Below are positions 1 to 64,000 of a DNA stretch of 64,000 nucleotides, piece by piece. The translations under genes were made by a program, and so were the position numbers. Under the pieces are notes generated by a model. The model was not told the DNA's origin. It saw only the letters and a list, made by a program, of their open reading frames with translations, and did not search any database. Location of the stretch: positions 1,674,001 through 1,738,000 of the forward strand of contig NZ_CP095461.1 in assembly GCF_023022985.1 (NCBI RefSeq), in the 5' to 3' direction. The stretch's first letter is position 1; the number at the start of each line of letters is the position of its first letter. The DNA comes from Arthrobacter gengyunqii. GTDB taxonomy: Bacteria > Actinomycetota > Actinomycetes > Actinomycetales > Micrococcaceae.

Positions 1-366
1 TACGCCGCGCGCGCCGTCGGTGTTCCCGTGGTGAAGACCAAGATCGGGCTCTTCATGGGTGTTGGCTTCTGCGCCTGGATCCTGGGGATGCACAACCTGT
101 TTGCGTTTTCGATCGTGCAGTCCGGTGAAGGCATCGGCAACGAATTCCTCTACATCATTGCTGCCGTGATCGGCGGATGCCTCCTGACCGGCGGCTACGG
201 ATCCGCCATTGGCGGCGCCATCGGAGCGTTTATTTTCGGCATGGCCAACAAGGGCATCGTGTACGCGGAATGGAATCCGGACTGGTTCAAGTTCTTCCTG
301 GGCCTCATGCTGCTGCTGGCCACCATGGTGAACATGGTGGTTAAGCGCCGGGCCGAACAAAGCTAG
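1..366 (+). CDS. Sugar ABC transporter permease, C-terminal part (gene begins before the window)
   Basis: The reading frame is open from base 1, so the 5' part lies outside the window. The visible 121 residues have three hydrophobic stretches and the glycine-rich segment AAVIGGCLLTGGYGSAIGG, typical of the last third of BPD_transp_2 permeases that import ribose, fructose or inositol. It ends 15 bases before an ATPase gene on the same strand, consistent with one importer operon whose binding protein lies upstream. The sugar cannot be read from this fragment. The same GG-rich motif occurs in the YjfF-type permease at 12.2 kb, so the two belong to one superfamily. Confidence 0.88.
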   Translation, partial: YAARAVGVPVVKTKIGLFMGVGFCAWILGMHNLFAFSIVQSGEGIGNEFLYIIAAVIGGCLLTGGYGSAIGGAIGAFIFGMANKGIVYAEWNPDWFKFFLGLMLLLATMVNMVVKRRAEQS

Positions 367-381
367 GAACGGAGACAACAC

Positions 382-1263
382 ATGGACAGCAGGAAAAACC
401 AGGCCGACGGCGGTGGGGACGCAGCATCTCCGTCGCCCCTGCTGCGGCTCGACAAGGTGGGCAAGCACTACGGCAACATCATTGCCCTGCACGACGTCAC
501 CATGGACGTGGACGCCGGAAAGGTCACCTGCGTGCTTGGCGACAACGGCGCGGGCAAGTCCACCCTGATCAAAATCATTGCCGGACTGCATCCGCACGAT
601 GAAGGAACGTTCACCGCGCTGGGCGAGGAACGACGGTTCACCTCTCCGCGCTCCGCGCTGGATCTGGGCATTGCCGCCGTCTACCAGGACCTGGCCGTGG
701 TCTCCCTGATGCCGATCTGGCGCAACTTCTTCCTCGGGTCGGAGCTGACCACCGGCTCCGGACCGTTCAAACGGCTCGATGTTGCCAAGATGAAGGAGAT
801 CACCAAAAAGGAACTGCAGGAGATGGGCATTGACCTGCGGGACGTGGAGCAGCCCGTGGGCCAGTTGTCCGGCGGCGAGCGCCAGTGCGTGGCCATCGCC
901 CGTGCCGTGTATTTCGGGGCGAAGGTGCTCATCCTCGACGAACCGACGGCAGCCCTGGGCGTCAAGCAGTCCGGGGTGGTCCTGCGTTACATCCTGCAGG
1001 CACGGGACCGCGGACTCGGCGTCATCTTCATTACCCACAACCCGCACCATGCCTATCCCGTGGGAGACCGCTTCCTGTTGCTCAAGCGCGGCAAGTCGAT
1101 TGGCTATTACGCCAAGATGGACGTCACCCTGGACCAGCTGACCGCCCAGATGGCCGGCGGGGAGGAGCTCGAAGAACTGGCTCAGGAGCTGGAGGCGCTG
1201 GGCAGCCACCGCGACGTCGTTGCCGAGGTGGAAGCCGAAGTCGGCGGACCGCTGCGCAACTGA
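382..1263 (+). CDS. Sugar ABC transporter ATP-binding protein, single-domain FrcA type
   Basis: A 293-aa cytoplasmic ATPase that would power the permease encoded just upstream. Walker A (GDNGAGKST) is near residue 54, the signature LSGGERQ near 162 and Walker B ([10 protein letters not shown]) near 184, followed by the H-loop (ITHNPHH). It has one nucleotide-binding domain, unlike the two-domain RbsA/YtfR type at 8.8 kb, matching the FrcA class that works as a homodimer. The C-terminal 40 residues are acidic and low in complexity. The start ATG follows GGAGA by 7 bases. The likely substrate class is a monosaccharide or inositol; the sequence does not decide. Confidence 0.88.
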
Positions 1264-1310
1264 TTTCAGGCTGCAGGCGCCGGGCTTCGTTCAGTTCCGC
1301 CGAAGGCCGG

Positions 1311-2249
1311 TTACGCATACCTGTCAAAGGAGTCCAGCAGCCGCTGGACGGATCCGCCAAGGTTCCACTCGGCACCGAGCCGCTCCAGCTCCGCCCGGTC
1401 ATCGCCGGTGACCGGCTTTAGCTTCGCCCCGGCCTCCTTCACACCGGGCAGGGACAGGTCACGGACCACCCGGACCACGTCCGGTGCAACCTCCAGATAC
1501 CCTGCCGCCTTGGCGAGCTTGGACCGCATCGGTGCCGAGAGGGAACTGTCCGGGTCCTCGGCCGCAGCGAGCAAAGCGTCAAGGGCGCCGTATTCACCCA
1601 GCAGCGAGGCCGCGGTCTTTTCGCCGATTCCCGCGACGCCCGGCAGGCCGTCGGAGGCGTCTCCGCGCAGAGTGGCATAGTCGGCGTACTGCTGCGGCAG
1701 CACCCGGTACTTGGCGACGATCGAGGCTTCGGTGAGCACGTCGAGGTTTTTCATGCCCCGGGCCGTGTAGATCACGCGCACATCGCGTTCGTCGTCGATG
1801 ACCTGGAACAGGTCCCGGTCTCCGGTGACCACGTCCACGGGCAGGTCCGCGGTGCTCGCGTAGGTGCCGATCACGTCGTCGGCCTCATGTTCCGGAGCGC
1901 CCACGACGGCAATGCCGGCAAGTGCCAGCGTTCGGCGGATCATGGGGATCTGTGCCTCCAGCGGGTCCGGCACCGTCTCGACGTCGGGCGCGTCAGCGAC
2001 CACCTGGGCAACCCGGTGCGCCTTGTAGGTGGGCAGCAGGTCCACGCGCCACTGGGGACGCCAGTCATCATCCCAGCAGGCGATCAGATGCGTCGCCCCA
2101 TAGTCGTTGGTGAGCCGCGCGATCATGTCCAGCAGGCCGCGCACGGCATTCACCGGCGTCCCGTCGTTGCGGCGGATCGTGTCCGGAAGCCCGTAGAAGG
2201 CGCGGAAGTACAGGGAGGCGGTGTCAAGCAGCATCAGGCGCTGGTTCAT
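1311..2249 (-). CDS. 5'-3' exonuclease (PolA N-terminal domain-like)
   Basis: A 312-aa stand-alone homologue of the 5'-nuclease domain of DNA polymerase I, expected to remove RNA primers or flaps. Visible landmarks are LLDTASLYFRAFYG at the N-terminus (first metal-binding Asp), EADDVIGTYA, VTGDRDLFQ, and GDASDGLPGVAGIGEKTA, which carries the helix-3-turn-helix DNA-binding segment. The start chosen is the ATG at 2249, where homology begins; the frame runs further upstream but that part has no family resemblance and would overlap the NUDIX gene. It converges with the ABC ATPase gene. Actinobacteria commonly carry this gene in addition to polA. Confidence 0.9.
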   Translation of the reverse strand: MNQRLMLLDTASLYFRAFYGLPDTIRRNDGTPVNAVRGLLDMIARLTNDYGATHLIACWDDDWRPQWRVDLLPTYKAHRVAQVVADAPDVETVPDPLEAQIPMIRRTLALAGIAVVGAPEHEADDVIGTYASTADLPVDVVTGDRDLFQVIDDERDVRVIYTARGMKNLDVLTEASIVAKYRVLPQQYADYATLRGDASDGLPGVAGIGEKTAASLLGEYGALDALLAAAEDPDSSLSAPMRSKLAKAAGYLEVAPDVVRVVRDLSLPGVKEAGAKLKPVTGDDRAELERLGAEWNLGGSVQRLLDSFDRYA

Positions 2250-2297
2250 ACGCCGATCCTTGCACGGACCGGCGCGGAACCGGTAGGAAGCCCTAAG

Positions 2298-2792
2298 ATG
2301 ACCCCCATGATCTTCAGCGCAGGCATTCTGCTGTACCGCCGTGCCCAGGCAGCCAGCGGCGGCCCCGGTTCGCTGGAAGTGTGGCTTGGGCATATGGGCG
2401 GACCGTTCTGGGCCCGCAAGGATGAGCATGCATGGTCGATACCCAAGGGCGAATATCTTCCCTCCGAGGATCCGCTGGCTGCAGCTCTTCGGGAATTCGG
2501 CGAGGAAATGGGTATGCCGGCGCCCGAGGCGGACTATGTTCTGCTGGGCACTTTCCGGCAATCCGCCAAGAAGACCATCACGGTGTTCACGGCTGAGACC
2601 GCCTTTTCCCCTGAGCGGATTCTCAGCAACACGTTTGCGCTGGAATGGCCGCCGGGATCGGGTGCTGTCCGGGAGTACCCGGAGATTGACGACGCCGGCT
2701 GGTTCAGAGAGTCCGCGGCCCGCACCAGGATTGTCAAAGGACAGCTGCAGGTCCTGGACGCTCTGAAGGTTCGTCTGGACGGGTTCCGCTGA
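2298..2792 (+). CDS. NUDIX hydrolase domain protein
   Basis: A 164-aa protein starting with FSAGILLYRR and carrying a NUDIX-box-like helix (ALREFGEEMGM) and KTITVFTAE. It is predicted to hydrolyse a nucleoside diphosphate linked to another group, but the substrate cannot be inferred. The canonical box GX5EX7REUXEEXGU is only partly met: the REFGEEMG core is clear, and the conserved glycine before it is SIPKGEY. The start ATG at 2298 follows GGAAG by 7 bases. It is divergent from the exonuclease with about 50 bases between the starts, so the two may share a promoter region. Confidence 0.82.
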   Translation: MTPMIFSAGILLYRRAQAASGGPGSLEVWLGHMGGPFWARKDEHAWSIPKGEYLPSEDPLAAALREFGEEMGMPAPEADYVLLGTFRQSAKKTITVFTAETAFSPERILSNTFALEWPPGSGAVREYPEIDDAGWFRESAARTRIVKGQLQVLDALKVRLDGFR

Positions 2793-2948
2793 CCGCTTGT
2801 CAGCGGATCCGCGTCAGATATGGCAGGTCGACGCCGTCTGCGGCGGTTGACCGTTTCGGCGCCGATACGGCGCGGATACTCTCGAAAGAAGCAGGGCTGA
2901 AGCACAACTTCAGCAAGAGCATCAGTCCGCCTTCCGGAGGTGCGTTCC

Positions 2949-4364
2949 ATGCCAGCACATACAGCAACCAATGATTCTCGCAATCCTCCTGAGCCCCGCT
3001 CACGCGGCATCGGGTTCTATGCTTCCCCCCGCACATGGCTTCTGCCGCTGCTGGTGCTCCTGCTTCTCGGCGGAACCGGTACCGCACTGTATATTGGCGG
3101 GCTCGGCAGTCCGGGGGATCATCTGAAGCACTTCCCCGTTGCAGTGGTGAACCAGGACAAAGGAACGGATACGCCGGACGGCGGCCGCGAGGATCTGGGC
3201 CAGAACATCACGGACCAGATGAAGCAGGGATTTGGCAGCTCGGACCAAATCGAGCTGCGGGTACTGTCCTGGGACGAGGCACAGGATCAGATGCGCAAGG
3301 GACAGATCCACGGGGCAGTGGTGATTCCCGAGTCCTTCTCAGCGGATGCCACCGGCCTGGTCTCCGGTTCGCTCAGCGCCGAAGAGGTGTCCCGGCCCAC
3401 GGTCACCGTCTACACCAATCCCCAGGCTGGGCCGCTGGCCAGCAGTCTGGCTACTGGCGCTATAGATCCCGCCCTGGAGCAGGCCAACCGGGGACTGGGG
3501 GAGCAGCTCACCGAATCCGCGGAGGAAGCCCAGACGCAGGCGCAGGCTGAACTGGAACGTGAACTGCAGCAGCTGGGCACGGCGCTGCCCTCCCAGCTCG
3601 AGCAGCAGCTGTCCCCGAAGATCGGCGGCACCTCAGCCGATCTTCTGGCGGACCCGATTGCCGTGAAGACCAGCGTCTACTCTCCGCCGCCGGAGGGTGC
3701 TGCATTGGGGATGGGAGCGTTCTTCTACTCCGTCCTGCTCATGGTGGTGGGCGTCAGCGGTTCGGTGGCCCTGCATTTCCTGCTTGACGCCCGGCTGGGG
3801 GTGGCGCCAATCGAGCTGGGTCCCCGTTTCACCCTCGGACCGCAGCGGCGCCCGGCCCGCTGGGTAACCTTCCTGGTGAAGTGGGGCATTGTGGTCCTAG
3901 CTGCCCTTCCTACCGCAGGGTTGATGATGTGGGTGGCCTCCGCCGTCGGAATGCCCATACCGCACGGCGGCCTGTTCTTCCTCACCACATGGCTTTCCAT
4001 CGTGACGGTTTCCGCGGTGACCTTCGCGCTGATCGGCGTGTTCGGCAGCGCGGGCATGATCCTGTCCCTGATCTACGTGGTGTTCATGGGCCTGCCCTCG
4101 GCCAGCGGCGTGGTGCCGCTGGAAGCCCTGCCAGGGTTCTTCCGGTTCATTGCGCGCGGGGAGCCGCTCTACCAGATGACCATGGCCAACCGGGCCGTCC
4201 TCTACTTCGACGCGGATGCCAGTGCCGGGGTTCAGAGCGGAATCATCGGGATGCTCATTATCATTCTCATCGCCGTGGTGGTGGCACTGGTGTTCTCGGC
4301 GATCTACGACAAGATGCTGGGCCAGCGAGGCGCACGGTTGGTCGGAGCGGCGTCACGCTCCTGA
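2949..4364 (+). CDS. DUF3533/YhgE-Pip-type membrane protein
   Basis: A 471-aa membrane protein. One N-terminal helix (LLPLLVLLLLGG) is followed by a region of about 200 residues that is likely extracellular and includes a Gln/Glu-rich helical stretch. The C-terminus has about five helices. This is the ABC-2-like architecture of DUF3533/YhgE-Pip proteins, linked in other bacteria to efflux or export; no direct function is established. The start ATG at 2949 has AGG 8 bases upstream; the GTG at 2940 overlaps that site and is less likely. The near-C-terminal NRAVLYFDADA resembles RSVLYFGGDG in the duplicated protein at 5.3 kb, suggesting paralogy. It converges with the TetR gene. Confidence 0.82.
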   Translation: MPAHTATNDSRNPPEPRSRGIGFYASPRTWLLPLLVLLLLGGTGTALYIGGLGSPGDHLKHFPVAVVNQDKGTDTPDGGREDLGQNITDQMKQGFGSSDQIELRVLSWDEAQDQMRKGQIHGAVVIPESFSADATGLVSGSLSAEEVSRPTVTVYTNPQAGPLASSLATGAIDPALEQANRGLGEQLTESAEEAQTQAQAELERELQQLGTALPSQLEQQLSPKIGGTSADLLADPIAVKTSVYSPPPEGAALGMGAFFYSVLLMVVGVSGSVALHFLLDARLGVAPIELGPRFTLGPQRRPARWVTFLVKWGIVVLAALPTAGLMMWVASAVGMPIPHGGLFFLTTWLSIVTVSAVTFALIGVFGSAGMILSLIYVVFMGLPSASGVVPLEALPGFFRFIARGEPLYQMTMANRAVLYFDADASAGVQSGIIGMLIIILIAVVVALVFSAIYDKMLGQRGARLVGAASRS

Positions 4365-4399
4365 AGCGGGCGGCGATAAACAGCATATGTACGCGGGGA

Positions 4400-4419
4400 T
4401 CGACGGCGCTCGCCGTCGA
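4400..4419. terminator. Small hairpin between convergent genes
   Basis: TCGACGGCG and CGCCGTCGA form a 9-bp inverted repeat with a 2-base centre, between the converging DUF3533 and TetR genes. There is no T-run on either side, so terminator function is only a guess. Confidence 0.3.
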
Positions 4420-4454
4420 CGCGGCACGCGTGTGTCCCGAATCTAGGGCATGAT

Positions 4455-5117
4455 TCAGGGCATGTAGACCGCGGAGGGCTGGGTGAGGAAGTCACCCGGG
4501 TGGGTTACGGGTGCGGAGAGCATGCCGGCCGAGGAGTCAATGAGGAAGTAACCGACGCCGGTCCAGTTGGCCTTTTCCGCCCCGTCCTGGATGCGTGCCT
4601 CGTACTCGGCGGATACTCCCAGCACCATGTTGCCCAGGATCCAAGAGCGCCCGTACCGCGTAGTCGGCGCCAGCTTTCCGGTAGCCGCTTCCAGGCGCCT
4701 AATCAAGTCCTCGGTCAAGGGGTTGGCAATGACAGATCCTGCTAGCACCTCGTGCATGGACGGTACCGCCCGCAGTTGGTAGACGAAGCGCGCCCGCCAG
4801 CTCGGCACCGGCAGCGACCCCAGATGCTCGACCCACGGCAGGATCAGGCAGGCCAGCAGCTCCGGAAGAGCAGGGTTTGGATTTAGCGCGGCCGCCAGTT
4901 CGGCCCGTCGGCGGCTCGTGTCCGCGGTGTGCCGGGTGACCAGGGCACGGATGAGCTCCTCCCGGCCACCGAAGTGGTAGGCGACGGCGGAATGGTTGGC
5001 AGTGCCGGCATGTTCGGCAATCCGCCGGTTGGAGACGGCGTCGATCCCGTACTGGGCAAAGAGTTCCTCGGCAGCGTCAAGGAGAGCCTCCCGTGCCTTG
5101 TCTCCGTGCTGTCCCAT
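4455..5117 (-). CDS. TetR/AcrR family transcriptional regulator
   Basis: A 220-aa regulator. The N-terminal helix-turn-helix spans roughly residues 8-55 (ALLDAAEELFAQYGI ... NRRIAEHAG ... AVAYHFGGREEL), with the usual F-x-x-YG turn. The rest is the ligand-binding and dimerisation domain. It is divergent from the duplicated DUF3533 gene, and the space between them holds a perfect 18-bp palindrome at 5184-5201. It therefore probably represses itself and the membrane protein, with an efflux substrate as inducer. The 3' end faces the single-unit DUF3533 gene, so this regulator sits between the two paralogues. Confidence 0.92.
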   Translation of the reverse strand: MGQHGDKAREALLDAAEELFAQYGIDAVSNRRIAEHAGTANHSAVAYHFGGREELIRALVTRHTADTSRRRAELAAALNPNPALPELLACLILPWVEHLGSLPVPSWRARFVYQLRAVPSMHEVLAGSVIANPLTEDLIRRLEAATGKLAPTTRYGRSWILGNMVLGVSAEYEARIQDGAEKANWTGVGYFLIDSSAGMLSAPVTHPGDFLTQPSAVYMP

Positions 5118-5183
5118 GGGGGTGCCTCATCTCCCGCTCCGATAACGAGCGTCTTTGCCGCGGTGGCGAGTCGATTACCAATT

Positions 5184-5201
5184 TTACGCCACGTGGCGTA
5201 A
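5184..5201. promoter_or_regulatory. Perfect 18-bp palindrome, likely TetR operator
   Basis: TTACGCCACGTGGCGTAA is identical to its reverse complement and sits 67 bases upstream of the TetR start and 92 bases upstream of the divergent membrane-protein start. Length, symmetry and placement fit a TetR dimer site. TTGACG at 5204-5209, beside the palindrome, could be the -35 element of the rightward gene, so bound repressor would occlude it. Confidence 0.75.
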
Positions 5202-5292
5202 TTTTGACGAGTTGGTCTAACTGACCGCGTACGCATCAAACGGTTCGCACGCCACTCGCACCACCATCGAACCACAGCACAGGAGCACGAGC

Positions 5293-7500
5293 TTGAGTCA
5301 TATTTCCCCCACGTCCAGCGACCATCCGCCGGATGCGGTGTCCGCGGCGGAAGACAGCGACCCGGCAAAGGATGCGCAGGCCCTCGAAGCAGCGGCTCTG
5401 AAACGCGCCAAGGCGGAAAGGATCGGGCGCTATGTCGCCATGTTCCTAATGCCGCTTTTGATGGTGTCAATGCTGGTGGGCGGTTACCTTGCCGCGATGC
5501 ATGCTCCCACTCCGCACAACATGCCCATTGCCGTCAGCGGCACAGCCCAGCAGGCCGGCTCCTTCGCTGACGCGATGGAAGCCGCAAACGCCGACGCCGT
5601 CGACGTCCGTGTTGTCGACTCCGCTGATGAGGCCCGCAAGCTGGTGCTGGACCGTGAGGTTTCCGGCGCGGTATCGCTGACCGACGCCGCTGCCACCGTC
5701 TACACCGCAGGCGCTGCGGGTGCATCCCAAACGGGAACGGTAACGGCCCTTCTCGCGCCGCAGGTGCTGGCCCAGGGTCTGACCCTGACCTCCGAGGACC
5801 TCGCTCCGCTGCCGGACAATGACATGGCCGGACTGGGTGCCATGTTCATGACCACGGCCCTGATGCTCGCCGGCTACATGCCTCTAAGCCTGGTCCTCTC
5901 CAACTCCCCGGAACTGTTGCGCTTCCGCCGCTTCGTACCGCTGCTGGCCGGCTGGTCGGCGCTCATCGCCGCACTGGTGTGGACCGTCGTCGGCCCCGTT
6001 ATGGGTGTTGTCGAGGGGCACACTGCTGCCGTCCTTGGCATCTGCTGGCTGTCGGTTTTCGCGGTGGGCAGCGTCCAGCTGTTCCTGACCCGCATCTTCG
6101 GCCCGATGGCCGTGCTGGTGGGCATGCTGTTCCTGATGGTCCTGGGCGTTCCCGCCTCCAACATGAGCATGTCGGTACACACCATGCCCGGGCTGTATCC
6201 GATCCTGCACAGCTTCCTTCCCGCCGCCGCCACCGGCGAGTCGCTGCGGTCGGTTCTCTACTTCGGCGGAGACGGAGCCGGGGGCCACCTGGCGGTGCTG
6301 GTCATTGGCGCCGTGGCGGCGTTGCTGCTCACCCTGGGCCTTGATGCACTGAAGAAGCGCCGCAAGCCGGATGCAAAGCCGCTGGCCGTCAATGTGGCCT
6401 CGCTGCACGGCGGGCCGCGCCCGAAGAGCCGCGTCTGGCGCTACGTCACCCTGGCATTCTTCCCGCTGGTCATGGTGTCGATGATGCTCACCATGATGCT
6501 GGGTGCCATGTACCAGCCGACTCCGCGCGACATGCCCGTCGCCATTGTCGGCGCGACCGCCGAGCAGGCGGAACAGGCCGCGTCCGGACTCGAGGAGAAC
6601 ATGTCGGGGCTGTTTGAACTGACAGCGCTGGATTCCGCGGACGATGCACGCGAGCAAGTGGGGGACCGCACCGTTGTTGCAGCGTATGTGCTGCCCTCCG
6701 CGGAGAACCCCACGGCAACACTGTTGACCAACCAGGCTGCGGGCATCAGCGCGCAGCAGGTGGTCGACCGGGTGTTTGCCCAGGTTGCGGCCGGACAGCA
6801 GATGGAGTTGGTCACTGAGGATGTTGCTCCGCTGGCCTCCGAGGACTCCATGGGCATGGCCACCATGTATCTGGCCATGGGCTGGATCATGGCAGGCTTC
6901 ATGATCATTGTGGTGGGTGCCACGGCCCAGCCCGCAAGCCGTCCGCTGCGCCGGCTGCTGCCGATTGTCGCGGGTTGGGCGGTGGGCTACTCGGCCCTCC
7001 TCTGGGTAATTGCGGCTGTCTTTGTCGGCGCCATTGACGGCCACTTCTGGCAGCTGTGGGCGGTCGGTGCGGCTGCGATCTTCTGCGTGGCCATGTTCAC
7101 CGCTGTCTTTGAGCGCTTGATCGGCATGCTAGCCATCCTTCCGGTGATCGGAATCCTGACGTTCCTGGGCGTCCCGGCTTCCGGTGCGGCAATGTCCATC
7201 TACATGGAACCGGAGATCTTCCGCTTCCTGCATGAAGTGCTGCCGATGCCGGCAGCCGTGGAGTCCATCCGCTCCATCCTGTACTTCGGCGGCGACACCG
7301 TCTGGTCCCACCTGCTGACCCTTGGTATCTGGGGAGCGGCCTCACTGACAGTCGTGGCCGTCATCGACCGTCTCAAGCCGCCGTGCACTGAGGCCTGGCC
7401 GGTGGACGAGGTTCCGGCTCCGGCTGCTCCGGCTGCTCCGGGGGCTTCGGCAGCTGCGGCAGAAGACAAAGCCGACGAGTTGGAGTTTGCCGCGGTGTAA
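5293..7500 (+). CDS. Internally duplicated DUF3533-type membrane protein
   Basis: A 735-aa membrane protein made of two similar halves. Half 1 starts near residue 43 (RIGRYVAMFLMPLLMVSML) and half 2 near 378 (RVWRYVTLAFFPLVMVSMM). Each has one helix, a soluble segment opening with PTPHNMPIAV or PTPRDMPVAI, then about five helices ending in ESLRSVLYFGGD or ESIRSILYFGGD. This is a head-to-tail duplication of the single-unit fold seen at 2.9 kb. The C-terminus is an Ala/Pro-rich cytoplasmic tail. The start is TTG at 5293, seven bases after AGGAG. An export or drug-efflux role under the divergent TetR is inferred. Confidence 0.85.
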   Translation: MSHISPTSSDHPPDAVSAAEDSDPAKDAQALEAAALKRAKAERIGRYVAMFLMPLLMVSMLVGGYLAAMHAPTPHNMPIAVSGTAQQAGSFADAMEAANADAVDVRVVDSADEARKLVLDREVSGAVSLTDAAATVYTAGAAGASQTGTVTALLAPQVLAQGLTLTSEDLAPLPDNDMAGLGAMFMTTALMLAGYMPLSLVLSNSPELLRFRRFVPLLAGWSALIAALVWTVVGPVMGVVEGHTAAVLGICWLSVFAVGSVQLFLTRIFGPMAVLVGMLFLMVLGVPASNMSMSVHTMPGLYPILHSFLPAAATGESLRSVLYFGGDGAGGHLAVLVIGAVAALLLTLGLDALKKRRKPDAKPLAVNVASLHGGPRPKSRVWRYVTLAFFPLVMVSMMLTMMLGAMYQPTPRDMPVAIVGATAEQAEQAASGLEENMSGLFELTALDSADDAREQVGDRTVVAAYVLPSAENPTATLLTNQAAGISAQQVVDRVFAQVAAGQQMELVTEDVAPLASEDSMGMATMYLAMGWIMAGFMIIVVGATAQPASRPLRRLLPIVAGWAVGYSALLWVIAAVFVGAIDGHFWQLWAVGAAAIFCVAMFTAVFERLIGMLAILPVIGILTFLGVPASGAAMSIYMEPEIFRFLHEVLPMPAAVESIRSILYFGGDTVWSHLLTLGIWGAASLTVVAVIDRLKPPCTEAWPVDEVPAPAAPAAPGASAAAAEDKADELEFAAV

Positions 7501-7545
7501 TCCGTTGCAGTTGCCGGTGCCCGTCATGGAGTGCCGGTAACCCGG

Positions 7546-7574
7546 GGGCCGCTGCTAATGCAGCGGCCCTCTTT
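7546..7574 (+). terminator. Rho-independent terminator after the duplicated membrane protein
   Basis: GGGCCGCTGC and GCAGCGGCCC form a 10-bp perfect stem with loop TAAT, followed by TCTTT. It lies 46 bases past the stop codon and insulates the sugar importer that follows. Confidence 0.85.
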
Positions 7575-7617
7575 GCATTGCCTGGAAAAACAGTTCCAAA
7601 GAATGCTGAAAACTCCC

Positions 7618-7646
7618 TTGACCGCATGGATGTTAGCGTTCACAAT
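7618..7646 (+). promoter_or_regulatory. Promoter with LacI-family operator for the ytfQRT-yjfF-type operon
   Basis: TTGACC (7618-7623) and CACAAT (7641-7646) are 17 bases apart and make a plausible sigma-70-type promoter. Inside the spacer and overlapping the -10 lies TGTTAGCGTTCACA (7631-7644), matching the LacI/GalR operator pattern with a central CG and five of seven symmetric pairs. A bound repressor would block the promoter. No LacI gene is in the window, so the regulator is encoded elsewhere. Confidence 0.6.
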
Positions 7647-7723
7647 TGCAGCCAGGGCGCCAAGCCCGCGCAGCGATGATGGTGCATTTGCTCCTGGCTG
7701 CGGTCCATTCCCAGGAGGCAGCA

Positions 7724-8695
7724 GTGTTCAAGAAAACCTTAATGACAGCCCTGGCCGTCTCGGCCCTTGCCCTGTCCGCGTGCGGCGCATCCTCGGATTC
7801 GGCCGGCGGATCCGAAGACGGCATCACCATGGGATTCGCCCAGGTGGGTGCCGAGAGCGGGTGGCGCACCGCCAACACCAAGTCAGTCCAGGATGCCGCG
7901 GAAGCCGCCGGCGTCGATCTCAAATTCACTGATGCGCAGCAGAAACAGGAAAACCAAATCAAGGCCATCCGTTCCTACATCCAGCAGAAAGTCGATGTCA
8001 TCGCCTTCTCGCCGGTTGTCGAATCCGGATGGGACACCGTCCTGAAAGAAGCCAAGGACGCGAACATTCCCGTGATCCTGACTGACCGGGCCGTGGATTC
8101 CGCCGACACCACCCTGTACGCAACCTTCCTGGGCTCCGACTTCGTTGAAGAGGGCAAGAAGGCCGGCGAATGGCTGGTGGAGGATTCCGCCGCAGTTGAC
8201 GGTCCGGTGAACATCGTGGAACTGCAGGGCACCACCGGTGCAGCCCCGGCTCTCGACCGCAAGGAAGGCTTCGAAAAGGCGATTGCCGCCAATCCGAATC
8301 TTCAGATTGTGCAGTCCCAGACGGGCGACTTCACCCGCAGCGGCGGCAAGCAGGTGATGGAGGCCTTCCTCAAGAACACCCCTGACATCGACGTTGTCTA
8401 TGCCCACAACGATGACATGGGACTCGGTGCGATCGAGGCGATTGAGGCTGCCGGCAAGGTGCCCGGCAAGGACATCAAGATCATCACGGTGGACGCGGTC
8501 AAGGATGGAATGACGGCCCTCTCTGAGGGCAAGATCAACTACATCGTCGAGTGCAACCCGCTGCTGGGGGAGCAGCTGATGGATCTGGCCGCGAAGGTTG
8601 TGGCGGGCGAGGAAGTGCCGGAACGGGTCGTGACGGAAGAGACCGCCTTCACGCAGGAACAGGCTAAGGAGGCCCTCCCCAACCGGAAGTACTGA
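7724..8695 (+). CDS. ytfQ: Sugar ABC transporter substrate-binding lipoprotein, YtfQ type
   Basis: A 323-aa periplasmic-binding-protein-like lipoprotein. The signal peptide ends in the lipobox LSAC, with Cys20 as the lipidated residue. The mature protein has the Peripla_BP_4 fold: GITMGFAQVGAESGWR, then IKAIRSYIQQKVDVIAFSPV, DRAV, GTTGAAPALDRKEGF and YAHNDDMGLGAIEAIEAAG. YtfQ of E. coli binds galactofuranose, and gene order here is the same, so furanose-form galactose or arabinose is the likely ligand. The start is GTG at 7724, five bases after AGGAGG. It is the first gene of the operon. Confidence 0.85.
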   Translation: MFKKTLMTALAVSALALSACGASSDSAGGSEDGITMGFAQVGAESGWRTANTKSVQDAAEAAGVDLKFTDAQQKQENQIKAIRSYIQQKVDVIAFSPVVESGWDTVLKEAKDANIPVILTDRAVDSADTTLYATFLGSDFVEEGKKAGEWLVEDSAAVDGPVNIVELQGTTGAAPALDRKEGFEKAIAANPNLQIVQSQTGDFTRSGGKQVMEAFLKNTPDIDVVYAHNDDMGLGAIEAIEAAGKVPGKDIKIITVDAVKDGMTALSEGKINYIVECNPLLGEQLMDLAAKVVAGEEVPERVVTEETAFTQEQAKEALPNRKY

Positions 8696-8742
8696 TCCGG
8701 ATTCCGGGTGCAGCAGATCCTTTACGGAGACAACCATCAGGA

Positions 8743-8774
8743 GGAGTGCGGTGAGCCGGTGCTCACCGCACTCC
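8743..8774 (+). other. Strong intercistronic hairpin between binding-protein and ATPase genes
   Basis: A perfect 14-bp inverted repeat (GGAGTGCGGTGAGC / GCTCACCGCACTCC) with loop CGGT lies between the stop of the binding protein (8695) and the ATPase start (8795). No T-run follows. In ABC operons such stems stabilise the binding-protein message and lower expression of the downstream membrane parts; that role is inferred here. It also argues against translation starts placed within it. Confidence 0.75.
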
Positions 8775-8794
8775 GGCACAGAAAAGACGCGCGC

Positions 8795-10324
8795 ATGAAT
8801 GAGATCGTTCCCGTCGTCGAGATGCGCGGCATCTCCATCGAATTTCCCGGCGTCAAAGCCCTCGACGGAGTGGATTTCCGGCTCTTTCCGGGCGAAGTGC
8901 ACGCTCTCCTGGGAGAAAACGGTGCCGGCAAATCGACGCTGATCAAAGCCTTGACGGGCGTTTATCCGATCGACGGCGGATCGATTACCGTCGCGGGCAT
9001 GCCCCGGAGCTTTGCCAACCCCGGCGAAGCCCAGGAGTCCGGGATCAGCACCGTCTACCAAGAAGTGAATCTCTGCCCCAATCTGTCGGTCGAAGAGAAC
9101 ATCCTCCTGGGACGGGAACCGCGCAGGCGCGGAGGCATCAACTGGAAGGAGGTGCGGGTCCGGGCGCGCGGCGTGCTGGCCGAACTCCAGCTTGGCCACA
9201 TCGATCCCGGTTCCATTCTGTCCGCCCACTCGCTGGCGGTTCAGCAGCTCGTGGCGATCGCCCGGTCCGTCCAGGTCGAGGCGAAAGTGCTCATCCTCGA
9301 TGAACCGACCTCCAGCCTGGATGCCGAGGAAGTGCAACAGCTTTTCAGTGTTGTCCGCACCCTGAGGGACCGGGGCGTGGGCATTCTGTTCGTTTCCCAT
9401 TTCCTGGAGCAGGTGTATGAGATTTCGGACCGGATGACAGTTCTGCGAAACGGGCGGCTCGTGGGGGAGTACCCGACCCGGGATCTGCCGCGGATGGAGC
9501 TGATCTCCAAGATGATCGGCAAGGACATGCTGGTCCTTGAAGAACTCGATCATGCCGAAGCTCACCGCGCATCCGGAGAGCAGCCCGTTGAGCCGCTGCT
9601 GCAGACGGAGAACCTTGGCCGGAAGGGATCGGTGGAGAACATCACCATCACCGTGGACCCGGGACAGATTCTCGGTCTGGCCGGCCTGCTGGGTTCCGGA
9701 CGGACCGAAACTGCCAGGCTTCTCTTTGGGGCGGACCGTGCTGACCAGGGCGAACTGCGCATCAACGGCACCAGCCGCACCCTACGAAGCCCCCGCGCAG
9801 CCATCGATGCCGGCATTGGATTTTCCTCTGAGAACCGCAAGGAAGAAGGTCTCATCAGCGATTTGTCCGTCAAAGACAACCTGGTGCTGGCCATGCAGGC
9901 CAGCAAGGGCTGGCTGAGACGGATTCCCGCGCATCTGCAGGACCAGTTATCCGAGAAATTCATCCAGACCCTCGACATCCGTCCCGCCAACAAAGACGCA
10001 CTGATCCGCAACCTCAGCGGCGGCAACCAGCAAAAGGTGTTGCTAGCCCGCTGGCTGATCACCAATCCGAAGCTGCTGATCCTGGACGAGCCCACCCGCG
10101 GCATCGACATCGGCGCCAAAACCTCCATTCAAATACTCATCAGCAACCTGGCTGCCGAGGGAATGTCGATCATCTTCATTTCCGCCGAGCTCGAGGAAGT
10201 GCTTCGCCTCAGCGACTCCATTGCCGTCCTCCGGGACCGGCGGATGGTGGCCGACCTGCCCAATGACGGAGTCACGATGGAGGATGTCATGACCATCATC
10301 GCCGGCACAGGGGCGGCGGCATGA
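8795..10324 (+). CDS. ytfR: Sugar ABC transporter ATP-binding protein, two-domain YtfR type
   Basis: A 509-aa ATPase with two nucleotide-binding domains. Domain 1: Walker A GENGAGKST near residue 44, a degenerate signature (HSLAVQQLVAIAR), and Walker B LILDEPTSSLD near 168. Domain 2: degenerate Walker A GLLGSGRTET near 301, intact signature LSGGNQQKVLLAR near 407, and Walker B LILDEPTRGID. This asymmetry is normal for the RbsA/YtfR class. The start is the ATG at 8795; upstream codons in frame run through the intercistronic hairpin and lack homology. It couples to the next gene through an ATGA overlap at 10321. Confidence 0.87.
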   Translation: MNEIVPVVEMRGISIEFPGVKALDGVDFRLFPGEVHALLGENGAGKSTLIKALTGVYPIDGGSITVAGMPRSFANPGEAQESGISTVYQEVNLCPNLSVEENILLGREPRRRGGINWKEVRVRARGVLAELQLGHIDPGSILSAHSLAVQQLVAIARSVQVEAKVLILDEPTSSLDAEEVQQLFSVVRTLRDRGVGILFVSHFLEQVYEISDRMTVLRNGRLVGEYPTRDLPRMELISKMIGKDMLVLEELDHAEAHRASGEQPVEPLLQTENLGRKGSVENITITVDPGQILGLAGLLGSGRTETARLLFGADRADQGELRINGTSRTLRSPRAAIDAGIGFSSENRKEEGLISDLSVKDNLVLAMQASKGWLRRIPAHLQDQLSEKFIQTLDIRPANKDALIRNLSGGNQQKVLLARWLITNPKLLILDEPTRGIDIGAKTSIQILISNLAAEGMSIIFISAELEEVLRLSDSIAVLRDRRMVADLPNDGVTMEDVMTIIAGTGAAA

Positions 10325-11355
10325 ACGCGGTTTTCCGGCACCGGCTCACCTGGCCCGCGCTGGCCCTGATACTGCTGCTGCTCCTCAACCAGGCTTTCCG
10401 TTCCGATTTCTTTTCGATCAGGGTTCAGGACGGCCACCTCTACGGCAGCCTGATAGACATCCTGCGCAACGGCGCACCCACGCTCCTCATCGCCCTGGGC
10501 ATGACGCTGGTCATCGCCTCGCGCGGAATCGACCTCTCAGTGGGTGCAGTGGCCGCCATCGCCGGCGCCGTCTCCTGCACCTACATCTACAACTCGCCTG
10601 AGCCAGCCTCCCTCCAAACGGCTGCCGTCGCCGTGGCAATTGCCGTCGCTGCCGGCCTGGCCCTGGGCCTGTGGAACGGTTTCCTGGTCTCGGTGATCGG
10701 TATTCAACCGATCATCGCAACACTGGTCCTCATGACCGCGGGACGCGGAATGGCCCAACTCGTGACCGGCGGGCAGATCATCTCGGTGTCGAATGAGCCC
10801 TACCAGGCAATCGGCGCCGGATACTTCCTGGCCCTGCCGATTTCCATCCTCATTGCCGCCGCAGCGTTCGCTGTCGCCGGGCTGCTGACACGGCGGACCG
10901 CACTGGGAACACTCATCGAAGCGGTGGGAATCAACCCGGCTGCCAGCCGGCTGGCCGGCATCCGGGCCCGCAGCATCACCTGGATCGTCTACATCTTCAG
11001 CGGCTTCTGTGCCGCGGTTGCGGGATTGATGATCAGCTCCAACGTCACTGCAGCTGACGCGAACAACGCCGGACTCTTCATTGAAATGGATGCCATCCTC
11101 GCCGTCGTCATCGGAGGTACATCACTGGCCGGCGGCCGCTACAGCCTGGTGGGCACCCTGATCGGCGCGCTGATCATCCAAACCCTGACAACCACCGTCT
11201 ACACCCTGGGCATACCGCCCGAGGTAACGCTGGTTTTCAAGGCCCTGGTGGTGATCATTGTGTGCCTGCTGCAGTCCGCCAAAGCCCGGACCATGCTCCA
11301 AAGACGCAAACAACCGGTACTGATGGCTCCCTCCCAAACCAAGGCGGCGCTCTAA
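10321..11355 (+). CDS. ytfT: Sugar ABC transporter permease, YtfT type
   Basis: A 344-aa integral membrane permease of the BPD_transp_2 family with about eight to ten helices. Conserved segments are ALGMTLVIASRGIDLSVGA near residue 60, NGFLVSVIGIQPIIATLVLM, and the late ILAVVIGGTSLAGGRYSLVGT motif. It overlaps the ATPase gene by four bases and the next permease gene by three (TAATG), which indicates tight translational coupling. It is expected to form the membrane channel with the YjfF-type protein. The C-terminus is basic (KARTMLQRRKQ) and cytoplasmic. Confidence 0.88.
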   Translation: MNAVFRHRLTWPALALILLLLLNQAFRSDFFSIRVQDGHLYGSLIDILRNGAPTLLIALGMTLVIASRGIDLSVGAVAAIAGAVSCTYIYNSPEPASLQTAAVAVAIAVAAGLALGLWNGFLVSVIGIQPIIATLVLMTAGRGMAQLVTGGQIISVSNEPYQAIGAGYFLALPISILIAAAAFAVAGLLTRRTALGTLIEAVGINPAASRLAGIRARSITWIVYIFSGFCAAVAGLMISSNVTAADANNAGLFIEMDAILAVVIGGTSLAGGRYSLVGTLIGALIIQTLTTTVYTLGIPPEVTLVFKALVVIIVCLLQSAKARTMLQRRKQPVLMAPSQTKAAL

Positions 11356-12368
11356 TGTCCGTGCTTACCAGTCCGCCCGCCCCCGCCACGCTCTCCCGCG
11401 CCGGCCGGCTGCGGGGCAAAGCCCGCTATGCTCCCACGGCGGCAACCATCGGCCTGTTCCTGGCCATGTTTGCCGCCGGAGCCGTCATGTATCCGGGGTT
11501 CCTCTCGGGGCAGGTTTTCCTGAACCTGCTGATCGACAACACCTTCCTGATTGTTCTCGCCGTCGGCATGACCTTCGTCATCCTCACCGGCGGGATCGAC
11601 CTGTCGGTGGGATCGGTGGTGGCACTTTCCATGATGATTGCCGCAGCCCTCCTGCGGCAGGGATGGAATCCGTTCGCAACCATCGCCGTCGTTCTCTTGG
11701 TCGGAGCGGTCTTTGGGCTCCTGATGGGGCTGGTCATCCAGGTGTTCGAGATTCAACCCTTCATTGTCACCCTGGCGGGGCTGTTCCTTGCCCGGGGCCT
11801 TTGTTACGTGATCAGCCTGGACTCCATCACCGTCACTGATCCGTTTTTCACCTCCATGGCGCAGGCACGGATCCGGCTGCCGGGCGGATTGTTCGTCTCA
11901 CCCGGAGTGATCATTGCCCTGCTGGTGGTTGCCGCCGCGGTATACGTCCTGCACCGTACCCGGTTTGGGCGAACCGTTTATGCGGTGGGCGGCAATGAGT
12001 CGTCCGCCGTGCTCATGGGGCTGGCCGTGCCGCGGACCAAAGTGCTGGTTTATACGATCAGCGGCCTGTGCTCGGCCACTGCGGGGATTCTCTTTTCCTT
12101 CTACAGCCTTTCCGGGTACAGCCTTGCGGCGACCGGCATGGAGCTGGACGCCATTGCCGCCGTTGTTGTCGGCGGGACCCTGCTGACCGGCGGCTACGGC
12201 TACGTTATCGGCTCACTCGCGGGGGTCCTGGTCCTGGGCATCGTGCAAACGTTCATCTCTTACGAAGGCACCTTGAGTTCGTGGTGGACCCGCATTGCCA
12301 TCGGGGCCCTGCTGCTGCTGTTCATCCTGCTGCAAAAGCTCTTCTCCCGGAAAATAAAGCTCGGCTAG
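11355..12368 (+). CDS. yjfF: Sugar ABC transporter permease, YjfF type
   Basis: A 337-aa BPD_transp_2 permease, the second channel subunit of the importer. It shows AVGMTFVILTGGIDLSVGSVVALS near residue 72, the VYAVGGNESSAVLMGL segment, and DAIAAVVVGGTLLTGGYG near the end. The ATG at 11355 overlaps the stop of the YtfT-type gene in TAATG. A heterodimeric channel with a two-domain ATPase matches the E. coli galactofuranose system, and this is the last gene of the operon. Substrate assignment rests on gene order and family, not on a binding-site residue. Confidence 0.87.
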   Translation: MSVLTSPPAPATLSRAGRLRGKARYAPTAATIGLFLAMFAAGAVMYPGFLSGQVFLNLLIDNTFLIVLAVGMTFVILTGGIDLSVGSVVALSMMIAAALLRQGWNPFATIAVVLLVGAVFGLLMGLVIQVFEIQPFIVTLAGLFLARGLCYVISLDSITVTDPFFTSMAQARIRLPGGLFVSPGVIIALLVVAAAVYVLHRTRFGRTVYAVGGNESSAVLMGLAVPRTKVLVYTISGLCSATAGILFSFYSLSGYSLAATGMELDAIAAVVVGGTLLTGGYGYVIGSLAGVLVLGIVQTFISYEGTLSSWWTRIAIGALLLLFILLQKLFSRKIKLG

Positions 12369-12476
12369 CGTGGGGATCGTCCGACGCCGCAGCCGCCTTT
12401 CCGCCTTCGTCGCCGCTTAGCTTTGCGGGGGCATGGCGTCATATAAATAGCGGACCGGCGCCGGCAGTGCCACGAT

Positions 12477-13451
12477 ATGGGAATGTCTGCGAATCCCGGC
12501 ACCACAGCCCCCCAACAATCCCGGACCAGCGAAGAGCGCAGCGCGCGCGTGGCGGTCACGGTCTTTCCCCTGCTTATCCTTGCCGGGGGAGCGGTGGCCC
12601 TGTTCTTTCCGGCACCGTTCACCGGTCTCTCGGCGTTCGTCAACCCGGCGTTGATGGTGATCATGTTCGGCATGGGCCTGACGCTGACGCTCCCGGACTT
12701 TGCCCTGGTGGTCCGGCAGCCGCTGCCCGTGTTCCTCGGTGTCGTCGCCCAGTTTGTGATCATGCCGCTGCTGGGCGCCGGGATCGCCTGGGCCCTGCAG
12801 CTGAGTCCGGAACTGGCAGCCGGTGTGATCCTCGTCGGCTGCGCCCCCGGAGGCACCGCATCAAATGTGGTGACCTACCTTGCGAAAGGCAACGTGGCCC
12901 TGTCGGTCGCGATGACCTCGGTGTCGACCCTGCTGGCACCCCTGTTCACCCCGTTGCTGGCGCTGTGGCTGGCCGGGCGGTACATGGCTGTCGACGCCGG
13001 CTCCATGGCTTTGTCCATTGTCCAGATTGTGCTCATTCCCGTGGTGCTGGGACTGGTGATCCGCTACGCGGTGCCCCGCCTGGTGGACCGCGTCCTGCCG
13101 GTCCTGCCGTGGATTTCCGTTCTGGCCATCACCTTTGTGGTCCTTGCCGTGGTGGCTGGAAGTGCCGCTGCGATCGTTACCGCCGGCTGGCTGATCCTGC
13201 TGGCGGTCATCCTGCACAACGGGCTGGGTCTCGGGCTGGGGTACGGCACAGCGAAATTGTTCCGGCAGCCCATCGCCTCCCGGCGCACCATGGCCGTTGA
13301 AGTGGGCATGCAGAACTCGGGTCTGGCCGCCGGTTTGGCCAAGCAGTACTTCACTCCCGAGGCTGCCCTTCCTGCCGCTGTCTTCTCGGTCTGGCACAAT
13401 GTTTCCGGTGCGTTGATGGCGGCCTTCTGGCGGAGCAGGCACTCAGCCTGA
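12477..13451 (+). CDS. Bile acid:sodium symporter (BASS) family transporter
   Basis: A 324-aa membrane protein with about nine to ten helices. The family hallmarks are FGMGLTLTLPDF near residue 62, GVILVGCAPGGTASNVVTYLAKGN near 120, and EVGMQNSGLAAGLA near 280; the last two hold the sodium- and substrate-binding crossover. Bacterial members import organic acids such as pantoate or keto acids rather than bile salts. Translation could start at 12477 or at the second ATG, 12483. TATAAA at 12442-12447 is a likely -10 element. It stands alone, followed by an SDR gene on the same strand. Confidence 0.88.
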   Translation: MGMSANPGTTAPQQSRTSEERSARVAVTVFPLLILAGGAVALFFPAPFTGLSAFVNPALMVIMFGMGLTLTLPDFALVVRQPLPVFLGVVAQFVIMPLLGAGIAWALQLSPELAAGVILVGCAPGGTASNVVTYLAKGNVALSVAMTSVSTLLAPLFTPLLALWLAGRYMAVDAGSMALSIVQIVLIPVVLGLVIRYAVPRLVDRVLPVLPWISVLAITFVVLAVVAGSAAAIVTAGWLILLAVILHNGLGLGLGYGTAKLFRQPIASRRTMAVEVGMQNSGLAAGLAKQYFTPEAALPAAVFSVWHNVSGALMAAFWRSRHSA

Positions 13452-13525
13452 TCCCGGGGTATCGTTTCCGGTGCCTGAGCCGCTAGGGTGATGCCGTCCC
13501 GGCACTTCCAGGAAAGCAGATAACC

Positions 13526-14359
13526 ATGGCTTCCAAGACCATCGTGATCACCGGTGGGTCCGACGGCGTGGGGGCGGCTGCCGCACGGCGGCTTGCCCGG
13601 GACGGCCACCATGTTGTGGTGGTGGGGCGCTCTCCCGAGAAGTCAGCGGCAGTGGCCAAGGAAACCGGCGGCGAATTCCTGCTGGCTGATTTTTCCGACC
13701 TTAACCAGGTGCGAAACCTGGCATCGGAGCTGCTGCAGCGGTACCCCCGCATCGATGTGCTGGCCAACAATGCCGGGGCCATCTTCGGGAAGGAGCGCCA
13801 GGTTACCGGAGACGGACATGAGATCACGTTCCAGGTGAACTATCTGGCTCCGTTCCTTCTCACCCGTCTGCTGACCGACCGGTTGCTGGAGTCAGGGGGA
13901 ACGGTCATCAACACCTCAAGCATCGCGAACCGGCTCTTCGCCCGCGTGGATCTGGACGACCTGGAGTCGGAGAAGAACTACAACCCCCGCAGGGCCTACG
14001 GAAACAGCAAGCTGGAGCAGATCCTTTTCACTCAGGAATTCGACCGGCGGTACCGCTCCCACGGTGCCACCTCCACGGCGTTTCATCCAGGCAACATTGC
14101 GTCCAGCTTCTCCGGCGTGCCGGCTTCGGCCATGCACGCGCTCTATCACACCCCGCTGAAGCACCTGTTCCTCAGCAGCCCGGAGAAGGGTGCCGGGACG
14201 CTGGTGTTCCTGGCGGAGGGAACACCCGGTGAGGACTATCCCACGGGCAGGTACTTCGAGCGGTCCAAGGTTGCGCGCCCGAATCGGCAGGCACGGGACG
14301 GCGCGCTGGCACTGGGGTTGTGGAACCGGTCCGTGGCAATGCTCGAGTCCAGAGCGTGA
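13526..14359 (+). CDS. Short-chain dehydrogenase/reductase (retinol dehydrogenase-like)
   Basis: A 277-aa Rossmann-fold oxidoreductase. The dinucleotide motif TGGSDGVG is near residue 9, NNAG near 79, the catalytic Ser lies in INTSS, and YGNSK holds the catalytic Tyr-x3-Lys near 153. The arrangement and length match NADP-dependent atypical members often called WW-domain oxidoreductase- or retinol dehydrogenase-like. The substrate is unknown. It follows the BASS gene by 74 bases and could be co-transcribed. It converges with the SorC gene, with a CAGCCAC/GTGGCTG hairpin in the short gap. Confidence 0.86.
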   Translation: MASKTIVITGGSDGVGAAAARRLARDGHHVVVVGRSPEKSAAVAKETGGEFLLADFSDLNQVRNLASELLQRYPRIDVLANNAGAIFGKERQVTGDGHEITFQVNYLAPFLLTRLLTDRLLESGGTVINTSSIANRLFARVDLDDLESEKNYNPRRAYGNSKLEQILFTQEFDRRYRSHGATSTAFHPGNIASSFSGVPASAMHALYHTPLKHLFLSSPEKGAGTLVFLAEGTPGEDYPTGRYFERSKVARPNRQARDGALALGLWNRSVAMLESRA

Positions 14360-14458
14360 TTCCCGGCGCGGTCGTTCTTTCAGCCACCGGAACGTGGCTG
14401 CTGCTGCGCCCGGCAACGGTGCGCTGACGGGCAGCTGCCTCCCTGAGCGAACACTCGG

Positions 14459-15484
14459 TCAGCAGGAAGCCAGCCGGCGCGCGGAGTTCTCATCCAGGAT
14501 CAGGTCCGTCACCAGGCCAGCCCGCAGCGCACCCAGCAGGCTGGTGGTCTTGGCTTCACCTGCAACCACGCAGATGCGGCGCGGGACCTGCCGCAACTGG
14601 CCCAGTTCCGGTCCGGTGCTGCGGGCATTGAGGCTAATTCCATCCCAGGTCCCGTCGGCGCGGTAGAACATGGTGGCGACGTCACCCACCACACCTTCGG
14701 CCAGCAAATCCTCGAGATCTTCTTCATCGAGGTAGGCACCGTTGTAGACATGGCTGGGAACACCCGCCTCCATGGACCCGACGCCGAAGATGGCGGTGTT
14801 CATCCTGGCCTGCAGGTCCAGCACCCGCTTCACCGGGCGTTCCCGCCACATGGCTTCCTTGGTTTCCGTGTGGTCGAAAAACGCCGGCACCGGGAACTGC
14901 ACCACGCGTGCGCCGTAGGCATGGCCGAACCGCTGCAGGATTTCACTGGCGTAGGTGATGCCCGACGTGCGGAAATTGCCGGCACCGTTCATCTGCACAA
15001 TTGTGCTGTCATGTGTGTCCTTGATGGACAGGTGCTGGCTGACCGCCGTCAGCGTGGAACCCCACGCGACGCCCACGATGGCGTCCGAATCGATCAGGGG
15101 ATTGATGAGATGGGCCGCCTGAACGGCAACGCGCTGCAGGGTTTGGGCAGGGGAGACACCCTCCACCACCGGCACCACCTTGGCGTGGATGCCGAAGCGT
15201 GAACTGATCTCCCTCTCCAGTGCCGGAGCCCGGTCCGCAGCGCTCTTGATCTTGATTTCCACCAGTCCGGTGCTGCGGGCATGGGCGAGCAGGCGCGAAA
15301 CCGTGGAACGTGAGATCCGCAGCTCGCGGGCGATCGCCTCCATCGTCAGGTTCTGCAGGTAGTACATCTGCGCCGCCCGCAGGGCGTCCCGGTCACGGCC
15401 CTCCTTCTCCGGAGGGGCGGAAGGTTCTCCGGGCCTTGCGGCGGATCGGTTGGTGACACCAATGTTCACTTGTAGTCCATCCAA
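14459..15484 (-). CDS. SorC-family sugar-binding transcriptional regulator
   Basis: A 341-aa regulator. The N-terminal winged HTH reads MYYLQNLTMEAIARELRISRSTVSRLLAHA (in part, residues 40-70), and the rest is the SorC/CggR-type phosphosugar-binding domain with GVAWGSTL near 140 and FGVGSMEAG near 235. It is divergent from glpD, so it most likely controls glycerol-3-phosphate catabolism with a phosphorylated metabolite as effector. A candidate operator (TGCACgtttGTGCA) lies just downstream of its start at 15520-15533. The first 35 residues before the HTH are disordered, and a later start is possible. Confidence 0.88.
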   Translation of the reverse strand: MDGLQVNIGVTNRSAARPGEPSAPPEKEGRDRDALRAAQMYYLQNLTMEAIARELRISRSTVSRLLAHARSTGLVEIKIKSAADRAPALEREISSRFGIHAKVVPVVEGVSPAQTLQRVAVQAAHLINPLIDSDAIVGVAWGSTLTAVSQHLSIKDTHDSTIVQMNGAGNFRTSGITYASEILQRFGHAYGARVVQFPVPAFFDHTETKEAMWRERPVKRVLDLQARMNTAIFGVGSMEAGVPSHVYNGAYLDEEDLEDLLAEGVVGDVATMFYRADGTWDGISLNARSTGPELGQLRQVPRRICVVAGEAKTTSLLGALRAGLVTDLILDENSARRLASC

Positions 15485-15519
15485 ACCGCAGAGATCCTCA
15501 TATATCCATTATGGCAGGG

Positions 15520-15533
15520 TGCACGTTTGTGCA
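15520..15533. promoter_or_regulatory. Inverted repeat in the SorC-glpD intergenic region
   Basis: TGCAC-GTTT-GTGCA is a perfect 5-bp inverted repeat between the divergent starts. A second pair, ATATCCAT (15502-15509) and ATGGATAT (15571-15578), brackets it. Both are candidate sites for the adjacent SorC regulator. This placement also argues that the far-upstream in-frame ATG at 15511 is not the glpD start. Confidence 0.45.
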
Positions 15534-15612
15534 TCGGGTCGATTCAGCAGCCCTCGGGCTTCGAGCATGGATGGATATGGCAAAGCCGCCACAGAAGCGT
15601 TTGGAGATAGTC

Positions 15613-17349
15613 GTGGACAATTCCGTGAATCCCGCTAAGGGAAAGACCGCCGCCCGTCCGGTGGTTCAGCAGTTGAAGGACCGCCCCCGGGCCTCAGTGC
15701 TGATCGTCGGCGGTGGCATCAATGGCGTAGGCACATTCCGTGACCTGTCGCTGCAGGGCGTGGACGTAGCCCTCGTGGAACGCGGGGACTACTGCCAGGG
15801 CGCCTCGGGCGCCTCATCGCACATGATCCACGGCGGCATCCGCTACCTGGAAAACGGCGAGTTCCGTCTCGTGCACGAGTCCGTCGTCGAGCGCAATGCG
15901 CTGCTCCGACTGGCCCCGCACTACGTGAAGCCGCTGCAGACCACCATCCCGATCACCAGCACCTTCTCGGGCATCACCGCAGCCCCGCTGCGCTTCCTGA
16001 CGCACAAGCAGGGCAAGCACACCGAGCGCGGCGCCGTGCTCATCAAAGCCGGTCTGCTGATGTATGACTTCTTCTCCCGCGGCGGCCGTGTTGCCCCGCG
16101 CCACAACTTTGTCGGCAAGAAGAAGTCCCTGCAGGAACTGCCCAAGCTGCGCTCCGACGTTAAATACACCGCCACGTACTTCGACGCTTCGGTCCACAAC
16201 CCCGAGCGCCTGACCCTGGATGTACTGCGCGACGGCCTCGAAGCCAACAAGCAGTCCCGCGCCAGCAACTACGTCTCCGCCGTGGGCACCACGGACGCCG
16301 GCACGCTGCTGCGCGACGAACTGACCGGTGAAGAATTCCTGTTCGAAGCCGACGTCGTCATCAACGCCACCGGTGCCTGGGTGGACGAGACCAACGACTC
16401 CTTCGGCAAGCGCACCTCCTTCATGGGCGGCACCAAGGGCTCACACATCGTCCTGGACCACCCGGAGCTGCTCGAGGCCTGCAACGGCCGCGAACTGTTC
16501 TTTGAGCACACCGACGGCCGCATCGTCCTCATCTACCCGATGGGTGACCGCGTGCTGGTGGGCACCACGGACATCGATGCCGACATCACCGAGGACTCCA
16601 TCTGCACCGACGAGGAGATCGAGTACTTCTTCGAGCTCGTCGCCCATGTGTTCCCGAGCATCGACGTGCGCCGCGACCACATCGTCTACACCTTCTCCGG
16701 CGTCCGTCCGCTGCCCAAGCACGATGACACGCAGCCGGGCTTCGTTTCCCGCGACTACCGCATCGAGAAGCGCAGCGACAAGCGCGGAGACAAGAATGTC
16801 ACCACCCTGTCCCTCGTGGGCGGCAAGTGGACCACGTTCCGCGCCCTGTCCGAGAACCTGGCCTCCGAGGCCATGACCGCTCTGGGCATGCCGCGCAAGA
16901 CGACGACGTCGGAACTGGCGATCGGCGGCGGCAAGGGTTTCCCGCGCACCGAGGCCGAGGAACGCCTGTGGGTGAACCGCACCGCCAGCGAGGTTGCGGA
17001 CCGCGACCGCGTCCGCGTGCTGCTGACCCGCTACGGCACCCGCGCCACCGACGTCCTCGAGTTCCTGGCCCAGGGCGGGGACCAGCTGTTGGCCTCCACC
17101 CCCGAGCTGAGCACCCGCGAGCTGACCTACATGGTGGAAAACGAGCAGATTACCCGTCTGTCCGACATCCTTATCCGCCGCACGTCGCTGGCTTTCCGCG
17201 GCCTAGTGACCGAGGAAATGCTCAACGAGCTGGCAGACCTGCTGGCTCCGCAGCTGGGCTGGGATGACGAAACGGCCCGCACCCAGGTGCAGGCGACACG
17301 CGACCTGCTGGTGAACATGCACGGCATGAAGATCGCAGCTGCGGTCTAA
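15613..17349 (+). CDS. glpD: Glycerol-3-phosphate dehydrogenase, FAD-dependent (aerobic type)
   Basis: A 578-aa flavoenzyme at the membrane that oxidises glycerol-3-phosphate to dihydroxyacetone phosphate and passes electrons to quinone. The FAD-binding motif VLIVGGGINGVG is near residue 31, followed by DYCQGASGASSHMIHGGIRYLE, which is diagnostic for GlpD. Further features are YPMGDRVLVGTTDID, GVRPLPKHDD and SLVGGKWTTFRALSE. The C-terminal helical cap is intact. The start chosen is GTG at 15613, six bases after GGAG; in-frame ATGs at 15511 and 15568 give N-terminal extensions lacking family similarity. It is divergent from the SorC regulator and ends at a strong terminator. Confidence 0.95.
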   Translation: MDNSVNPAKGKTAARPVVQQLKDRPRASVLIVGGGINGVGTFRDLSLQGVDVALVERGDYCQGASGASSHMIHGGIRYLENGEFRLVHESVVERNALLRLAPHYVKPLQTTIPITSTFSGITAAPLRFLTHKQGKHTERGAVLIKAGLLMYDFFSRGGRVAPRHNFVGKKKSLQELPKLRSDVKYTATYFDASVHNPERLTLDVLRDGLEANKQSRASNYVSAVGTTDAGTLLRDELTGEEFLFEADVVINATGAWVDETNDSFGKRTSFMGGTKGSHIVLDHPELLEACNGRELFFEHTDGRIVLIYPMGDRVLVGTTDIDADITEDSICTDEEIEYFFELVAHVFPSIDVRRDHIVYTFSGVRPLPKHDDTQPGFVSRDYRIEKRSDKRGDKNVTTLSLVGGKWTTFRALSENLASEAMTALGMPRKTTTSELAIGGGKGFPRTEAEERLWVNRTASEVADRDRVRVLLTRYGTRATDVLEFLAQGGDQLLASTPELSTRELTYMVENEQITRLSDILIRRTSLAFRGLVTEEMLNELADLLAPQLGWDDETARTQVQATRDLLVNMHGMKIAAAV

Positions 17350-17366
17350 GTCGACTGCGGCAGCAC

Positions 17367-17404
17367 AAAGGGCCGGCCGGAGCATCTGCTCCGGCCGGCC
17401 CTTT
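17367..17404 (+). terminator. Rho-independent terminator of glpD
   Basis: AAAGGGCCGGCCGGAGCA pairs with TGCTCCGGCCGGCCCTTT, an 18-bp perfect inverted repeat starting 17 bases after the glpD stop. It has A-rich and T-rich ends on both strands and may also serve the gene that converges from the right. Confidence 0.88.
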
Positions 17405-17471
17405 GGCGTCTCTCGGTCCCACTCCCTGGGGTGAGCTCGTCAGCGACGCCGCGGGCGTAGGTGGAGAGCCG

Positions 17472-18590
17472 CTAGAGCGTCGAGGCCACGAAGATCTGGG
17501 CCGGGCCGGCGAGGGTGGCCGTCACGGGCTCCCCGGCATACAAGATCTTTGCTTCCGGCTCCATATCCGCCGTGACCTCATCCACGGTGACAGAAACGGG
17601 ATCCGTCGCTGCCAGCAGCACGCTGAAGGGTCCCACCCGGACGGGCTTTGGATCCTCGTCTACGACCACCCGCCGCAGGTCCAGATCCTCGCTCCACAGC
17701 GGAATGCGCTGCTCGCCCTCGCCAACCTCGAACACAGGAAGGGCAGAAGGCTGGGATTGTTCGGTGCACGTCAGCTGCTGCAGTTCGTAGAGATCCACGT
17801 GCTCTTTGGTCAAGCCGGCGTGCAGCGCATTATCGGAGACACCAGTAACGACCACGGCCTGGCCGGACAGATAGGTATGCAGGCACCCGGGAGGGATTAC
17901 GGTTGCCTGCCCGGGATCCAGCTCGATCAGTTTCATGCAGATGGCCAGCAGGATGCCCCGGTCGTGTGGGAAAAGCTGCTGCAGCCGGCGTACTGCTGCG
18001 GCCGCCTCGGCGGCCGGTCCGTCACTGGGCCGGATTCGGTCCACGGCTTCGACTGTTTCCCGCAGTGCAGCCGTGGTTTCGTGAGGCGACATGCGGAATA
18101 TGGAGTGGATGGCGGTCTCATGGCGGAAGGAAAGGTAGGAACGCAGCCAGGGCAATTCCAACCCGGATGCGATGGCCTGAAGCTCCTCGGTGCTCCGTTC
18201 CCCGGCAAGCACGCGCAGGGGAGTGAGGGCTACCGCGATCTCATACTTAGGGCTGCTGTCCTTGTAGTTACGGTTTCCAGCGTTCAGCGGCACGCCCCGG
18301 GCCTGTTCCCGTACGAAACCCGTCAGCGCCTGCTCCCAATGCGGGTGCAGCATGATCGGCGGCGGAACACACGCGTCCAAGACCTGGAGGCGGAAAGGAA
18401 ACGGAGAGCCGGTTTCGTTTTCCGGATGGGGGACTCTGACCGGCTGGTCGGCAAACCGCTCGAGCGTTTGCCGAAAGGTCGCGGGATCCCACTCAATCAG
18501 CAGGCCGCGGGAAGGCAGGGGGGAAGGTCGGCGAACGGGTGCTACGGACCTCGAGAAGGAGGAATCAGCACGCACGACAGGCACTTGCAT
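17472..18590 (-). CDS. Mannose-6-phosphate isomerase class I-like protein, N-terminally short and degenerate
   Basis: About 372 aa resembling class I phosphomannose isomerase from the helical region onward: FPFRLQVLDACVPPPIMLHPHWEQ, GVPLNAGNRNYKDSSPKYEIAVAL, PPGCLHTYLSG and SDNALHAGLTKEHVDL. Active enzymes usually read LQxHP, HKPE, and NVLRGG at these places. Here the zinc-ligand Gln is Met, HKPE is PKYE, and the catalytic-site Arg is His; the Glu and the two His ligands remain. The N-terminal 50-60 residues (the usual WG and ELW motifs) are absent, and no good ribosome site precedes the ATG at 18590. It may be a divergent non-catalytic paralogue or a decaying gene. Confidence 0.65.
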   Translation of the reverse strand: MQVPVVRADSSFSRSVAPVRRPSPLPSRGLLIEWDPATFRQTLERFADQPVRVPHPENETGSPFPFRLQVLDACVPPPIMLHPHWEQALTGFVREQARGVPLNAGNRNYKDSSPKYEIAVALTPLRVLAGERSTEELQAIASGLELPWLRSYLSFRHETAIHSIFRMSPHETTAALRETVEAVDRIRPSDGPAAEAAAAVRRLQQLFPHDRGILLAICMKLIELDPGQATVIPPGCLHTYLSGQAVVVTGVSDNALHAGLTKEHVDLYELQQLTCTEQSQPSALPVFEVGEGEQRIPLWSEDLDLRRVVVDEDPKPVRVGPFSVLLAATDPVSVTVDEVTADMEPEAKILYAGEPVTATLAGPAQIFVASTL

Positions 18591-18925
18591 CACCAAGGTG
18601 GAACAGGGGACAGATCGAATAGGGCCGGAGGGTCCGACATGGACACAACCTATCTTTAAATTGTAGACGTTCCCGCCGCAGAATGCAGGCCGGCCGGGGG
18701 AGAATGAACGCCGTTCCACGGGACGCTGGCTGTGACCCAGCCCAGATCTACCACGTCCGTGGAACACTCGCCTGCACGCAGCTGGACTACGTGGCCACGC
18801 TCTGGACCGGCCGCAGGTTGGAACCCAACCGGGACCATGCCCTCGAGGTGCTTGCCGGCAGTGGCCGCCAACCGCGCCGCGGCTCAGGTGCAGGCAGACC
18901 AGGCCGCGGACGAGACCGCGCACCC
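18591..18925. other. Gap between the isomerase-like gene and carD
   Basis: About 335 bases on the CarD/isomerase strand where the missing N-terminus of the isomerase would be expected. Reading all frames, no family motif was recognised. The frames are open but their composition looks non-coding. It may be a relic too diverged to read. Confidence 0.4.
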
Positions 18926-19429
18926 CTAAAACGGGGACGCTTCAGGTTCAGGGGCAGCGCACCACACGGCGTCGATCATGTCCGAGGCTGCCTGCTCCGA
19001 AATATTCAGGGCCAGGGACACCTCGGTCAACAGCGGCTGGCGTGCATGCCGAAGCATCTCCCGTTCGGCTTGGGAGAGCCCGTTCAGGTTGCTGCGCAGC
19101 ATCAGATTTCGCACGACGGCGGCAATCACCAGGGGGTCGCCCGTGGCCAGCTTCTCGGTATTGTCCTTGAACCGCCGGGACCACTGATGGTCCTCTTCAT
19201 CGGCTGGGCTCCGAAGAACCGAGAACAGCGTGTCCAGACCGCTTTGATTCAGGACGGGCCGCAGGCCGACACGTTCAATCTGGTCCAATGGAACCCACAC
19301 CATCAGGTGGGAGGCCTGCACCTCAAGAACCATGCAGTCTTTCTGCAGCCGCGGGTGGGTTTGGAAAGAGCTGACCACTGCTGGGCCGTGATGGGGATGG
19401 ACCAAAACCTGGCCCTTGGAAAATGACAA
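18926..19429 (-). CDS. carD: CarD family transcriptional regulator
   Basis: A 167-aa member of the CarD/CdnL family that binds the RNA polymerase beta subunit and stabilises open complexes. The N-terminal Tudor-like domain opens with FSKGQVLVHPHHGPAVV, equivalent to the usual VYPHHGA motif, and includes LEVQASHLMVWVPLDQIERVGLRPV. The C-terminal helical DNA-contact domain follows (WSRRFKDNTEKLATGDPLVIAAVVRNL). The start is TTG at 19429, preceded by GGAGG with a 6-base spacer; the frame extends upstream but has no site there. Since actinobacteria have one essential CarD of about 160 aa, this could be that copy or a paralogue; it is rather divergent from the canonical sequence. Confidence 0.85.
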   Translation of the reverse strand: MSFSKGQVLVHPHHGPAVVSSFQTHPRLQKDCMVLEVQASHLMVWVPLDQIERVGLRPVLNQSGLDTLFSVLRSPADEEDHQWSRRFKDNTEKLATGDPLVIAAVVRNLMLRSNLNGLSQAEREMLRHARQPLLTEVSLALNISEQAASDMIDAVWCAAPEPEASPF

Positions 19430-19798
19430 TTGGCACCTCCGGCAGAAGCTGAAGGCCCGGCTCAAATGCCCCGCAGGCCCGAATAAGTCGGCGGGACGAT
19501 TGTCTCAACGGTTCACCGGGAGAGTGGCGGCGAACAAACCTGAATGCGCGGATACAGCTGAACCGTACGGACGGAGCCGCCGCATCCGCGAGCCTGGCGC
19601 TGGTTCCATTTTACTCCGACCGGTGCCCCTCCTGCCGAGCCCCGAGGTTAGTGCGGGGTGTGCGGCGGGCAAAAAAGTGTCCTGGCGCAGCGGGATGACG
19701 CAGCATGACACGGGACGTGGTGGCCGAAGGAATAGAACAGGGACCAATGCGTTTGTATGGACTGTTCATATGATTTCCAGGCAAAGGTTTCTTCCCAC
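19430..19798. other. Divergent intergenic region, carD to nitroreductase
   Basis: 370 bases between divergent starts. No gene, repeat or riboswitch was recognised. AT content rises near 19600-19790, consistent with promoters for both genes, but no clear -35/-10 pair stood out. Confidence 0.4.
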
Positions 19799-20425
19799 AT
19801 GAGTACAGACATCAGCAGCGAAAATCTTGTTCCCGAATACGTTCTGGACCGCACCAGCCTCGACACGCTCTTCACCGAAGCACGGACGGCGAATGCCTTC
19901 ACCGAAGAGCCCGTCACGGACGAGCAGCTGCGAGCCATTTATGAACTGACGAAATTCGGGCCTACCTCCATGAACATCCAGCCTATGCGCATCACATGGG
20001 TGAAGTCGGCTGAGGCGCGGGACAAGCTGGTGCGGCACATGGCCGAGGGAAACCAGGCTAAGACGGCTGCGGCTCCGATGGTGGCTGTACTGAGCTTTGA
20101 TACCGAGTGGCACGAGCAGTTCCCCGTGTTCTTCCCGCATGCTGCTGAGCGGAAGGCGATGTTTGACGGCAAGGATGAGCTCCGTGCGGTGATGGGCAAC
20201 AACAACGGCCACATGCAGGCGGCCTACTTCATCATGGCCGTTCGCTCCGTTGGGCTGGCTGCCGGCCCCATGGGTGCCTTTGACGCCGCCGGAATCGACG
20301 CCGAATTCCATGCCGGAAAGAACCGGCGGACGTTCATGGTGGTCAACATCGGCAAGCCCGGCGAGAACGCCTGGTTCCCCCGCCTGCCGCGTCTGGACTA
20401 CGACTTCGCTACGGCCACGGTCTAA
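19799..20425 (+). CDS. Nitroreductase family protein, RutE/malonic semialdehyde reductase-like
   Basis: A 208-aa FMN-dependent oxidoreductase. LDTLFTEARTANAFTEEPVTDEQL and LTKFGPTSMNIQPMRITWV are the signature of the RutE/HadB subgroup of nitroreductases; GNNNGHMQAAYFIMAVRSVGLAAGPMGAFD (in part) forms the second half of the flavin pocket. RutE reduces malonic semialdehyde in pyrimidine breakdown, but no other rut gene is present here, so the substrate is open. The start ATG at 19799 has AAAGG upstream. The gene ends 19 bases before a 15-bp stem terminator and is monocistronic. Confidence 0.88.
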   Translation: MSTDISSENLVPEYVLDRTSLDTLFTEARTANAFTEEPVTDEQLRAIYELTKFGPTSMNIQPMRITWVKSAEARDKLVRHMAEGNQAKTAAAPMVAVLSFDTEWHEQFPVFFPHAAERKAMFDGKDELRAVMGNNNGHMQAAYFIMAVRSVGLAAGPMGAFDAAGIDAEFHAGKNRRTFMVVNIGKPGENAWFPRLPRLDYDFATATV

Positions 20426-20443
20426 GCGCACCCGGCGCTCAAT

Positions 20444-20483
20444 AACGACGACGACGGCGGCTTGGCCGTCGTCGTCGTTTTTT
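20444..20483 (+). terminator. Rho-independent terminator after the nitroreductase gene
   Basis: AACGACGACGACGGC and GCCGTCGTCGTCGTT form a perfect 15-bp stem with loop GGCTTG, followed by six T. It is a textbook intrinsic terminator that separates the nitroreductase from the efflux operon. Confidence 0.92.
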
Positions 20484-20528
20484 GCCGTCGTCGCTTTTCA
20501 CCAAGTTTGGTGTCCTGCACCACAAAAT

Positions 20529-20574
20529 TAGTTGACTATGGGCAATTACTTATATAGTTGACCTAAATCAACTA
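20529..20574. promoter_or_regulatory. MarR-type operator/promoter of the MFS-MarR operon
   Basis: TAGTTGA occurs at 20529-20535 and 20555-20561, with its inverse TCAACTA at 20568-20574. The last two form TAGTTGA-N6-TCAACTA, a good MarR dimer site 15 bases upstream of the MFS start. TTGACT (20532-20537) and TATAGT (20553-20558) could be promoter elements, though their spacing is short (15). The region is AT-rich compared with its surroundings. Autoregulation by the MarR protein of the same operon is the natural reading. Confidence 0.65.
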
Positions 20575-20588
20575 CTAGCAGGAGCCTG

Positions 20589-22349
20589 ATGTCCCCCGAA
20601 GAGCGTCCCCCCATCACCACGCCGACAAAAAAAGCGGGGAAAACGAAAGCGCCCAAGCGCACGGTTTCGCCTGACGGCAGCATGACCCATAAGCAGGTGC
20701 TGGAATCGCTGTCCGGACTCCTGCTCGGCATGTTCGTCTCGATTCTGGCCGGCACGGTGGTGTCCACCTCGCTGCCGCTCATCATCTCGGACCTTGACGG
20801 CAACCAGTCCGCCTACACCTGGGTGGTGACGGGAACCCTGCTGGCCACCACCGTGTCCACGCCGCTGTGGGGCAAGTTTGCCGACCTTTTCAACCGCAAG
20901 CTGCTCATCCAGCTCGCGCTCGGCATCTTTGTGCTGGGTTCGGCGCTGGCCGGTTTCTCCCAGGACACCAACACCCTCATTGCCTTCCGCGTGCTGCAGG
21001 GGCTGGGTGCCGGCGGTTTGGCCGCACTGAGCCAAATCATCATGGCCGACATCATCAGCCCGCGTGACCGCGGCAAGTACGCCGGTCTCTTCGGTGCCGT
21101 GATGGCAGTGGGAACTGTGGGCGGCCCTCTCCTCGGAGGCCTCGTGACCGATGCCTTTGGTTGGCGCTGGAACTTCTTCATTGCGCTTCCGGTGGCGATT
21201 GCCGCGATCATTCTGCTGCAGCGCACGCTGCACCTGCCCACGCACCCCAAGCGCAAGGTTCACATCGACTACCTCGGCGCCGTGCTCATCGCCGGCGGTG
21301 TGTCGCTGCTGATGATCTGGGTAACGCTGGCAGGAACCCAGTTCGGCTGGATGTCACTGGCCTCCTTCCTGATGGTTGCGGGTTCCGCGCTGCTGCTGGT
21401 TGCCGCTGTGCTGGTGGAATTCAAGTCCCCCGAGCCGATCATCCCGCTCACGATGTTCAAGAACCGCACCTTCACCCTGTCCGTCGTGGCAAGCATCTCC
21501 GTGGGTGTCTCCATGTTCGGCACCTCCGTGTTCCTGGCCCAGTACATGCAGCTGGCCCGCGGTGCCACACCCACAGAGTCGGGCCTGCTCACCATCCCCA
21601 TGATGGCCGGCCTCCTGATCTCTTCCACCCTCTTCGGTACGGTCATCAGCCGCACCGGCAAGTGGAAGGCCGTCATGATTTCCGGTGCTGTGCTCACTCT
21701 GGTGGGCTCCGTCCTGCTGAGCACCCTGGCTTATGACACCAACCTGGTGCTGGTGGGCATCTACATGGCAGTGCTGGGCGCAGGCCTGGGCATGCTCATG
21801 CAGAACCTGGTGCTGGTGGTCCAGAACTCCATTGAGGTCAAGAACCTCGGCGTGGCCACCAGTGCTGTCACCTTCTTCCGCAGTCTCGGCGGAACTGTCG
21901 GTGTCTCAGTCCTCGGCTCGGTGCTGGGAACCATTGTGTCGTCCGAAATCAAGGACGGCATCGGTGCGCTGGCACCGGCTGATCAGGCTGCTGCCGCCGT
22001 TGCACTGGGCAGCGGAACCATTCCCAAGGTGTCTGAGCTGCCGGACGCCATTGCCGTCCTGGTGGAAAGCGCCTACGGCGTAGGCGTCGGCTCGGTCTTC
22101 CTCTACAGCGTTCCGCTGGCCGCCATCACGCTGCTCGCCGTGATCTTTATTCCGAACGCCAAGCTCGGACGGCAGAATGCCGTGCAGCTGAAGAAGGCCG
22201 CTGCTGCCGCGGCTCCCGCCAAGCAGGATTCCGAACCTGCTCCCTCAGCAGCCGAGCTCGCCCTGGCCGATGTGGCGACGGGTGCCGTGGCTCTCGTGGA
22301 TCCGGTCTCGCCGATCAGGACGGCGAATCCGGAGCGTCAGTCGAAGTGA
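20589..22349 (+). CDS. MFS multidrug transporter, DHA2 (EmrB/QacA) family
   Basis: A 586-aa drug:proton antiporter with about 14 helices. Motif A is GKFADLFNRK near residue 96, motif C-like GTVGGPLLGGLVTDAFGWRW near 178, and LPLIISDLDGN is the first-helix DHA2 motif (usually ALP.I..DL). The start ATG follows AGGAG. The C-terminal 60 residues are Ala/Pro-rich and cytoplasmic. Its stop overlaps the start of the MarR regulator gene (GTGA), so pump and regulator are translated together. The inducing drug is unknown. Confidence 0.92.
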   Translation: MSPEERPPITTPTKKAGKTKAPKRTVSPDGSMTHKQVLESLSGLLLGMFVSILAGTVVSTSLPLIISDLDGNQSAYTWVVTGTLLATTVSTPLWGKFADLFNRKLLIQLALGIFVLGSALAGFSQDTNTLIAFRVLQGLGAGGLAALSQIIMADIISPRDRGKYAGLFGAVMAVGTVGGPLLGGLVTDAFGWRWNFFIALPVAIAAIILLQRTLHLPTHPKRKVHIDYLGAVLIAGGVSLLMIWVTLAGTQFGWMSLASFLMVAGSALLLVAAVLVEFKSPEPIIPLTMFKNRTFTLSVVASISVGVSMFGTSVFLAQYMQLARGATPTESGLLTIPMMAGLLISSTLFGTVISRTGKWKAVMISGAVLTLVGSVLLSTLAYDTNLVLVGIYMAVLGAGLGMLMQNLVLVVQNSIEVKNLGVATSAVTFFRSLGGTVGVSVLGSVLGTIVSSEIKDGIGALAPADQAAAAVALGSGTIPKVSELPDAIAVLVESAYGVGVGSVFLYSVPLAAITLLAVIFIPNAKLGRQNAVQLKKAAAAAAPAKQDSEPAPSAAELALADVATGAVALVDPVSPIRTANPERQSK

Positions 22350-22807
22350 CAGCCCAGGAGCTGAGCCGGACAAAGGCTCTGCATGAGGTTGAGGAAAACC
22401 TCAGGCTTCTCACTGAGACAGTTCGAAGCCGCATGCGGGATGCCGCCAAGGGGATCGACCCGAGCCTGCCCCTGTTCGGCCTCAAATTGCTGCAGCTGCT
22501 CAAGCGGGAGGGTCCTCTGCATTCCGGGGCAGCCGCTGACCTGCTGATGGTGGACAAAAGCGTCATCAGCAGGCAGTCACGCCAGCTCGAAGAACTGGGA
22601 CTGATCGATGTGCAGACCGACCCCCGGGACGGCCGCGCCCGCGTGCTCGTGCTGGCACCGGCCGCCGAGGAACGGGTGGGTGCCGTTCAAACGGGCATCA
22701 TGCTGGACAGCCACATCCTGGATTCCTGGTCTGCAGAAGAGCTGCATCAGTTTGCCGGATACCTGTCCCGGCTGCGCAGCCCGGAGAGCCTGGCAGACGC
22801 GAGCTAA
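22346..22807 (+). CDS. MarR family transcriptional regulator
   Basis: A 153-aa winged-helix regulator. LFGLKLLQLLKREGPLHSG, LMVDKSVISRQSRQLEELGLI and TDPRDGRARVLVLAPAAEERV mark the HTH and wing with the DPRDGR beta-hairpin. The start is GTG at 22346, overlapping the MFS stop codon by four bases. It most likely represses its own operon at the TAGTTGA-N6-TCAACTA site and releases when a substrate of the pump binds. It is followed by a strong terminator. Confidence 0.92.
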   Translation: MTAQELSRTKALHEVEENLRLLTETVRSRMRDAAKGIDPSLPLFGLKLLQLLKREGPLHSGAAADLLMVDKSVISRQSRQLEELGLIDVQTDPRDGRARVLVLAPAAEERVGAVQTGIMLDSHILDSWSAEELHQFAGYLSRLRSPESLADAS

Positions 22808-22851
22808 GGCCAAGCATCTTCTCACACAGAGGAAGCACCTCGACAAACAAA

Positions 22852-22884
22852 CAAGCCGGACCCTACGGGGTCCGGCTTGCTTTG
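22852..22884 (+). terminator. Rho-independent terminator after the marR gene
   Basis: CAAGCCGGACCC and GGGTCCGGCTTG form a 12-bp perfect stem with a TACG tetraloop, followed by CTTTGT. It closes the MFS-MarR operon. Confidence 0.88.
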
Positions 22885-22971
22885 TCTCGGCTTGTTCTAT
22901 CTACGGGTTGCTCTTCTGTTCGGGTGGCTCTTTGTCCGGGCTTGGAGTTCGGCGCCGGAGGACGGCCGCTC

Positions 22972-23259
22972 CTACTCCGCAGGACGCTCGGAGCCGCTCT
23001 GGGGTGCTTCCGGACCATTGGCGTTCTGGTTTCTCTTGCGGCCGCGGGATGACAGCATCGAGAAAGCGGTGCTCAGCACAAAGAATTCGCTCACGAAGCC
23101 CATGGGACTGCTCGGCAGGGGAGCAAACTGATGGAACAGCACCAACGCTGAAACCATAAGGATGATGGGATGTGCCCGGAGGATCCATTCCGCGGGCACC
23201 TCACGCGGCCAGGGAAAGAAACCTTCGTCGGCAGCGGTGTCGGCGCGGGATGTCTTCAT
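22972..23259 (-). CDS. Small membrane protein of unknown function
   Basis: A 95-aa protein with two predicted membrane segments, HPIILMVSALVLFHQFAPL and GFVSEFFVLSTAFSML. A charged N-terminus (MKTSRADTAADEGFFPW) precedes them, and a basic/polar tail (SSRGRKRNQNANGPE) follows. Charge distribution suggests both ends are cytoplasmic. The hydrophobic pattern with conserved-looking turns makes it more convincing than a chance frame, but it belongs to no family I recognise. It is divergent from the VOC gene with about 30 bases between starts, so they may share a promoter. Confidence 0.6.
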   Translation of the reverse strand: MKTSRADTAADEGFFPWPREVPAEWILRAHPIILMVSALVLFHQFAPLPSSPMGFVSEFFVLSTAFSMLSSRGRKRNQNANGPEAPQSGSERPAE

Positions 23260-23292
23260 GGGTCTATCTTGCCAGATTCAGGCCGGAGGCTT

Positions 23293-23676
23293 ATGTTTCC
23301 TGCCATGGCTATCGCACGCACCCCCACCACTGTCATTGACTGCCCGGACCCTGCGGCACTCGCTGCCTTCTACGGCGCATTGCTGGATTGGAAGGTGAAC
23401 CTGCATCAGGATGAATTCGACGGCGGCTGGACTGACATTACCGATGTCACCGGACAGCGCTATTGTTTCCAGCAGGTGGAGAATTACACGGCGCCGGTCT
23501 GGCCGGAGCAGGACATTCCGCAGCAGGTGCACATCGACGTGGATGTGGATGACCTGGATGAAGCCGAGGCTGCGGTGCTGCAGCTCGGAGCCACCAAGCA
23601 TCCGCACCAGCCCGGCACGAGCTTCCGGGTTTTCCTGGATCCGGCCGGGCACCCGTTTTGCCTCTGCCAGGCATAG
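23293..23676 (+). CDS. VOC (glyoxalase/bleomycin-resistance) superfamily protein
   Basis: A 127-aa single-module pair of beta-alpha-beta-beta-beta units. It reads TVIDCPDPAALAAFYGALLDWKV at the start, YCFQQVENYTAPVWPEQDIPQQVHID in the middle and FRVFLDPAGHPFCLC at the end. This is the common actinobacterial VOC subgroup of unknown substrate. Two starts are possible, ATG 23293 (GGAGG three bases upstream, close) or ATG 23305 (15 bases from the same site). The protein is alike in its C-terminal half to the broken copy at 36.4 kb. Confidence 0.85.
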   Translation: MFPAMAIARTPTTVIDCPDPAALAAFYGALLDWKVNLHQDEFDGGWTDITDVTGQRYCFQQVENYTAPVWPEQDIPQQVHIDVDVDDLDEAEAAVLQLGATKHPHQPGTSFRVFLDPAGHPFCLCQA

Positions 23677-23858
23677 CGGCAATTGTTCTGGATGTTGCGA
23701 ATGCGTTCAACAGTGAGACAAAACCCCCGGATTTAGCCCGAAACCCTGTTTATTCATCTGATGGAAAGGATAATGGAAGCTAAGTCGGTCGACAGTTATA
23801 CGGGCTTTGCGGCAGTTAGTGCCACAGACGCCGGATAACCGAGGCAGGGGGCGAAGAT

Positions 23859-24707
23859 ATGACCGCAGAATGGCTTGTCTTCATCACTAGTCTGGTGTCG
23901 TTGCTGGCATGGCCAGCGGCCGTTGTGGTGCTTCTCTTTCTCTACAGAAAACCAGTCATCAGCCTTGTCCTGGCACTATCAGAACGGATAGCGGAGCTAA
24001 AGGAAGTATCTTCACCCCTGGGCGGCGTCAAGTTTTTCCGCGAGCAGGTCGAGGAAACCATCGTGACGCTGACGGAAGGGGCCGCGGAGGCGTCCTCCGC
24101 GAAGTGGGGTGTCCGGGCGTCCGCCTCAACGTCCGCCGGAAGTGCCGGCGAGGTGGCTCCACAAGTCGCCCAGAGCGGTGACCATGATAATCCGGAGGGT
24201 CATGGTTTAAGCGTCCGGCGGGAGCTGACGCACCAGGCCGGGGCCGGAGCGCGTGGGTCAACCGACCGGCGGCCCGTTGCGTACGCCGAGATGGCCGCCA
24301 ACTGGATTGATGCCATCGAGCGGATGAAGCAGGCAGACTCCAGTGAAGCCACGCTGAAGGCCGGAACCTCACAATGGGCGGCGTGGGTCAATAGGCTGCA
24401 AGATATCGCAGATCTCGTTTCCCCGGCGGCTGCCGTCAAAGAAGCTTATTCCGAGGTGGAGTTTGCCGCGCAGGCGTGGGTGAAACTGAAAGAACCGAAT
24501 GCGTCATTGAAAGGTTCTGACCTGATCCGGGCACTGCGGAATGCCGGCACACCCAGATACATCGCTGACAGCGTCGGCCAGCTCCGCTTGCTTCGGAACT
24601 TCCTGGCGCACAACGGAGAGTTCATCAGTCCATCCATGGACATCCGTGAATACGCCTCCATTGCGTGGACGCTGATTGAAGGGTTCCAATCGCTGCAGCA
24701 GGACTAG
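23859..24707 (+). CDS. Membrane-anchored protein with a HEPN-like C-terminal motif, function unknown
   Basis: A 282-aa protein I cannot assign to a named family. Residues 5-30 form one N-terminal membrane helix (WLVFITSLVSLLAWPAAVVVLLFLY in two blocks). SERIAELKEVSSPLGGVKFFREQVEE is probably helical, and residues 80-140 are polar, Gly/Ser-rich and likely unstructured. The C-terminal 140 residues are helical and contain LLRNFLAHNGEF, with R246-x4-H251, the spacing seen in HEPN nucleases and the related DUF4145 domains. The start ATG has a purine-rich site upstream (GGGGGCGAAGAT). The preceding 180 bases are AT-rich for this genome. It stands alone and could be acquired DNA. Confidence 0.75.
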   Translation: MTAEWLVFITSLVSLLAWPAAVVVLLFLYRKPVISLVLALSERIAELKEVSSPLGGVKFFREQVEETIVTLTEGAAEASSAKWGVRASASTSAGSAGEVAPQVAQSGDHDNPEGHGLSVRRELTHQAGAGARGSTDRRPVAYAEMAANWIDAIERMKQADSSEATLKAGTSQWAAWVNRLQDIADLVSPAAAVKEAYSEVEFAAQAWVKLKEPNASLKGSDLIRALRNAGTPRYIADSVGQLRLLRNFLAHNGEFISPSMDIREYASIAWTLIEGFQSLQQD

Positions 24708-24709
24708 CG

Positions 24710-26644
24710 TTACCGGACGCCCGCGTACTGTTTGGAAGCGCTCCGGGCGGCCAGCCTGGCATACGCACCGCCCGCCGCCCGTAGCTCGGCCGGGGTGCCG
24801 CGCTCAACGATCCGTCCGGCGTCGAGCACCACCACCTGGTCCGCGTTCTCCACAGTGGACAGCCGGTGCGCGATGGTGAGCGTGGTCCGTCCGGCGGCCA
24901 GCCGCTCCAGGGCTGCCTGCACCTGTGCCTCAGTCGTGTTGTCCAGCGCCGAGGTGGCCTCGTCCAGCACCAGTACCGGCGGATTGCGCAGGATGGTGCG
25001 GGCAATGGCCAGACGCTGTTGCTCGCCTCCGGAGAAACGGTGCCCGCGGGCGCCAACCAGGGTATCCAGCCCTTCGGGCAAGGTACCAATGGAGTCCGCG
25101 ATTTGGGCTGCCGCCAGTGCTTGCCAGAGCTGCTCATCCGTAGCTTCGGGAGCGGCCAGGAGCAGGTTTTCCCGGACGGACGCATGGATCAGGTAGGTCT
25201 CCTGGGACACCACGCCGACAATCCGGGCAAGATCGCCGGGCGCAATCTCCCGCAGGTCCACGCCGTCGATAGTGACCCGGCCGGAGCCGACATCGTTGAG
25301 CCGGGGCAGAAGCGACGCCAGGGTGCTCTTGCCGGAACCTGTGGCCCCAACGACGGCCGTGGCGGTGCCCGGCGCAAGCGTCAGGTCAATGCCGCGCAGA
25401 ACGTCAGTGCCGTCCCCGGTGTCTTCCCCCGTGTCTTCCCCCGTGCCGCCGTCGTACGCAAACCGCACGCCCTCGAACCGGACGTCGCCGCGCACGGCGG
25501 AAGGGTCCAACCGGACCGGATGCTCCGGCGCCTTGATGGCCGGAACCAAATCCAGATACTCGAAGATCCGGGAAAAGAACGCCAGCGCGGTCACCCACTG
25601 CACCCCGATGTTCAGCAGGCCCATTACCGGCCGGAAGATGGTGCCCTGCAGTGCGGTGAACGCGACCAGGGTGCCGATGGTCATCCCGCCACTCGTGGCA
25701 GGAAAGCCTGCGGCGAGGTAGATGACGGCGGGAATGGCCGCGAAGACAATCTGCATGGTGGCCATCCGCCAGCGTCCGGCCAGCTGGCTGCGCAGTTCCA
25801 GGCCCACGAGTTTCTCTGACCGGGCGGTGAAGCGTTCGGCGTCGCGAGGGATGGTGCCCAGGGTCTTGGCCAGCCGGACGCCGGAAACGGAGAGGCCTTC
25901 CTCCACCTGCGTGTGCAGGGCAGCGAGTTCGCGCTGGCGTTCATCGGTGACCTCGCGCCGGATTTTCGCGACGCGGCGGGACAGCCAGATGGCCGGCGGC
26001 AGCACGATCAGCGAGATCAGGCTCAGCCCGGGGGAGAGGGCCACCATGGCCACTGCGGTGGCGATCGCCGTCGTGAGGTTGGAGGCAACACCGGTGGCGG
26101 TGGTGGTGACCACTGACTGCATGCCGGAGATGTCGTGCGTGAGCCGGGATTGGACTTCGCCGCCGCGGGTGCGGGTAAAGAAGCCCATCGACTGGGCCTG
26201 GAGATGGGTGAAGAGATTCACGCGCAGGGTATGCATGACGCGCTGGCCCATGGCCGTGGCCATCCAGGTCTGCACCACCCCGATTGCCGACGTGACGGCC
26301 GCGACGCCCACCATGGCGGCGGTGAGTTGGGCCAGCAGGCGGGTGTTGCCGTTGGGCAGGGCATCGTCAATGACGGCACGCACCAGGAACGGCTGGGCCA
26401 GGCCCACCACTGAAGCTGCAGTGATCAGCAGTACGACGACGGCGATGGTCGTCTTGTGCGGCGCGAACAGGGCCGCAATGCGGGGGAGTGAGACGGGGTG
26501 TTGTTTGAGCTGCTTTTTGTCCGCCGGGTTGAGCTTCGCCGGTCCGCGGCCTCCGCGGCCGCCTCCGCCGTCGACGCCGGGGCTCTCGATTCCAGATATA
26601 GCCAAAAGGTCCTCCTGATGCTGCCGGTGTTGTGCGGCAGCCAA
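24710..26644 (-). CDS. ABC exporter, fused membrane and ATPase domains
   Basis: A 644-aa half-transporter. After a Gly-rich cytoplasmic leader, six helices span about residues 65-340 (first: IAVVVLLITAASVVGLA). The ATPase domain has Walker A GATGSGKST near 433, signature FSGGEQQR near 538, Walker B VLVLDEATSALD near 559 and the H-loop IAHRLST. This is the MsbA/LmrA class that exports lipids or drugs as a dimer. A linker of acidic repeats (GEDTGEDTGDGT) near 410 comes from a duplicated 12-base unit at 25425-25449. It is divergent from a MarR regulator that likely controls it. Confidence 0.92.
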   Translation of the reverse strand: MAAAQHRQHQEDLLAISGIESPGVDGGGGRGGRGPAKLNPADKKQLKQHPVSLPRIAALFAPHKTTIAVVVLLITAASVVGLAQPFLVRAVIDDALPNGNTRLLAQLTAAMVGVAAVTSAIGVVQTWMATAMGQRVMHTLRVNLFTHLQAQSMGFFTRTRGGEVQSRLTHDISGMQSVVTTTATGVASNLTTAIATAVAMVALSPGLSLISLIVLPPAIWLSRRVAKIRREVTDERQRELAALHTQVEEGLSVSGVRLAKTLGTIPRDAERFTARSEKLVGLELRSQLAGRWRMATMQIVFAAIPAVIYLAAGFPATSGGMTIGTLVAFTALQGTIFRPVMGLLNIGVQWVTALAFFSRIFEYLDLVPAIKAPEHPVRLDPSAVRGDVRFEGVRFAYDGGTGEDTGEDTGDGTDVLRGIDLTLAPGTATAVVGATGSGKSTLASLLPRLNDVGSGRVTIDGVDLREIAPGDLARIVGVVSQETYLIHASVRENLLLAAPEATDEQLWQALAAAQIADSIGTLPEGLDTLVGARGHRFSGGEQQRLAIARTILRNPPVLVLDEATSALDNTTEAQVQAALERLAAGRTTLTIAHRLSTVENADQVVVLDAGRIVERGTPAELRAAGGAYARLAARSASKQYAGVR

Positions 26645-26650
26645 TACAGA

Positions 26651-26675
26651 GGTTACCTCACTATGTGGTTACCAC
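26651..26675. promoter_or_regulatory. GGTTACC direct repeats in the exporter-MarR intergenic region
   Basis: GGTTACC occurs at 26651-26657 and 26668-26674, 17 bases apart, in the 51-base gap between divergent starts. The second copy is the core of GTGGT-T-ACCAC (26665-26675), a perfect 5-bp inverted repeat. These are candidate sites for the adjacent MarR regulator, covering both promoters. Confidence 0.55.
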
Positions 26676-26695
26676 GAAATGGGTAGACTGGATGC

Positions 26696-27193
26696 ATGAC
26701 TAACACCTCCGCCGATCCGGCGGCCCTGGGAGACCTGATGCATGCCGCATTCCGCGGGCTTCGAAAGCGCTGGATGCTCCAGCTTGCCCCGTTCGATCTG
26801 ACGCCGCACCAGTTTCGTGCTCTGAACGTCGTGGCGCGGGCGGGGGAGATCGCTCCGGGCGGGAAAGGGGAGGGGGGAGTGAAAGCGGAGCCTGGTTTGG
26901 AAACCGAACCGGGACTGCGGTTGAAGGAGCTTGCCGAGCGGCTGAGGATCGCACCGCGGTCGGCCACCGAGGTGGTGGATCAGCTGGCTGCCAAGGGTTT
27001 GGTGGAACGGGCGGCGCATCCGACGGACCGGCGGGCAACGCTGCTGTCCCTGACTGACGAAGGGGCGCAGCTGAGAAAGCAGGTGCTGGCGGACCGCAAG
27101 CGTGAGGCTGACGAGTTCTTCTCCGTGCTGGAGCCGGCCGATCGTGCCGAGTTGGGGCGGATTCTGGGGGAACTCGTGCCGGAGCGTGGATAA
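26696..27193 (+). CDS. MarR family regulator with an unusual loop insertion
   Basis: A 165-aa winged-helix regulator. FDLTPHQFRALNVVAR begins the HTH unit, LKELAERLRIAPRSATEVVDQLAAKGLV is the recognition region (in two parts), and HPTDRRATLLSLTDEG is the wing. Between the first two lies a 25-residue Gly/Glu/Lys-rich insertion (GEIAPGGKGEGGVKAEPG onward) that ordinary MarR proteins lack. It is divergent from the ABC exporter and shares the GGTTACC sites with it, which suggests it represses the pump and itself. Confidence 0.9.
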   Translation: MTNTSADPAALGDLMHAAFRGLRKRWMLQLAPFDLTPHQFRALNVVARAGEIAPGGKGEGGVKAEPGLETEPGLRLKELAERLRIAPRSATEVVDQLAAKGLVERAAHPTDRRATLLSLTDEGAQLRKQVLADRKREADEFFSVLEPADRAELGRILGELVPERG

Positions 27194-27918
27194 AGACGGC
27201 GTGGCGGAAGGAAGGGCACGCTGTGTCTGGGGACCTTCGCCAATCTTGCGGAAAACTTGAGCTGATCGTGAGGCCGCCGTGCGACGATCAGGGCCTGCGG
27301 GAAGTAGAGACCCCTGCAGGTTGTGGTGCCGTTAGTCACATATGGCATCCGCGCGGGGAGGCTCCGTTTGAGACCCGGAACCCCTCCCCGCGGAACCACA
27401 AGGCTAATTATCCCTTGCAGGCATTTATATGCCTGTGCATGAATTTTTGCAGACGTGGATGTTCTGTTAGATTGCGGACGGGAATCAAAAAACGCTTTCT
27501 CTGGCGCCCCCGTCACTGGAATCTCACCGGTGATCGGCATTGTCTCAAAAAGGTCTCAACTTCCATGCGTAAATCAACCCGCATTTGTTCCACCGCTTCC
27601 GATGAACAGGATGCCAAACCCGTTCCGGCTGCCGGTGTCGAGTTCCGGTTCCTGCAAAGACCCCGGCGTCTTACGCGGCAGCGATGAGCCGATCCGCCCT
27701 CAAGCGAATGTTCCGTCCGGCGAAGTCATCGCCCGGGACGGAGTTCCTTGCCTGCTTTGCGCCGGACATCCATGAGGTTCCAACTGATCCTGGTGCAGGC
27801 AGCCGCCTACTGATCACGATGGTGCTGCCCGCGGCGGCATTGTCTATGGCAGGCGTCGTATGAATAGTCACAATCAACTCGAATCAGGTGCAGGATAATC
27901 AAGGCAGCAAGAAATTCC
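27194..27918. other. 725-base region without a convincing gene
   Basis: No reading frame here looks protein-coding. Structures seen are an inverted repeat CTGATCGT/ACGATCAG (27262-27291), a 10-bp stem CGCGGGGAGG/CCTCCCCGCG with a 21-base loop (27352-27392), and a small hairpin CAGGCAT-TTAT-ATGCCTG (27418-27435) followed by AATTTTTG. The last could end transcription from the marR side. AT content rises after 27400. A small RNA is possible but not shown. Confidence 0.4.
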
Positions 27919-28734
27919 GTGAGCCCGGACATGGTTCTGCGGAGAAACAACGTGCGGGTGCTGGGACGTTCGGACGGGCCGGCACTGGTGCTGGTGCAGG
28001 GGTTCGGCTGTGACCAGGTGATCTGGGACCGGATCCTGCCCGAATTCACTGACGCCTACAAGGTTGTGCTGCTGGATCACGTGGGTACCGGCGGGGCCGT
28101 GTCTGCCGCGTACGATCCGGACAAATATTCCTCGCTGACGGGCTACCTGGGCGACTTGTTGGAGGTCCTGGACGCCCTGGAACTGGAAAACGCCACGGTG
28201 GTGGGTCACAGCGTCGCCGGCATGATGGCCTTGGCCGCATCCGTGGAAAGCCGGCGGATCGGGCGGCTGGTTCTGCTGTGCGCCACTGCCTGTTATCTCA
28301 ACCATGACGGATACGAGGGCGGATTCGAACCGGAAAACGTGGAGGACGTGCTGCGGGCCATCGAAGCCAACTATCCGTTGTGGGCCGCTGCCGCGGCTCC
28401 GGGCATCACCGGGACTGAGCCCGGCTCCGGGCTGAGCGCGGACCTGGCCGAACGGATGTGCCGGCTGCGGCCCGAATACGTCCGGGATTTTCTGCAGATG
28501 TCCTTTGCGGCGGATGTCCGGCCGTTGCTGGAGCGGGTGTCCGCTCCGGCGCTGATCCTTCAAACGCTGGCAGATCCGTTGACTCCGGAAGCCGCCTCCA
28601 GCTACCTCCACGAGCATCTGCCCGGCAGCACGCTGATGCCACTGGACATCCGCGGGAACATGCCGCATCTGAACGCCCCTCGCCAAACGGCGTCGGCCAT
28701 TCTGGCCTACATCGAAAGCGACCCTCGTGGATAA
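27919..28734 (+). CDS. Alpha/beta hydrolase of the RsbQ family
   Basis: A 271-aa hydrolase close in motif order to Bacillus subtilis RsbQ. Shared landmarks are RRNNVRVLG, QGFGCDQVIWD, DHVGTGG, GHSVAG with nucleophile Ser98, CYLN, GGFE, PALILQTLADPLTP with the acid Asp near 220, and NMPHLNAP with the His near 250. RsbQ acts with the PAS phosphatase RsbP in energy-stress signalling, probably by making or processing a small ligand for the PAS domain. Here the partner gene, overlapping by eight bases, is a PAS histidine kinase instead. The start is GTG 27919, with ATG 27931 as an alternative. The family also includes plant KAI2/D14 receptors. Confidence 0.88.
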   Translation: MSPDMVLRRNNVRVLGRSDGPALVLVQGFGCDQVIWDRILPEFTDAYKVVLLDHVGTGGAVSAAYDPDKYSSLTGYLGDLLEVLDALELENATVVGHSVAGMMALAASVESRRIGRLVLLCATACYLNHDGYEGGFEPENVEDVLRAIEANYPLWAAAAAPGITGTEPGSGLSADLAERMCRLRPEYVRDFLQMSFAADVRPLLERVSAPALILQTLADPLTPEAASSYLHEHLPGSTLMPLDIRGNMPHLNAPRQTASAILAYIESDPRG

Positions 28735-30265
28735 CAGCTATGAGGCGCATTTCCACGCTGCTGCGTCCGGATATCTCGTCCTGGCAACAGACGGCACGAT
28801 CCTGGACGTCAACCGGACATTGGTCTCCTGGACCGGGCATTCCCGTGACGGGCTGATCGGCGGCAACATTGTGGACCTGCTGCCGGTTGGGGACCGGTTT
28901 CTCTTCGCTTCCCATGCAGCGCCCCAGCTGGCCGTATCCGGGTGTTTCAACGAAATGGCAGTGGAGCTGCTTTCCGCTGACGGGAAACGGATCCCTGCCC
29001 TTCTCTCCGGGGTCCGCTCCGAGGGAGACGACGGCTGGCTGGACCGCATTTCCGTCTTTAACGCCTCTGAGCGCCGATCCTATGAGCAGGAATTGATTGC
29101 CGCCCTGCGTAAGGCGGAGGCTGCAGAAGCGTCGCGTGCCGCAGTGGAGGCTGAACTTCGGGAAAATCAAAGGGAACTCGAGGAAAAGGACCGCATTCTG
29201 GAGGCCAATCTGGCGGAGAGTAGGAAGCGTGAGGCCCTGCTGGCCACCGTCCTGGACACTGCCGACGTCGGGCTGCTTGTCCTGGGTGAACAGGGGGAGG
29301 TGCTTCTCACCAACGCCCACCTGGCGTCCGTCTGGCGCGCGGCCGTAGGAAATGCCTCCGTTGCCGAGATGGAGCAGTTGGTTTACCGGCCGGACCGGGA
29401 GACGTTGGTTCCAACTCCGGAACAGCCGTTCCATCGGGCTGCTGACGGGGAGTCCTTCTCCAATGAAGTGATTTGGTTGGCCCCTGGCAGCGATAAACAA
29501 ATGGCCGTCGACATCTCGGCCCGTCCGATCAGAACCGACGGCATTGTCTCCGGATCGGTGCTCGCCTTCAATGACGTCACCCGGCTGGTCCAAGCAGTGG
29601 CGGCGCAGGAGGAGTTTGTGGCCAGTGTTTCCCACGAGCTGCGCACCCCGCTGACCTCGATCCTGGGATACCTCGACCTTGCCCTCGAGGACGAAACCCT
29701 GTCTCCGCATGTCAGCACCGCTCTGGGGGTGGCGCTGCGCAATTCCGAACGGCTGCTGAGCCTGGTCTCCGATCTGTTGTCAGTGGCCTCCGGGAGCAAG
29801 AAGATGGAACGCCGGCCGGTGAACCTGGCCGAGATCGTGCGCGCGGGCCTGATGTCCGTGACGCCCAAGGCCCGGGCCAATGCGGTGGTGCTGGAAGAGG
29901 ATCTTCCTGCGTGCCTCACAGCGGAGGTGGATCCGCAGCGGCTGGCGCAGGTGGTCGACAACCTGCTCTCCAACGCGGTGAAATATTCGCCCGGCGGCGG
30001 CACGGTCAGCGTCCATCTCCGGCAGGAACGAGAATCGATCCGTCTCACTGTTTCCGATACCGGTATCGGGATGAGTCCGGCCGAGCGGGAGCAGGTGTTC
30101 ACTAAATTCTTCCGGAGCCGAAGGGCGGTGGCTTCGGCGGTTCCCGGCGTTGGGCTGGGCTTGGTGATTACCAAGAACATCGTGGAGGACCACGGCGGCG
30201 AGCTCACGTTCATCAGCGAACCCGGGCGGGGCTCCACATTCTCCGTCACCCTGCCTGTGAGGTGA
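28727..30265 (+). CDS. PAS-domain sensor histidine kinase paired with the RsbQ-like hydrolase
   Basis: A 512-aa soluble kinase without membrane helices. PAS 1 covers about residues 3-115 (FHAAASGYLVLATDGTILDVN), a long charged coiled coil about 118-170 (RKAEAAEASRAAVEAELREN), and PAS 2 about 172-290 (LDTADVGLLVLGEQGEVLLTN). The H-box SVSHELRTPLTSILGYLD has its His near 304, the N-box is NLLSNAVKYSPGGG near 412, and the G boxes are DTGIGM and GVGLGLVITKNIVEDHGG. The GTG start overlaps the hydrolase stop by eight bases, implying one functional unit. No response regulator gene is nearby, so the phosphorylation target is unknown. Confidence 0.93.
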   Translation: MDNSYEAHFHAAASGYLVLATDGTILDVNRTLVSWTGHSRDGLIGGNIVDLLPVGDRFLFASHAAPQLAVSGCFNEMAVELLSADGKRIPALLSGVRSEGDDGWLDRISVFNASERRSYEQELIAALRKAEAAEASRAAVEAELRENQRELEEKDRILEANLAESRKREALLATVLDTADVGLLVLGEQGEVLLTNAHLASVWRAAVGNASVAEMEQLVYRPDRETLVPTPEQPFHRAADGESFSNEVIWLAPGSDKQMAVDISARPIRTDGIVSGSVLAFNDVTRLVQAVAAQEEFVASVSHELRTPLTSILGYLDLALEDETLSPHVSTALGVALRNSERLLSLVSDLLSVASGSKKMERRPVNLAEIVRAGLMSVTPKARANAVVLEEDLPACLTAEVDPQRLAQVVDNLLSNAVKYSPGGGTVSVHLRQERESIRLTVSDTGIGMSPAEREQVFTKFFRSRRAVASAVPGVGLGLVITKNIVEDHGGELTFISEPGRGSTFSVTLPVR

Positions 30266-30292
30266 CTTGCGGAAGACTGCGATTCCGTTTTG

Positions 30293-30310
30293 TATACCCT
30301 AGGGGGTATG
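30293..30310 (+). promoter_or_regulatory. CsoR/CstR-type operator
   Basis: ATACCC-TAGG-GGGTAT (30294-30309) is a perfect 6-bp inverted repeat matching the half-site pattern bound by CsoR, CstR and related metal- or sulfide-sensing repressors. TATACC within it could be a -10 element. It lies 58 bases upstream of the small cysteine protein's ATG and just past the kinase stop. No CsoR-like gene is in the window. Confidence 0.6.
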
Positions 30311-30367
30311 TGCCATGCTGGTGGGGGGACGCAGCGTCCTGAAACAAGCGAATTGGAGTTGGCAAGA

Positions 30368-30559
30368 ATGTGCAGAGCAGTCACCTGCCGGAAGTGCGGC
30401 AAAACCACCTGGGCGGGTTGCGGAAACCACGTGGATCAGGTCATGCGCGGCGTGGCAAAAAACGATCGCTGTACCTGTTCCACAGCCAAGACCGGGAAAG
30501 CGGCTCCGGCCGCGGAAAAGTCCGGTGCAGGCTGGCTCAGAAAACTGTTCGGCCGCTAA
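30368..30559 (+). CDS. Small conserved cysteine-rich protein
   Basis: A 63-aa protein starting MCRAVTCRKCGKTTWAGCG, with Cys at 2, 7, 10, 18 and later DRCTCS. The C-R-A-V-T-C-x2-C-G-K-T-T-W-x-G-C-G opening is a widespread short family of unknown function that looks like a metal-binding knuckle. A basic tail (WLRKLFGR) follows. The start ATG at 30368 has GGAG nine bases upstream; longer in-frame starts would place the CsoR-type operator inside the gene. The operator suggests control by copper or reactive sulfur, which would fit a thiol-rich product. Function remains unassigned. Confidence 0.8.
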   Translation: MCRAVTCRKCGKTTWAGCGNHVDQVMRGVAKNDRCTCSTAKTGKAAPAAEKSGAGWLRKLFGR

Positions 30560-30573
30560 TCGCAGTGCAGGCT

Positions 30574-30618
30574 AAACCGGGTCCGGCGCGGTTGCCGCGC
30601 CGACCGGGCCGCCGGTTT
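30574..30618 (+). terminator. Nested hairpin after the small cysteine protein
   Basis: An inner stem CCGGCGCGG-TTG-CCGCGCCG is bracketed by AAACCGG (30574-30580) and CCGGTTT (30612-30618). It ends in TTT and lies 15 bases past the stop. It is a moderate terminator candidate. Confidence 0.5.
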
Positions 30619-30653
30619 CAGGGAGCCGGGCTTCGACCCGTCAGAATGGCGGG

Positions 30654-31220
30654 ATGAATATCAGTCCGGAAACTCCGCCCTGGCCGGCCATCGACCCGTC
30701 ATACGGGGACGTGATCCTTCGCCGGTTTCAGGATGAGGACGCCGCCATGGCGATGAAACTTGCCACCGACCCCTACGTACCCACGGTGGGAACCCTGCCG
30801 GCCAACGCGACTCAGGACGAAGCCCTCGCGTGGGTCGAACGGCAGCGGCAGCACCACATCCGCGGAACGGGGTTGGCCTTCTCCATTGCCGACGCCGCGA
30901 CCAATCATTGCCTGGGTCAGATCGGACTGTGGCTCCGAGAGTTGGGCGCGGGCCGCGCCCAGGCCGGCTATGCAGTCAGCCCGGACGCCCGCGGCCGCGG
31001 CGTGGCCGCCGATGCGTTGGAAGCGCTGCAGGATTTCGCCTGGACCATTCCCGACCTGCACCGGATTGAGCTGTATATCGAACCCTGGAACACGGCCTCC
31101 GTCCGCACTGCGGAAAACGCCGGTTTCTCCTGTGAGGGGCTGCTCCGCAGCCATCAGGAAATTGCCGGAACGCGGCGGGACATGCTCCTCTATGCCAGTG
31201 TCCGGCAGGCAGCGCAGTAG
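30654..31220 (+). CDS. GNAT N-acetyltransferase, RimJ/RimL-like
   Basis: A 188-aa acetyl-CoA-dependent transferase. VILRRFQDEDAAMAMKLATDP is the usual N-terminal strand and helix of the RimJ/RimL group, AQAGYAVSPDARGRGVAADALEAL is motif A with the acetyl-CoA loop (RGRGVA) near residue 122, and HRIELYIEPWNTASVRTAENAGFSCEG is motif B (in part). The acceptor could be a protein N-terminus, an antibiotic or a small metabolite; nothing here decides. It converges with a VOC gene and its downstream relic. Confidence 0.88.
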   Translation: MNISPETPPWPAIDPSYGDVILRRFQDEDAAMAMKLATDPYVPTVGTLPANATQDEALAWVERQRQHHIRGTGLAFSIADAATNHCLGQIGLWLRELGAGRAQAGYAVSPDARGRGVAADALEALQDFAWTIPDLHRIELYIEPWNTASVRTAENAGFSCEGLLRSHQEIAGTRRDMLLYASVRQAAQ

Positions 31221-31232
31221 AGAGCACCACCA

Positions 31233-31422
31233 TTACCACGGAGCCAGCTCGGTTTTCGGGTCCAAGGGCCCGCGGCCGGACAGCCAGGCCATGAGCATTC
31301 GCCGGTCATCGGCTGGCAACTCGGACGTCGGAGTCCGTCAGCTGGTCCACGCTGCGCAGGAGACGCTCATGAGCCTCCCTGCACAGTTCCGACGCGCGCT
31401 GAGGATTCTCGTCCAGGTTCAT
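31233..31422 (-). pseudogene. Relic of a mycothiol-dependent maleylpyruvate isomerase-type protein, middle deleted
   Basis: The start encodes MNLDENPQRASELCREAHER and then LLRSVDQLTDSDVRVASR before a stop at 31306-31308; the second part matches the MDMPI/DinB-type N-terminus. One frame over, the next bases encode LPADDRRMLMAWLSGRG and DPKTELAPW to a stop at 31233, which matches the C-terminal end of the same family (AWLxGR ... LPxW). About 150 residues between are missing. The ATG overlaps the VOC stop (ATGA), so it was the second gene of a VOC-MDMPI operon. The family uses mycothiol, an actinobacterial thiol. Confidence 0.6.
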
Positions 31423-31853
31423 GGAGCCGTCTGCTCTTTGGCGCTCTTGGTGATGTGATGGGCAGGTTCATACCCGATGAGCCAGTGCAGGCCGTACCGG
31501 TCAATTACTTGGCCGTCCGAGGCGCCCCACGGCTTGGGGGTCAGCGGGTCCACAATCCGGCCGGTGTCGGCCAGTTGGTCAAACCAATCATGCAGGAGTG
31601 CCGGCTCAGCAGTCCCGAGCAGTGAGAGCATCAACCCCTCAAGCTGAACGCTCTGTTCCTGCCTGCCGGCGTCTGCCCCGGCCAGCGTGACAATGCCGTT
31701 AAGAACACCATGGGCGATGGCATCGGGTGGGCCGCCGGTGCCGAAGTCCCCGTTCGTGTGCAGGGAAAGCTCCCCGCCGAACACTCCCTCGTAAAAGGTC
31801 AGGGCTTCTCGTGCAGTCCCCGGGAAAAGGATAAAGACCATGGGTGTCGTCAT
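31419..31853 (-). CDS. VOC family protein, PhnB/3-demethylubiquinone methyltransferase-like
   Basis: A 144-aa VOC-fold protein of the PhnB-like subgroup: MVFILFPGTAREALTFYEGVFGGELSLH at the start, LEGLMLSLLGTAEPALLHDWFDQLAD in the middle and PWGASDGQVIDRYGLHWLIGYE at the end. The last motif (WGxxxGxxxDxxGxxW) is typical of these small proteins of unknown substrate. The start is the ATG at 31853, with a second ATG four codons in. Its stop codon overlaps the start of the MDMPI relic. Confidence 0.87.
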   Translation of the reverse strand: MTTPMVFILFPGTAREALTFYEGVFGGELSLHTNGDFGTGGPPDAIAHGVLNGIVTLAGADAGRQEQSVQLEGLMLSLLGTAEPALLHDWFDQLADTGRIVDPLTPKPWGASDGQVIDRYGLHWLIGYEPAHHITKSAKEQTAP

Positions 31854-32023
31854 GCCGCTGAGGGTACATGATCGATGTCCGGTTGGGAGCGGGGTCCGGG
31901 GCCGCCATGGCGTGCGCACGATCGTAAGGCGCAGCGCGATGGAGCCGGCGCAGGTGATTGGAACGGTACCGGCTTACGGGCAGACTTGGACCACGCTCAC
32001 TTTCCGTGTTCAGAGGGGTTCCC

Positions 32024-33397
32024 ATGGTTCATGGTTCAACATCTGTTGCCGGCGATCCGCACGGACCGCGGCCACGGTTCCGCGTCTCCCGGGAGGATCT
32101 GCGGGCGTCCCTCTGGTTCTGGCCCAGTTGCGCCTCGCTGGCGGCCCTGGTCCTTACCCTTCTGCTGATGCCGGTGCGCCCGGGCGATGACGTGGCCTGG
32201 GCGCGGTGGATCTGGCCCGCCGACGTCGACGCCGCGTCCAGCCTGCTGCAGACCGTCGCCACCAGCGTGATGACGGCCGCGACCGTCACCTTTTCCCTGA
32301 CGGTGGTGGCGCTCCAGCTGGCCTCGCAGCAGTTCTCGCCCCGGCTGCTCAGGGAATTCGCCCGCGACGCGCTCACCCAGACCGTGCTGGGCGTGCTGCT
32401 GGGGACGTTCCTGGTTAGCATCACCGGCCTGCACGGGATGGATGCCAACCGGCCTGTGCCGGTGCTGGTGGTTGGCCTGGTGTATGCGCTGGGGATTGCT
32501 TCCGGGATTGTGCTGCTGCTGTTTATCGGGCACATTGCCCGGTCCCTGCGGGTGGACACCATGATGCGCACCGCCCACCAGGACTGCCTGGCGGTCCTTC
32601 GGGATACCTATCCGGCGTCCGAAACAGGTGAAGTGCAGGAGTTTGACCAGCCTGCGGGAGGCACACTTGTTCCCGGCGGGCGCAGCGGGATCATCCAGAG
32701 GATCGACCAGCAGCCGCTGATGAAAGTCCTGAAGGATCGGAGGCTGGCCATGCGGATCATGGTTCAGCCGGGTGACCACGTTACGGTTGGCTCCCCGGTG
32801 GCACGGGTCTGGGCCGACGACGGCGGGGCGGTGCCGCTGAGTGCCGTGCAGAAGTCCCTGGCAGAGGCCCTGGACATCGGCTACGAGCGTACGCCGGAAC
32901 AGGATGCCGCCCTGGGCCTGCGGCAACTGACCGACATAGCCGTGAAGGCCATTTCGCCCAGTATCAATGACCCCATCACCGCGGCCCACGCCACCGGGTA
33001 CTGCGCAGACCTGCTGGTGGATCTGCAGCGGCGCCGGCTGGGTCCCGAGGCCCACCGGGATGAGAACGGCGTGCTCCGTCTGGTGACCACGGGCCGGGAC
33101 TACCGGTATTTTCTGGACCTTGTCTGCGGACCGATCCGCCGTTTCGCCCATTCGGAGCCCCTTGTGCTCACCGCGGTGCTGCGGCTCCTGCGCGACTGTG
33201 CCGCCACCGCCGTCAACGAATCGCAGCGCGAAGAAATCCACCGACAGAATGCCCTGGTGCTCGAGACCCCGCACGACCGGATGGTGGCGGCTGACGGCGA
33301 GGAGATCGGTGACATGGGACGCCGGGTGGAGGAAGCGCTCAGAGGGAACCTGGAGGCGGCCTTCGCCGACCGGGCGGGAGAGACCCGCTCGGTGTAG
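32024..33397 (+). CDS. DUF2254 family membrane protein
   Basis: A 457-aa membrane protein. Four helices lie in the first 165 residues, with SVMTAATVTFSLTVVALQLASQQFSPRLLREFARD, the DUF2254 hallmark, between them (in part). The soluble remainder includes QPGDHVTVGSPVARVW and QLTDIAVKAISPSINDPITA, the second signature. The function of the family is not established. The start ATG at 32024 follows GAGGGG by about six bases; an in-frame start at 31958 exists but lacks a site. It converges with the saccharopine dehydrogenase-like gene. Confidence 0.9.
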   Translation: MVHGSTSVAGDPHGPRPRFRVSREDLRASLWFWPSCASLAALVLTLLLMPVRPGDDVAWARWIWPADVDAASSLLQTVATSVMTAATVTFSLTVVALQLASQQFSPRLLREFARDALTQTVLGVLLGTFLVSITGLHGMDANRPVPVLVVGLVYALGIASGIVLLLFIGHIARSLRVDTMMRTAHQDCLAVLRDTYPASETGEVQEFDQPAGGTLVPGGRSGIIQRIDQQPLMKVLKDRRLAMRIMVQPGDHVTVGSPVARVWADDGGAVPLSAVQKSLAEALDIGYERTPEQDAALGLRQLTDIAVKAISPSINDPITAAHATGYCADLLVDLQRRRLGPEAHRDENGVLRLVTTGRDYRYFLDLVCGPIRRFAHSEPLVLTAVLRLLRDCAATAVNESQREEIHRQNALVLETPHDRMVAADGEEIGDMGRRVEEALRGNLEAAFADRAGETRSV

Positions 33398-33452
33398 CCG
33401 CGTGCTCAGGGAGGTCCAGGTTCAGCAGAAACCCAAGGTGGCCAGCGGAGCC

Positions 33453-34574
33453 CTAGGCTCGGCGCCTGTCCACAGGCACCAGACCGACGTCGGCGCATCC
33501 CCGTGCCAGGCCCTCGATGCCGAAGGCGCTGAGGGGACTGGCCACACCCGGGGTCAGGTCCTGACGGTCGCGCAGCTGTTCAGCTCCCCAGGCAATCAGC
33601 TCGCCGGTCAGCGTGTACACATTGGGGCCCGTGAGCTGTACGGCGGACAGCAGTTCCCCGTCCGTTCCCGTCACGGTGGCCACCACCTGTGTACGGGTTT
33701 TTGCCCGCCTGGCACTGTCCGGTCCACCCGGTTTCCCGGCGATCGGTGCCGTCAGTTTTTCCATGATGCGGCGGCCCCGGGCGGACTGCGCAATGGCAGG
33801 GGAGGCTGCGGACATCAGGCTTATGGCCCGGCTGAACGGGGAAAACCAGCCGTTGTAAACCGATACGCTGTCCAGTTGGGGAAACGCATCGGGCAGGAAA
33901 AGAACTTCCGTGCCCGGGACCAGCAATCCCGTTTTATGTCCCCGGCGCGTTTCAATCACCGGAAAAGTATGGACGTCTGCCGCCGTCCGCACTTCGACCA
34001 TGCGTCCGTTCACGAAGCGCACCGCCGGCAGGAACAGTCCGTCGCGCAGCGTGCTGCGGGTGCCGTAGCTCAGTCCAGGACGCAGCGATCCCGAAGTGAA
34101 GTATCCGACGTCGAGCTTCCGTCCGGCGTCCCCCGCCTGCTGCGCTGCCAGGGCGCCGGCAAGGATTCCCGGGACATAGTCATACCCGAAGGCAGGCACC
34201 AGCACTGCGCCGGTTTTCTCCGCCTGCTGCCCGAACCGGTCCTGCAGCGTGCGGACAAATCCCACCTCTCCCGTGGTGTCGATGTAGCGGGCGCCGGCCT
34301 GCACAGCCGCTTCGGCAACCCCCAGGCCGAACCGCTCGAAGGGGCCCACAGTACTGATCAGCACATCGCCTTGTTCCAGCAGCCGGCGGATGCTGCCCGC
34401 GTCGCCTGCGTCTGCAGCAGCGAAGTCCAAGCCGGCGTGTTTCCGGGCCAACCCGGAAAGTGCGGCGGTATTGCGCCCGGCCAGAAGCGGACGCATACCC
34501 CGTCGCAGCAGTGCGTCCAGCACCAGGCCGCCGGTATAACCCGTGGCGCCGAACAGGACGATGCGCCCGCTCAT
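33453..34574 (-). CDS. Saccharopine dehydrogenase-like NAD(P)-binding protein
   Basis: A 373-aa Rossmann protein of the saccharopine dehydrogenase/trans-acting enoyl reductase group. GATGYTGGLVLDALLRRG is the nucleotide-binding loop at residues 9-26, followed by RPLLAGRN, STVGPFERFG near 95, YIDTTGEVGFVR near 118 and VPAFGYDYVPG near 148. In mycobacteria relatives act in lipid biosynthesis; here no partner gene suggests a pathway. The C-terminus resembles TGPNVYTLTGELIAWGAEQL, typical of the family. It is divergent from the MerR gene with about 210 bases between them. Confidence 0.88.
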   Translation of the reverse strand: MSGRIVLFGATGYTGGLVLDALLRRGMRPLLAGRNTAALSGLARKHAGLDFAAADAGDAGSIRRLLEQGDVLISTVGPFERFGLGVAEAAVQAGARYIDTTGEVGFVRTLQDRFGQQAEKTGAVLVPAFGYDYVPGILAGALAAQQAGDAGRKLDVGYFTSGSLRPGLSYGTRSTLRDGLFLPAVRFVNGRMVEVRTAADVHTFPVIETRRGHKTGLLVPGTEVLFLPDAFPQLDSVSVYNGWFSPFSRAISLMSAASPAIAQSARGRRIMEKLTAPIAGKPGGPDSARRAKTRTQVVATVTGTDGELLSAVQLTGPNVYTLTGELIAWGAEQLRDRQDLTPGVASPLSAFGIEGLARGCADVGLVPVDRRRA

Positions 34575-34746
34575 GATGCGGGCTGCGAAGTTGGGAGGGC
34601 AGGGACCTCTGGAATCGTCATGCCGCCAAGCATACGCAGCCGACGTTTCAGCGGGACCCTGGCTCGGCCGACTGCCGGTATGCCAGAACCGCCAGTAGCC
34701 GCCAGTGCCCGCCGGTGGTCGGCCGAAGGCGGCTCACAGGCGATAC

Positions 34747-34774
34747 TTGACCCTGACACAGTGGCAGACGGGAG
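34747..34774 (+). promoter_or_regulatory. MerR-type operator
   Basis: TTGACC (34747-34752) is followed directly by CTGACAC-A-GTGGCAG (34753-34767), an inverted repeat with one mismatch, and GGGAG before the start at 34784. A repeat placed right after the -35 element is the usual MerR arrangement, consistent with autoregulation. Confidence 0.55.
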
Positions 34775-34783
34775 AACTGAAAC

Positions 34784-35587
34784 ATGTTATCCATCGGAGC
34801 GTTCGCGCAAATCGGCCAAGTGACCCACCGCATGCTGCGGCACTGGGACACAGCCGGGCTGCTCGTGCCCGCCCACGTGGATGAGTTCAGCGGGTACCGC
34901 TCCTACGATCCGGCAGAGCTGGAACAGCTGCACCGGATTGTCGCCCTTCGCCAGCTCGGCTTCGGTCTGGAGGACATCTCCTCCATCCTCGACGCCGGTG
35001 TCGACGCTGGCCGGATAGCGGATATGCTCCGCATCCGGCGAGCCGAGGTGGAACGCGAGCAGCGGACGGCCTCTGCCCGGCTCGTCGACGTCGAGCGCAG
35101 GCTCCACCTCATTGAAAAGGAACGTGCCATGTCACAGATCGAGATCGTTCAGAAATCCCTGCCCGCCGTCCGCCTGGCAGCCCGCGCTGCCGTGGTTGCC
35201 GAACAGCCGGAGGTGGCCGGCGTCGTCGGCCCGCTTTTTGATGCGGTCGGGGAGGTGCTGACCTCTGCCGGGGTCTCCCTGGACCAGCCGATTGCCCAGT
35301 ATGAGACGGGCGATAACGGCCTGCGCATCGTTGCCGGGTATGCCATCACCGCGGCCGTGCCCGACGGCGTGGAGGTGGTGGATTTGCCATGGGTGCCGGT
35401 CGCCATCTGCGGTGTGCATCTTGGCGCCATGGACCGGATCCAAGAAAGCTGGCAGTCCGTCCACACCGAAATGATGGCCCGCGGCTTCGCTCCGTCCGGT
35501 CCGTGCCGCGAGGTCTACGTCCGCGCTGTGTCCGATGACCAATCGGACTGGGTGACTGAGTTGCAGCAGCCGGTCGTCGGAGCCTAG
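34784..35587 (+). CDS. MerR family regulator with GyrI-like effector domain
   Basis: A 267-aa regulator. Residues 1-70 form the MerR winged HTH (SIGAFAQIGQVTHRMLRHWDTAGLL, then YRSYDPAELEQLHRIVALRQLGFGLEDI in part), residues 75-110 a helix for dimerisation, and residues 120-265 a GyrI/effector-binding domain (SLPAVRLAARAAVV ... IVAGYAI ... YVRAVSDDQSDWVTELQQPV). This BmrR-like architecture senses hydrophobic cationic drugs. No efflux gene is adjacent, so the target is unknown. It converges with the SDR gene. Confidence 0.9.
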   Translation: MLSIGAFAQIGQVTHRMLRHWDTAGLLVPAHVDEFSGYRSYDPAELEQLHRIVALRQLGFGLEDISSILDAGVDAGRIADMLRIRRAEVEREQRTASARLVDVERRLHLIEKERAMSQIEIVQKSLPAVRLAARAAVVAEQPEVAGVVGPLFDAVGEVLTSAGVSLDQPIAQYETGDNGLRIVAGYAITAAVPDGVEVVDLPWVPVAICGVHLGAMDRIQESWQSVHTEMMARGFAPSGPCREVYVRAVSDDQSDWVTELQQPVVGA

Positions 35588-35615
35588 GCAGCACCGCCTG
35601 CTGAACGTGGAGCGG

Positions 35616-36368
35616 TCAGACGTTGTAGATCTTCCCGGCCGTAATTCCGCCGTCCACGACAAACTCGGCTCCGGTGCAGAAGCTGGATTCGTCGCTGGCG
35701 AGGAACACGACCACGCTGGTGACTTCCTCGGGAGCAGCCGGGCGGGTCAGCGTGGTTTCGGTGAAGTCGATCGGCTTCTGCTCGCCCATCACCGCCGTCA
35801 TCGGGGTCTGGATCGATCCTGGGTGGACCGAGTTGACCCGGACGCGGGAGCCGGCCAGCTCCATGGCGGCCGACTTGGTGAGGCCCCGAACGCCGAACTT
35901 CGACGCCGTGTATCCGTGCATGCCGGCAATGCCTTCCAATCCGGCGGTGGAGGAAATGTTGATGATGGATGACGGAGCGGAAGCCTTCAACGCCTCTACT
36001 GACGCCGTTATGCCCAGGAACGGCCCGGTGAGATTAATGTCCAGGACCCGCTGCCAGCGCTCCGCCGGATACTGGCCGAGCGCCCCGCCGTCCAGGATGC
36101 CGGCATTGTTCACAAGGACATTGAGCCGGCCGAAGGCTTCCAAAGTGGCGGCGACGGCAGTGGCCCAGTCCTCGGCGCTGGTGACGTTCAAATGGATGTA
36201 GCGGGCTGCATCGCCCAGTTCCGCGGCCAGTGCGGTCCCGGCGTCGTCGTTGATATCCGCAATCATGACCTTGGCGCCCTCGCGCACGAAAGCGCGGGCG
36301 TGCGAGGCGCCCATGCCGCTTGCGGCTCCGGTGATGAGGGCAACTTTGTCTTTGAGGCGATCGCTCAT
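35616..36368 (-). CDS. SDR family oxidoreductase, hydroxysteroid dehydrogenase-like
   Basis: A 250-aa classical SDR using NAD(H) or NADP(H). TGAASGMG is near residue 14, VMIADINDD gives Asp at the end of strand 2 (favouring NAD), NNAG is near 90, the catalytic Ser is in NISSTAG, and YTASK near 155 holds Tyr and Lys. VNSVHPGSIQTPM and SSFCTGAEFVVDGG complete the pattern. The sequence is close to 3-alpha/20-beta-hydroxysteroid or cyclopentanol dehydrogenases. The start at 36368 follows AAGGA by seven bases. Confidence 0.92.
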   Translation of the reverse strand: MSDRLKDKVALITGAASGMGASHARAFVREGAKVMIADINDDAGTALAAELGDAARYIHLNVTSAEDWATAVAATLEAFGRLNVLVNNAGILDGGALGQYPAERWQRVLDINLTGPFLGITASVEALKASAPSSIINISSTAGLEGIAGMHGYTASKFGVRGLTKSAAMELAGSRVRVNSVHPGSIQTPMTAVMGEQKPIDFTETTLTRPAAPEEVTSVVVFLASDESSFCTGAEFVVDGGITAGKIYNV

Positions 36369-36408
36369 GTTGGCATCCTTCGCGTATTGGGGAACCAACT
36401 GAGCCGGG

Positions 36409-36600
36409 TCAGTCGGGCCGAACAGCAGTAAGGGAGAACGGATGGCCTGCGGGATCGAGGAGCACCCGCCACTGTTCGGGAGCCGGCCGATGTTCAGCGG
36501 GCTTTGCGCCCAACACTACTGCTGCGTCGGTTGCTGCGTCCACGTCTTCCACTGCGATATCAAGATGCATCTGCCGGCGCTGGACTCGGGTATCTGCCGT
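36409..36600 (-). pseudogene. Truncated VOC protein (C-terminal half only)
   Basis: About 55-60 residues match the second half of a VOC protein: QMHLDIAVEDVDAATDAAVV, LGAKPAEHR, and WRVLLDPAGHPFSLTAV. The equivalent in the complete VOC gene at 23.3 kb is QQVHIDVDVDDLDEAEAAVL and FRVFLDPAGHPFCL. Upstream bases in all frames lack the first half (no CPDP...FY or QxVxxYxxPxWP motif). A start at 36570 would give only 53 residues, too short to fold as a module. It is read as a decayed gene. Confidence 0.65.
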
Positions 36601-36882
36601 TGAACACGCTGTGCCAAGTGGGACTGATGGCCTGTTCACCAGAGCGTGGTGGCCGGCATCAGCCGGACTTCTGATGCCTGGGCGGCTAAAGACTTTCGGC
36701 CCAGAACGTTGATGTGGACGTTCCGACCCTCCCGCGGGAGGTCTCCCGCTTGTAACGTCGAAAGAGCGTAAACGGCCCACGACGGCGCCCGCGGATGGCG
36801 TTCACCCCGTTTCCAAGGTCCCCTTTACGGGCCACCACATTCCGGGACACGGAACACTCCGGGACTCCACCAGGGAGCAGCA

Positions 36883-37284
36883 ATGAGACTGGAACCACGG
36901 CAGCCGAGCATCAAAGGGCCGCCCGATATGTTCACCGGCGACGTTTGGTTCGAAGTCATCGCCGCACCCCAACCCGCGCCGTCGCGCATGCGGGTGAATT
37001 CCGTCCACTTCGCCCCCGGAGCCCGGACCGCCTGGCATGTGCACGCCGTCGGACAGACCGTGCACGTGACCGAGGGCTACGGCCTGATCCAGTCACGCGG
37101 CGGCGAGGTGATTCGGATGCGCCCCGGCGACACCGTCTACACCCCGCCGGGGGAGTGGCACTGGCACGGCGCCGCTCCCGACACTCTTATGACGCATCTG
37201 GCCATGTGGGAGGCGCCGGAGGAAGGCGCCGAATCGGAATGGGGAGACCTGGTCACCGACGAGGAATACGGCTCCCGCACGTAA
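36883..37284 (+). CDS. Cupin-domain protein
   Basis: A 133-aa single-domain cupin. Motif 1 is APGARTAWHVHAVGQTVHVTEG around residues 44-65 with His at 52 and 54 and Gln58, and motif 2 is RPGDTVYTPPGEWHWHGA near 87-104. These supply metal ligands as in quercetin dioxygenase-like or YhhW/RmlC small cupins. The subgroup is often found next to aldo/keto reductases and carboxymuconolactone decarboxylases; here it lies 33 bases upstream of an aldo/keto reductase gene and is likely co-transcribed with it. The start follows GGGAG by five bases. Confidence 0.88.
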   Translation: MRLEPRQPSIKGPPDMFTGDVWFEVIAAPQPAPSRMRVNSVHFAPGARTAWHVHAVGQTVHVTEGYGLIQSRGGEVIRMRPGDTVYTPPGEWHWHGAAPDTLMTHLAMWEAPEEGAESEWGDLVTDEEYGSRT

Positions 37285-37317
37285 ACGGCAGGAACGCTGC
37301 CACTGAAAGGAAACCCG

Positions 37318-38163
37318 ATGGAATACGTCACCCTGAACAATGACGTGATTATGCCGATCCTTGGCTTCGGTGTGTACCAAATCCCGCCGGACAAGACCGA
37401 AGCGGCGGTGACCAATGCCCTCAATGCCGGCTACCGCTCACTGGACACGGCTGCCGCCTACCAAAACGAGGACGCCGTGGGACGCGCAGTGCGGAAGAGC
37501 GGCATCCCGCGCAACGAACTGTTCATCACCACCAAACTGTGGATCCAGGACAACGGCGAAGCCACCACAATGCAGGCCTTCGAAACCTCGCTGCGCAACC
37601 TGGGCATGGAATATGTTGACCTCTATCTGATCCACCAGCCGTTCGGCGACGTCTACGGCGAATGGCGGACCATGGAAGAGATTTTCAACGACGGAGGTGC
37701 CCGGGCCATCGGCGTCTCCAACTTCGGGCCGGACCGGCTGCTGGACCTGATCCTCCACAACAACGTCACTCCGGCCGTGAACCAGATCGAAACAAACCCG
37801 TTCTTCCAGCGGGCGGTGGAGAACGAGCTGATGCATACGCACGGCGTCCAACATGAATCCTGGGCCCCGTTCGCGGAGGGGAAGAACAACCTCTTCGAGA
37901 ACTCGACGCTTGCCGCCATCAGCTCCCAGCACGGGAAGTCCGTTGCACAGGTGGTGCTGCGCTGGCTGATCCAGCGCGAGATTGTGGTGATCCCCAAAAC
38001 TGTGCAGGCAGACCGGATGGCAGCGAATATGGACGTGTTCGATTTTGAACTGAGTCCTCAGGAAATGGCTGCCATCGCGGACCTCGATACGGGGAAGACC
38101 CAGTTCTTCGACCACAGCGACCCGGAGGCCGTCAGCCAGCTCAGCGGCGTGAAGATGGAGTAA
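37318..38163 (+). CDS. Aldo/keto reductase (2,5-diketo-D-gluconate reductase-like)
   Basis: A 281-aa NADPH-dependent reductase. GFGVYQIPP opens the barrel, [18 protein letters not shown] (residues 38-55) holds the catalytic Asp and Tyr, LFITTKLW contributes the Lys, and [13 protein letters not shown] the His. [11 protein letters not shown] and [22 protein letters not shown] finish the cofactor site. This is the standard AKR5-type family. It follows the cupin gene by 33 bases, and its 3' end overlaps the convergent esterase gene by 23 bases. Confidence 0.93.
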
Positions 38164-39112
38164 TCCCTGCCAGCGCAATCCGCAGCTCGCTGCAAAGTTC
38201 CGCCAGGGCCTGCGGGGTGCTGCGGCAGAGCCGGGGAAACGCCAGATACCCGTGCGGCATCCCCACATAGGTGGTGACACGGACCGGAACGCCGGCGGCG
38301 CGCAGAGCTTCGGCGTAGCGCAGCCCGTCGTCACGGATCGGATCATGCTCAGCGACCTGGATCAGCGCCGGCGGCAGCCCGCTGTGGTCTGTGGCAAGGA
38401 GTGGCGAGGCGTAGGGATCGCTGCGGTCGCCGTCGTCGGGCACGTAGTGGCTGCGGAACGCGAGGACATCCTTCTTGGTGAGCACCGGCGCATCCGCGTT
38501 TTCTTCCAGCGAGGCACTGCCCAGGGTCAGATCGGTGGCGGGATAGATCAGACCCTGAAAAGTGATCGGCGGCCCCGACCTGTCCCGGGCCATCAGTGTC
38601 AGGACAGCGGCGAGATTTCCCCCGGCGCTGTCCCCGACTACGGCGATCCGGCTTGCATCCGCCTGCCACTGCGGCGCACGGGCGGCCACATCCACCAGGG
38701 CCGCATAACAATCCTCGGCAGCAGCGGGCCAGGGGTGAGTGGGGGCCAGTCGGTAATCAAGGGAGACGACGACGGCGCCGGCCCCCTTCGCGATGTTGCT
38801 GCCCAGCCAGTCGTAGGTGTTCAGGGTTCCGCTGGTCCAGCCGCCGCCGTGAATGAGGACCACCAGCGGCAGCGGGCCCCTGGCGCCGTGCGGGCGGTAA
38901 ATCCGCACCGGGATCCGGCCCTCGGCTCCCATGGCCGCGTCGTCGGTGACGTCAACGCCCGCTGCGAGACCGCCCAGCACCCAGTCCAGCACCGGATTGT
39001 GTTCAACGCTGCGCTGCTGATCTGCGAGGATCTGCTCCTCGCTTTTTCCGGACACTGAAATCCTCCCCAGCACCCGTCCCATCAGCCGCACCCGCAAATC
39101 AAGCTTCGCCAT
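38141..39112 (-). CDS. Alpha/beta hydrolase (acetyl esterase, HSL family)
   Basis: A 323-aa esterase. HGGGWTSG near residue 90 is the oxyanion-hole motif of the hormone-sensitive lipase family, GDSAGGN near 157 holds the nucleophile, [20 protein letters not shown] supplies the acid and MPHGY near 300 the His. It would hydrolyse short acyl esters in the cytoplasm. Its 3' end overlaps that of the aldo/keto reductase by 23 bases on the other strand. No regulator is close by. Confidence 0.92.
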
Positions 39113-39171
39113 GCCCGCGCCTTTCCTGAAGTTGGCAACCGGTCCGGTTGCGACTGGCTTGAATATACAGA

Positions 39172-39825
39172 TCAGGCCCGGGGTTCGGGTATCCCCAGAT
39201 GGCCTGTGAGGTTCAGGTCCAAAACCCGCCGGTCGTGATAGAAATTGTCTTCGTTCAGATGCGTAATGCTGCCGGGGGACAGCCGGAACTTCACGTAGCC
39301 GGCTGCGGTGAGGGGGAGCCTAATCCAGGCGGCAATGAGGTAAGTGGCTGAACCGCCGTGGGTCACAACAATGGTGTCCCGGGCCCCGGCGGCGAGAATC
39401 CGGTCCAGGGCCGAGTAGACGCGCCCCGCCCACACATGTCGCGTCTCGGACCCTTCCACACCGTCCTGGTGCTGCATGCGGTTCCCCTGAGCTGGCGGGG
39501 GAAGGTGGGAGACGGAACCAGCCGGCGTCCCTTCGGCCGCTCCGTAGGACTGTTCACGAAGGTCCGGGTCGAAGATGATCTCCAAGTCCAGCAGTCCGCT
39601 GATGGTTTCCGCCGTCTGCCGTGTCCGGCGGAGATCCGAGCTGAAGAGCATCGTCCCGCCGTTGTCGCCGGGCAGGTAATCGGGCAGGAGGTTCCGCAGC
39701 GAGGCCGCTACCCGGCGGGCATCCTCCACACCCCGTGGAGTCAGCGTGGAGTCATGCCAGCCGCCAACAATGTTCTCGACGTGGTGCGTCGCCTCCGGAT
39801 GGGTAACGATGTACACGTTGCGCAT
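39172..39825 (-). CDS. Histidine phosphatase family protein with THPE in place of RHGE
   Basis: A 217-aa protein with the histidine phosphatase fold: VTHPEATHHVENIVGGWHDSTLTPRG at the start, SSDLRRTRQTAETI near 58, LREQSYGAAEG near 88 and IVVTHGGSATYLIAAW near 158 with the second catalytic His. The usual LxRHGE motif is VTHPE here, so the first His remains but the preceding Arg is Thr and Gly is Pro. The start chosen is the ATG at 39825 where homology begins; the frame extends further. It is followed closely by the small gene on the same strand upstream (39831). Confidence 0.85.
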   Translation of the reverse strand: MRNVYIVTHPEATHHVENIVGGWHDSTLTPRGVEDARRVAASLRNLLPDYLPGDNGGTMLFSSDLRRTRQTAETISGLLDLEIIFDPDLREQSYGAAEGTPAGSVSHLPPPAQGNRMQHQDGVEGSETRHVWAGRVYSALDRILAAGARDTIVVTHGGSATYLIAAWIRLPLTAAGYVKFRLSPGSITHLNEDNFYHDRRVLDLNLTGHLGIPEPRA

Positions 39826-39830
39826 CGTGC

Positions 39831-40061
39831 TCAGGCTGACTTGGCACACGAGGCGCACAGGCGCCGGTGTGACACGTCCTCCGCCCGTGCAACCAGCAGC
39901 GACGGGCCCTTGTACTCCCACGTGCGGTGCACAATTTGGCACCAGCCCGTGTGGAAGACGGATCCTGTCTCCGTGTAGAACACCTCACCCTCTTTTCGGG
40001 CCGGTGGCGGTACCAGGTAGGTGCCGGGTGGTCGTCCTGCAGACAGTTCATTTTTCCCCAT
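39831..40061 (-). CDS. Small conserved protein with a Cys-x2-Cys end
   Basis: A 76-aa protein: MGKNELSAGRPPGTYLVPPP, GEVFYTETGSVFHTGWCQIV, HRTWEYKGPSLLVARAEDV, HRRLCASCAKSA. The single Cys and His in the middle plus CxxC at the end look like a small zinc site, and the HxxWC...RRLCxxC layout resembles the zinc part of Ada-like knuckles. I do not know the family name. It lies five bases upstream of the phosphatase gene and is probably co-transcribed. The start ATG at 40061 is a judgement; the frame runs further without resemblance to anything. Confidence 0.6.
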   Translation of the reverse strand: MGKNELSAGRPPGTYLVPPPARKEGEVFYTETGSVFHTGWCQIVHRTWEYKGPSLLVARAEDVSHRRLCASCAKSA

Positions 40062-40147
40062 GCCCGAACTGTATGTGCCCGCACCGACAGGTCCATTCGA
40101 CACTCCGGAAACGGACTGTTTCGGTGTCCCAGACCGGCGAAAGGCGG

Positions 40148-40363
40148 TTACTCCTCCGGCACAGCCTTGCCCGTCAGGGCATCCCATGCGATACTGCCCA
40201 GCCAGTACGAGGACATGAAGCCGGTCGTAACCACGGCGTCCAGCCCGGCGTCGGGCAGGATGTCCAGCGCCGCTTGCAACACCGCTGCATTCGCAGTTGG
40301 AGAGGGCCGATCCGCCGGCTCCAGGTGAAGGTGCGAAGGGTCCAAGTTTGCGTTCTTGGTCAC
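40148..40363 (-). CDS. Hypothetical small protein
   Basis: A 71-aa frame with a GTG start at 40363: MTKNANLDPSHLHLEPADRP, then a helical ANAAVLQAALDILPDAGLDAV and TTGFMSSYWLGSIAWDALTG. Codon use matches real genes nearby and the amphipathic pattern is plausible, but no family is recognised and no strong ribosome site is visible. It is divergent from luxS. Confidence 0.45.
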   Translation of the reverse strand: MTKNANLDPSHLHLEPADRPSPTANAAVLQAALDILPDAGLDAVVTTGFMSSYWLGSIAWDALTGKAVPEE

Positions 40364-40519
40364 CTTTACGCCGTGCGTCAGCGATATTCAGAAATTTGAG
40401 CAGCTTCACCCTATAGTCTGGCCTGTTGTCCCTACCGCCCACTTCGGCTACCGGGGCCGGGGTGTTCCCGGGCTCGGAGGGGTGGAATGAACCCCCACGA
40501 ACAGAACAGAAGGATGAAG

Positions 40520-40987
40520 ATGGATCAAGAGCGCATGAATGTTGAATCGTTCAACCTCGACCACCGTCTTGTGGCGGCACCCTACGTCCGGGTTGCCGAC
40601 ACAAAGCAGCTTCCGGGCGGTGACGTGATTACCAAGTTTGATGTCCGGTTCACCCAGCCCAATGCGGCCCACCTCGAAATGGACGCCGTGCACTCCCTGG
40701 AGCATCTTTTCGCCGAGCATTCGCGGAACCATTCAGACAAGGTGATTGATTTCTCTCCGATGGGCTGCCAAACGGGCTTCTATCTGATGATGCAGGGTGC
40801 TCCGGCCTTTGATGAGGTTGCTGCTCTGATCGAGGTGACGTTGAACGACGTTCTGCGCGCGGATTCAGTGCCTGCGGCCAATGAGGTTCAGTGCGGCTGG
40901 GGCGCCAACCACTCCCTTGAAGCGGCGCAGGCGGCGGCATCGGGCTTCCTTGCGGAACGCGCCGGCTGGGACGTGGTGTACGCGTGA
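40520..40987 (+). CDS. luxS: S-ribosylhomocysteine lyase
   Basis: A 155-aa metalloenzyme that cleaves S-ribosylhomocysteine to homocysteine and DPD, the precursor of autoinducer-2. [17 protein letters not shown] is the usual start, [10 protein letters not shown] gives metal ligands His58 and His62, SPMGCQTGF holds catalytic Cys83 and [11 protein letters not shown] the third ligand Cys125. The start is the ATG at 40520, six bases after AGAAGGA. An ATG at 40487 is also in frame but lies within a GGGGT/ACCCC hairpin. The next gene, mtnN, makes its substrate and overlaps it by four bases. Confidence 0.96.
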
Positions 40988-41733
40988 GTTCAGCTGCATT
41001 TGTCATCCTCGTAGCAATGGAAGACGAGCTTGCTCCCTTCCTTGAACGCGCCGAGGATGTGGGTCCGGCCCGGCAGATCGGAAATGCGATTCACCGCGAT
41101 GCTGTTCTGGCCGGCCATCCCGTAGTACTCGTTCGAACCGGCATCGGCCTTGTTAACGCCGCCGGAGCAGCAACCTCTGCAATTCTTGAAGCGCAGCGTG
41201 CCGGCGGAAACAATGACCGTCCGGTCGTGATCAGTGCGGGCAGCGCCGGCGGGTTGGGAGCCGGTGTTCGTGTGGGCGACGTCGTGGTGGGATCCCACTA
41301 CATCAATGTGGACGCCGACGCACGCGCCTTCGGCTACAAGCTCGGCCAAGTGCCGGGAATGCCTGAAATCTACCCGGCACCTGAGTCGCTGACCGAATCC
41401 ATTCGCCTGGCCCAGTCCGGCGGAACCATTCCGATGCACCATGGCCTGATCGTCTCCAGTTACAACTTTGTCACTCCGGCCAGGGCTGAACTGATTACCG
41501 GTAGTTTCCCGGGTGCGCTGGCAACGGACATGGAGTCCTCTGCGATTGCCCAGACGTGCTTCGTTTTTGGTGTGCCGTTCATTTCTGTCCGCGGCATCTC
41601 CGACCTGTGCGGCCCAGCAGCGGAGGATGATTTCCGGGATCAGGTGGATGATGCAGCAACCCAGTCGGCCAACGTGGTGACCTCCTCGCTGGACGCCCTG
41701 GCAGGGGTGGCCGGCGCCTACCAGCCGGCCTAG
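40984..41733 (+). CDS. mtnN: 5'-methylthioadenosine/S-adenosylhomocysteine nucleosidase
   Basis: A 249-aa nucleosidase of the PNP/MTAN family that removes adenine from SAH and [16 protein letters not shown] carries the catalytic Glu near residue 13, [12 protein letters not shown] and [20 protein letters not shown] bind phosphate-like and ribose groups, [11 protein letters not shown] holds Met-Glu for ribose binding near 182, and VRGISDLC the catalytic Asp. The start is GTG 40984 in a GTGA overlap with the luxS stop. Together the two enzymes form the activated methyl cycle route SAH to SRH to homocysteine plus DPD. Confidence 0.94.
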
Positions 41734-41761
41734 CGCGGAGGGTTGGGGCATTTCCCTCCGG

Positions 41762-41885
41762 TTTGGGAAATCCCTGCCGTTGCGGACCGGCCGTTTTTTC
41801 CCAAACCGGCCGCTTTTTCCCAAAGCGGAGGGATCTCGCCGGGCGCCCTCCGGGGATCCCTCCGCGGGCGCCCTCCGCCGAGCGG
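41762..41885. repeat. Compact repeat cluster after mtnN
   Basis: TTTGGGAAA (41762-41770) can pair with TTTCCCAAA at 41797-41805 or 41816-41824. The latter lie in a tandem 19-base repeat, ACCGGCCGTTTTTTCCCAA (41786-41804) and a copy with one change (41805-41823). GGGCGCCCTCCG is then found twice. The stems allow alternative hairpins with T-runs, so this may end transcription from either side (the neighbours converge). The origin of the repeats is unclear. Confidence 0.6.
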
Positions 41886-41887
41886 AC

Positions 41888-42844
41888 CTACAGCATCCGC
41901 GGGGGAGCGCCGGCCAGGAATCCCTGAATATCTTCCACCACCTGCGGAAAGAACGTGCCGTAGTTCTTCTCCGTCACGTATCCGATGTGCGGCGTCGCCA
42001 GGACATTGGGCAGGTCGCGGAACGGAGACGCCGCCGGCAGCGGTTCCTCCTCAAAAACGTCCAACCCGGCGCCGGCAATCCGCCCCTGCATCAGCGCATC
42101 GAGAAGTGCGGTCCGGTCGACAATGGCGGCACGCGAGGTGTTGACCAGATGCGCCGTGGGTTTCATCAGGGCCAGCTCAGGGGCACCGAGCAGACCCCGC
42201 GTGCGCTCGCTGAGCACCAAGTGGATGGAGACGACGTCGGCTTCAGCGAGCAGTTCCTCCTTGGAGGCCGCAAGTCTCGCACCTGTTGCCTCGGCCCGTT
42301 CGGCAGTCAGGTTGGCGCTCCATGCGATCACATCCATGCCAAACGCCGTTCCCACGCGGGCAACCTGCGAACCGATCTTGCCCAGGCCCAGCAGCCCGAG
42401 GGTGGCGCCCTGCAGATCGGTGCCGACGCTGTGCTGCCACGGGCCGCGGTTCCGCAGGGCCGTCGCCTCGGGAACCAGATGCCGGGCGAGTCCCAGGATC
42501 AGGGCCCAGGTCAGCTCCGCCGGGGGAGTGGAGTTGCTTGCCGTTCCGCAGACAGTCACGCCCTGCCTCCGGGCCGCTTCCAGGTCGATGGACGCGTTGC
42601 GCATCCCGGTGGTGACCAGCAGCTTCAGCCGGGGGAGCCGCGCCAGCAAACTGGCGGGAAAGGGCGTGCGTTCGCGCATGAGGACGACGACGTCGAACCC
42701 GGCCAGGCGCTCTGCCACGGCATCCTCGCCGATGAGGTGGTCCGGAAACACGGTCAGTTCCATCTGCCCGCCGAGGCTCGTCCAATCGGCGAAGCGGGTG
42801 GCGGCGTGCTGATAGTCGTCAAGTACTGCACATTTCGTAGGCAT
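41888..42844 (-). CDS. D-2-hydroxyacid dehydrogenase family protein
   Basis: A 318-aa NAD(H)-dependent dehydrogenase. GLLGLGKIGSQVARVGTAFGM near residue 150 is the Rossmann loop, LVNTSRAAIVD near 235 has the Arg, AGLDVFEEEPLP holds the Glu, and LPNVLATPHIGYVT the catalytic His. It looks like the phosphoglycerate/formate dehydrogenase-related class with unknown substrate. The start at 42844 is preceded by AGGGGA with a 6-base spacer. It is divergent from the monooxygenase gene, and operator sites lie between them. Confidence 0.9.
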   Translation of the reverse strand: MPTKCAVLDDYQHAATRFADWTSLGGQMELTVFPDHLIGEDAVAERLAGFDVVVLMRERTPFPASLLARLPRLKLLVTTGMRNASIDLEAARRQGVTVCGTASNSTPPAELTWALILGLARHLVPEATALRNRGPWQHSVGTDLQGATLGLLGLGKIGSQVARVGTAFGMDVIAWSANLTAERAEATGARLAASKEELLAEADVVSIHLVLSERTRGLLGAPELALMKPTAHLVNTSRAAIVDRTALLDALMQGRIAGAGLDVFEEEPLPAASPFRDLPNVLATPHIGYVTEKNYGTFFPQVVEDIQGFLAGAPPRML

Positions 42845-43017
42845 GCATTTCCCCTGCTGAAGCTTCTGAAGATGAACCACCATGATCATGCCTTGTTCCG
42901 GCCCTGATGCGCAGTCACCGGCCGTAACGTGGTTCGCGCACAACCGGCGTGACGTCATGCAACCGGAGCCGCTTGTGACCTGCATCATGCCTCCCGTACA
43001 GTAGCCCTACCGGTGTT

Positions 43018-43053
43018 TTCGACTATAGAACGCGGTGTTCAACTATCGAACAC
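43018..43053. promoter_or_regulatory. Two similar operator sites 20 bp apart upstream of the monooxygenase
   Basis: GTGTTC-AACTATC-GAACAC (43035-43053) is a perfect 6-bp inverted repeat. A related site, TTC-GACTATA-GAA (43018-43030), sits exactly 20 bases to its left with the same ACTAT centre. This phasing puts both on one face of the helix. The pattern fits IclR- or GntR-type regulators of aromatic pathways; no such gene is in the window. Confidence 0.65.
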
Positions 43054-43109
43054 TCACCTAGGTTGAACTGAGGGCCGGCCACAACAGACACAAAGAAGTG
43101 AGGACACCC

Positions 43110-45008
43110 GTGCAGTTTCACCACCACGGCTACGTATCCGGAGACCCCCGCGTGCAGCCGGCCGCCGGCGTCGGCCTTGACCGCCCCGAGGAACTTCCGG
43201 ATCAGGTTGACGTACTGATCGTCGGTTCCGGCCCCGCCGGTATGCTGACCGCCGCGCAGTTGTCCCAGTTTCCAAACATCACCACCCGGATCGTGGAGCG
43301 CCGCGACGGGCGCCTGGCGATCGGCCAGGCAGACGGCATTCAGGCCCGCAGCGTCGAGACTTTCCAGGCCTTTGGCTTCGCGGAGGAAATCATTGCCGAG
43401 GCCTACCGGATCACGGAGATGTGCTTCTGGCGCCCGGACCCCGAGGACCCCTCGCGCATTGTCCGCTCCGGCCGTGCCCTCGATGACGAATCAGGCATCA
43501 GCGAGTTCCCCCACCTGATCGTGAACCAGGCCCGCGTGCTGGACTACTTTGCCCGGGTCATGGCCAACGCCCCCACCCGCATGAAGCCGGATTACGGCTT
43601 CGAGTTTGTGGGCCTCGAGGTCGACGACGACGCCGAGTATCCGGTCACCGTGACCCTCCTGCACACCGCGGGTCCGGCGGAAGGCACCGAACGCACGGTG
43701 AAGGCCAAGTATGTGGTGGGCTCCGACGGTGCCCGCAGCAAGGTCCGCTCCGCCATCGGCAGCACCATGGCCGGCGACCAGGCCAACCACGCCTGGGGCG
43801 TGATGGACGTTCTCGCCAACACCGACTTCCCGGACATCCGCACCAAGTGCGCCATCCAGTCCTCCAACGGCGGCTCCATCCTGCTCATTCCGCGCGAAGG
43901 CGGTCACCTGTTCCGCATGTACGTAGACCTGGGTGTGGTGCCCGAGGATGACAACGGTGCGGTCCGCAAGACCACCATCGAGCAAATCATCTCCCAGGCC
44001 AACGGCATCATGGCGCCGTACACGCTGGACGTCCGCAATGTTGCCTGGCACAGCGTCTACGAGGTGGGCCACCGTCTCACCGACCGGTTCGACGACGTCC
44101 TGCCTGCCGACGTCGGCACCCGCACCCCGCGCGTGTTCATCACCGGCGATGCCTGCCACACGCACAGTGCCAAGGCCGGCCAGGGCATGAACGTCTCCAT
44201 GCAGGACGGCTTCAACATCGGCTGGAAGCTGGGCCACGTGCTCGACGGCCGCAGCCCGGAGGCCCTGCTCTCCACCTACTCGGCCGAGCGCCAGGTGGTG
44301 GCCAAGGACCTTATCGACTTCGATAAGGAATGGTCCACTCTGATGGCCAAGCGGCCCGAGGAGTTTGAAAACCCTTCGGACCTCGAGGACTTTTATGTGC
44401 GCACCGCCGAGTTCCCCGCCGGTTTCATGACCGAGTACACGCCGTCGATGCTCATTGCCGAAGCCGAGCACCAGGACCTGGCCGCCGGCTTCCCCATCGG
44501 CAAGCGCTTCAAGTCCGCAACCGTGCGGCGCGTGTCGGACACCAACCCCGTTCACCTGGGTCACCAGGCCAAAGCGGATGGCCGCTGGCGCATCTACGTC
44601 TTCGCCGACCCGGCGCAGGCCGGAGCTCCGTCGCCGGTCACCGATCTGGCCCACTGGCTGGACACGGCTCCCGAATCGCCGCTGGCAGCCACTCCCGAGG
44701 GTGCGGACCGCGACGCCTGGTTCGACGTGAAAGTCATTTACCAGCAGGACCACACCGGCATTGACCTCAATGCGGTGCCGGCAGTATTCAAGCCCGAGGT
44801 TGGCCCGTATCAGCTCACGGACCTCGCCAAGGTCTACGGCGCTGATCCCAAGGCGGACATATTCGAGGAACGCGGCCTGGACCGCGGCGGCGTGGTGGTG
44901 GTGGTGCGCCCGGACCAGTACGTGGCCAACGTGCTGCCGCTGACCGCGACGGCAGAGCTCGGGGAGTTCTTCGCTCCGTTGCTGCCGGCCCGGGAGTCAC
45001 AGCTCTAA
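43110..45008 (+). CDS. FAD-dependent aromatic monooxygenase, phenol 2-monooxygenase/3-hydroxybenzoate 4-hydroxylase type
   Basis: A 632-aa flavoprotein. VDVLIVGSGPAGMLTAAQLS near residue 34 binds FAD, GQADGIQARSVETFQAFGF is the family-specific active-site region, VGSDGARSKVR the DG motif, and VFITGDACHTHSAKAGQGMNVSMQDGFNIGWKL the GD motif (in part). The C-terminal third has the thioredoxin-like domain of phenol hydroxylases (GRWRIYVFADP ... VVVVRPDQYVANVLPL). It would hydroxylate a phenolic acid with NADPH and oxygen. The start is GTG at 43110, five bases after AGGA. Two operator sites lie upstream. Confidence 0.93.
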   Translation: MQFHHHGYVSGDPRVQPAAGVGLDRPEELPDQVDVLIVGSGPAGMLTAAQLSQFPNITTRIVERRDGRLAIGQADGIQARSVETFQAFGFAEEIIAEAYRITEMCFWRPDPEDPSRIVRSGRALDDESGISEFPHLIVNQARVLDYFARVMANAPTRMKPDYGFEFVGLEVDDDAEYPVTVTLLHTAGPAEGTERTVKAKYVVGSDGARSKVRSAIGSTMAGDQANHAWGVMDVLANTDFPDIRTKCAIQSSNGGSILLIPREGGHLFRMYVDLGVVPEDDNGAVRKTTIEQIISQANGIMAPYTLDVRNVAWHSVYEVGHRLTDRFDDVLPADVGTRTPRVFITGDACHTHSAKAGQGMNVSMQDGFNIGWKLGHVLDGRSPEALLSTYSAERQVVAKDLIDFDKEWSTLMAKRPEEFENPSDLEDFYVRTAEFPAGFMTEYTPSMLIAEAEHQDLAAGFPIGKRFKSATVRRVSDTNPVHLGHQAKADGRWRIYVFADPAQAGAPSPVTDLAHWLDTAPESPLAATPEGADRDAWFDVKVIYQQDHTGIDLNAVPAVFKPEVGPYQLTDLAKVYGADPKADIFEERGLDRGGVVVVVRPDQYVANVLPLTATAELGEFFAPLLPARESQL

Positions 45009-45016
45009 TTCGATCC

Positions 45017-45062
45017 AACGCAGGACGACGGCGGCGCGCGGGTGCCGCCGTCGTCCTGCGTT
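45017..45062. terminator. Long hairpin after the monooxygenase gene
   Basis: AACGCAGGACGACGGCGGC and GCCGCCGTCGTCCTGCGTT form a perfect 19-bp stem with an 8-base loop, beginning 9 bases past the stop. It lacks a long T-run but is probably the transcript end. Confidence 0.7.
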
Positions 45063-45105
45063 AAGGTGTGGGCGCAGGCACCGCCGCAGTGGCAGACTGG
45101 GCACC

Positions 45106-45606
45106 ATGGACACCCCAACTGATTCGATTGAACCGGACTTCGAGGCCGCGGCCGTTCTCTGGGATGCCTACGCCGCAGCCAACCCTGAACAGGCCGCTGC
45201 CGACAGCCAATACAACGTGGAAACCTTCGGCGACTCGCCGAAGCTTGCCGACGAGCTGCTCGCTCTGGTGCTCGACGGCAGCAAGACCGCCACGTCTTCG
45301 CTGGTTGCGGAGTACGCGGAGGACGGGGACCAGTTGCCGCGCATCGGCATCCACTGGATCGTCTGCGACAGCACCGGCGCCCCGCGGGCCATTCTGCGGA
45401 CCACGGAACTTCGCCTGGGCACGTTCCGCGACGTCGATGAGGCATTTGCACGCGACGAAGGCGAGGACGATCGCAGCCTGGAGTCCTGGCGGCGCGAACA
45501 CCGCAGGTATTGGGAGCGCACGTCGGCCGCGCGGGGAATCAGCTGGTCCGAGTCCGACGAACTGGTGCTTGAGCGGTTCAAGGTGGTCTGGCGGGCTGAC
45601 GCCTAA
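45106..45606 (+). CDS. ASCH domain protein
   Basis: A 166-aa protein with the ASCH beta-barrel, a PUA-like fold thought to bind RNA or act as an amidohydrolase in some members. ADELLALVLDGSKTATSSLVAEY contains the G-x-K-x-A-T motif near residue 60, LPRIGIHWIVCDSTGAPRAILRTTEL forms the central strands (in part), and ISWSESDELVLERFKVVW is the family C-terminus. It probably has its own promoter, since a long hairpin separates it from the monooxygenase. It converges with the LssY_C gene. Confidence 0.85.
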   Translation: MDTPTDSIEPDFEAAAVLWDAYAAANPEQAAADSQYNVETFGDSPKLADELLALVLDGSKTATSSLVAEYAEDGDQLPRIGIHWIVCDSTGAPRAILRTTELRLGTFRDVDEAFARDEGEDDRSLESWRREHRRYWERTSAARGISWSESDELVLERFKVVWRADA

Positions 45607-45620
45607 GCCTGCCCGGAGCC

Positions 45621-47030
45621 TTAGCCGGTAAGCGGTCTGCGCTGCTTCGCTAAGAGGATGCGTGCCCTGCGGCGGCGGTGACTCTGCGTGCGTGCATAGA
45701 CCCTTGCCCTGTCACTGGAGAGGGCAAGGATCAGCAGGATGTCGAACGAATAACCGAGCAGGTTCGAGCCAAGGGTGAAGGCCGAGCCGGAGAACACCGC
45801 GGCAACCTGCAGGATGATGGCGCCCGAACTGAGGAACATCGCCGTCACCCGTGCAGCGTTGCTGCCGCGCAGGATAAACACCGCCAGCGCGGCCTCCACA
45901 CAGGCGAACACCGCCAGGGTGACGCTTGCCGGTGCGTAGGCACTGCCCAGATTTGCGAGTTCGGAGCTTTGCTCGCCCAACACTTCGTTCACCAGTGTGC
46001 TGACCCAGGGTACTTCGGTGACCCGCGCCAGGAACGGGGCAGCCACCGTCAACGCAGCGAGTCCGCGCAGGAACACCAGTCCGGCGCCGAAGATTACCGG
46101 CGGGGGCCGCCGGATGCGGCGGCCCTCCGTCCCGGACTGAGCGGAGAACACAGGGTTAGGTGAGGGTGGGGAATTGCCGGACGCGGCACCGCCTGCGGGT
46201 GTCTGAGGCAGTGCGGTGAGATTCGTGACGGGCAGGTCGCCGTCGGTGACGATCGAATCGCCGCCTCCGTTGCGGGAGTGGTACCCCGTGGAGAAATTCT
46301 TGATGACGTTCACCGACACCTCGGGGAAAGCCTGCTGCATCGAGGAGACCAGATAATCCCGTTCGGCATCAATGTTCTCGCCGACCCGGTGCGTGACTTG
46401 CAGAGTGAACAGGGACAGCCCCACGGCACGGTCAAAGGACGCGGCCCCCAGCCAGTCCGTCGCGATGCCTCCGGGCAGCAACCACCCTTCGGGGCACCGC
46501 CAGAACCGGACGTGGTGACGCTGCCGCGGATTGCCGTTGACCTCCTGCTGATAGGCAAAGTCCTGTTGCCGTCCGAACAACAGCAGTGGGCTTACCGGCG
46601 CCTGGAGATAGCTGCGGTGCAGCAGCGTGGAGGTAACAATCCGCCAACTGCTGGTCAGGGTCACCGGATCCGCGAGGACCCAGCCCGTCCGCTCCAGTGC
46701 TGTGCGCAGCTGCTGCTCGCTGCCCAAAAAGGCCAGGTTGACGGCGTCCCCGAACAGGCCGGCGCTGGTACGGGTGCGGCCCATGAAATAGTCCGGGATG
46801 AAGATCTGCGTCAGTACCCGGTCCACGCGGGGCAACACCAGATAGGCGAGGACAACCCAAAACACCACGAGGAAACCGATATACCCCAGCTCAAGCGAGC
46901 CGCGCACCAGCAGCAGTCCGGCAAACCAGATGGAGGCGAGGCCGCTGAAGACGAAGAAGGCCCAGTCCAGGGCCGTCGCGGCACCGGACCCGGCGCCGCC
47001 GTCGTCGTCCGCTGCCCTTTTCATACGCAA
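45621..47030 (-). CDS. LssY C-terminal domain membrane protein
   Basis: A 469-aa membrane protein. Two helices lie at residues 22-70, then the LssY_C domain: IFIPDYFMGRTRTSAGLFGDAVNLAFLG, GWVLADPVTLTSSWRI, SPLLLFGRQQDFAYQQE and HHVRFWRCP ... VTHRVGENIDAERDYLV. Residues 260-320 are a Pro/Ser-rich linker, and four more helices follow. LssY_C is found in PAP2 and DedA-associated envelope proteins with unknown role. Its start (47030) lies about 80 bases beyond the stop of the SDR gene on the same strand, so they could be co-transcribed. Confidence 0.87.
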   Translation of the reverse strand: MRMKRAADDDGGAGSGAATALDWAFFVFSGLASIWFAGLLLVRGSLELGYIGFLVVFWVVLAYLVLPRVDRVLTQIFIPDYFMGRTRTSAGLFGDAVNLAFLGSEQQLRTALERTGWVLADPVTLTSSWRIVTSTLLHRSYLQAPVSPLLLFGRQQDFAYQQEVNGNPRQRHHVRFWRCPEGWLLPGGIATDWLGAASFDRAVGLSLFTLQVTHRVGENIDAERDYLVSSMQQAFPEVSVNVIKNFSTGYHSRNGGGDSIVTDGDLPVTNLTALPQTPAGGAASGNSPPSPNPVFSAQSGTEGRRIRRPPPVIFGAGLVFLRGLAALTVAAPFLARVTEVPWVSTLVNEVLGEQSSELANLGSAYAPASVTLAVFACVEAALAVFILRGSNAARVTAMFLSSGAIILQVAAVFSGSAFTLGSNLLGYSFDILLILALSSDRARVYARTQSHRRRRARILLAKQRRPLTG

Positions 47031-47109
47031 AACCCTGTCCTGCCACCGCGGCGCGAGTCAATGAGTCGCGGTCGCTTTCCGGCGGGAACGGAGGATCCCG
47101 TCATAGCCT

Positions 47110-47838
47110 TTAAACCTGCAGCGGCGTTCCGGTCTCTTCCTCCAAGGCCTGGAGCAGACTGTCCTGGAACTCGACGTCATGCACTGACGGGTGCGGCTGC
47201 CGCCGTCGCCGGTGGTACCAATACCCGCCGCTGGACAGCGCGTCGGGGTCCTCGCTGGAGGCGAGCCATTCCTGGGTTTGGTGGCCCAGTGCCAGATCGT
47301 CAGGCGCTCCGGGGCCGCCCATCTTGGTGGGAACCCAGCCGGGATCCACCGAGTTGCTGAGCAGATCCCGCCGCAGCCTGGCCAGCGCCGCGGAAAACGC
47401 AGTGACGTACAACTTGCTGTCCGCGTACGAACCGGCCGTCCGGCCCTGCCAGTCAACTCCGGCGAGTGAGGCGCGCCCGGCGTAGTGGTCGTTGCTGCTC
47501 AGGTAGACGTGCCGCTGCGGCCCGTCGAGCAGTGCGGTCAGAAGGTAGGGTGCAACAACATTCACGGGCATGACGGCCGTGCCGCGGGCCACCCCGGCGT
47601 TGTGAATAACGGAGTTCAGCGGGTTGCCGGCATTGAGTTCTGCGGCGGCAGGGCGCACCGCGTCCGGGTCGCTGAAGTCGGCAACGACGAGCTCCGCCCC
47701 GCGGTTGATCAGCGGCTCGAGCGCTGCCGCCCGCTCCTGGTTGCGGGCGTGAACAACGACGTCGTGCCCTGCCGCGAGCAGCGACTCCGCCGCTGATCTT
47801 CCAAGACCGTCCGCTGAACCCGTGACCAGGATCCTCAC
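47110..47838 (-). CDS. SDR family NAD(P)-binding oxidoreductase
   Basis: A 242-aa short-chain dehydrogenase-like protein. VTGSADGLG at residue 5 is the nucleotide loop, HNAG near 78 replaces NNAG, LSSNDH near 112 supplies Ser, and YADSKLY near 135 the Tyr and Lys. Its closest look is to the atypical retinol dehydrogenase-like SDRs, in which the C-terminal segment includes SGGYWYHRRRRQPHPSV. The substrate is unknown. It lies upstream of the LssY_C gene on the same strand. Confidence 0.87.
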   Translation of the reverse strand: MRILVTGSADGLGRSAAESLLAAGHDVVVHARNQERAAALEPLINRGAELVVADFSDPDAVRPAAAELNAGNPLNSVIHNAGVARGTAVMPVNVVAPYLLTALLDGPQRHVYLSSNDHYAGRASLAGVDWQGRTAGSYADSKLYVTAFSAALARLRRDLLSNSVDPGWVPTKMGGPGAPDDLALGHQTQEWLASSEDPDALSSGGYWYHRRRRQPHPSVHDVEFQDSLLQALEEETGTPLQV

Positions 47839-48298
47839 CGTGTTGCGCTCCCCGCAGGGATGGCTCGGCCAGCCGCCGTTCGCCTGTACCTCATGTAAGG
47901 GCCCTTCCCCTCGGATTATGTGTTTTGCTCGACCTTTCCTCCACGGTAAAGACCGGAGCTGGAATCAGCGAGGTCCTGCCCCCGATTTGCTGTTTTCACC
48001 GGGCAGCAGGGGTGTGGTCCGGAATGCCGGCGAACTCTGCGACGCAGGGGTGCCACGAGTTTGCCAGCGAGCCTGGCTTTCGCTATTTCCCAGGTCAGAG
48101 GCGTTGGTCTTCTGCTTTCTAGGTCAGCCCGAGTGTGAGGCGGCCGTTCATAACGCTGTTGGCGGTCATAACACTGTTGCGGGGGAACTTCGGCTCGGCT
48201 AGTTTGTCAGCAGCTTTTACAGCCCCGCAGGCGGTGTCCTTGAGCGTCAGCTATTAGGTTCGGTGTCTGCAGTCAATAACCCCAGAGAGGTGTCGGCC
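47839..48298. other. 460-base divergent intergenic region before the aldehyde dehydrogenase
   Basis: No coding frame is convincing. CATAACGCTGTTG (48149-48161) and CATAACACTGTTG (48167-48179) are direct repeats 18 bases apart and are candidate operator half-sites for the aldehyde dehydrogenase gene 120 bases downstream. Nothing else was recognised on either strand. Confidence 0.45.
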
Positions 48299-49777
48299 AT
48301 GACCGAAACAGCCGCGGAAGTAATGACCGGACTCTATATCGGAGGAAAGCCGGTGGCGACGGAGGAAATGCTCCCTGTCGCTGATCCGGCCAAACCGGGT
48401 GCGGTCGCCGGATACGCGGCGGCTGCCACTGCGGAGCAGGTGGCGGATGCCGTCGCAGCGGCCAAGGCTGCGTTTCCGTCCTGGTCGGAGCTGTCGGCCC
48501 AGGAGCGTGCGGCGCAGATGGCTGAAGCCATCGCGGGGATCGCCGATCTGCGCGATGAAGACGCCGCCATCCTCTCTCAGGAAAACGGAAAAATCCGGAT
48601 GGAGAGCTGGGTGGACACCCTGGTGTTCGAAATCCGCTGGCAGCTCGCACTTTCCCTGGCCGGCGAGGTGGAGTCAGGCATGGTCCTGGAACCGCAGCCG
48701 AACATTCCTGTGACCACCACCGTTGCCTACCAACCCCTGGGAGTGGTCACCGTCATCGTTCCGTTCAACTGGCCGGTGGCCATCTTGGGAGCCTCCCTTC
48801 CGCACGCGCTTCTGGCCGGCAACACGGTGATCGTCAAGCCGCCGCCCTCTGCGCCGCTGGCCACCACGCGGATCGTGCAGCGGGTAGCCGAGAAGCTGCC
48901 GCCGGGTGTGCTCAACGTGGTCACGGGGCGTGACAGTGAGATGACGGCACTGATCCAGAACGACGACGTGGCCAAGGTGTGCTTCACCGGCAGCGTCGGC
49001 GGCGGGAAGCGCATCATGGAGCTGGCGGCCAAGACGCTGACCCGGGTGACGCTGGAACTGGGCGGAAATGATGCGGCGATCATCCTCGATGATGCTGTTC
49101 TGGACGCCACGCACCTGGACCGGCTGTACGCAGCGGTCTTCGACTCAACGGGGCAGATCTGCATGAATGCGAAACGCGTCTATGTGCATCGATCGCGGAT
49201 GGCGGAGCTGGTGGAGGGGCTCTCCGAACGTCTGGAAAATGTCGTGATCGGCTACGGCTTGGACGAGGGCACCACTATGGGTCCGCTGCACTCGCCGCGG
49301 CAAAAGGAGTTTGTTCAGACGCTGCTCGAAGAAGCCCGGGCCTCCGGCGCCGACGTGCGTGAATTCGGGGCTCTTCCCGGCGATGAGGAGCTGCAGGGCG
49401 GAAACTTCCTGCGTCCGGCGCTGGTCATCGACCCGGCGCCGGACCTTCGCGTGGTGACGGAGGAACAGTTCGGGCCGGTGATTCCCATCATTCCCTTTGA
49501 CACTGTGGAGGAGGCGGTCGATGCCGCCAACGATTCCTGGGCTGGGTTGGGCGGCTCTGTGTGGACGGCCGACGCCGACCGGGCCAACGCAGTCGGCTCC
49601 CGTCTTGCCTGCGGTTATGTCTGGGTCAATGACCACGGAGCGACAAGGTTGGATCTTCGTGCTCCCTTTGGCGGCATGAAGCAGTCCGGCATGGGAAGGG
49701 AGCAAGGTATCCAGGGCGTGCGCGCGTTCCAGGACACCCGCTCGATTGCCCATTTGGGAGAGGTGGCGTCGCTCTAG
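48299..49777 (+). CDS. Aldehyde dehydrogenase family protein
   Basis: A 492-aa NAD(P)-dependent dehydrogenase. VIVPFNWPVAI near residue 155 and VIVKPPPSAPL near 178 line the cofactor site, FTGSVGGGKRIMELA near 230, LELGGNDAAIILDDA near 255 holds the general-base Glu, and STGQICMNAKRVYV near 285 the catalytic Cys. FGPVIPIIPFDTVEEAV and FGGMKQSGMGREQG finish the pattern. The start ATG at 48299 follows AGAGAGG by eight bases. Many actinobacterial copies oxidise semialdehydes; the substrate here is not determined. Confidence 0.93.
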   Translation: MTETAAEVMTGLYIGGKPVATEEMLPVADPAKPGAVAGYAAAATAEQVADAVAAAKAAFPSWSELSAQERAAQMAEAIAGIADLRDEDAAILSQENGKIRMESWVDTLVFEIRWQLALSLAGEVESGMVLEPQPNIPVTTTVAYQPLGVVTVIVPFNWPVAILGASLPHALLAGNTVIVKPPPSAPLATTRIVQRVAEKLPPGVLNVVTGRDSEMTALIQNDDVAKVCFTGSVGGGKRIMELAAKTLTRVTLELGGNDAAIILDDAVLDATHLDRLYAAVFDSTGQICMNAKRVYVHRSRMAELVEGLSERLENVVIGYGLDEGTTMGPLHSPRQKEFVQTLLEEARASGADVREFGALPGDEELQGGNFLRPALVIDPAPDLRVVTEEQFGPVIPIIPFDTVEEAVDAANDSWAGLGGSVWTADADRANAVGSRLACGYVWVNDHGATRLDLRAPFGGMKQSGMGREQGIQGVRAFQDTRSIAHLGEVASL

Positions 49778-49967
49778 TTTTGCTTCATGCCGCGCCATTG
49801 TTTTGCCGCGGGTGCGGAAGGGTGCCGCAGCTCCTGTCGGCGGAAGCTCCCAACAGGTAGTTGGCGTCAAAAGTCGGGTATTTGAAGGTCCTGAAAACGG
49901 TCAGTTTTGGGCCTTTTGGGGCTGTTTTCGGGACGGAAATGTCAGTGGCGGGTGAAAGCCTGAAGAC

Positions 49968-51617
49968 ATGGATCAGAACGGATCTTCTCGACGCGGATGC
50001 ACTGGTGAATCGACCGGTACTGTTGGCGGCCTTGCGGGTGGCGGACAGGCTGTGGAGCCCGGCTTGTCGGTGTACGAGGCCGAGCCAGGTACTGCCGGGA
50101 GCCCTCCTGCCGAGCACGATCCCGCGCAGGTCTCGCACCTCGGCCCCACCTACCGTGAGGGGTTCACTGGGTCCCTGGCCCTGCAATCGGCTGACTCACT
50201 GACTCAGGACGAAGCCGGGGTGGTGTTGTCCCGGTTGGATGCCTTGATGCGGTGGGCTCAGGCCCAGCAAGCGAAGACGCTGCACCGGATGGAGACCGTC
50301 TTCCGCGATGACCTACTGGAAGACATTGGCCGAGAGGATCCGGGACTGACGTTCAGTCTTGCCGCGGAGGAAGCTGCCGCGATCCTATGCCTGCCCACCA
50401 ACACCGCGAAGATGCTGATGAGTGACGCCGGACGGTTGTGTTCCACCCACATGGCAACCCTGGCCGGCCTGGAAGCGGGCACCCTCAGTTACGGGCATGT
50501 GCAGACGGTGCTGGACCAGTCCCAGAATGTCCCCGAGGCTGAGCTGGCGAGCTTTGAAAAGGATCTGTTGGCGGTTGCGGTGGCGGGTCAGACGTCGTCC
50601 CAGTTCCGGGTGAAGGCCCGCCGCATGCGGGAAACCACTTATCCGGAAACCATCAATGCCCGGCACAAGACAGCGTTTGAGCAGCGCCGGGTCTGTTTGG
50701 CACCGGATGAGGATGGGATGTCGTGGTTGTCGGCGTTGTTGCCGGCTGCTAGGGCCCAGCTGATTTATACGCAGCTGACGACCGCTGCGCGGGGTGAGCA
50801 GGCTGCCGGGGACCCCCGAAGAGTTGATGAGCTGCGGGCGGACATCCTCGCTGACCTCCTCGACGGTGGAGAGCGTGACGGCAGAGAGGGCGCGGATACG
50901 GTCGCGGATGCCGCCGCGGAATCACGCGACCGAGGTGCGAGCAGTACCCAGAGAGGCCCTGTTAATGCTGGCAGCGAGTCTGCCACCAGCGGCAGCAAGG
51001 CCCGGGCTCGCACCGAAATCCTGGTCCTCATCACCGCAGAAACTCTCTTCGGAGCTGACGAACAGCCCGCCGAGCTGCACGGGTACGGGCCCATCAGCCC
51101 GGAGACGGCCCGCAGGCTCGCCCGGCAGGCAGCACACTGGACAGCGGTGGAACGTCACCCGGGCACCGACGAGATTTTGCGGGTCGGACGGCGTCGGAAG
51201 GTTCCGGCGGGGCTGCAGCGGTGGCTCCGGGCCCGCGACGGAACCTGCCGGTTCCCCGGCTGCCGGACCAACGCCGTGATCTCTGAGCTCGACCACACCA
51301 AACCCTGGTCCCACGGCGGAACCACCGACCACGACAACTTGGAACACCTCTGCCGGCGGGACCACATGTTCAAAACCCGCGGCTTCTGGAAAGCCCGACA
51401 ACACTCACCGGGAATCATCGAGTGGACGTCACCGGGAGGCCGAACTTACCGCACCGACCCTCACCTCAGCCTGGCCCCTAGCTTGACCTCAAGACAGGCG
51501 AACCGAGGCAACAGTCCCGCCCCTTGGCAACCAGAGAACCAAGTCGACCCGATAGGGCTAACTGTGTCCGGCATCGCGGACCCGCCAGACTACGAAGGCG
51601 ATCCTCCACCCTTTTAG
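49968..51617 (+). CDS. DUF222 / HNH endonuclease domain protein (13E12 repeat family)
   Basis: A 549-aa protein of the actinobacterial 13E12/DUF222 family. The DUF222 helical domain spans about residues 70-330 (LSRLDALMRWAQAQQAKTLHRME ... FSLAAEEAAAILCLPTNTAKMLM ... LSYGHVQTVLDQ). The HNH nuclease is at 427-475: CRFPGC, SELDHTKPWSHGGTTDHDNLEHLCRRDH (in part), with metal-binding DH, N and H. An acidic/Ser-rich linker separates them (residues 300-350). Such genes are multi-copy and scattered, often linked to REP-like mobile repeats. The start is uncertain; ATG 49968 is the first in frame. Confidence 0.9.
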   Translation: MDQNGSSRRGCTGESTGTVGGLAGGGQAVEPGLSVYEAEPGTAGSPPAEHDPAQVSHLGPTYREGFTGSLALQSADSLTQDEAGVVLSRLDALMRWAQAQQAKTLHRMETVFRDDLLEDIGREDPGLTFSLAAEEAAAILCLPTNTAKMLMSDAGRLCSTHMATLAGLEAGTLSYGHVQTVLDQSQNVPEAELASFEKDLLAVAVAGQTSSQFRVKARRMRETTYPETINARHKTAFEQRRVCLAPDEDGMSWLSALLPAARAQLIYTQLTTAARGEQAAGDPRRVDELRADILADLLDGGERDGREGADTVADAAAESRDRGASSTQRGPVNAGSESATSGSKARARTEILVLITAETLFGADEQPAELHGYGPISPETARRLARQAAHWTAVERHPGTDEILRVGRRRKVPAGLQRWLRARDGTCRFPGCRTNAVISELDHTKPWSHGGTTDHDNLEHLCRRDHMFKTRGFWKARQHSPGIIEWTSPGGRTYRTDPHLSLAPSLTSRQANRGNSPAPWQPENQVDPIGLTVSGIADPPDYEGDPPPF

Positions 51618-51701
51618 GGCCGGTCAGATTTTCCTTTAATAGAATCTGCACGCCGCATTCTTTCCCATGGGTCAGGAGTCACTATTGGTACGCTGCCCTC
51701 C

Positions 51702-52088
51702 ATGACACATACCTTGCGTGAGTTGGAGCTTGCATTCCGTCAGTCCTGGGATCTGGATACCACGTGCCTTACGCCTGATGCACTCGTCGGGTGGGATTCC
51801 AAGAACCCGGCGTATGGCCAGTGCGGTCCGACGGCCCTCGTCGTCCAAGACCTGCTGGGTGGGGATCTTCTCATCGCCGACGTAACTGGCGGGAACGAAA
51901 AGTATGAAGTCCACTATTGGAACCGAATGCCGGGTGGCGTCGAAATAGACCTAACCCGTGAGCAATTCCTGCCTCACCACGAGATAGGAGAGCCACGTGT
52001 CGTGGCGAGGCCCGAGGGAGGCCCCCGCGCGTATCGCCAGGAGTACAAAACGCTTCGTGCAAGAGTGCTTTCCGCACTCGCAAGCTAA
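51702..52088 (+). CDS. YunG-like family protein
   Basis: A 128-aa protein with the YunG pattern: WDSKNPAYGQCGPTALVVQDLLGGDLLIADV near residues 31-60 (in part) and EVHYWNRMPGGVEIDLTREQF near 75-95. The GQCGPTAL cysteine and HYWN histidine recall a papain-like Cys-His pair, but a catalytic role has not been shown to my knowledge. GC content is lower than in neighbours. It is followed by a GNAT gene 105 bases downstream. Confidence 0.8.
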   Translation: MTHTLRELELAFRQSWDLDTTCLTPDALVGWDSKNPAYGQCGPTALVVQDLLGGDLLIADVTGGNEKYEVHYWNRMPGGVEIDLTREQFLPHHEIGEPRVVARPEGGPRAYRQEYKTLRARVLSALAS

Positions 52089-52192
52089 TTACTGGGCCAA
52101 GACATGCAATAACTGCCAAGACGGCTGTTCACTCCCAAGACATGGCATATACCAATCGCGGAAGATCCTCGTATCGACAGTAGCGTTAGGCT

Positions 52193-52708
52193 ATGTCTCT
52201 CCTCGTCCGTCCTTCGACCACGCTTCACGCGGCCTGGCTCGAGGCATACGAGGAATGGGGCGATGGGCTTCACGAGGATGGCTTCGGTCTGTGTGAGGCT
52301 GAAGAGGTTGGATCGCCCGAAGCATTCAGCGCATTCGTCAACCGGCTCCGTGCCCAGGAGGCGTCGGCTGGCGACGACGGGTGCACCTTTCGGTGGATCG
52401 TCCAGGCTGGCAAAGTCCTCGGCGGAATCGCTCTGCGCCACGAATCAACGCCGGATGTGGACGTGATTGGGCATGTGGGTTACGGGCTGCGGCCGTCAGC
52501 CAGGGGTCGTGGTCTCGCAGTTGCCGCGCTTCAGGAAATGCTGGCTGTCGCGAAGGCCCGCAGCATGAATCGAGTACTGCTTGCCTGTTTCGTGGACAAC
52601 ATAGCCTCGGTGAAGACCATAGAACGCTGCGGAGGCGTTCTGGATAGCATCGTTGCGACGAGTCAGGGAGAAGTTGGACGCTACGCAATCAAGCTTTCGC
52701 AGCCTTGA
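52193..52708 (+). CDS. GNAT family N-acetyltransferase
   Basis: A 171-aa acetyltransferase. RWIVQAGKVLGGIALRHE gives strands 3-4, IGHVGYGLRPSARGRGLAVAALQEMLAVAKA near residues 95-125 is motif A with the RGRGLA acetyl-CoA loop, and NRVLLACFVDNIASVKTIERCGGVLDS is motif B. This is the YjdJ/Eis-unrelated small-molecule class. The stop lies 16 bases before the methyltransferase start, so the two are probably co-transcribed. Confidence 0.88.
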   Translation: MSLLVRPSTTLHAAWLEAYEEWGDGLHEDGFGLCEAEEVGSPEAFSAFVNRLRAQEASAGDDGCTFRWIVQAGKVLGGIALRHESTPDVDVIGHVGYGLRPSARGRGLAVAALQEMLAVAKARSMNRVLLACFVDNIASVKTIERCGGVLDSIVATSQGEVGRYAIKLSQP

Positions 52709-52724
52709 TGAAGGAGGTCCGCCC

Positions 52725-53480
52725 ATGAGCGCAGCTGATTTTTACACAGGCATCATTCCCGATGTGTACACCGCGTTGCGAGGTGCAACCTTTGAGGCAG
52801 GCCGTTATCTCGATTTCGTGGAGCAGACGGGTCAGCCGGCGCTCGAACTCGGGTGCGGCGACGACGGTCCTTTTCTCGAACTGGTGAGGATGGGTTTCGA
52901 TATTGATGGGATTGATTCATCGCAGGACATGCTTGACCGCTGCCATGCTCGGGCAGCCGCTGAGAATCTGCGAATCACCACGTACCGCCAACTGATGCAG
53001 CATTTGAAGCTGCCGCGCACCTATCGGTCGATATACCTGGCCGGACCGACCTTCAATCTGCTTCCGGACGATGACGCTGCCATGCAGGCGCTCCAGGGGA
53101 TTGCCGGCCACCTCCAAAAGGGCGGGGCAGCGATGGTGCCGCTGTGGATCCCGTGCCCCACTGCAATGGAGGATATCGGTCGGGCACGCGAAGCCACGGT
53201 TGTCGGCGGAGCAACTGCCCGTTACACGGTTGAGTCTGAGAAGTACGACGACGCACGCCGCACTCGCCGCACCCACACGCTCTACGAACTTGAAACGGGC
53301 AGCACGGTGGAGCGGGTGCGGCGGGAGTGGATCATTCACTGGCACACTCCTGAGGGGTTTACGGAACTCGCCCACGCTGCAGGGCTCGAGGTCACTTACG
53401 GAGATTTGGACCTGGACTCGGACGAATTCACGGCATACCTCACGCGGGCAGAGTCCGGTGTGTCTGCTGCTGCCTCCTGA
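52725..53480 (+). CDS. SAM-dependent methyltransferase, class I
   Basis: A 251-aa Rossmann methyltransferase. ALELGCGDDGPFLELV near residue 38 is motif I for SAM binding, GIDSSQDMLDRCHARA near 62 is motif II, and AGPTFNLLPDDDAAMQALQGIAGHL near 105 is the post-I/IV region. The start ATG at 52725 has AAGGAGG seven bases upstream, an unusually strong site; the frame extends back into the GNAT gene without support. The 3' end overlaps the convergent shikimate kinase-like gene by 85 bases. The methyl acceptor is unknown. Confidence 0.9.
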   Translation: MSAADFYTGIIPDVYTALRGATFEAGRYLDFVEQTGQPALELGCGDDGPFLELVRMGFDIDGIDSSQDMLDRCHARAAAENLRITTYRQLMQHLKLPRTYRSIYLAGPTFNLLPDDDAAMQALQGIAGHLQKGGAAMVPLWIPCPTAMEDIGRAREATVVGGATARYTVESEKYDDARRTRRTHTLYELETGSTVERVRREWIIHWHTPEGFTELAHAAGLEVTYGDLDLDSDEFTAYLTRAESGVSAAAS

Positions 53481-54052
53481 AGGGCCAGAACAACCGCTGC
53501 CAACTGTTCAGCAGTCTCCGCAGGTGTACTCCCCATCGTAAAGACGACGTCGGTCGCCAACAGTCGGGTGCCGGCGTCGTCGTGCCATTCCGCAAGGAAA
53601 TCATGCCCGGCGGATATCCAGTCCGTACCCTTGGATGCCAGCGATCGTCCCCGCAGTTCCGCCAGTGCCGCGGGTCGGTCAGGCGAGGGCAGGAGCAGAG
53701 CCACGGTGGGCACACCCGCCAAAGCCGCGGACACTCGGGCAAAACACGCCGCATCCATGTATGAGGTATGGCCTGCACCGAGCGCCAGGACAGAGTCCGG
53801 ATAATCCTCAAGAACCCGGCGGACCGCATGCGCACGGGCAGGCTCCCACTCCCGCTCGGCCGCGACCCGGCCCAGATGCCGGCTGCGCTCCAGGAGCCGC
53901 CCGATGCTCCAGCCCACTTCTGCGTAATAGTGTTCACCGACGTCGTCGAGGTCCACAAACGGCCTTCCCAACCTAATCGCAACCAGCCCGCCGACGCTGG
54001 TCTTTCCCGCGGCAGCAGGGCCTATCAGGACAAGGGCAGGGGAGCGGGACAT
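53396..54052 (-). CDS. Shikimate kinase-like P-loop protein
   Basis: A 218-aa kinase-fold protein. LIGPAAAGKTSVGGLVAIRLGRPFVDLDD at residues 9-37 (in part) combines Walker A (GPAAAGKT) with the DLDD pair that in shikimate kinase binds substrate and magnesium, and LALGAGHTSY near 90 matches the GGG-like acceptor loop. A true aroK lies in the aro operon in most genomes and reads GxxGxGKST and GGG, so this divergent protein likely phosphorylates something else. Its last 28 codons overlap the methyltransferase gene on the other strand. Confidence 0.78.
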   Translation of the reverse strand: MSRSPALVLIGPAAAGKTSVGGLVAIRLGRPFVDLDDVGEHYYAEVGWSIGRLLERSRHLGRVAAEREWEPARAHAVRRVLEDYPDSVLALGAGHTSYMDAACFARVSAALAGVPTVALLLPSPDRPAALAELRGRSLASKGTDWISAGHDFLAEWHDDAGTRLLATDVVFTMGSTPAETAEQLAAVVLALQEAAADTPDSARVRYAVNSSESRSKSP

Positions 54053-54112
54053 GACTCCGATCCTGCCACACGGGACAGGCGACGGGCACGAACCTCCGGT
54101 TAGGGTGGCGCC

Positions 54113-54344
54113 ATGAATGGGGTAGCGGAAACCTATGAACGTTTCGGGGAGATTGAAGCCTGTGGGGTCTCACCCATTTATGAGGCTTGTGCCTTGGGTG
54201 TTGCGCAGGATCCTGAGGTTTGCACTCTGATTTGGTCGCTTCCACGCAGCAAGCGCCAGCCCAATCTGGTGAATGAGGGAATGGCTGGTCAGCAACTGGG
54301 CCGAGGTGGTTCCTGTGGTTCTGGCCCGTTCCCCAACCGGATGA
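54113..54344 (+). pseudogene. DUF2332 relic with internal deletion and frameshift
   Basis: From the ATG at 54113 the frame encodes YERFGEIEACGVSPIYEACA, LGVAQDPEVCTLIWSLPRSK, RQPNLV, the DUF2332 N-terminus. The frame then changes, and 54273-54344 encodes MREWLVSNWAEVVPVVLARS, the family's later segment. Around 25-30 residues between are missing, and the next expected motif (TQTNExGR) is gone after a stop. The remaining two thirds of the protein are absent. Confidence 0.65.
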
Positions 54345-54480
54345 GGACGCAGCATGTGAACTGGTCGGATACCTCCAGTGCAAGCCGGTGTGTGACCGCC
54401 TCGCCATAGACACGATCACCTACGCGGAAGACGTGGCGACGATCAGGACCGTCCTCCTCGGCCGATACACAGGCGTGTGA
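54304..54480 (+). pseudogene. Orphan gene end in a third frame
   Basis: In the frame ending at TGA 54478-54480 the bases encode WFLWFWPVPQPDEDAACELV, GYLQCKPVCDRLAIDTITYA, EDVATIRTVLLGRYTGV. Codon use and composition look like a genuine C-terminus, unlike the overlapping frames. It begins within the DUF2332 relic and has no start. I do not recognise the family. It reads as the end of another gene joined to DUF2332 by deletion. Confidence 0.45.
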
Positions 54481-54598
54481 GTTCTGCGGATCTCTCTTGG
54501 GCCTCCGAAACCCAAAACCCATTCCTGTCGGAATAACGGACACTGAGATTTTTCACCTGGTCGGTGCCGGTGCCGTCGCAGCGCCGGTGTCACCGGCG

Positions 54599-55432
54599 TC
54601 ATTGCGCCGGCGGTAGGCGGCTCGAATGTTGGCGGTAGGCGGCTCTTATGTTGGCCGACGCAAGTCCAATTAGGAAAACCAAAGCAACCCAGGTGTAACC
54701 GACACGATCGCCAGGTTGAACGATGAGTACGCTGATGACCGTGGCCGGGGCGGCCTCCACAGCCGAGAACAACCATTCTCTGAGAATCGCTCGATCAGTC
54801 TTAATCCACCACCCCCAGTTCACCCAAAGATTGACCAGTAACAGGGCTATGGCAATAGTGATGGCCCACAGCTGCTGGTTGGGAGCGCCGAGGAGCCCTC
54901 CTAAAAGCCATGGCGCAAGCAGAAACGGCACGGATAGCAAGGTCGCAACGTCGGCGAATATCGTTGCACTGGTCGGTCTGGTAGCAGGCTGAGCTTTAAA
55001 GCGCAGGTGCTTGGTGACGAGGACCGGCTGCAGCTCTTGGCCTTTCACATCGTAGCGGCCGGTAATGACGGCCACCGGCTCGACGCTGGGAACATTGAGC
55101 CGGCGCAGTTTGCGCAGCATGTGATATTCCTGCCGGGCCGCGTGCTCACTGGTTTCCTTGATCGCTATCAGCGAGCCGCCCATTCGTGCGAAGCGGACGA
55201 CGTGGCGGGAAATACCCCGGGGCAGTGCCGCGAGGTTGTCTTTGGGCCAGTCTTCAAGGGGCAGGTGCCATGGCAGGTCCAGCAGCCCCGGGTCCATCGA
55301 GGCGGCGGTAATGTTCAGGGACGCGAGGGCCTTTTGCGGAGTCGGGGGATGAAGCCGGGGAAGTTTGCCCTGCTGATCCCAGTCCGTTGGCTCGTCACGC
55401 CATTTGGCGCCTGCGGGTTCGGTCATAAGCAC
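54599..55432 (-). pseudogene. Chimeric frame: DUF4032 N-terminus joined to a membrane-protein end
   Basis: A 277-aa open frame made of two unrelated parts. Residues 1-145 match DUF4032: KLPRLHPPTPQKALASLNIT, LDLPWHLPLEDWPKDNLAAL, PRGISRHVVRF, NVPSVEPVAVITGR, VLVTKHLRF. At about residue 146 the homology stops and four hydrophobic helices follow (FADVATLLSVPFLLAPWLLG onward), ending in ANIRAAYR. Normal DUF4032 proteins are over 400 aa and soluble. The frame is intact across the joint near 54,990, so a fusion protein could be made. A 22-base tandem duplication at 54609-54652 alters the last residues. Confidence 0.65.
54609..54652. repeat. 22-base tandem duplication at the end of the chimeric gene
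   Basis: GGCGGTAGGCGGCTC-G-AATGTT is repeated head to tail with two changes (54609-54630 and 54631-54652). On the coding strand each unit reads NIRAAYR in frame; 22 bases are not a multiple of three, so the second copy shifts the frame and yields QHSSRLPPAQ instead. Confidence 0.8.
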
Positions 55433-55546
55433 ATGCCTTTTATCGAACGTCCCGGTGAAACGGTGATGAGGTTAAAGCAGAAATGCGGTGGTCCCTTAAA
55501 CGAGTTTAGATCAGTCGCAGGGGCCACCGCATATTCAGGGGAAGGA

Positions 55547-55732
55547 TCAGGCGTGGTCCGCCAGGCGCTCACCATTGGCGGCGTCGAACAAGTGCACGTG
55601 GCCCTGCTGCGGGCGGACGTACAGGGTGGCGCCCTTCATCGGGGGACGGCGTCCGTCGACTCGAACCACCATGTCGCGGTCCGTGCTAGTGAAGTACCGC
55701 ACCATGTCACGGCAAATGGCGGTCAAAGCAGG
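55547..55732 (-). pseudogene. C-terminal relic of a UgpC/MsmK-type sugar ABC ATPase
   Basis: The frame ending at TGA 55547-55549 encodes MVRYFTSTDRDMVVRVDGRR, PPMKGATLYVRPQQGHVHLF, DAANGERLADHA. The end VxPxxGHVHLFDAxxGERL is typical of the regulatory C-terminus of MsmK/UgpC ATPases. A stop (55733-55735) precedes it and no nucleotide-binding domain is present. It lies just upstream of the DUF4032 part on the same strand, the order found in intact actinobacterial genomes, so both were trimmed in one region. Confidence 0.7.
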
Positions 55733-55857
55733 CTACAGGCTAGGGGAAACATTCAGGCTGCATCAAAAGCGGCGCTTCGCTCAATCAGAATGTTCTGCGC
55801 TGCGCTGCGCTTCGGGCTGTGGCCAGGGCTCCTCCGTCGCCCCCCCGGCTGATCGTT

Positions 55858-55883
55858 CTACGACGTCTTTTGCTGCTGTCCTT
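55858..55883. repeat. 26-base dispersed repeat, copy 1
   Basis: CTACGACGTCTTTTGCTGCT plus GTCCTT is repeated with one change at 59014-59039 in the same orientation. Similarity extends left through CTGAT and a run of C. Copy 1 sits at the broken edge of the DUF4192 relic. Confidence 0.8.
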
Positions 55884-55959
55884 CGGATCATACGTGCCCG
55901 CTCCGGCCCGTCTAGCACAGCTCCGCAAGCTTCGCCAGCAGGCAAAAAACAACGGGGGA

Positions 55960-56429
55960 GAGGCCAACTGCTGGACCACCGCGCCGCTTGGTACGAGGCT
56001 GTAGGCACCCAGCCGGACGAAGCAGCAACGATCCAGCTGGTTTCTTACTTGCAGGTCAAAGCGCTTCGGGACCGGATTATGGCCGACATGATCAATCCCG
56101 CTGAGGACGAAGGCACCTACCGGGCTGTTTTCATGGGACAGCACCCCGAACGCCCGGACTGGTCACGGGTGGACGCGTGCGAGGTCCTGCTAGTCCAGCT
56201 GCTGGCCTACACGCCCGCCGCGGACCGTGCCCCGCTCTTTAGCGCTCTTGGTTGGCTGGCTTGGTACAAGGGGAAAGGGTCCTTAGCCGCGGCCTATCTG
56301 GCCAAGGCGCTGGAATCCGAACCGGGCTACAGGCTGGCGGAACTGCTGGACGAAATGCTTCGAACCGGCCTGCTGGCCAAAACGGCCACCAACGCCAGCA
56401 CCGCCTACAAGAGAGGAAACCACAGCTAG
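55960..56429 (+). pseudogene. DUF4192 relic, C-terminal half
   Basis: The frame open from 55575 matches DUF4192 only in its last 155 residues: AAWYEAVGTQPDEAATIQLV, LRDRIMADMINPAEDEGTYR, DWSRVDACEVLLVQLLAYTP, PLFSALGWLAWYKGKGSLAA, YLAKALESEPGYRLAELLDE. Intact DUF4192 proteins are roughly 350-400 aa; the N-terminal half is missing and the preceding bases are unrelated. No start or ribosome site serves this part. Homology begins near 55,960, shortly after the dispersed repeat. Confidence 0.65.
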
Positions 56430-56443
56430 GAGACAGAAGGGCG

Positions 56444-56480
56444 GGGCCGGAATCCCACGAACGGGGTTCCGGCCCTATTT
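56444..56480 (+). terminator. Terminator after the DUF4192 relic
   Basis: GGGCCGGAATCCC pairs with GGGGTTCCGGCCC (13 bp with one G-T pair), loop ACGAAC, followed by TATTT. It survives although the gene it served is broken. Confidence 0.75.
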
Positions 56481-57194
56481 CCATGCAGGCCGGTTCGCCC
56501 AGGTGCGCGGGCGGCGGCCTCCGCCGCACGCTCCCCCGGCCGCCGCCATGACACGCTGCGCGTCCACACCACCCAGCCCAGGAACAACCCCACGGATCCC
56601 GGAACAGTGGGCCGCACCAGAACCACTACCGCCAGGACTACAGCCAATGCACACACCGGACTTCATTCACACCAACGGCCTGAGCATCCCGCAGACCCCC
56701 GCACCTCGGCGCCCCTCTGACACTGCCGCCGAGGCCGGCATAGCCCACATCCTGGACGTCCAAAGGAACACAGCTCCAGGTTCAACGGATCTGTCGTGGA
56801 TACCGGAGGAACACAGCCGGCTCTTGGAAGGCTGACATTCCAGAAGACGGAAGGACTGCCCGGCCGGGCGGCCCTTTTCCTTTTAAGGCCCTTCAGCGTT
56901 CCGGTCCCGCTTCTTTGTGCACTGAAATTCCATGGGGGAGCTGGCGGCGGCCTCCGCGGACAGCTCTCCCGCCGCCATTGCACGCCACACCGCCTAGTCT
57001 GGTCTCTACAAAGGCGAATAATCCCTGAGAGCATGGTGTTGGTGCTACTTCTAGGTACAAACTGCAGGTATCCCACGGGATGGGTAGCGGCAGCGAGTCC
57101 TTTCCTAACATGAGACCCAAGCCCACACGGCCGAGGCAGCACTCCAACGACCGGCTTCGGTATCCCTGTCGGCTCATACGAAGGAGTCCACATC
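56481..57194. other. Region between the DUF4192 relic and the universal stress gene
   Basis: Two competing frames exist at 56503-56835. The plus strand gives a Pro-rich 110-aa sequence ending STDLSWIPEEHSRLLEG; the minus strand gives a short hydrophobic piece (CALAVVLAVVVLVRPTVPGS). Neither is convincing, though the plus frame ends right before the dispersed terminator repeat. The last 300 bases hold only promoter-like AT-rich DNA before the stress gene. Confidence 0.35.
56830..56898. repeat. About 70-base dispersed repeat with hairpin, copy 1
   Basis: The stretch from GGCTGACATTCCAGAAG to AAGGCCCTTCAGCG is repeated with about ten differences at 58813-58882, same orientation. It contains GGAAGGACTGCCC-GGCC-GGGCGGCCCTT, a stem with one mismatch and a T-run, so it works as a terminator module. 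The two copies bracket the usp-crcB-crcB block. Confidence 0.8.
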
Positions 57195-57707
57195 ATGTCT
57201 AACCCCAAACCTCAGGTTCTGGTTGGTGTCGTAACCGGAAGTACTGTTGCCTCGGTGGTCAAGGAAGCGGCAGCGTTCGCCGAGCAGTTCCGGGCAGATT
57301 TGATTTGCGCCAACGTAGACGACTCCAGCGACAAGGTTGAGGAACGGCCTGACGGTTCGGTGGTGTCTGTACCCATCAACCCGGACTTGCCTTTTGAAGA
57401 GACCGAGGTTTTTGATCCTGAGCTGCGTGCAGAGATCGCGGAAATCCTAGACTCACGGCCCGTGACATGGTCCGTCCGCGCGCTGGCGGGTGGCCCCGGG
57501 CAGGAGCTTGCCCGACTGGCAGGCGAGCTGGACGTGCTCATGATTGTGGTTGGAACACGCGAATCCGGTATCCGGGGTGAAGCTGAAAGGTTCCTCAACG
57601 GCTCCGTCGCGGTGCATCTCGCCCACCACCAACACCGCCCGGTTGTAATGGTCCCTCAACACCCGGTCATCGACGATGCTGACCTACCCTGGAAAAGGGA
57701 GAAATAA
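57195..57707 (+). CDS. Universal stress protein family protein
   Basis: A 170-aa USP-fold protein. VLVGVVTGSTVASVVKEAAAFAEQFRADLICANVD (residues 8-42, in part) is the first strand-helix-strand, ELARLAGELDVLMIVVGTRESGIRGEAERFLNGSVAVHLAHHQHRPVVMVP (in part, residues 105-155) holds the nucleotide site. The usual G-x2-G-x9-GS motif is GTRESGIRGEAERFLNGS, so ATP binding is plausible. A polar insertion sits at 48-75. The start follows AAGGAG by nine bases. It precedes the CrcB pair on the same strand but 208 bases away. Confidence 0.85.
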   Translation: MSNPKPQVLVGVVTGSTVASVVKEAAAFAEQFRADLICANVDDSSDKVEERPDGSVVSVPINPDLPFEETEVFDPELRAEIAEILDSRPVTWSVRALAGGPGQELARLAGELDVLMIVVGTRESGIRGEAERFLNGSVAVHLAHHQHRPVVMVPQHPVIDDADLPWKREK

Positions 57708-57915
57708 ATCAAAAACGCTCATCCTGCTGCGCAGACAGCACACGGACGTTTTCAGCATCCCGACGTTTTCTCGATCAATGTCGTCACGCCATTCCAAAGG
57801 GATCCATGCAAACGCATCCCATAACCCAGGACTTCGCAATAAACCGTGAGGTTGAAACACACTCAGAACTTGCCGCTGACCGTGGCGGGCTCGCCTCCCC
57901 TCGCAGGAGCGAAGC

Positions 57916-58374
57916 ATGAGTACCGGCACCCGCCCGTCCTACCTGCGCTGGGCAGCTATCGCACTCGTCTTTGTCGGCGGCGGATTCGGTGCCGCCAGCC
58001 GCGAGGGCCTTTCGCTTGTTATCCCCAACCTCGGCCAGGTACCGATCGCCATCCCGATCATCAACGTGGTCGGTGCATTTCTGCTCGGCTACCTCTACGA
58101 AGCCGTCACCCGTCTGGACAGTGCGCGCCCCACGGGCGCGAACCTCAAGCTGCTTCTGGGCACCGGATTCTGCGGCGGCTTTACTACCTACAGTTCCCTG
58201 GCCACGGACACCGCGGTGCTCTTCCGCGACGGACTGCCGGGCTCCGCGGTGGTCTACGCCCTCGCAACAGTAATCGTGGGTGCCTTTGCCACCTGGGCGG
58301 GAATCGCCATTGCGACCGCCGTCAATAACCGCAGCACAGGGCCGCGCAAAGATCAGCAGGAGGATGCGACATGA
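57916..58374 (+). CDS. crcB: Fluoride channel subunit CrcB/Fluc, first of a pair
   Basis: A 152-aa membrane protein with four helices. GGGFGAASREGLS near residue 21, PIINVVGAFLLGYLYE near 47 with the channel Asn, and GTGFCGGFTTYSSLATD near 80 carry the conserved fluoride-path residues (Asn, Phe box, Thr/Ser). The polar tail is longer than usual. It overlaps the second crcB gene by four bases (ATGA). Gram-positive bacteria often have two different subunits that assemble as an antiparallel heterodimer. The start follows GGAG by six bases. No fluoride riboswitch motif was found upstream. Confidence 0.92.
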   Translation: MSTGTRPSYLRWAAIALVFVGGGFGAASREGLSLVIPNLGQVPIAIPIINVVGAFLLGYLYEAVTRLDSARPTGANLKLLLGTGFCGGFTTYSSLATDTAVLFRDGLPGSAVVYALATVIVGAFATWAGIAIATAVNNRSTGPRKDQQEDAT

Positions 58375-58748
58375 CCCCCGGAATCTTCCTGTTGCTTGCC
58401 CTGGCCGGCGGTGTGGGCGCCGTGGTGCGGTTCATGCTGGACGGATTCATCCGAGCCCACCAAAAGTCATCCTTTGCGTGGGCGACGACGATCATCAACG
58501 TCTCCGGTTCCCTAGTGCTCGGCTTTCTCACCGGCCTCACCATCGAGCACCTGGTGTCAACCGATGTCAGCATCGTGATCGGCACCGGGTTCCTCGGCGG
58601 CTATACGACGTTCAGCACCGCGAGCTACGAGACGGTGCAGCTGATGAAAAAGGGCCGCTACGGTGCGTCATTTGTCAGCGGTATTGTCATGCTCGTGCTT
58701 TCCGTAGCCGCTGCTGTGATCGGCCTCTGGGCGGGCGTGGAGCTGTAG
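58371..58748 (+). CDS. crcB: Fluoride channel subunit CrcB/Fluc, second of a pair
   Basis: A 125-aa four-helix fluoride channel subunit. LAGGVGAVVRFMLDGFI near residue 10, TIINVSGSLVLGFLTG near 40 with the conserved Asn, and GTGFLGGYTTFSTASYE near 73 with the FSTxxxE box. Its ATG overlaps the previous stop. Charge distribution differs from the first subunit: subunit 1 has a basic/acidic tail, this one ends right after the last helix, which would fit opposite membrane orientation. The paired channel exports fluoride. Confidence 0.93.
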   Translation: MTPGIFLLLALAGGVGAVVRFMLDGFIRAHQKSSFAWATTIINVSGSLVLGFLTGLTIEHLVSTDVSIVIGTGFLGGYTTFSTASYETVQLMKKGRYGASFVSGIVMLVLSVAAAVIGLWAGVEL

Positions 58749-58812
58749 GACGGATCCCTTGCTCCGTAGGGGCCACGGTCTGAGCCGGGAGGAACACCAC
58801 CGATTTTTTGCG

Positions 58813-58882
58813 GGCTGACATAACAGAAGGTGGAAGGACTGCCCAGCCGGGCGGTCCTTCCTTCCTTTAAGGCCTCTCAGCG
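58813..58882. repeat. About 70-base dispersed repeat with hairpin, copy 2
   Basis: Matches 56830-56898. The stem GGAAGGACTGCCC-AGCC-GGGCGGTCCTTCC (58832-58861, one G-T pair) is followed by TTCCTTT, making a good terminator for the crcB pair 65 bases upstream. Confidence 0.82.
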
Positions 58883-59209
58883 GACGTCTCTAATCCAATA
58901 GCATTTGGTTTCCGCCCGGGGGCTCCAACCAGGAATCGGGCGTCCGCTGCGCGGCCGGCTCTTTGGCCCGGGGCCACCGTCGCAGAGCTCCGGACCCCCC
59001 GGACCTGATGTGTCTACGACGTTTTTTGCTGCTGTCCTTATGTTGTTGAGCGGGTGGTTCCGGGGCAGTTGTAGTGTCTGGGCTACCCAGGGGTGGTGGG
59101 TATGGCTGTTGCTGCTATGCCGGGCGCTTGTCGTTACGGCTTCGTAGGATTGGCCGCCTGCCGTTCCCGTGATGGCCCGACCGCTGATTGAGAGACACGA
59201 CTGAAGCTC
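58883..59209. other. Non-coding stretch with the second 26-base repeat
   Basis: No gene is recognised. The 26-base dispersed repeat (copy 2) is at 59014-59039, inside GC-rich DNA that again has a C-run and CTGAT just before it, as at 55858. The remainder is unremarkable. Confidence 0.4.
59014..59039. repeat. 26-base dispersed repeat, copy 2
   Basis: CTACGACGTTTTTTGCTGCT plus GTCCTT, one base different from 55858-55883. It lies about 170 bases left of the IS110 relic. Confidence 0.8.
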
Positions 59210-59437
59210 GCTGGATAAGGACACGACGGCGCGGTTATCTGCTGGCTTCTGACGGGACCCGTTTGTACTCCCAACGGATCGCGAACGATGAGAGCGCGCT
59301 GCTTGACCTGATCGCGGACATCGCACACCCAGGCCATCATTTGCCTGGCACGACGCAGACTTAACGTTCTCTGGGCCATGCTCCGCGACAACCTTCCCTA
59401 TGAGCTCCAGCCAATCCCCGGTGCGCGTGCGGCGTGA
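59210..59437 (+). pseudogene. IS110-family transposase relic, ends joined with the middle missing
   Basis: 59233-59330 encodes GYLLASDGTRLYSQRIANDE and SALLDLIADIA, matching the N-terminal RuvC-like part of IS110 transposases; CTGGATAAGGACACGA just before recalls the usual DVGKDTH with a frame slip. In a different frame, 59339-59437 encodes ICLARRRLNVLWAMLRDNLP and YELQPIPGARAA to a stop, the family C-terminus (ALARRRxNVLWAMLRD). Over 300 residues between them are gone. It is a dead element and marks past insertion activity. Confidence 0.68.
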
Positions 59438-59570
59438 TGTATTGGAGGAAGGATCTCTCTTCCGTGGCTGAATGCCCGGTTCGATGCCACCCGGTGACGC
59501 TCGTGCACTGCCGTTCCGGCAAGGGGCTTAACTGGTGTTCTGAATAGGTGCAGCGAGCGATGCGTTGCTG

Positions 59571-59602
59571 TCCGGGGGTCTGACCATCCGGGGGTCTGAC
59601 CA
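59571..59602. repeat. 16-base tandem duplication
   Basis: TCCGGGGGTCTGACCA occurs twice head to tail without change, 25 bases downstream of the small gene's stop at 59627 on the opposite strand. It sits between the IS110 relic and that gene. Confidence 0.85.
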
Positions 59603-59626
59603 TTCCGAAGATTTACGGAGATAGGT

Positions 59627-59923
59627 CTATTCGCCGTCTCCGACTGCGCCGCCGACATCAAGTGATTCCGAGAAAGTGATCTCAGGCATAGGTTCCGACG
59701 TACCGGTATAGGTCTGGCCTGAGTCGCCGGCACGCAAAATGGCAGGGTCACTATAGAACGACCTTTCACCGTCGTCGGGCGCAAAAACCGCGGCGACCGC
59801 GCCGGGCGTGAGTGCTGCGGCTGCGATCGCACCAGGTATCCGTGAAGGTGCGGCGTCCGCGGAGGAGCCAGGCACCAACTCAATTCGGATTGGTGTGCTC
59901 CTGCCGCCGTCGTTGGCTGCCAT
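59627..59923 (-). CDS. Hypothetical protein of 98 aa
   Basis: Starts MAANDGGRSTPIRIELVPGS, then DAAPSRIPGAIAAAALTPGA, SFYSDPAILRAGDSGQTYTG, TSEPMPEITFSESLDVGGAV. The ATG at 59923 is preceded by GGAGG with a 5-base spacer, the best evidence for a real gene; a longer frame to 60073 exists. It has no membrane segment or Cys and is acidic and Gly/Ala/Ser-rich, suggesting a partly disordered soluble protein. No family is recognised. Confidence 0.6.
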   Translation of the reverse strand: MAANDGGRSTPIRIELVPGSSADAAPSRIPGAIAAAALTPGAVAAVFAPDDGERSFYSDPAILRAGDSGQTYTGTSEPMPEITFSESLDVGGAVGDGE

Positions 59924-60005
59924 GTTGTCCTCCATCGTCTGGGTCGATGCTCGTACTCCGATGATCCTCCGCTGGGTATGGCAGTCAACAGAGCTCTGAC
60001 CAGCA

Positions 60006-60272
60006 TCAGTCGAAAGCTTTGTCCTCGTGGCAGGAGTGGGGCTGGGGCCAGCGAGAGCGGTTGACAACATCATTGAGACTCCTTCGGATGATGCGTCCCC
60101 GCTTCCGCAGCATCAACCGGCTCCGCCGGCTGCGGGTCCCAACAATCCTCTCCGGCGCTCCTTCGTCGCTTATTTCCTCCCATGATTCTTGGCCCCTAGC
60201 GCCTTCGGCGTTGAGCACTGCTTCGTCGGTCTGGATCAGCAATGAGGGCGCCGGCGTGTTGCCAACCGTCAC
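60006..60272 (-). CDS. Possible small protein, uncertain
   Basis: An 88-aa frame from GTG 60272: MTVGNTPAPSLLIQTDEAVL, GQESWEEISDEGAPERIVGT, RSRRSRLMLRKRGRIIRRSL, WPQPHSCHEDKAFD. The first half is acidic and the second strongly basic. Codon use is acceptable, but there is no clear ribosome site or family. It would lie 82 bases upstream of the 98-aa gene on the same strand. Confidence 0.3.
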   Translation of the reverse strand: MTVGNTPAPSLLIQTDEAVLNAEGARGQESWEEISDEGAPERIVGTRSRRSRLMLRKRGRIIRRSLNDVVNRSRWPQPHSCHEDKAFD

Positions 60273-60415
60273 TGAACAGGTTCACAGGCCTGTCAAAGGA
60301 CGCACCATCTTGGCAGTCAACGGCCGAGCCCATGCCCTGGTGGGCCCGCCATGGCCAGTCGTACGAGAGCCCGGTTAGCGAATGGCGGGGTTCTGCCGGT
60401 GCGCGCAGGAGACCG

Positions 60416-61270
60416 TCATCTGCCGCTGAAGACGGGAAACTTGCTGTACCTCCCGTAGTCGGTGATGCGTTGGTGCCGCAGCGCATCCATGTCCTGCTCG
60501 GAGATCACAAAGTCGACTTCGGCGTTGCTCCTCATGTGCTCCGGGTTGGACGTCTTGGGCAGTGACACCGTCCCCAGCTGCAGCGTGTAGCGGATGCACA
60601 GCTGGGGAACGGTCACCGAGTATCGTTCAGCCATGGCGCTGACGTCCGTGTTCTTCAGCATTTCCCCGTGGGCAATGGGGGAGTAGGCCTCGATCAGGAT
60701 GTCCTTTTCCGTGCAGTAGGCAATAAGTTCTTCCGGAGTGTTGCCCACGTGGACCAGCACCTGGTTGACCTGCGGCGCAACGGTGCAGACGGAAAGGATG
60801 TTCTCCAGGTCCTGCTGCTGAAAGTTGGAAACACCGATGGAGCGCAGCTTGCCTGCCTGCTGAGCTTCTTCGAGCGCACGCCAAGCTTCCCGGTTGCCCT
60901 CCGCGTAGGAGCCGCCGCGCCAGTCGTTCCAGGGCTGGGGGCTGTGGATGAGCATGAGGTCCAGATAATCCAGGCCCATCACGGCCAGAGATCCGTCGAT
61001 TGCGGCCACCGCATCCGAATAGTCCTTGATCTCTGCCGCGAGCTTGCTGGACACGAACAGCTCTTCCCGCGGCGTTCCGCTGGAGCGGATTCCCTCCCCG
61101 ACACCGCGCTCATTGCCGTACGCCTGAGCCGTATCGATATTGCGGTAGCCCAGCGATACGGCGTCCTTCACGGCCTGGGCCGCGCTGCCGTCCTCGATAA
61201 ACCAGGTGCCCAGCCCCAGCTTTGGGATCGGTCGTCCGTCAGCCAGGATGTACGTCTCATTCAGGATCAT
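60416..61270 (-). CDS. Aldo/keto reductase
   Basis: A 284-aa NADPH-dependent reductase. IPKLGLGTWFIED opens the barrel, GYRNIDTAQAYGNERGVGEG (near residue 40) has the catalytic Asp and Tyr, LFVSSKLAAEI the Lys, and YLDLMLIHSPQPWNDW the His. IGVSNFQQQDLENIL and VSLPKTSNPEHMRSNAEVDF finish the pattern. It belongs to the same superfamily as the gene at 37.3 kb but is not a close copy. The start ATG at 61270 has GGAG eight bases upstream. It is an intact gene within the decayed zone. Confidence 0.93.
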   Translation of the reverse strand: MILNETYILADGRPIPKLGLGTWFIEDGSAAQAVKDAVSLGYRNIDTAQAYGNERGVGEGIRSSGTPREELFVSSKLAAEIKDYSDAVAAIDGSLAVMGLDYLDLMLIHSPQPWNDWRGGSYAEGNREAWRALEEAQQAGKLRSIGVSNFQQQDLENILSVCTVAPQVNQVLVHVGNTPEELIAYCTEKDILIEAYSPIAHGEMLKNTDVSAMAERYSVTVPQLCIRYTLQLGTVSLPKTSNPEHMRSNAEVDFVISEQDMDALRHQRITDYGRYSKFPVFSGR

Positions 61271-61421
61271 TGGCCCTGCTCCTCCATGTTGGTGGAACTG
61301 CACGTTCTCCCCACGCCATGGTCCCGCAGCCGGATGCCGAGCGGAATGGTTGGCGGAAGCCGGCAACACCTGAACCTGAGATCAACCCGCGGAAATCAGC
61401 CCGTCACAACCGGCCGCCGGA

Positions 61422-61560
61422 TCAACCTGCCAGGATCATCCCTGCCGCCCGCTCGGCGAGGTCTTCGTCAGAGTCAGACACCGCCGGACCGGGATGCAGT
61501 TCCTTGGGTTCCCAGTCGGCCAGGGCCTGGGTTCGGCCGATTTCGCGGCGCTGCCGGACA
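61422..61560 (-). pseudogene. Internal fragment of a GMC oxidoreductase (choline oxidase-like)
   Basis: The frame ending at TGA 61422-61424 encodes REIGRTQALADWEPKELHPG and PAVSDSDEDLAERAAGMILA. Choline oxidase and related GMC enzymes have KxREIxxxxxxxxWxxxELxPGxxxxxDEEL at the equivalent place, before the HPVGT active-site segment, which is missing here. Both ends are cut. It abuts the amine oxidase relic, which is on the other strand. Confidence 0.5.
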
Positions 61561-61564
61561 CTGC

Positions 61565-61813
61565 GGCGACTTCGTGAACCAGCACTCCGGCGGCGGTGGT
61601 ATTCCGGAATGGATTTAGGCGGACCGGGACATCGATGGACAGGACATTTCTGTCTGGCACATCTTCGGGCTGACGCACTTCCCGCGGGTGGAGGACTGGC
61701 CGATCATGCCCGTGGATACCACCGGTTTCAAGCCGTGGACCGAGGGGTTCTTTGACCGCTCGCCGGTGCTGGATGTGCCCGCACCGGAATCCGGCGGTCA
61801 ATGCCACCGGTAA
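61565..61813 (+). pseudogene. C-terminal relic of a copper amine oxidase with an in-frame stop
   Basis: In one frame the bases encode GDFVNQHSGGGGIPEWI, a TAG stop (61616-61618), then [59 protein letters not shown] and a stop at 61811. This is the conserved end of bacterial copper amine oxidases (GDYxNQ ... DIVxWxTFGxTHxPRxEDWPxMP ... FFDxNPxLDVP), including the His ligand in THFPR. The other 550 or so residues are absent. The TAG in place of a sense codon confirms inactivation. Confidence 0.75.
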
Positions 61814-62176
61814 GCCGTGACGACGACGGCGGGGTGCGCGGGGCGTGGGGTGTGCAGCGGGCCCGGCACCCCGCGGGTCCGGGACTTCACACCCGGGCCT
61901 GCGTCGGGGCGGCCCTCGTCTCGGCCGTGCTGCCTCCACCGCCGCCGCGGGCACGACCTTCGGGATGTTGGCACTGATTGGCGGGGAACTGCTGGTGGCG
62001 CTTCTGGCTGCAACCCTCCTTCGTCGTCGGGCAGTGCCGCCGTGCGGGCCGGTGCCGTCCGCAGCCTGAAGCGGCCGCTCAGGTGCTGTCCTCTTCAACC
62101 TGCGAAGGAACCAGTGTTAGCTGGAGACACGGATTGAACCGATGTGCGGGCCGCCCTGGGCGGGAAGGAGATCGAC
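61814..62176. other. Region before the Rv2629-like gene
   Basis: About 360 GC-rich bases without a recognised gene. A plus frame ending at 62069 contains FGMLALIGGELLVALLAATL followed by LRRRAV, which could be the last helix of a lost membrane protein, but nothing else supports it. The final 40 bases give the strong ribosome site of the next gene. Confidence 0.35.
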
Positions 62177-63325
62177 ATGACGGAGAAGCTCCACAAATTT
62201 GCGGATCTATATCGGAAATCCGGTCCCTGGTGCGTTGCCTATGTCGACGCCGGAGCCGGGGGCGTCGAAGGCATGGAAGCCGCAGAAGCCCGTCCCGGAA
62301 ACGTCCGGAACGCCGCGGCCGCGCAAGGCGCTCCGCCCGCGGACCTGGCAGTCCTCGAAACCGCAGTGGACCCGGCCCGCGGCGTGCCCGGACCCGTGTC
62401 CCGGTTTGTCCTGGTCCGGGACGGCAACGTGGAGCTGAACGAGCTTTTGCCGGGGCCGCTGGTCACCCCGAAACAAATCCATGTGGGACCGGTGCCCGAT
62501 CTGCTGCCGCTGTTCAAGCACCGCCCGGACGAGTTCCCATACCTTGTTGCCGATGTGTCCCGGGAGGGCGGGGAAATCCGGCTGGAGTACGTTGGCCGTC
62601 CCGGCGTCAGCGTGGAGGACGTTGCGGGCTCCACCGAGGACATCCACAAACTGTCCGCCGGCACGTGGGGGCAGGACAAGATGCAGCGCCGGACCGAAGA
62701 AGTCTGGCGCCGGAATGCGGACGAGGTGGCCGCGCAGATTGACCGCATAGTGGACGCCAGCGGGGTGCGGCTGATCGTGCTGGCCGGAGATGTCCGCGCC
62801 CGCGGCCTGGTCCAGGATCAACTGGCAGAGGCCCATAAGCCGCTGGTCAGCATGCTCGACTCCCACACCCGCACGGCGGGACCGCACCAGGACAGTTTCG
62901 AGGACCGGGTCCGGGAACTGATTGCGCTTCGATGGGCGGCCGAGCAGGACCAGATCATGGACCGCCTCGCCCTGCAGCAGGGGCAGGCCAATCCCGAATC
63001 GGCCGCGGGCATCGGCGCAGTGGTGCACGCACTCCAACAGGCTCAGGTGGACGTGCTGATCCTGAACGACAAGGCGCTCGCGGACCGGACGCTGCTGGCC
63101 CTCGGCGCCGAGCCATGGGTGGCAACGGCCGAGGAACAGGCCCTGGGGGCCGAAGTGCTGGGCAAGGTCCCGGCGTCGGCTGCGCTGCTGCGTGCGGCGT
63201 CCCTGACGGACGCGAGCCTGCTGCTTGTGCCTAACGGTGTGCTTCCGGGCGGCGGCGACGTCGCGGCTCTGCTGCGCTGGCAGACCGGCCCCAACGCTCC
63301 CGGAGGCAATGCATCCCTGCCGTAG
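62177..63325 (+). CDS. Rv2629-like release-factor-fold protein (baeRF family 2)
   Basis: A 382-aa protein of the bacterial archaeo-eukaryotic release factor family 2, the group of Mycobacterium tuberculosis Rv2629. LYRKSGPWCVAYVDAG starts the N-terminal domain, RRTEEVWRRNADEVAAQIDRI near residue 172 leads to VRLIVLAGDVRARGLVQDQL of the central RNase H-like domain, and VVHALQQAQVDVLILNDKAL near 275 opens the L7Ae-like end. Related proteins act at ribosomes, but no activity is proved for this group. The start ATG at 62177 follows AAGGAG by six bases. Rv2629 belongs to the dormancy regulon; a stress role here is inference. Confidence 0.82.
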   Translation: MTEKLHKFADLYRKSGPWCVAYVDAGAGGVEGMEAAEARPGNVRNAAAAQGAPPADLAVLETAVDPARGVPGPVSRFVLVRDGNVELNELLPGPLVTPKQIHVGPVPDLLPLFKHRPDEFPYLVADVSREGGEIRLEYVGRPGVSVEDVAGSTEDIHKLSAGTWGQDKMQRRTEEVWRRNADEVAAQIDRIVDASGVRLIVLAGDVRARGLVQDQLAEAHKPLVSMLDSHTRTAGPHQDSFEDRVRELIALRWAAEQDQIMDRLALQQGQANPESAAGIGAVVHALQQAQVDVLILNDKALADRTLLALGAEPWVATAEEQALGAEVLGKVPASAALLRAASLTDASLLLVPNGVLPGGGDVAALLRWQTGPNAPGGNASLP

Positions 63326-63478
63326 GCGCTTCCTTCACCTCGTCTTCGGTGCGTACTACATCGGCAGGCTCCTGTTCCGCGGCAGCCAGTCGGGGTCATC
63401 TGCGTCCATCAGCCCCGAGACAGCATGATCGGGCGGAAAGTCTCGCCGGAATGCGTTCCGCCGGGCACCGGTACCGGC

Positions 63479-64000
63479 TTAGAAGACGCGCTCGGCCACG
63501 TTCACCCGGGAGGCGGACTTCAGCGCGGACTCGACCTTCGTCTTGGGCGTTGTGCCCGGAACCGAGGTCATCAGCTGGTCGTCGGGCGTTCCGGCATCCG
63601 CGAGGTAGAGGCGGGTGTAGCCCGAGGAGTCCGGCTCAAACCGCCAGCTGTCGGCAAGGGTGCCGGCGTCGACCACATCGTAGCCCAGCGCGTCGATGAG
63701 CGCCTCCGCCTCAGCCTTTGCGGCCGGATTGTCGGACGCAACGGGGAGTGCGGAGCGGTCTGCGGACCCGGAAGGGCGGGCCAGCAGCGGAATGTGGTGG
63801 GCCAGGATGTTATTGAAGGCCTTGACGTACTGCGCTCCGGGAAGCTGGCTCTGTACCAGTTCGCTCGTGGTCACCGTGCTGTCATCAAGCTCAGCAATGC
63901 GCCCGTCCCGGGACGGGTAGTAATTGCTGGTGTCCAGGACGATCTTGCCGTCCAGCAACCCGTCGGGAAGGCCGGAGACCGCGCTCAGCGGAATGGAAAG
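63479..64000 (-). CDS. NADPH-dependent F420 reductase/NAD(P)-binding protein, C-terminal part
   Basis: The frame is open to the window's right edge, so the N-terminal Rossmann part lies outside. Visible residues include KIVLDTSNYYPSRDGRIAEL, VQSQLPGAQYVKAFNNILAH, ALIDALGYDVVDAGTLADSW. This matches the second half of the F420-dependent NADP oxidoreductase-like group (strand with DxxN.., KAFN, GYDxVDAGxLxxS). The real cofactor may be F420 or NADP only. It converges with the Rv2629-like gene. ELDDSTVTTSELV suggests an active-site loop, but the catalytic residues are not known to me. Confidence 0.82.
   Translation of the reverse strand, partial: LSIPLSAVSGLPDGLLDGKIVLDTSNYYPSRDGRIAELDDSTVTTSELVQSQLPGAQYVKAFNNILAHHIPLLARPSGSADRSALPVASDNPAAKAEAEALIDALGYDVVDAGTLADSWRFEPDSSGYTRLYLADAGTPDDQLMTSVPGTTPKTKVESALKSASRVNVAERVF

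Follow-up and report, generated by a model that had tools for sequence, protein, structure and literature searches.

Arthrobacter genomes carry a clade of RsbQ-like hydrolases that has lost the catalytic histidine almost clade-wide and has kept its association with a PAS histidine kinase. One member of this clade lies in the window, by which we mean the whole 64-kb stretch of DNA that was analysed. Our preferred explanation, which we hold with slightly more confidence than doubt, is that the hydrolase has turned into a receptor that does not hydrolyse its ligand (or hardly does so), contacts the first PAS domain of the kinase (PAS1) and switches the kinase, in parallel to the plant gibberellin receptor GID1. 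We favour this explanation because the histidine is lost, the nucleophilic serine has been lost repeatedly, one face of the pocket is apparently rebuilt and the link to the kinase is retained.

The gene pair and its surroundings

The hydrolase–kinase gene pair is real. Its features in the window are the following, with the evidence in parentheses.

27919..28734, + strand: RsbQ-like alpha/beta hydrolase (type A), triad positions Ser98-Asp219-Asn247 (ORF, Pfam, PDB phmmer, alignments, model/fold)
27997..27999, + strand: codon for Gln27, equivalent to RsbQ position 25 (sequence, alignment)
28210..28212, + strand: codon for Ser98, the nucleophile (RsbQ S96), kept in the window protein (sequence)
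28573..28575, + strand: codon for Asp219 (RsbQ D219) (sequence)
28657..28659, + strand: codon AAC, Asn247 at the site of the catalytic His247 (sequence, PDB phmmer, alignments)
28666..28668, + strand: codon for His250, a candidate substitute base in one rival reading (sequence)
28727..28734, + strand: 8-base overlap of the hydrolase and kinase genes (ORFs, sequence)
28727..30265, + strand: soluble sensor histidine kinase, 512 aa, PAS1 - long helix - PAS2 - DHp - CA (ORF, Pfam, model)
28727..29065, + strand: PAS1, residues 1-113, RsbP-PAS type, the expected site of hydrolase contact (Pfam, alignment, model)
29066..29260, + strand: single long predicted helix, residues 114-178, at the place of the RsbP coiled coil (model)
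29261..29575, + strand: PAS2, residues 179-283, Pfam PAS_4, followed by NDVT (DIT-like) (ORF, Pfam, model)
29579..29788, + strand: DHp domain, phospho-acceptor His303 (codon 29633-29635, box SHELRTP) (sequence, Pfam, comparison)
29804..30262, + strand: catalytic ATP-binding (CA) domain, N, G1 and G2 boxes intact (Pfam, comparison)

The eight-base overlap given in the preliminary description is borne out by the two ORFs. Its reading of the second gene as a soluble histidine kinase with two PAS domains agrees with Pfam and the model, which give a PAS-helix-PAS architecture followed by DHp and CA domains.

Directly past the kinase gene is a small Cys-rich ORF of 89 aa (30290-30559, + strand; CRKCGKTTWAGCG), for which no match was found in Pfam or NCBIfam. 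On the 5' side of the hydrolase gene are 725 bases with no assigned gene (27194-27918), including a hairpin at 27416-27437; the gap past the MarR gene is long in relatives too. Scanning 27190-30700 revealed no sigma-70-like promoter site, and terminator-like sites number 7 there versus 2.6 (sd 1.5) in shuffles. No family reached its gathering score in an Rfam scan of the window. No PADLOC model matches the hydrolase, and the kinase has two weak matches that involve the ATPase part only; on this result, a role of the pair in a defence system is without support.

Family placement and conservation

A phmmer search of the PDB matched the hydrolase to RsbQ, D14 and KAI2 with E values from 1.5e-53 to about 1e-36, compared with 3e-13 for the next group. 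The preliminary description had set membership of RsbQ against a place among general esterases; RsbQ, D14 and KAI2 match far better, and as the best matches in both the phmmer and the fold search they rule out a general esterase identity. By its sequence the protein would be assigned to the RsbQ clade, yet not filed as a catalytic RsbQ because position 247 is Asn, though the Ser and Asp are present. Among the proteins of the sequence search described below, one RsbQ-like protein of 469 aa with an intact triad (P0099) has around 200 additional C-terminal residues of unknown kind.

With a threshold of E 1e-20, such a hydrolase is encoded in 28 of the 29 Arthrobacter genomes, at 45 loci. A kinase homologous to that of the window is encoded directly downstream at 44 of these, so the pair, whose joint conservation in relatives the preliminary description had left to be seen, is indeed kept across the genus. 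The loci comprise 18 of type A (in 16 of the 29 genomes, the window included), 26 of type B, which has an intact triad, and one single locus, L024; the pair is present in 18/18, 26/26 and 0/1 of them, respectively. L024 (G013:C3) thus encodes an intact-triad RsbQ-like hydrolase without a downstream kinase, and lies beside type A in the trees, although its place is unsure. The window genome and one other (G018) have type A alone. In Arthrobacter sp. ATA002 (L048/L061) the type-A hydrolase is split over two frames and the kinase frame is open throughout; the split may be either an assembly error or a true break.

Gene order was compared in six type-A regions. The order ABC transporter, MarR, hydrolase, kinase is kept in four (G016, G018, G015 and G025), partial in G007 and absent from G003. 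The kinase most similar to that of the window (96%) belongs to A. gengyunqii. Among sibling records with names, five of six are Arthrobacter and the sixth is a more distant Nocardioides, with the GHCPQ motif intact.

At E 1e-40 a match was present in 39 of 295 genomes of the family and 71 of 394 of the class, and the best 29 new places from the class search were aligned. Relatives outside the class, for example Gram-negative RsbQ-kinase pairs, are hardly sampled in this set. Beyond the genus, the partners of the ten relatives sent to Pfam were SpoIIE-type PPM proteins (7), GGDEF-EAL proteins (2) and a GGDEF protein (1).

One could suppose that the hydrolase is an ordinary esterase that merely happens to be located before a kinase. 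Other hydrolase profiles do match it, but far under their cut-offs, and this supposition conflicts with RsbQ, D14 and KAI2 as best matches, with the kinase adjoining the hydrolase at all but one of the genus loci, and with SpoIIE, GGDEF or GGDEF-EAL PAS proteins as partners in 10/10 relatives. Given family placement and gene-pair conservation, we regard it as already refuted, with next to no probability left to it.

Phylogeny and loss of the catalytic histidine

A protein search of 5.8 billion sequences, with a threshold of E 1e-30, gave 119 cluster representatives, of which P0001-P0057 are type A and P0058-P0119 are not; the list is not exhaustive, since it comes from a shared-word search and known type-B proteins are missing from it. 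Twelve of the 57 type-A proteins carry an organism name, and all 12 are Arthrobacter. Two trees were built. The first contained 92 loci plus RsbQ, after removal of 13 duplicate places and of L048 with its split hydrolase, and omitted three weak own-genome matches (L002-L004). The second, a protein tree, included one in three of the non-A proteins and excluded five truncated or fused sequences. Type A is a single clade on a long stem, with SH-aLRT support of 100 in both trees. In the locus tree this long branch meets L024, whose place is accordingly unsure.

Aligned to RsbQ, S96 corresponds to Ser98 of the window hydrolase, D219 to Asp219 and H247 to Asn247. An intact Ser-Asp-His triad, as first described from the sequence, is therefore rejected by PDB phmmer and the alignments. 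Sequencing error at codon 247 is rejected as well, as His is absent from 54 of the 56 readable clade members: 40 have N, 12 S and 2 T, and only P0006 and P0023 have H. Outside type A, H occupies this position in 61/61 readable matches. The same pattern holds within the genus, where the 18 type-A loci have N (13), S (3), T (1) and H (1), and His247 is present in all 26 type-B loci and in L024. Of the 92 loci that remain once duplicates are removed, the 75 that are not type A all have His247 and Ser96. The two type-A proteins that retain the histidine count against a receptor.

The nucleophile has also changed. Position 96 is S in 39 and T in 18 of the 57 type-A proteins, versus S in 62/62 outside. 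Parsimony requires three changes for His/not-His, one path comprising one loss and two returns, three for Ser/Thr and one for position 25. Because Ser has been replaced by Thr in this many proteins, by three changes on the tree, the catalytic centre is evidently not maintained. At position 25, Q is found in 57/57 type-A proteins and H in 60/60 readable proteins outside; in the locus alignment, Gln is found in 17/17 type-A rows and His in 75/75 non-A rows. B. subtilis RsbQ has Pro here, so the change at position 25 alone is uninformative on activity.

These losses could be read in another way. The protein may still be an enzyme in which His250, or an Asp-Ser dyad with slow, single-turnover chemistry, replaces His247, the product or covalent adduct being passed to PAS1, in line with model 1 of the 2011 paper (see Implications). 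Arguing for this, Ser and Asp are present in the window protein, the B. subtilis system needs its triad (PMC3183031), and His250 is found in 56/56 readable type-A proteins versus 22/61 outside. An invariant His250, as a possible displaced base, is likewise a point against the receptor. Counter to this, type B carries His250 beside a normal His247, so His250 predates the loss; matches outside type A frequently carry Asn or Gln at position 250; and a Thr nucleophile in almost a third of type A fits poorly with retained catalysis. As the ordinary catalytic base of the family, His250 is rejected, given that the KAI2 triad is Ser95-His246-Asp217 and that His250 is limited to the minority of proteins outside type A given above. 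We consider continued catalysis unlikely. The preliminary description had allowed for a small molecule either made or bound by the hydrolase; the broken triad shifts the mechanism from the first towards the second.

The rest of the pocket seems not to have been given up. Asp219 is kept in 56/56 readable type-A proteins, and His95, Gly26, Gly28 and Asp219 in all readable type-A rows. Fifty-one alignment columns reach a 97% level of invariance outside type A, and 29 of the 51 still reach a 90% level within it. In the lid helix that bears the gate residue F196, A188V and A192L each occur in 56/57 type-A proteins and lie on the same face. Helix spacing and the published role of F196 suggest that positions 188 and 192 line the pocket, which looks rebuilt, not abandoned.

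This pattern bears on a further alternative, a ligand-free scaffold in which the hydrolase stabilises the kinase or fixes one of its states, and PAS1 or PAS2 does the sensing. Decay of the catalytic residues alongside retention of the pair would be expected of a scaffold. In the window the gene overlap points to coupled synthesis, and 18/18 type-A loci offer a start codon that would overlap (offsets are counted to the earliest candidate start and may be off by some codons). However, the near-fixed changes in the lid helix and the kept residues of the oxyanion region and Asp point to a pocket still in use, and we judge a pure scaffold improbable, a little more so than a surviving enzyme.

The kinase and selection on the pair

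Pfam places a PAS domain at kinase residues 5-96. For its numbering we used what we take to be the RsbP sequence, which agrees with all ten residues numbered in the 2011 survey of RsbQ-PAS modules. At the marker positions PAS1 has S10, L13, L48, R53, L55, F56, H59, E72, P86 and P62, where RsbP has C10, L13, L48, Q53, F55, C56, Y59, E72 and P86, plus P62. By our own assignment of the published residue classes to positions, eight of the ten fit and C10 and F55 deviate. PAS1 is thus of the RsbP type by most marks, and its departure at these two positions is a point against the receptor. In types A and B alike, the genus has Leu or Val at position 55 and an aromatic residue at 56; the latter may be a shifted equivalent of F55. 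In B. subtilis, F55A in RsbP broke the contact with RsbQ (PMC3183031). PAS1 ends in VFNASERR, without a DIT motif, and the RsbQ-linked PAS domains of the 2011 survey also lack this motif at their end (PMC3183031).

In the model, the linker is one predicted helix of 65 residues. Of the 45 modules in the 2011 survey, 36 had a coiled-coil linker, 21 residues long or more, and proteins with further PAS domains, of which there were five, were among the exceptions (PMC3183031). The output of the window kinase is HisKA plus HATPase_c (Pfam). Its H, N, G1 and G2 boxes are intact, as they are in six of the seven other type-A kinases read to the end.

Some kinases of this type depart from that pattern. 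G015 (L113, G015:C1:3320000-3339000) has two type-A pairs in tandem; one kinase is intact, and that of the second pair keeps the H box and has altered N and G2 boxes. Nine similar kinases (P0146, P0148, P0169, P0172, P0176, P0182, P0186, P0190 and P0192) have N, G1 or G2 boxes altered to varying degree, and P0169 is without the phospho-acceptor His. Judging from their motifs, such proteins might be pseudokinases that work as heterodimers.

Median dN/dS for type A is 0.24 in the hydrolase and 0.21 in the kinase (75 usable of 120 pairs); for type B the values are 0.22 and 0.23 (164 usable of 276 pairs). These are simple Nei-Gojobori counts on GC-rich genes, from 16 of 18 type-A and 24 of 26 type-B loci. 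Purifying selection acts on the pair and on the hydrolase fold. Among the 25 closest pairs, hydrolase omega ranges from 0.18 to 0.34 in type A versus 0.04 to 0.15 in type B, and this indicates that purifying selection still acts on type A but is weaker there. That type A evolves faster among close pairs also counts against the receptor, since it could mean relaxed constraint.

Taken further, relaxed constraint would mean that the pair is decaying, type A drifting towards loss where an intact type-B module is present. The faster change in near pairs, the hydrolase split over two frames at L048, and the altered boxes of the second tandem G015 kinase and of similar kinases elsewhere would fit such decay. 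Against it stand the two genomes that have type A only, one of them that of the window, a dN/dS of about 0.24, the intact boxes of the window kinase and most other type-A kinases, and the spread of 18 type-A loci over more than half of the genomes of the genus. We consider decay very unlikely.

A candidate response regulator and the proposed mechanism

The kinase is an orphan. The preliminary description had noted no adjacent response regulator, and there is none in the whole 64-kb window; in the five relatives that were compared, no regulator lies closer to a type-A pair than ~37 kb. In the genome 18 response regulators were found; 17 of them lie within about 2 kb of a HATPase match, and the one at 1656919 does not. 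When the kinases of 17 genome regions were compared, the cores nearest to that of the window kinase belonged to those at 1090305 and 1094321 (core identity 57% and 53%, DHp 67% and 65%; the next best whole DHp is at 48%). These two are paralogous PAS kinases, membrane-bound as judged by eye, and flank an oppositely oriented OmpR-type regulator at 1092111-1092935 (Response_reg plus Trans_reg_C).

L120:1803-7585 (genome 1090302-1096084), kinases and regulator on opposite strands: two PAS kinases with an OmpR-type regulator

The DHp sequence largely determines partner choice. Given this, and the DHp domains of the flanking kinases as the closest to that of the window kinase, we infer that the regulator at 1092111-1092935 is the best candidate for its target.

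The receptor mechanism that we propose would run as follows. A small hydrophobic molecule would enter the lidded pocket of the RsbQ-like protein and be bound there, and the protein would contact PAS1 directly, in the helix F region, changing the dimer state of the kinase. The long helix and PAS2 would carry this change on to DHp and CA, and these two domains would in turn set the phosphorylation of the unlinked OmpR-type response regulator. A butenolide-like ligand is conceivable.

Implications

The papers considered here do not settle whether RsbQ, D14 and KAI2 have to cleave their ligand to signal: two models stand side by side in the 2011 paper, and D14 studies disagree on the need for hydrolysis (PMC3183031, PMC6331613, PMC10191409). 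In model 1 the hydrolase makes a product for the PAS domain; in model 2 it is itself the sensor, which binds a molecule and signals by contact (PMC3183031). The pattern seen in type A fits model 2, and type A is a natural test of it. A natural clade without the histidine and a His-bearing paralogue, with the same type of kinase output and in the same genus, allow a comparative test in place of crippling mutants.

We see an even chance that Arthrobacter holds a counterpart of GID1, that is, a duplicated module in which one copy has become, for good, a non-hydrolysing receptor read by a phosphorelay, with an intact catalytic copy beside it in many strains. If so, signalling in the RsbQ/KAI2/D14 superfamily would be separable from catalysis in nature.

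The module and the fold are known. An RsbQ without the histidine was not reported in the literature searched (RsbQ with Arthrobacter, pseudoenzyme or strigolactone, and hydrolase-fold pseudoenzymes; most subscription journals lie outside this scope). As far as these searches show, a clade that lacks the histidine and has a kinase as its output in a Gram-positive bacterium is undescribed.

Comparison with known systems

The closest known system is the RsbQ-RsbP, or more generally RsbQ-PAS, module. Nadezhdin, Brody and Price (2011) surveyed 45 such modules, each with an RsbQ homologue encoded just upstream of a protein with an N-terminal RsbP-type PAS domain; outputs were PPM phosphatase in Gram positives, histidine kinase in Gram negatives and GGDEF in both (PMC3183031). 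RsbQ contacts the PAS domain of RsbP in two-hybrid and pull-down experiments, and substitutions in the RsbQ triad abolish signalling in B. subtilis (PMC3183031). The window pair resembles these modules in having a hydrolase directly upstream of an RsbP-type PAS domain, a long helix and an output, a kinase being one of the three surveyed. That the module feeds a kinase and not a phosphatase, as first proposed for this pair, is right but not new, having been published for other bacteria (PMC3183031). The differences are that His247 is replaced by Asn in the window, that the kinase has a second PAS domain, that one genus holds two paralogous modules, one with the triad intact and one with it broken, and that the kinase output occurs in a Gram-positive, whereas the kinases in the 2011 paper are Gram-negative only. 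RsbQ-PAS kinase output is thus extended to Gram-positive bacteria.

Butenolide perception by RsbQ has reportedly been described by Melville et al. in 2024. In the plant karrikin and strigolactone receptors KAI2 and D14, the invariant pocket residues include H26, G27, G29, H96, S97, D218, H247 and F175 in AtD14 numbering (PMC10191409). Five of seven are kept in the window hydrolase, H26 being Gln and H247 being Asn (F175 was not mapped). D14 D218A is hydrolysis-dead and still signals, whereas AtD14 H247A loses hydrolysis and, unlike D218A, shows no ligand-induced Tm shift (PMC6331613), so loss of the histidine from a working receptor is not neutral. The signalling of D218A speaks for a receptor that does not hydrolyse, and the failure of H247A speaks against it, as does the null phenotype of RsbQ triad substitutions in B. 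subtilis. The plant receptors also differ in having an F-box partner where the window protein has a PAS kinase.

The binding protein of LuxPQ in Vibrio is periplasmic and unrelated to the window hydrolase. The likeness lies in a separate binding protein that signals to the PAS domains of a kinase, an analogy drawn in PMC3183031. GID1 is regarded as a receptor derived from a hydrolase that lost its active-site His, with Ser and Asp retained (PMC3531792). The window hydrolase shares with it the lost His; the parallel is an analogy only, as GID1 belongs to the hormone-sensitive lipase family and has another ligand and another partner.
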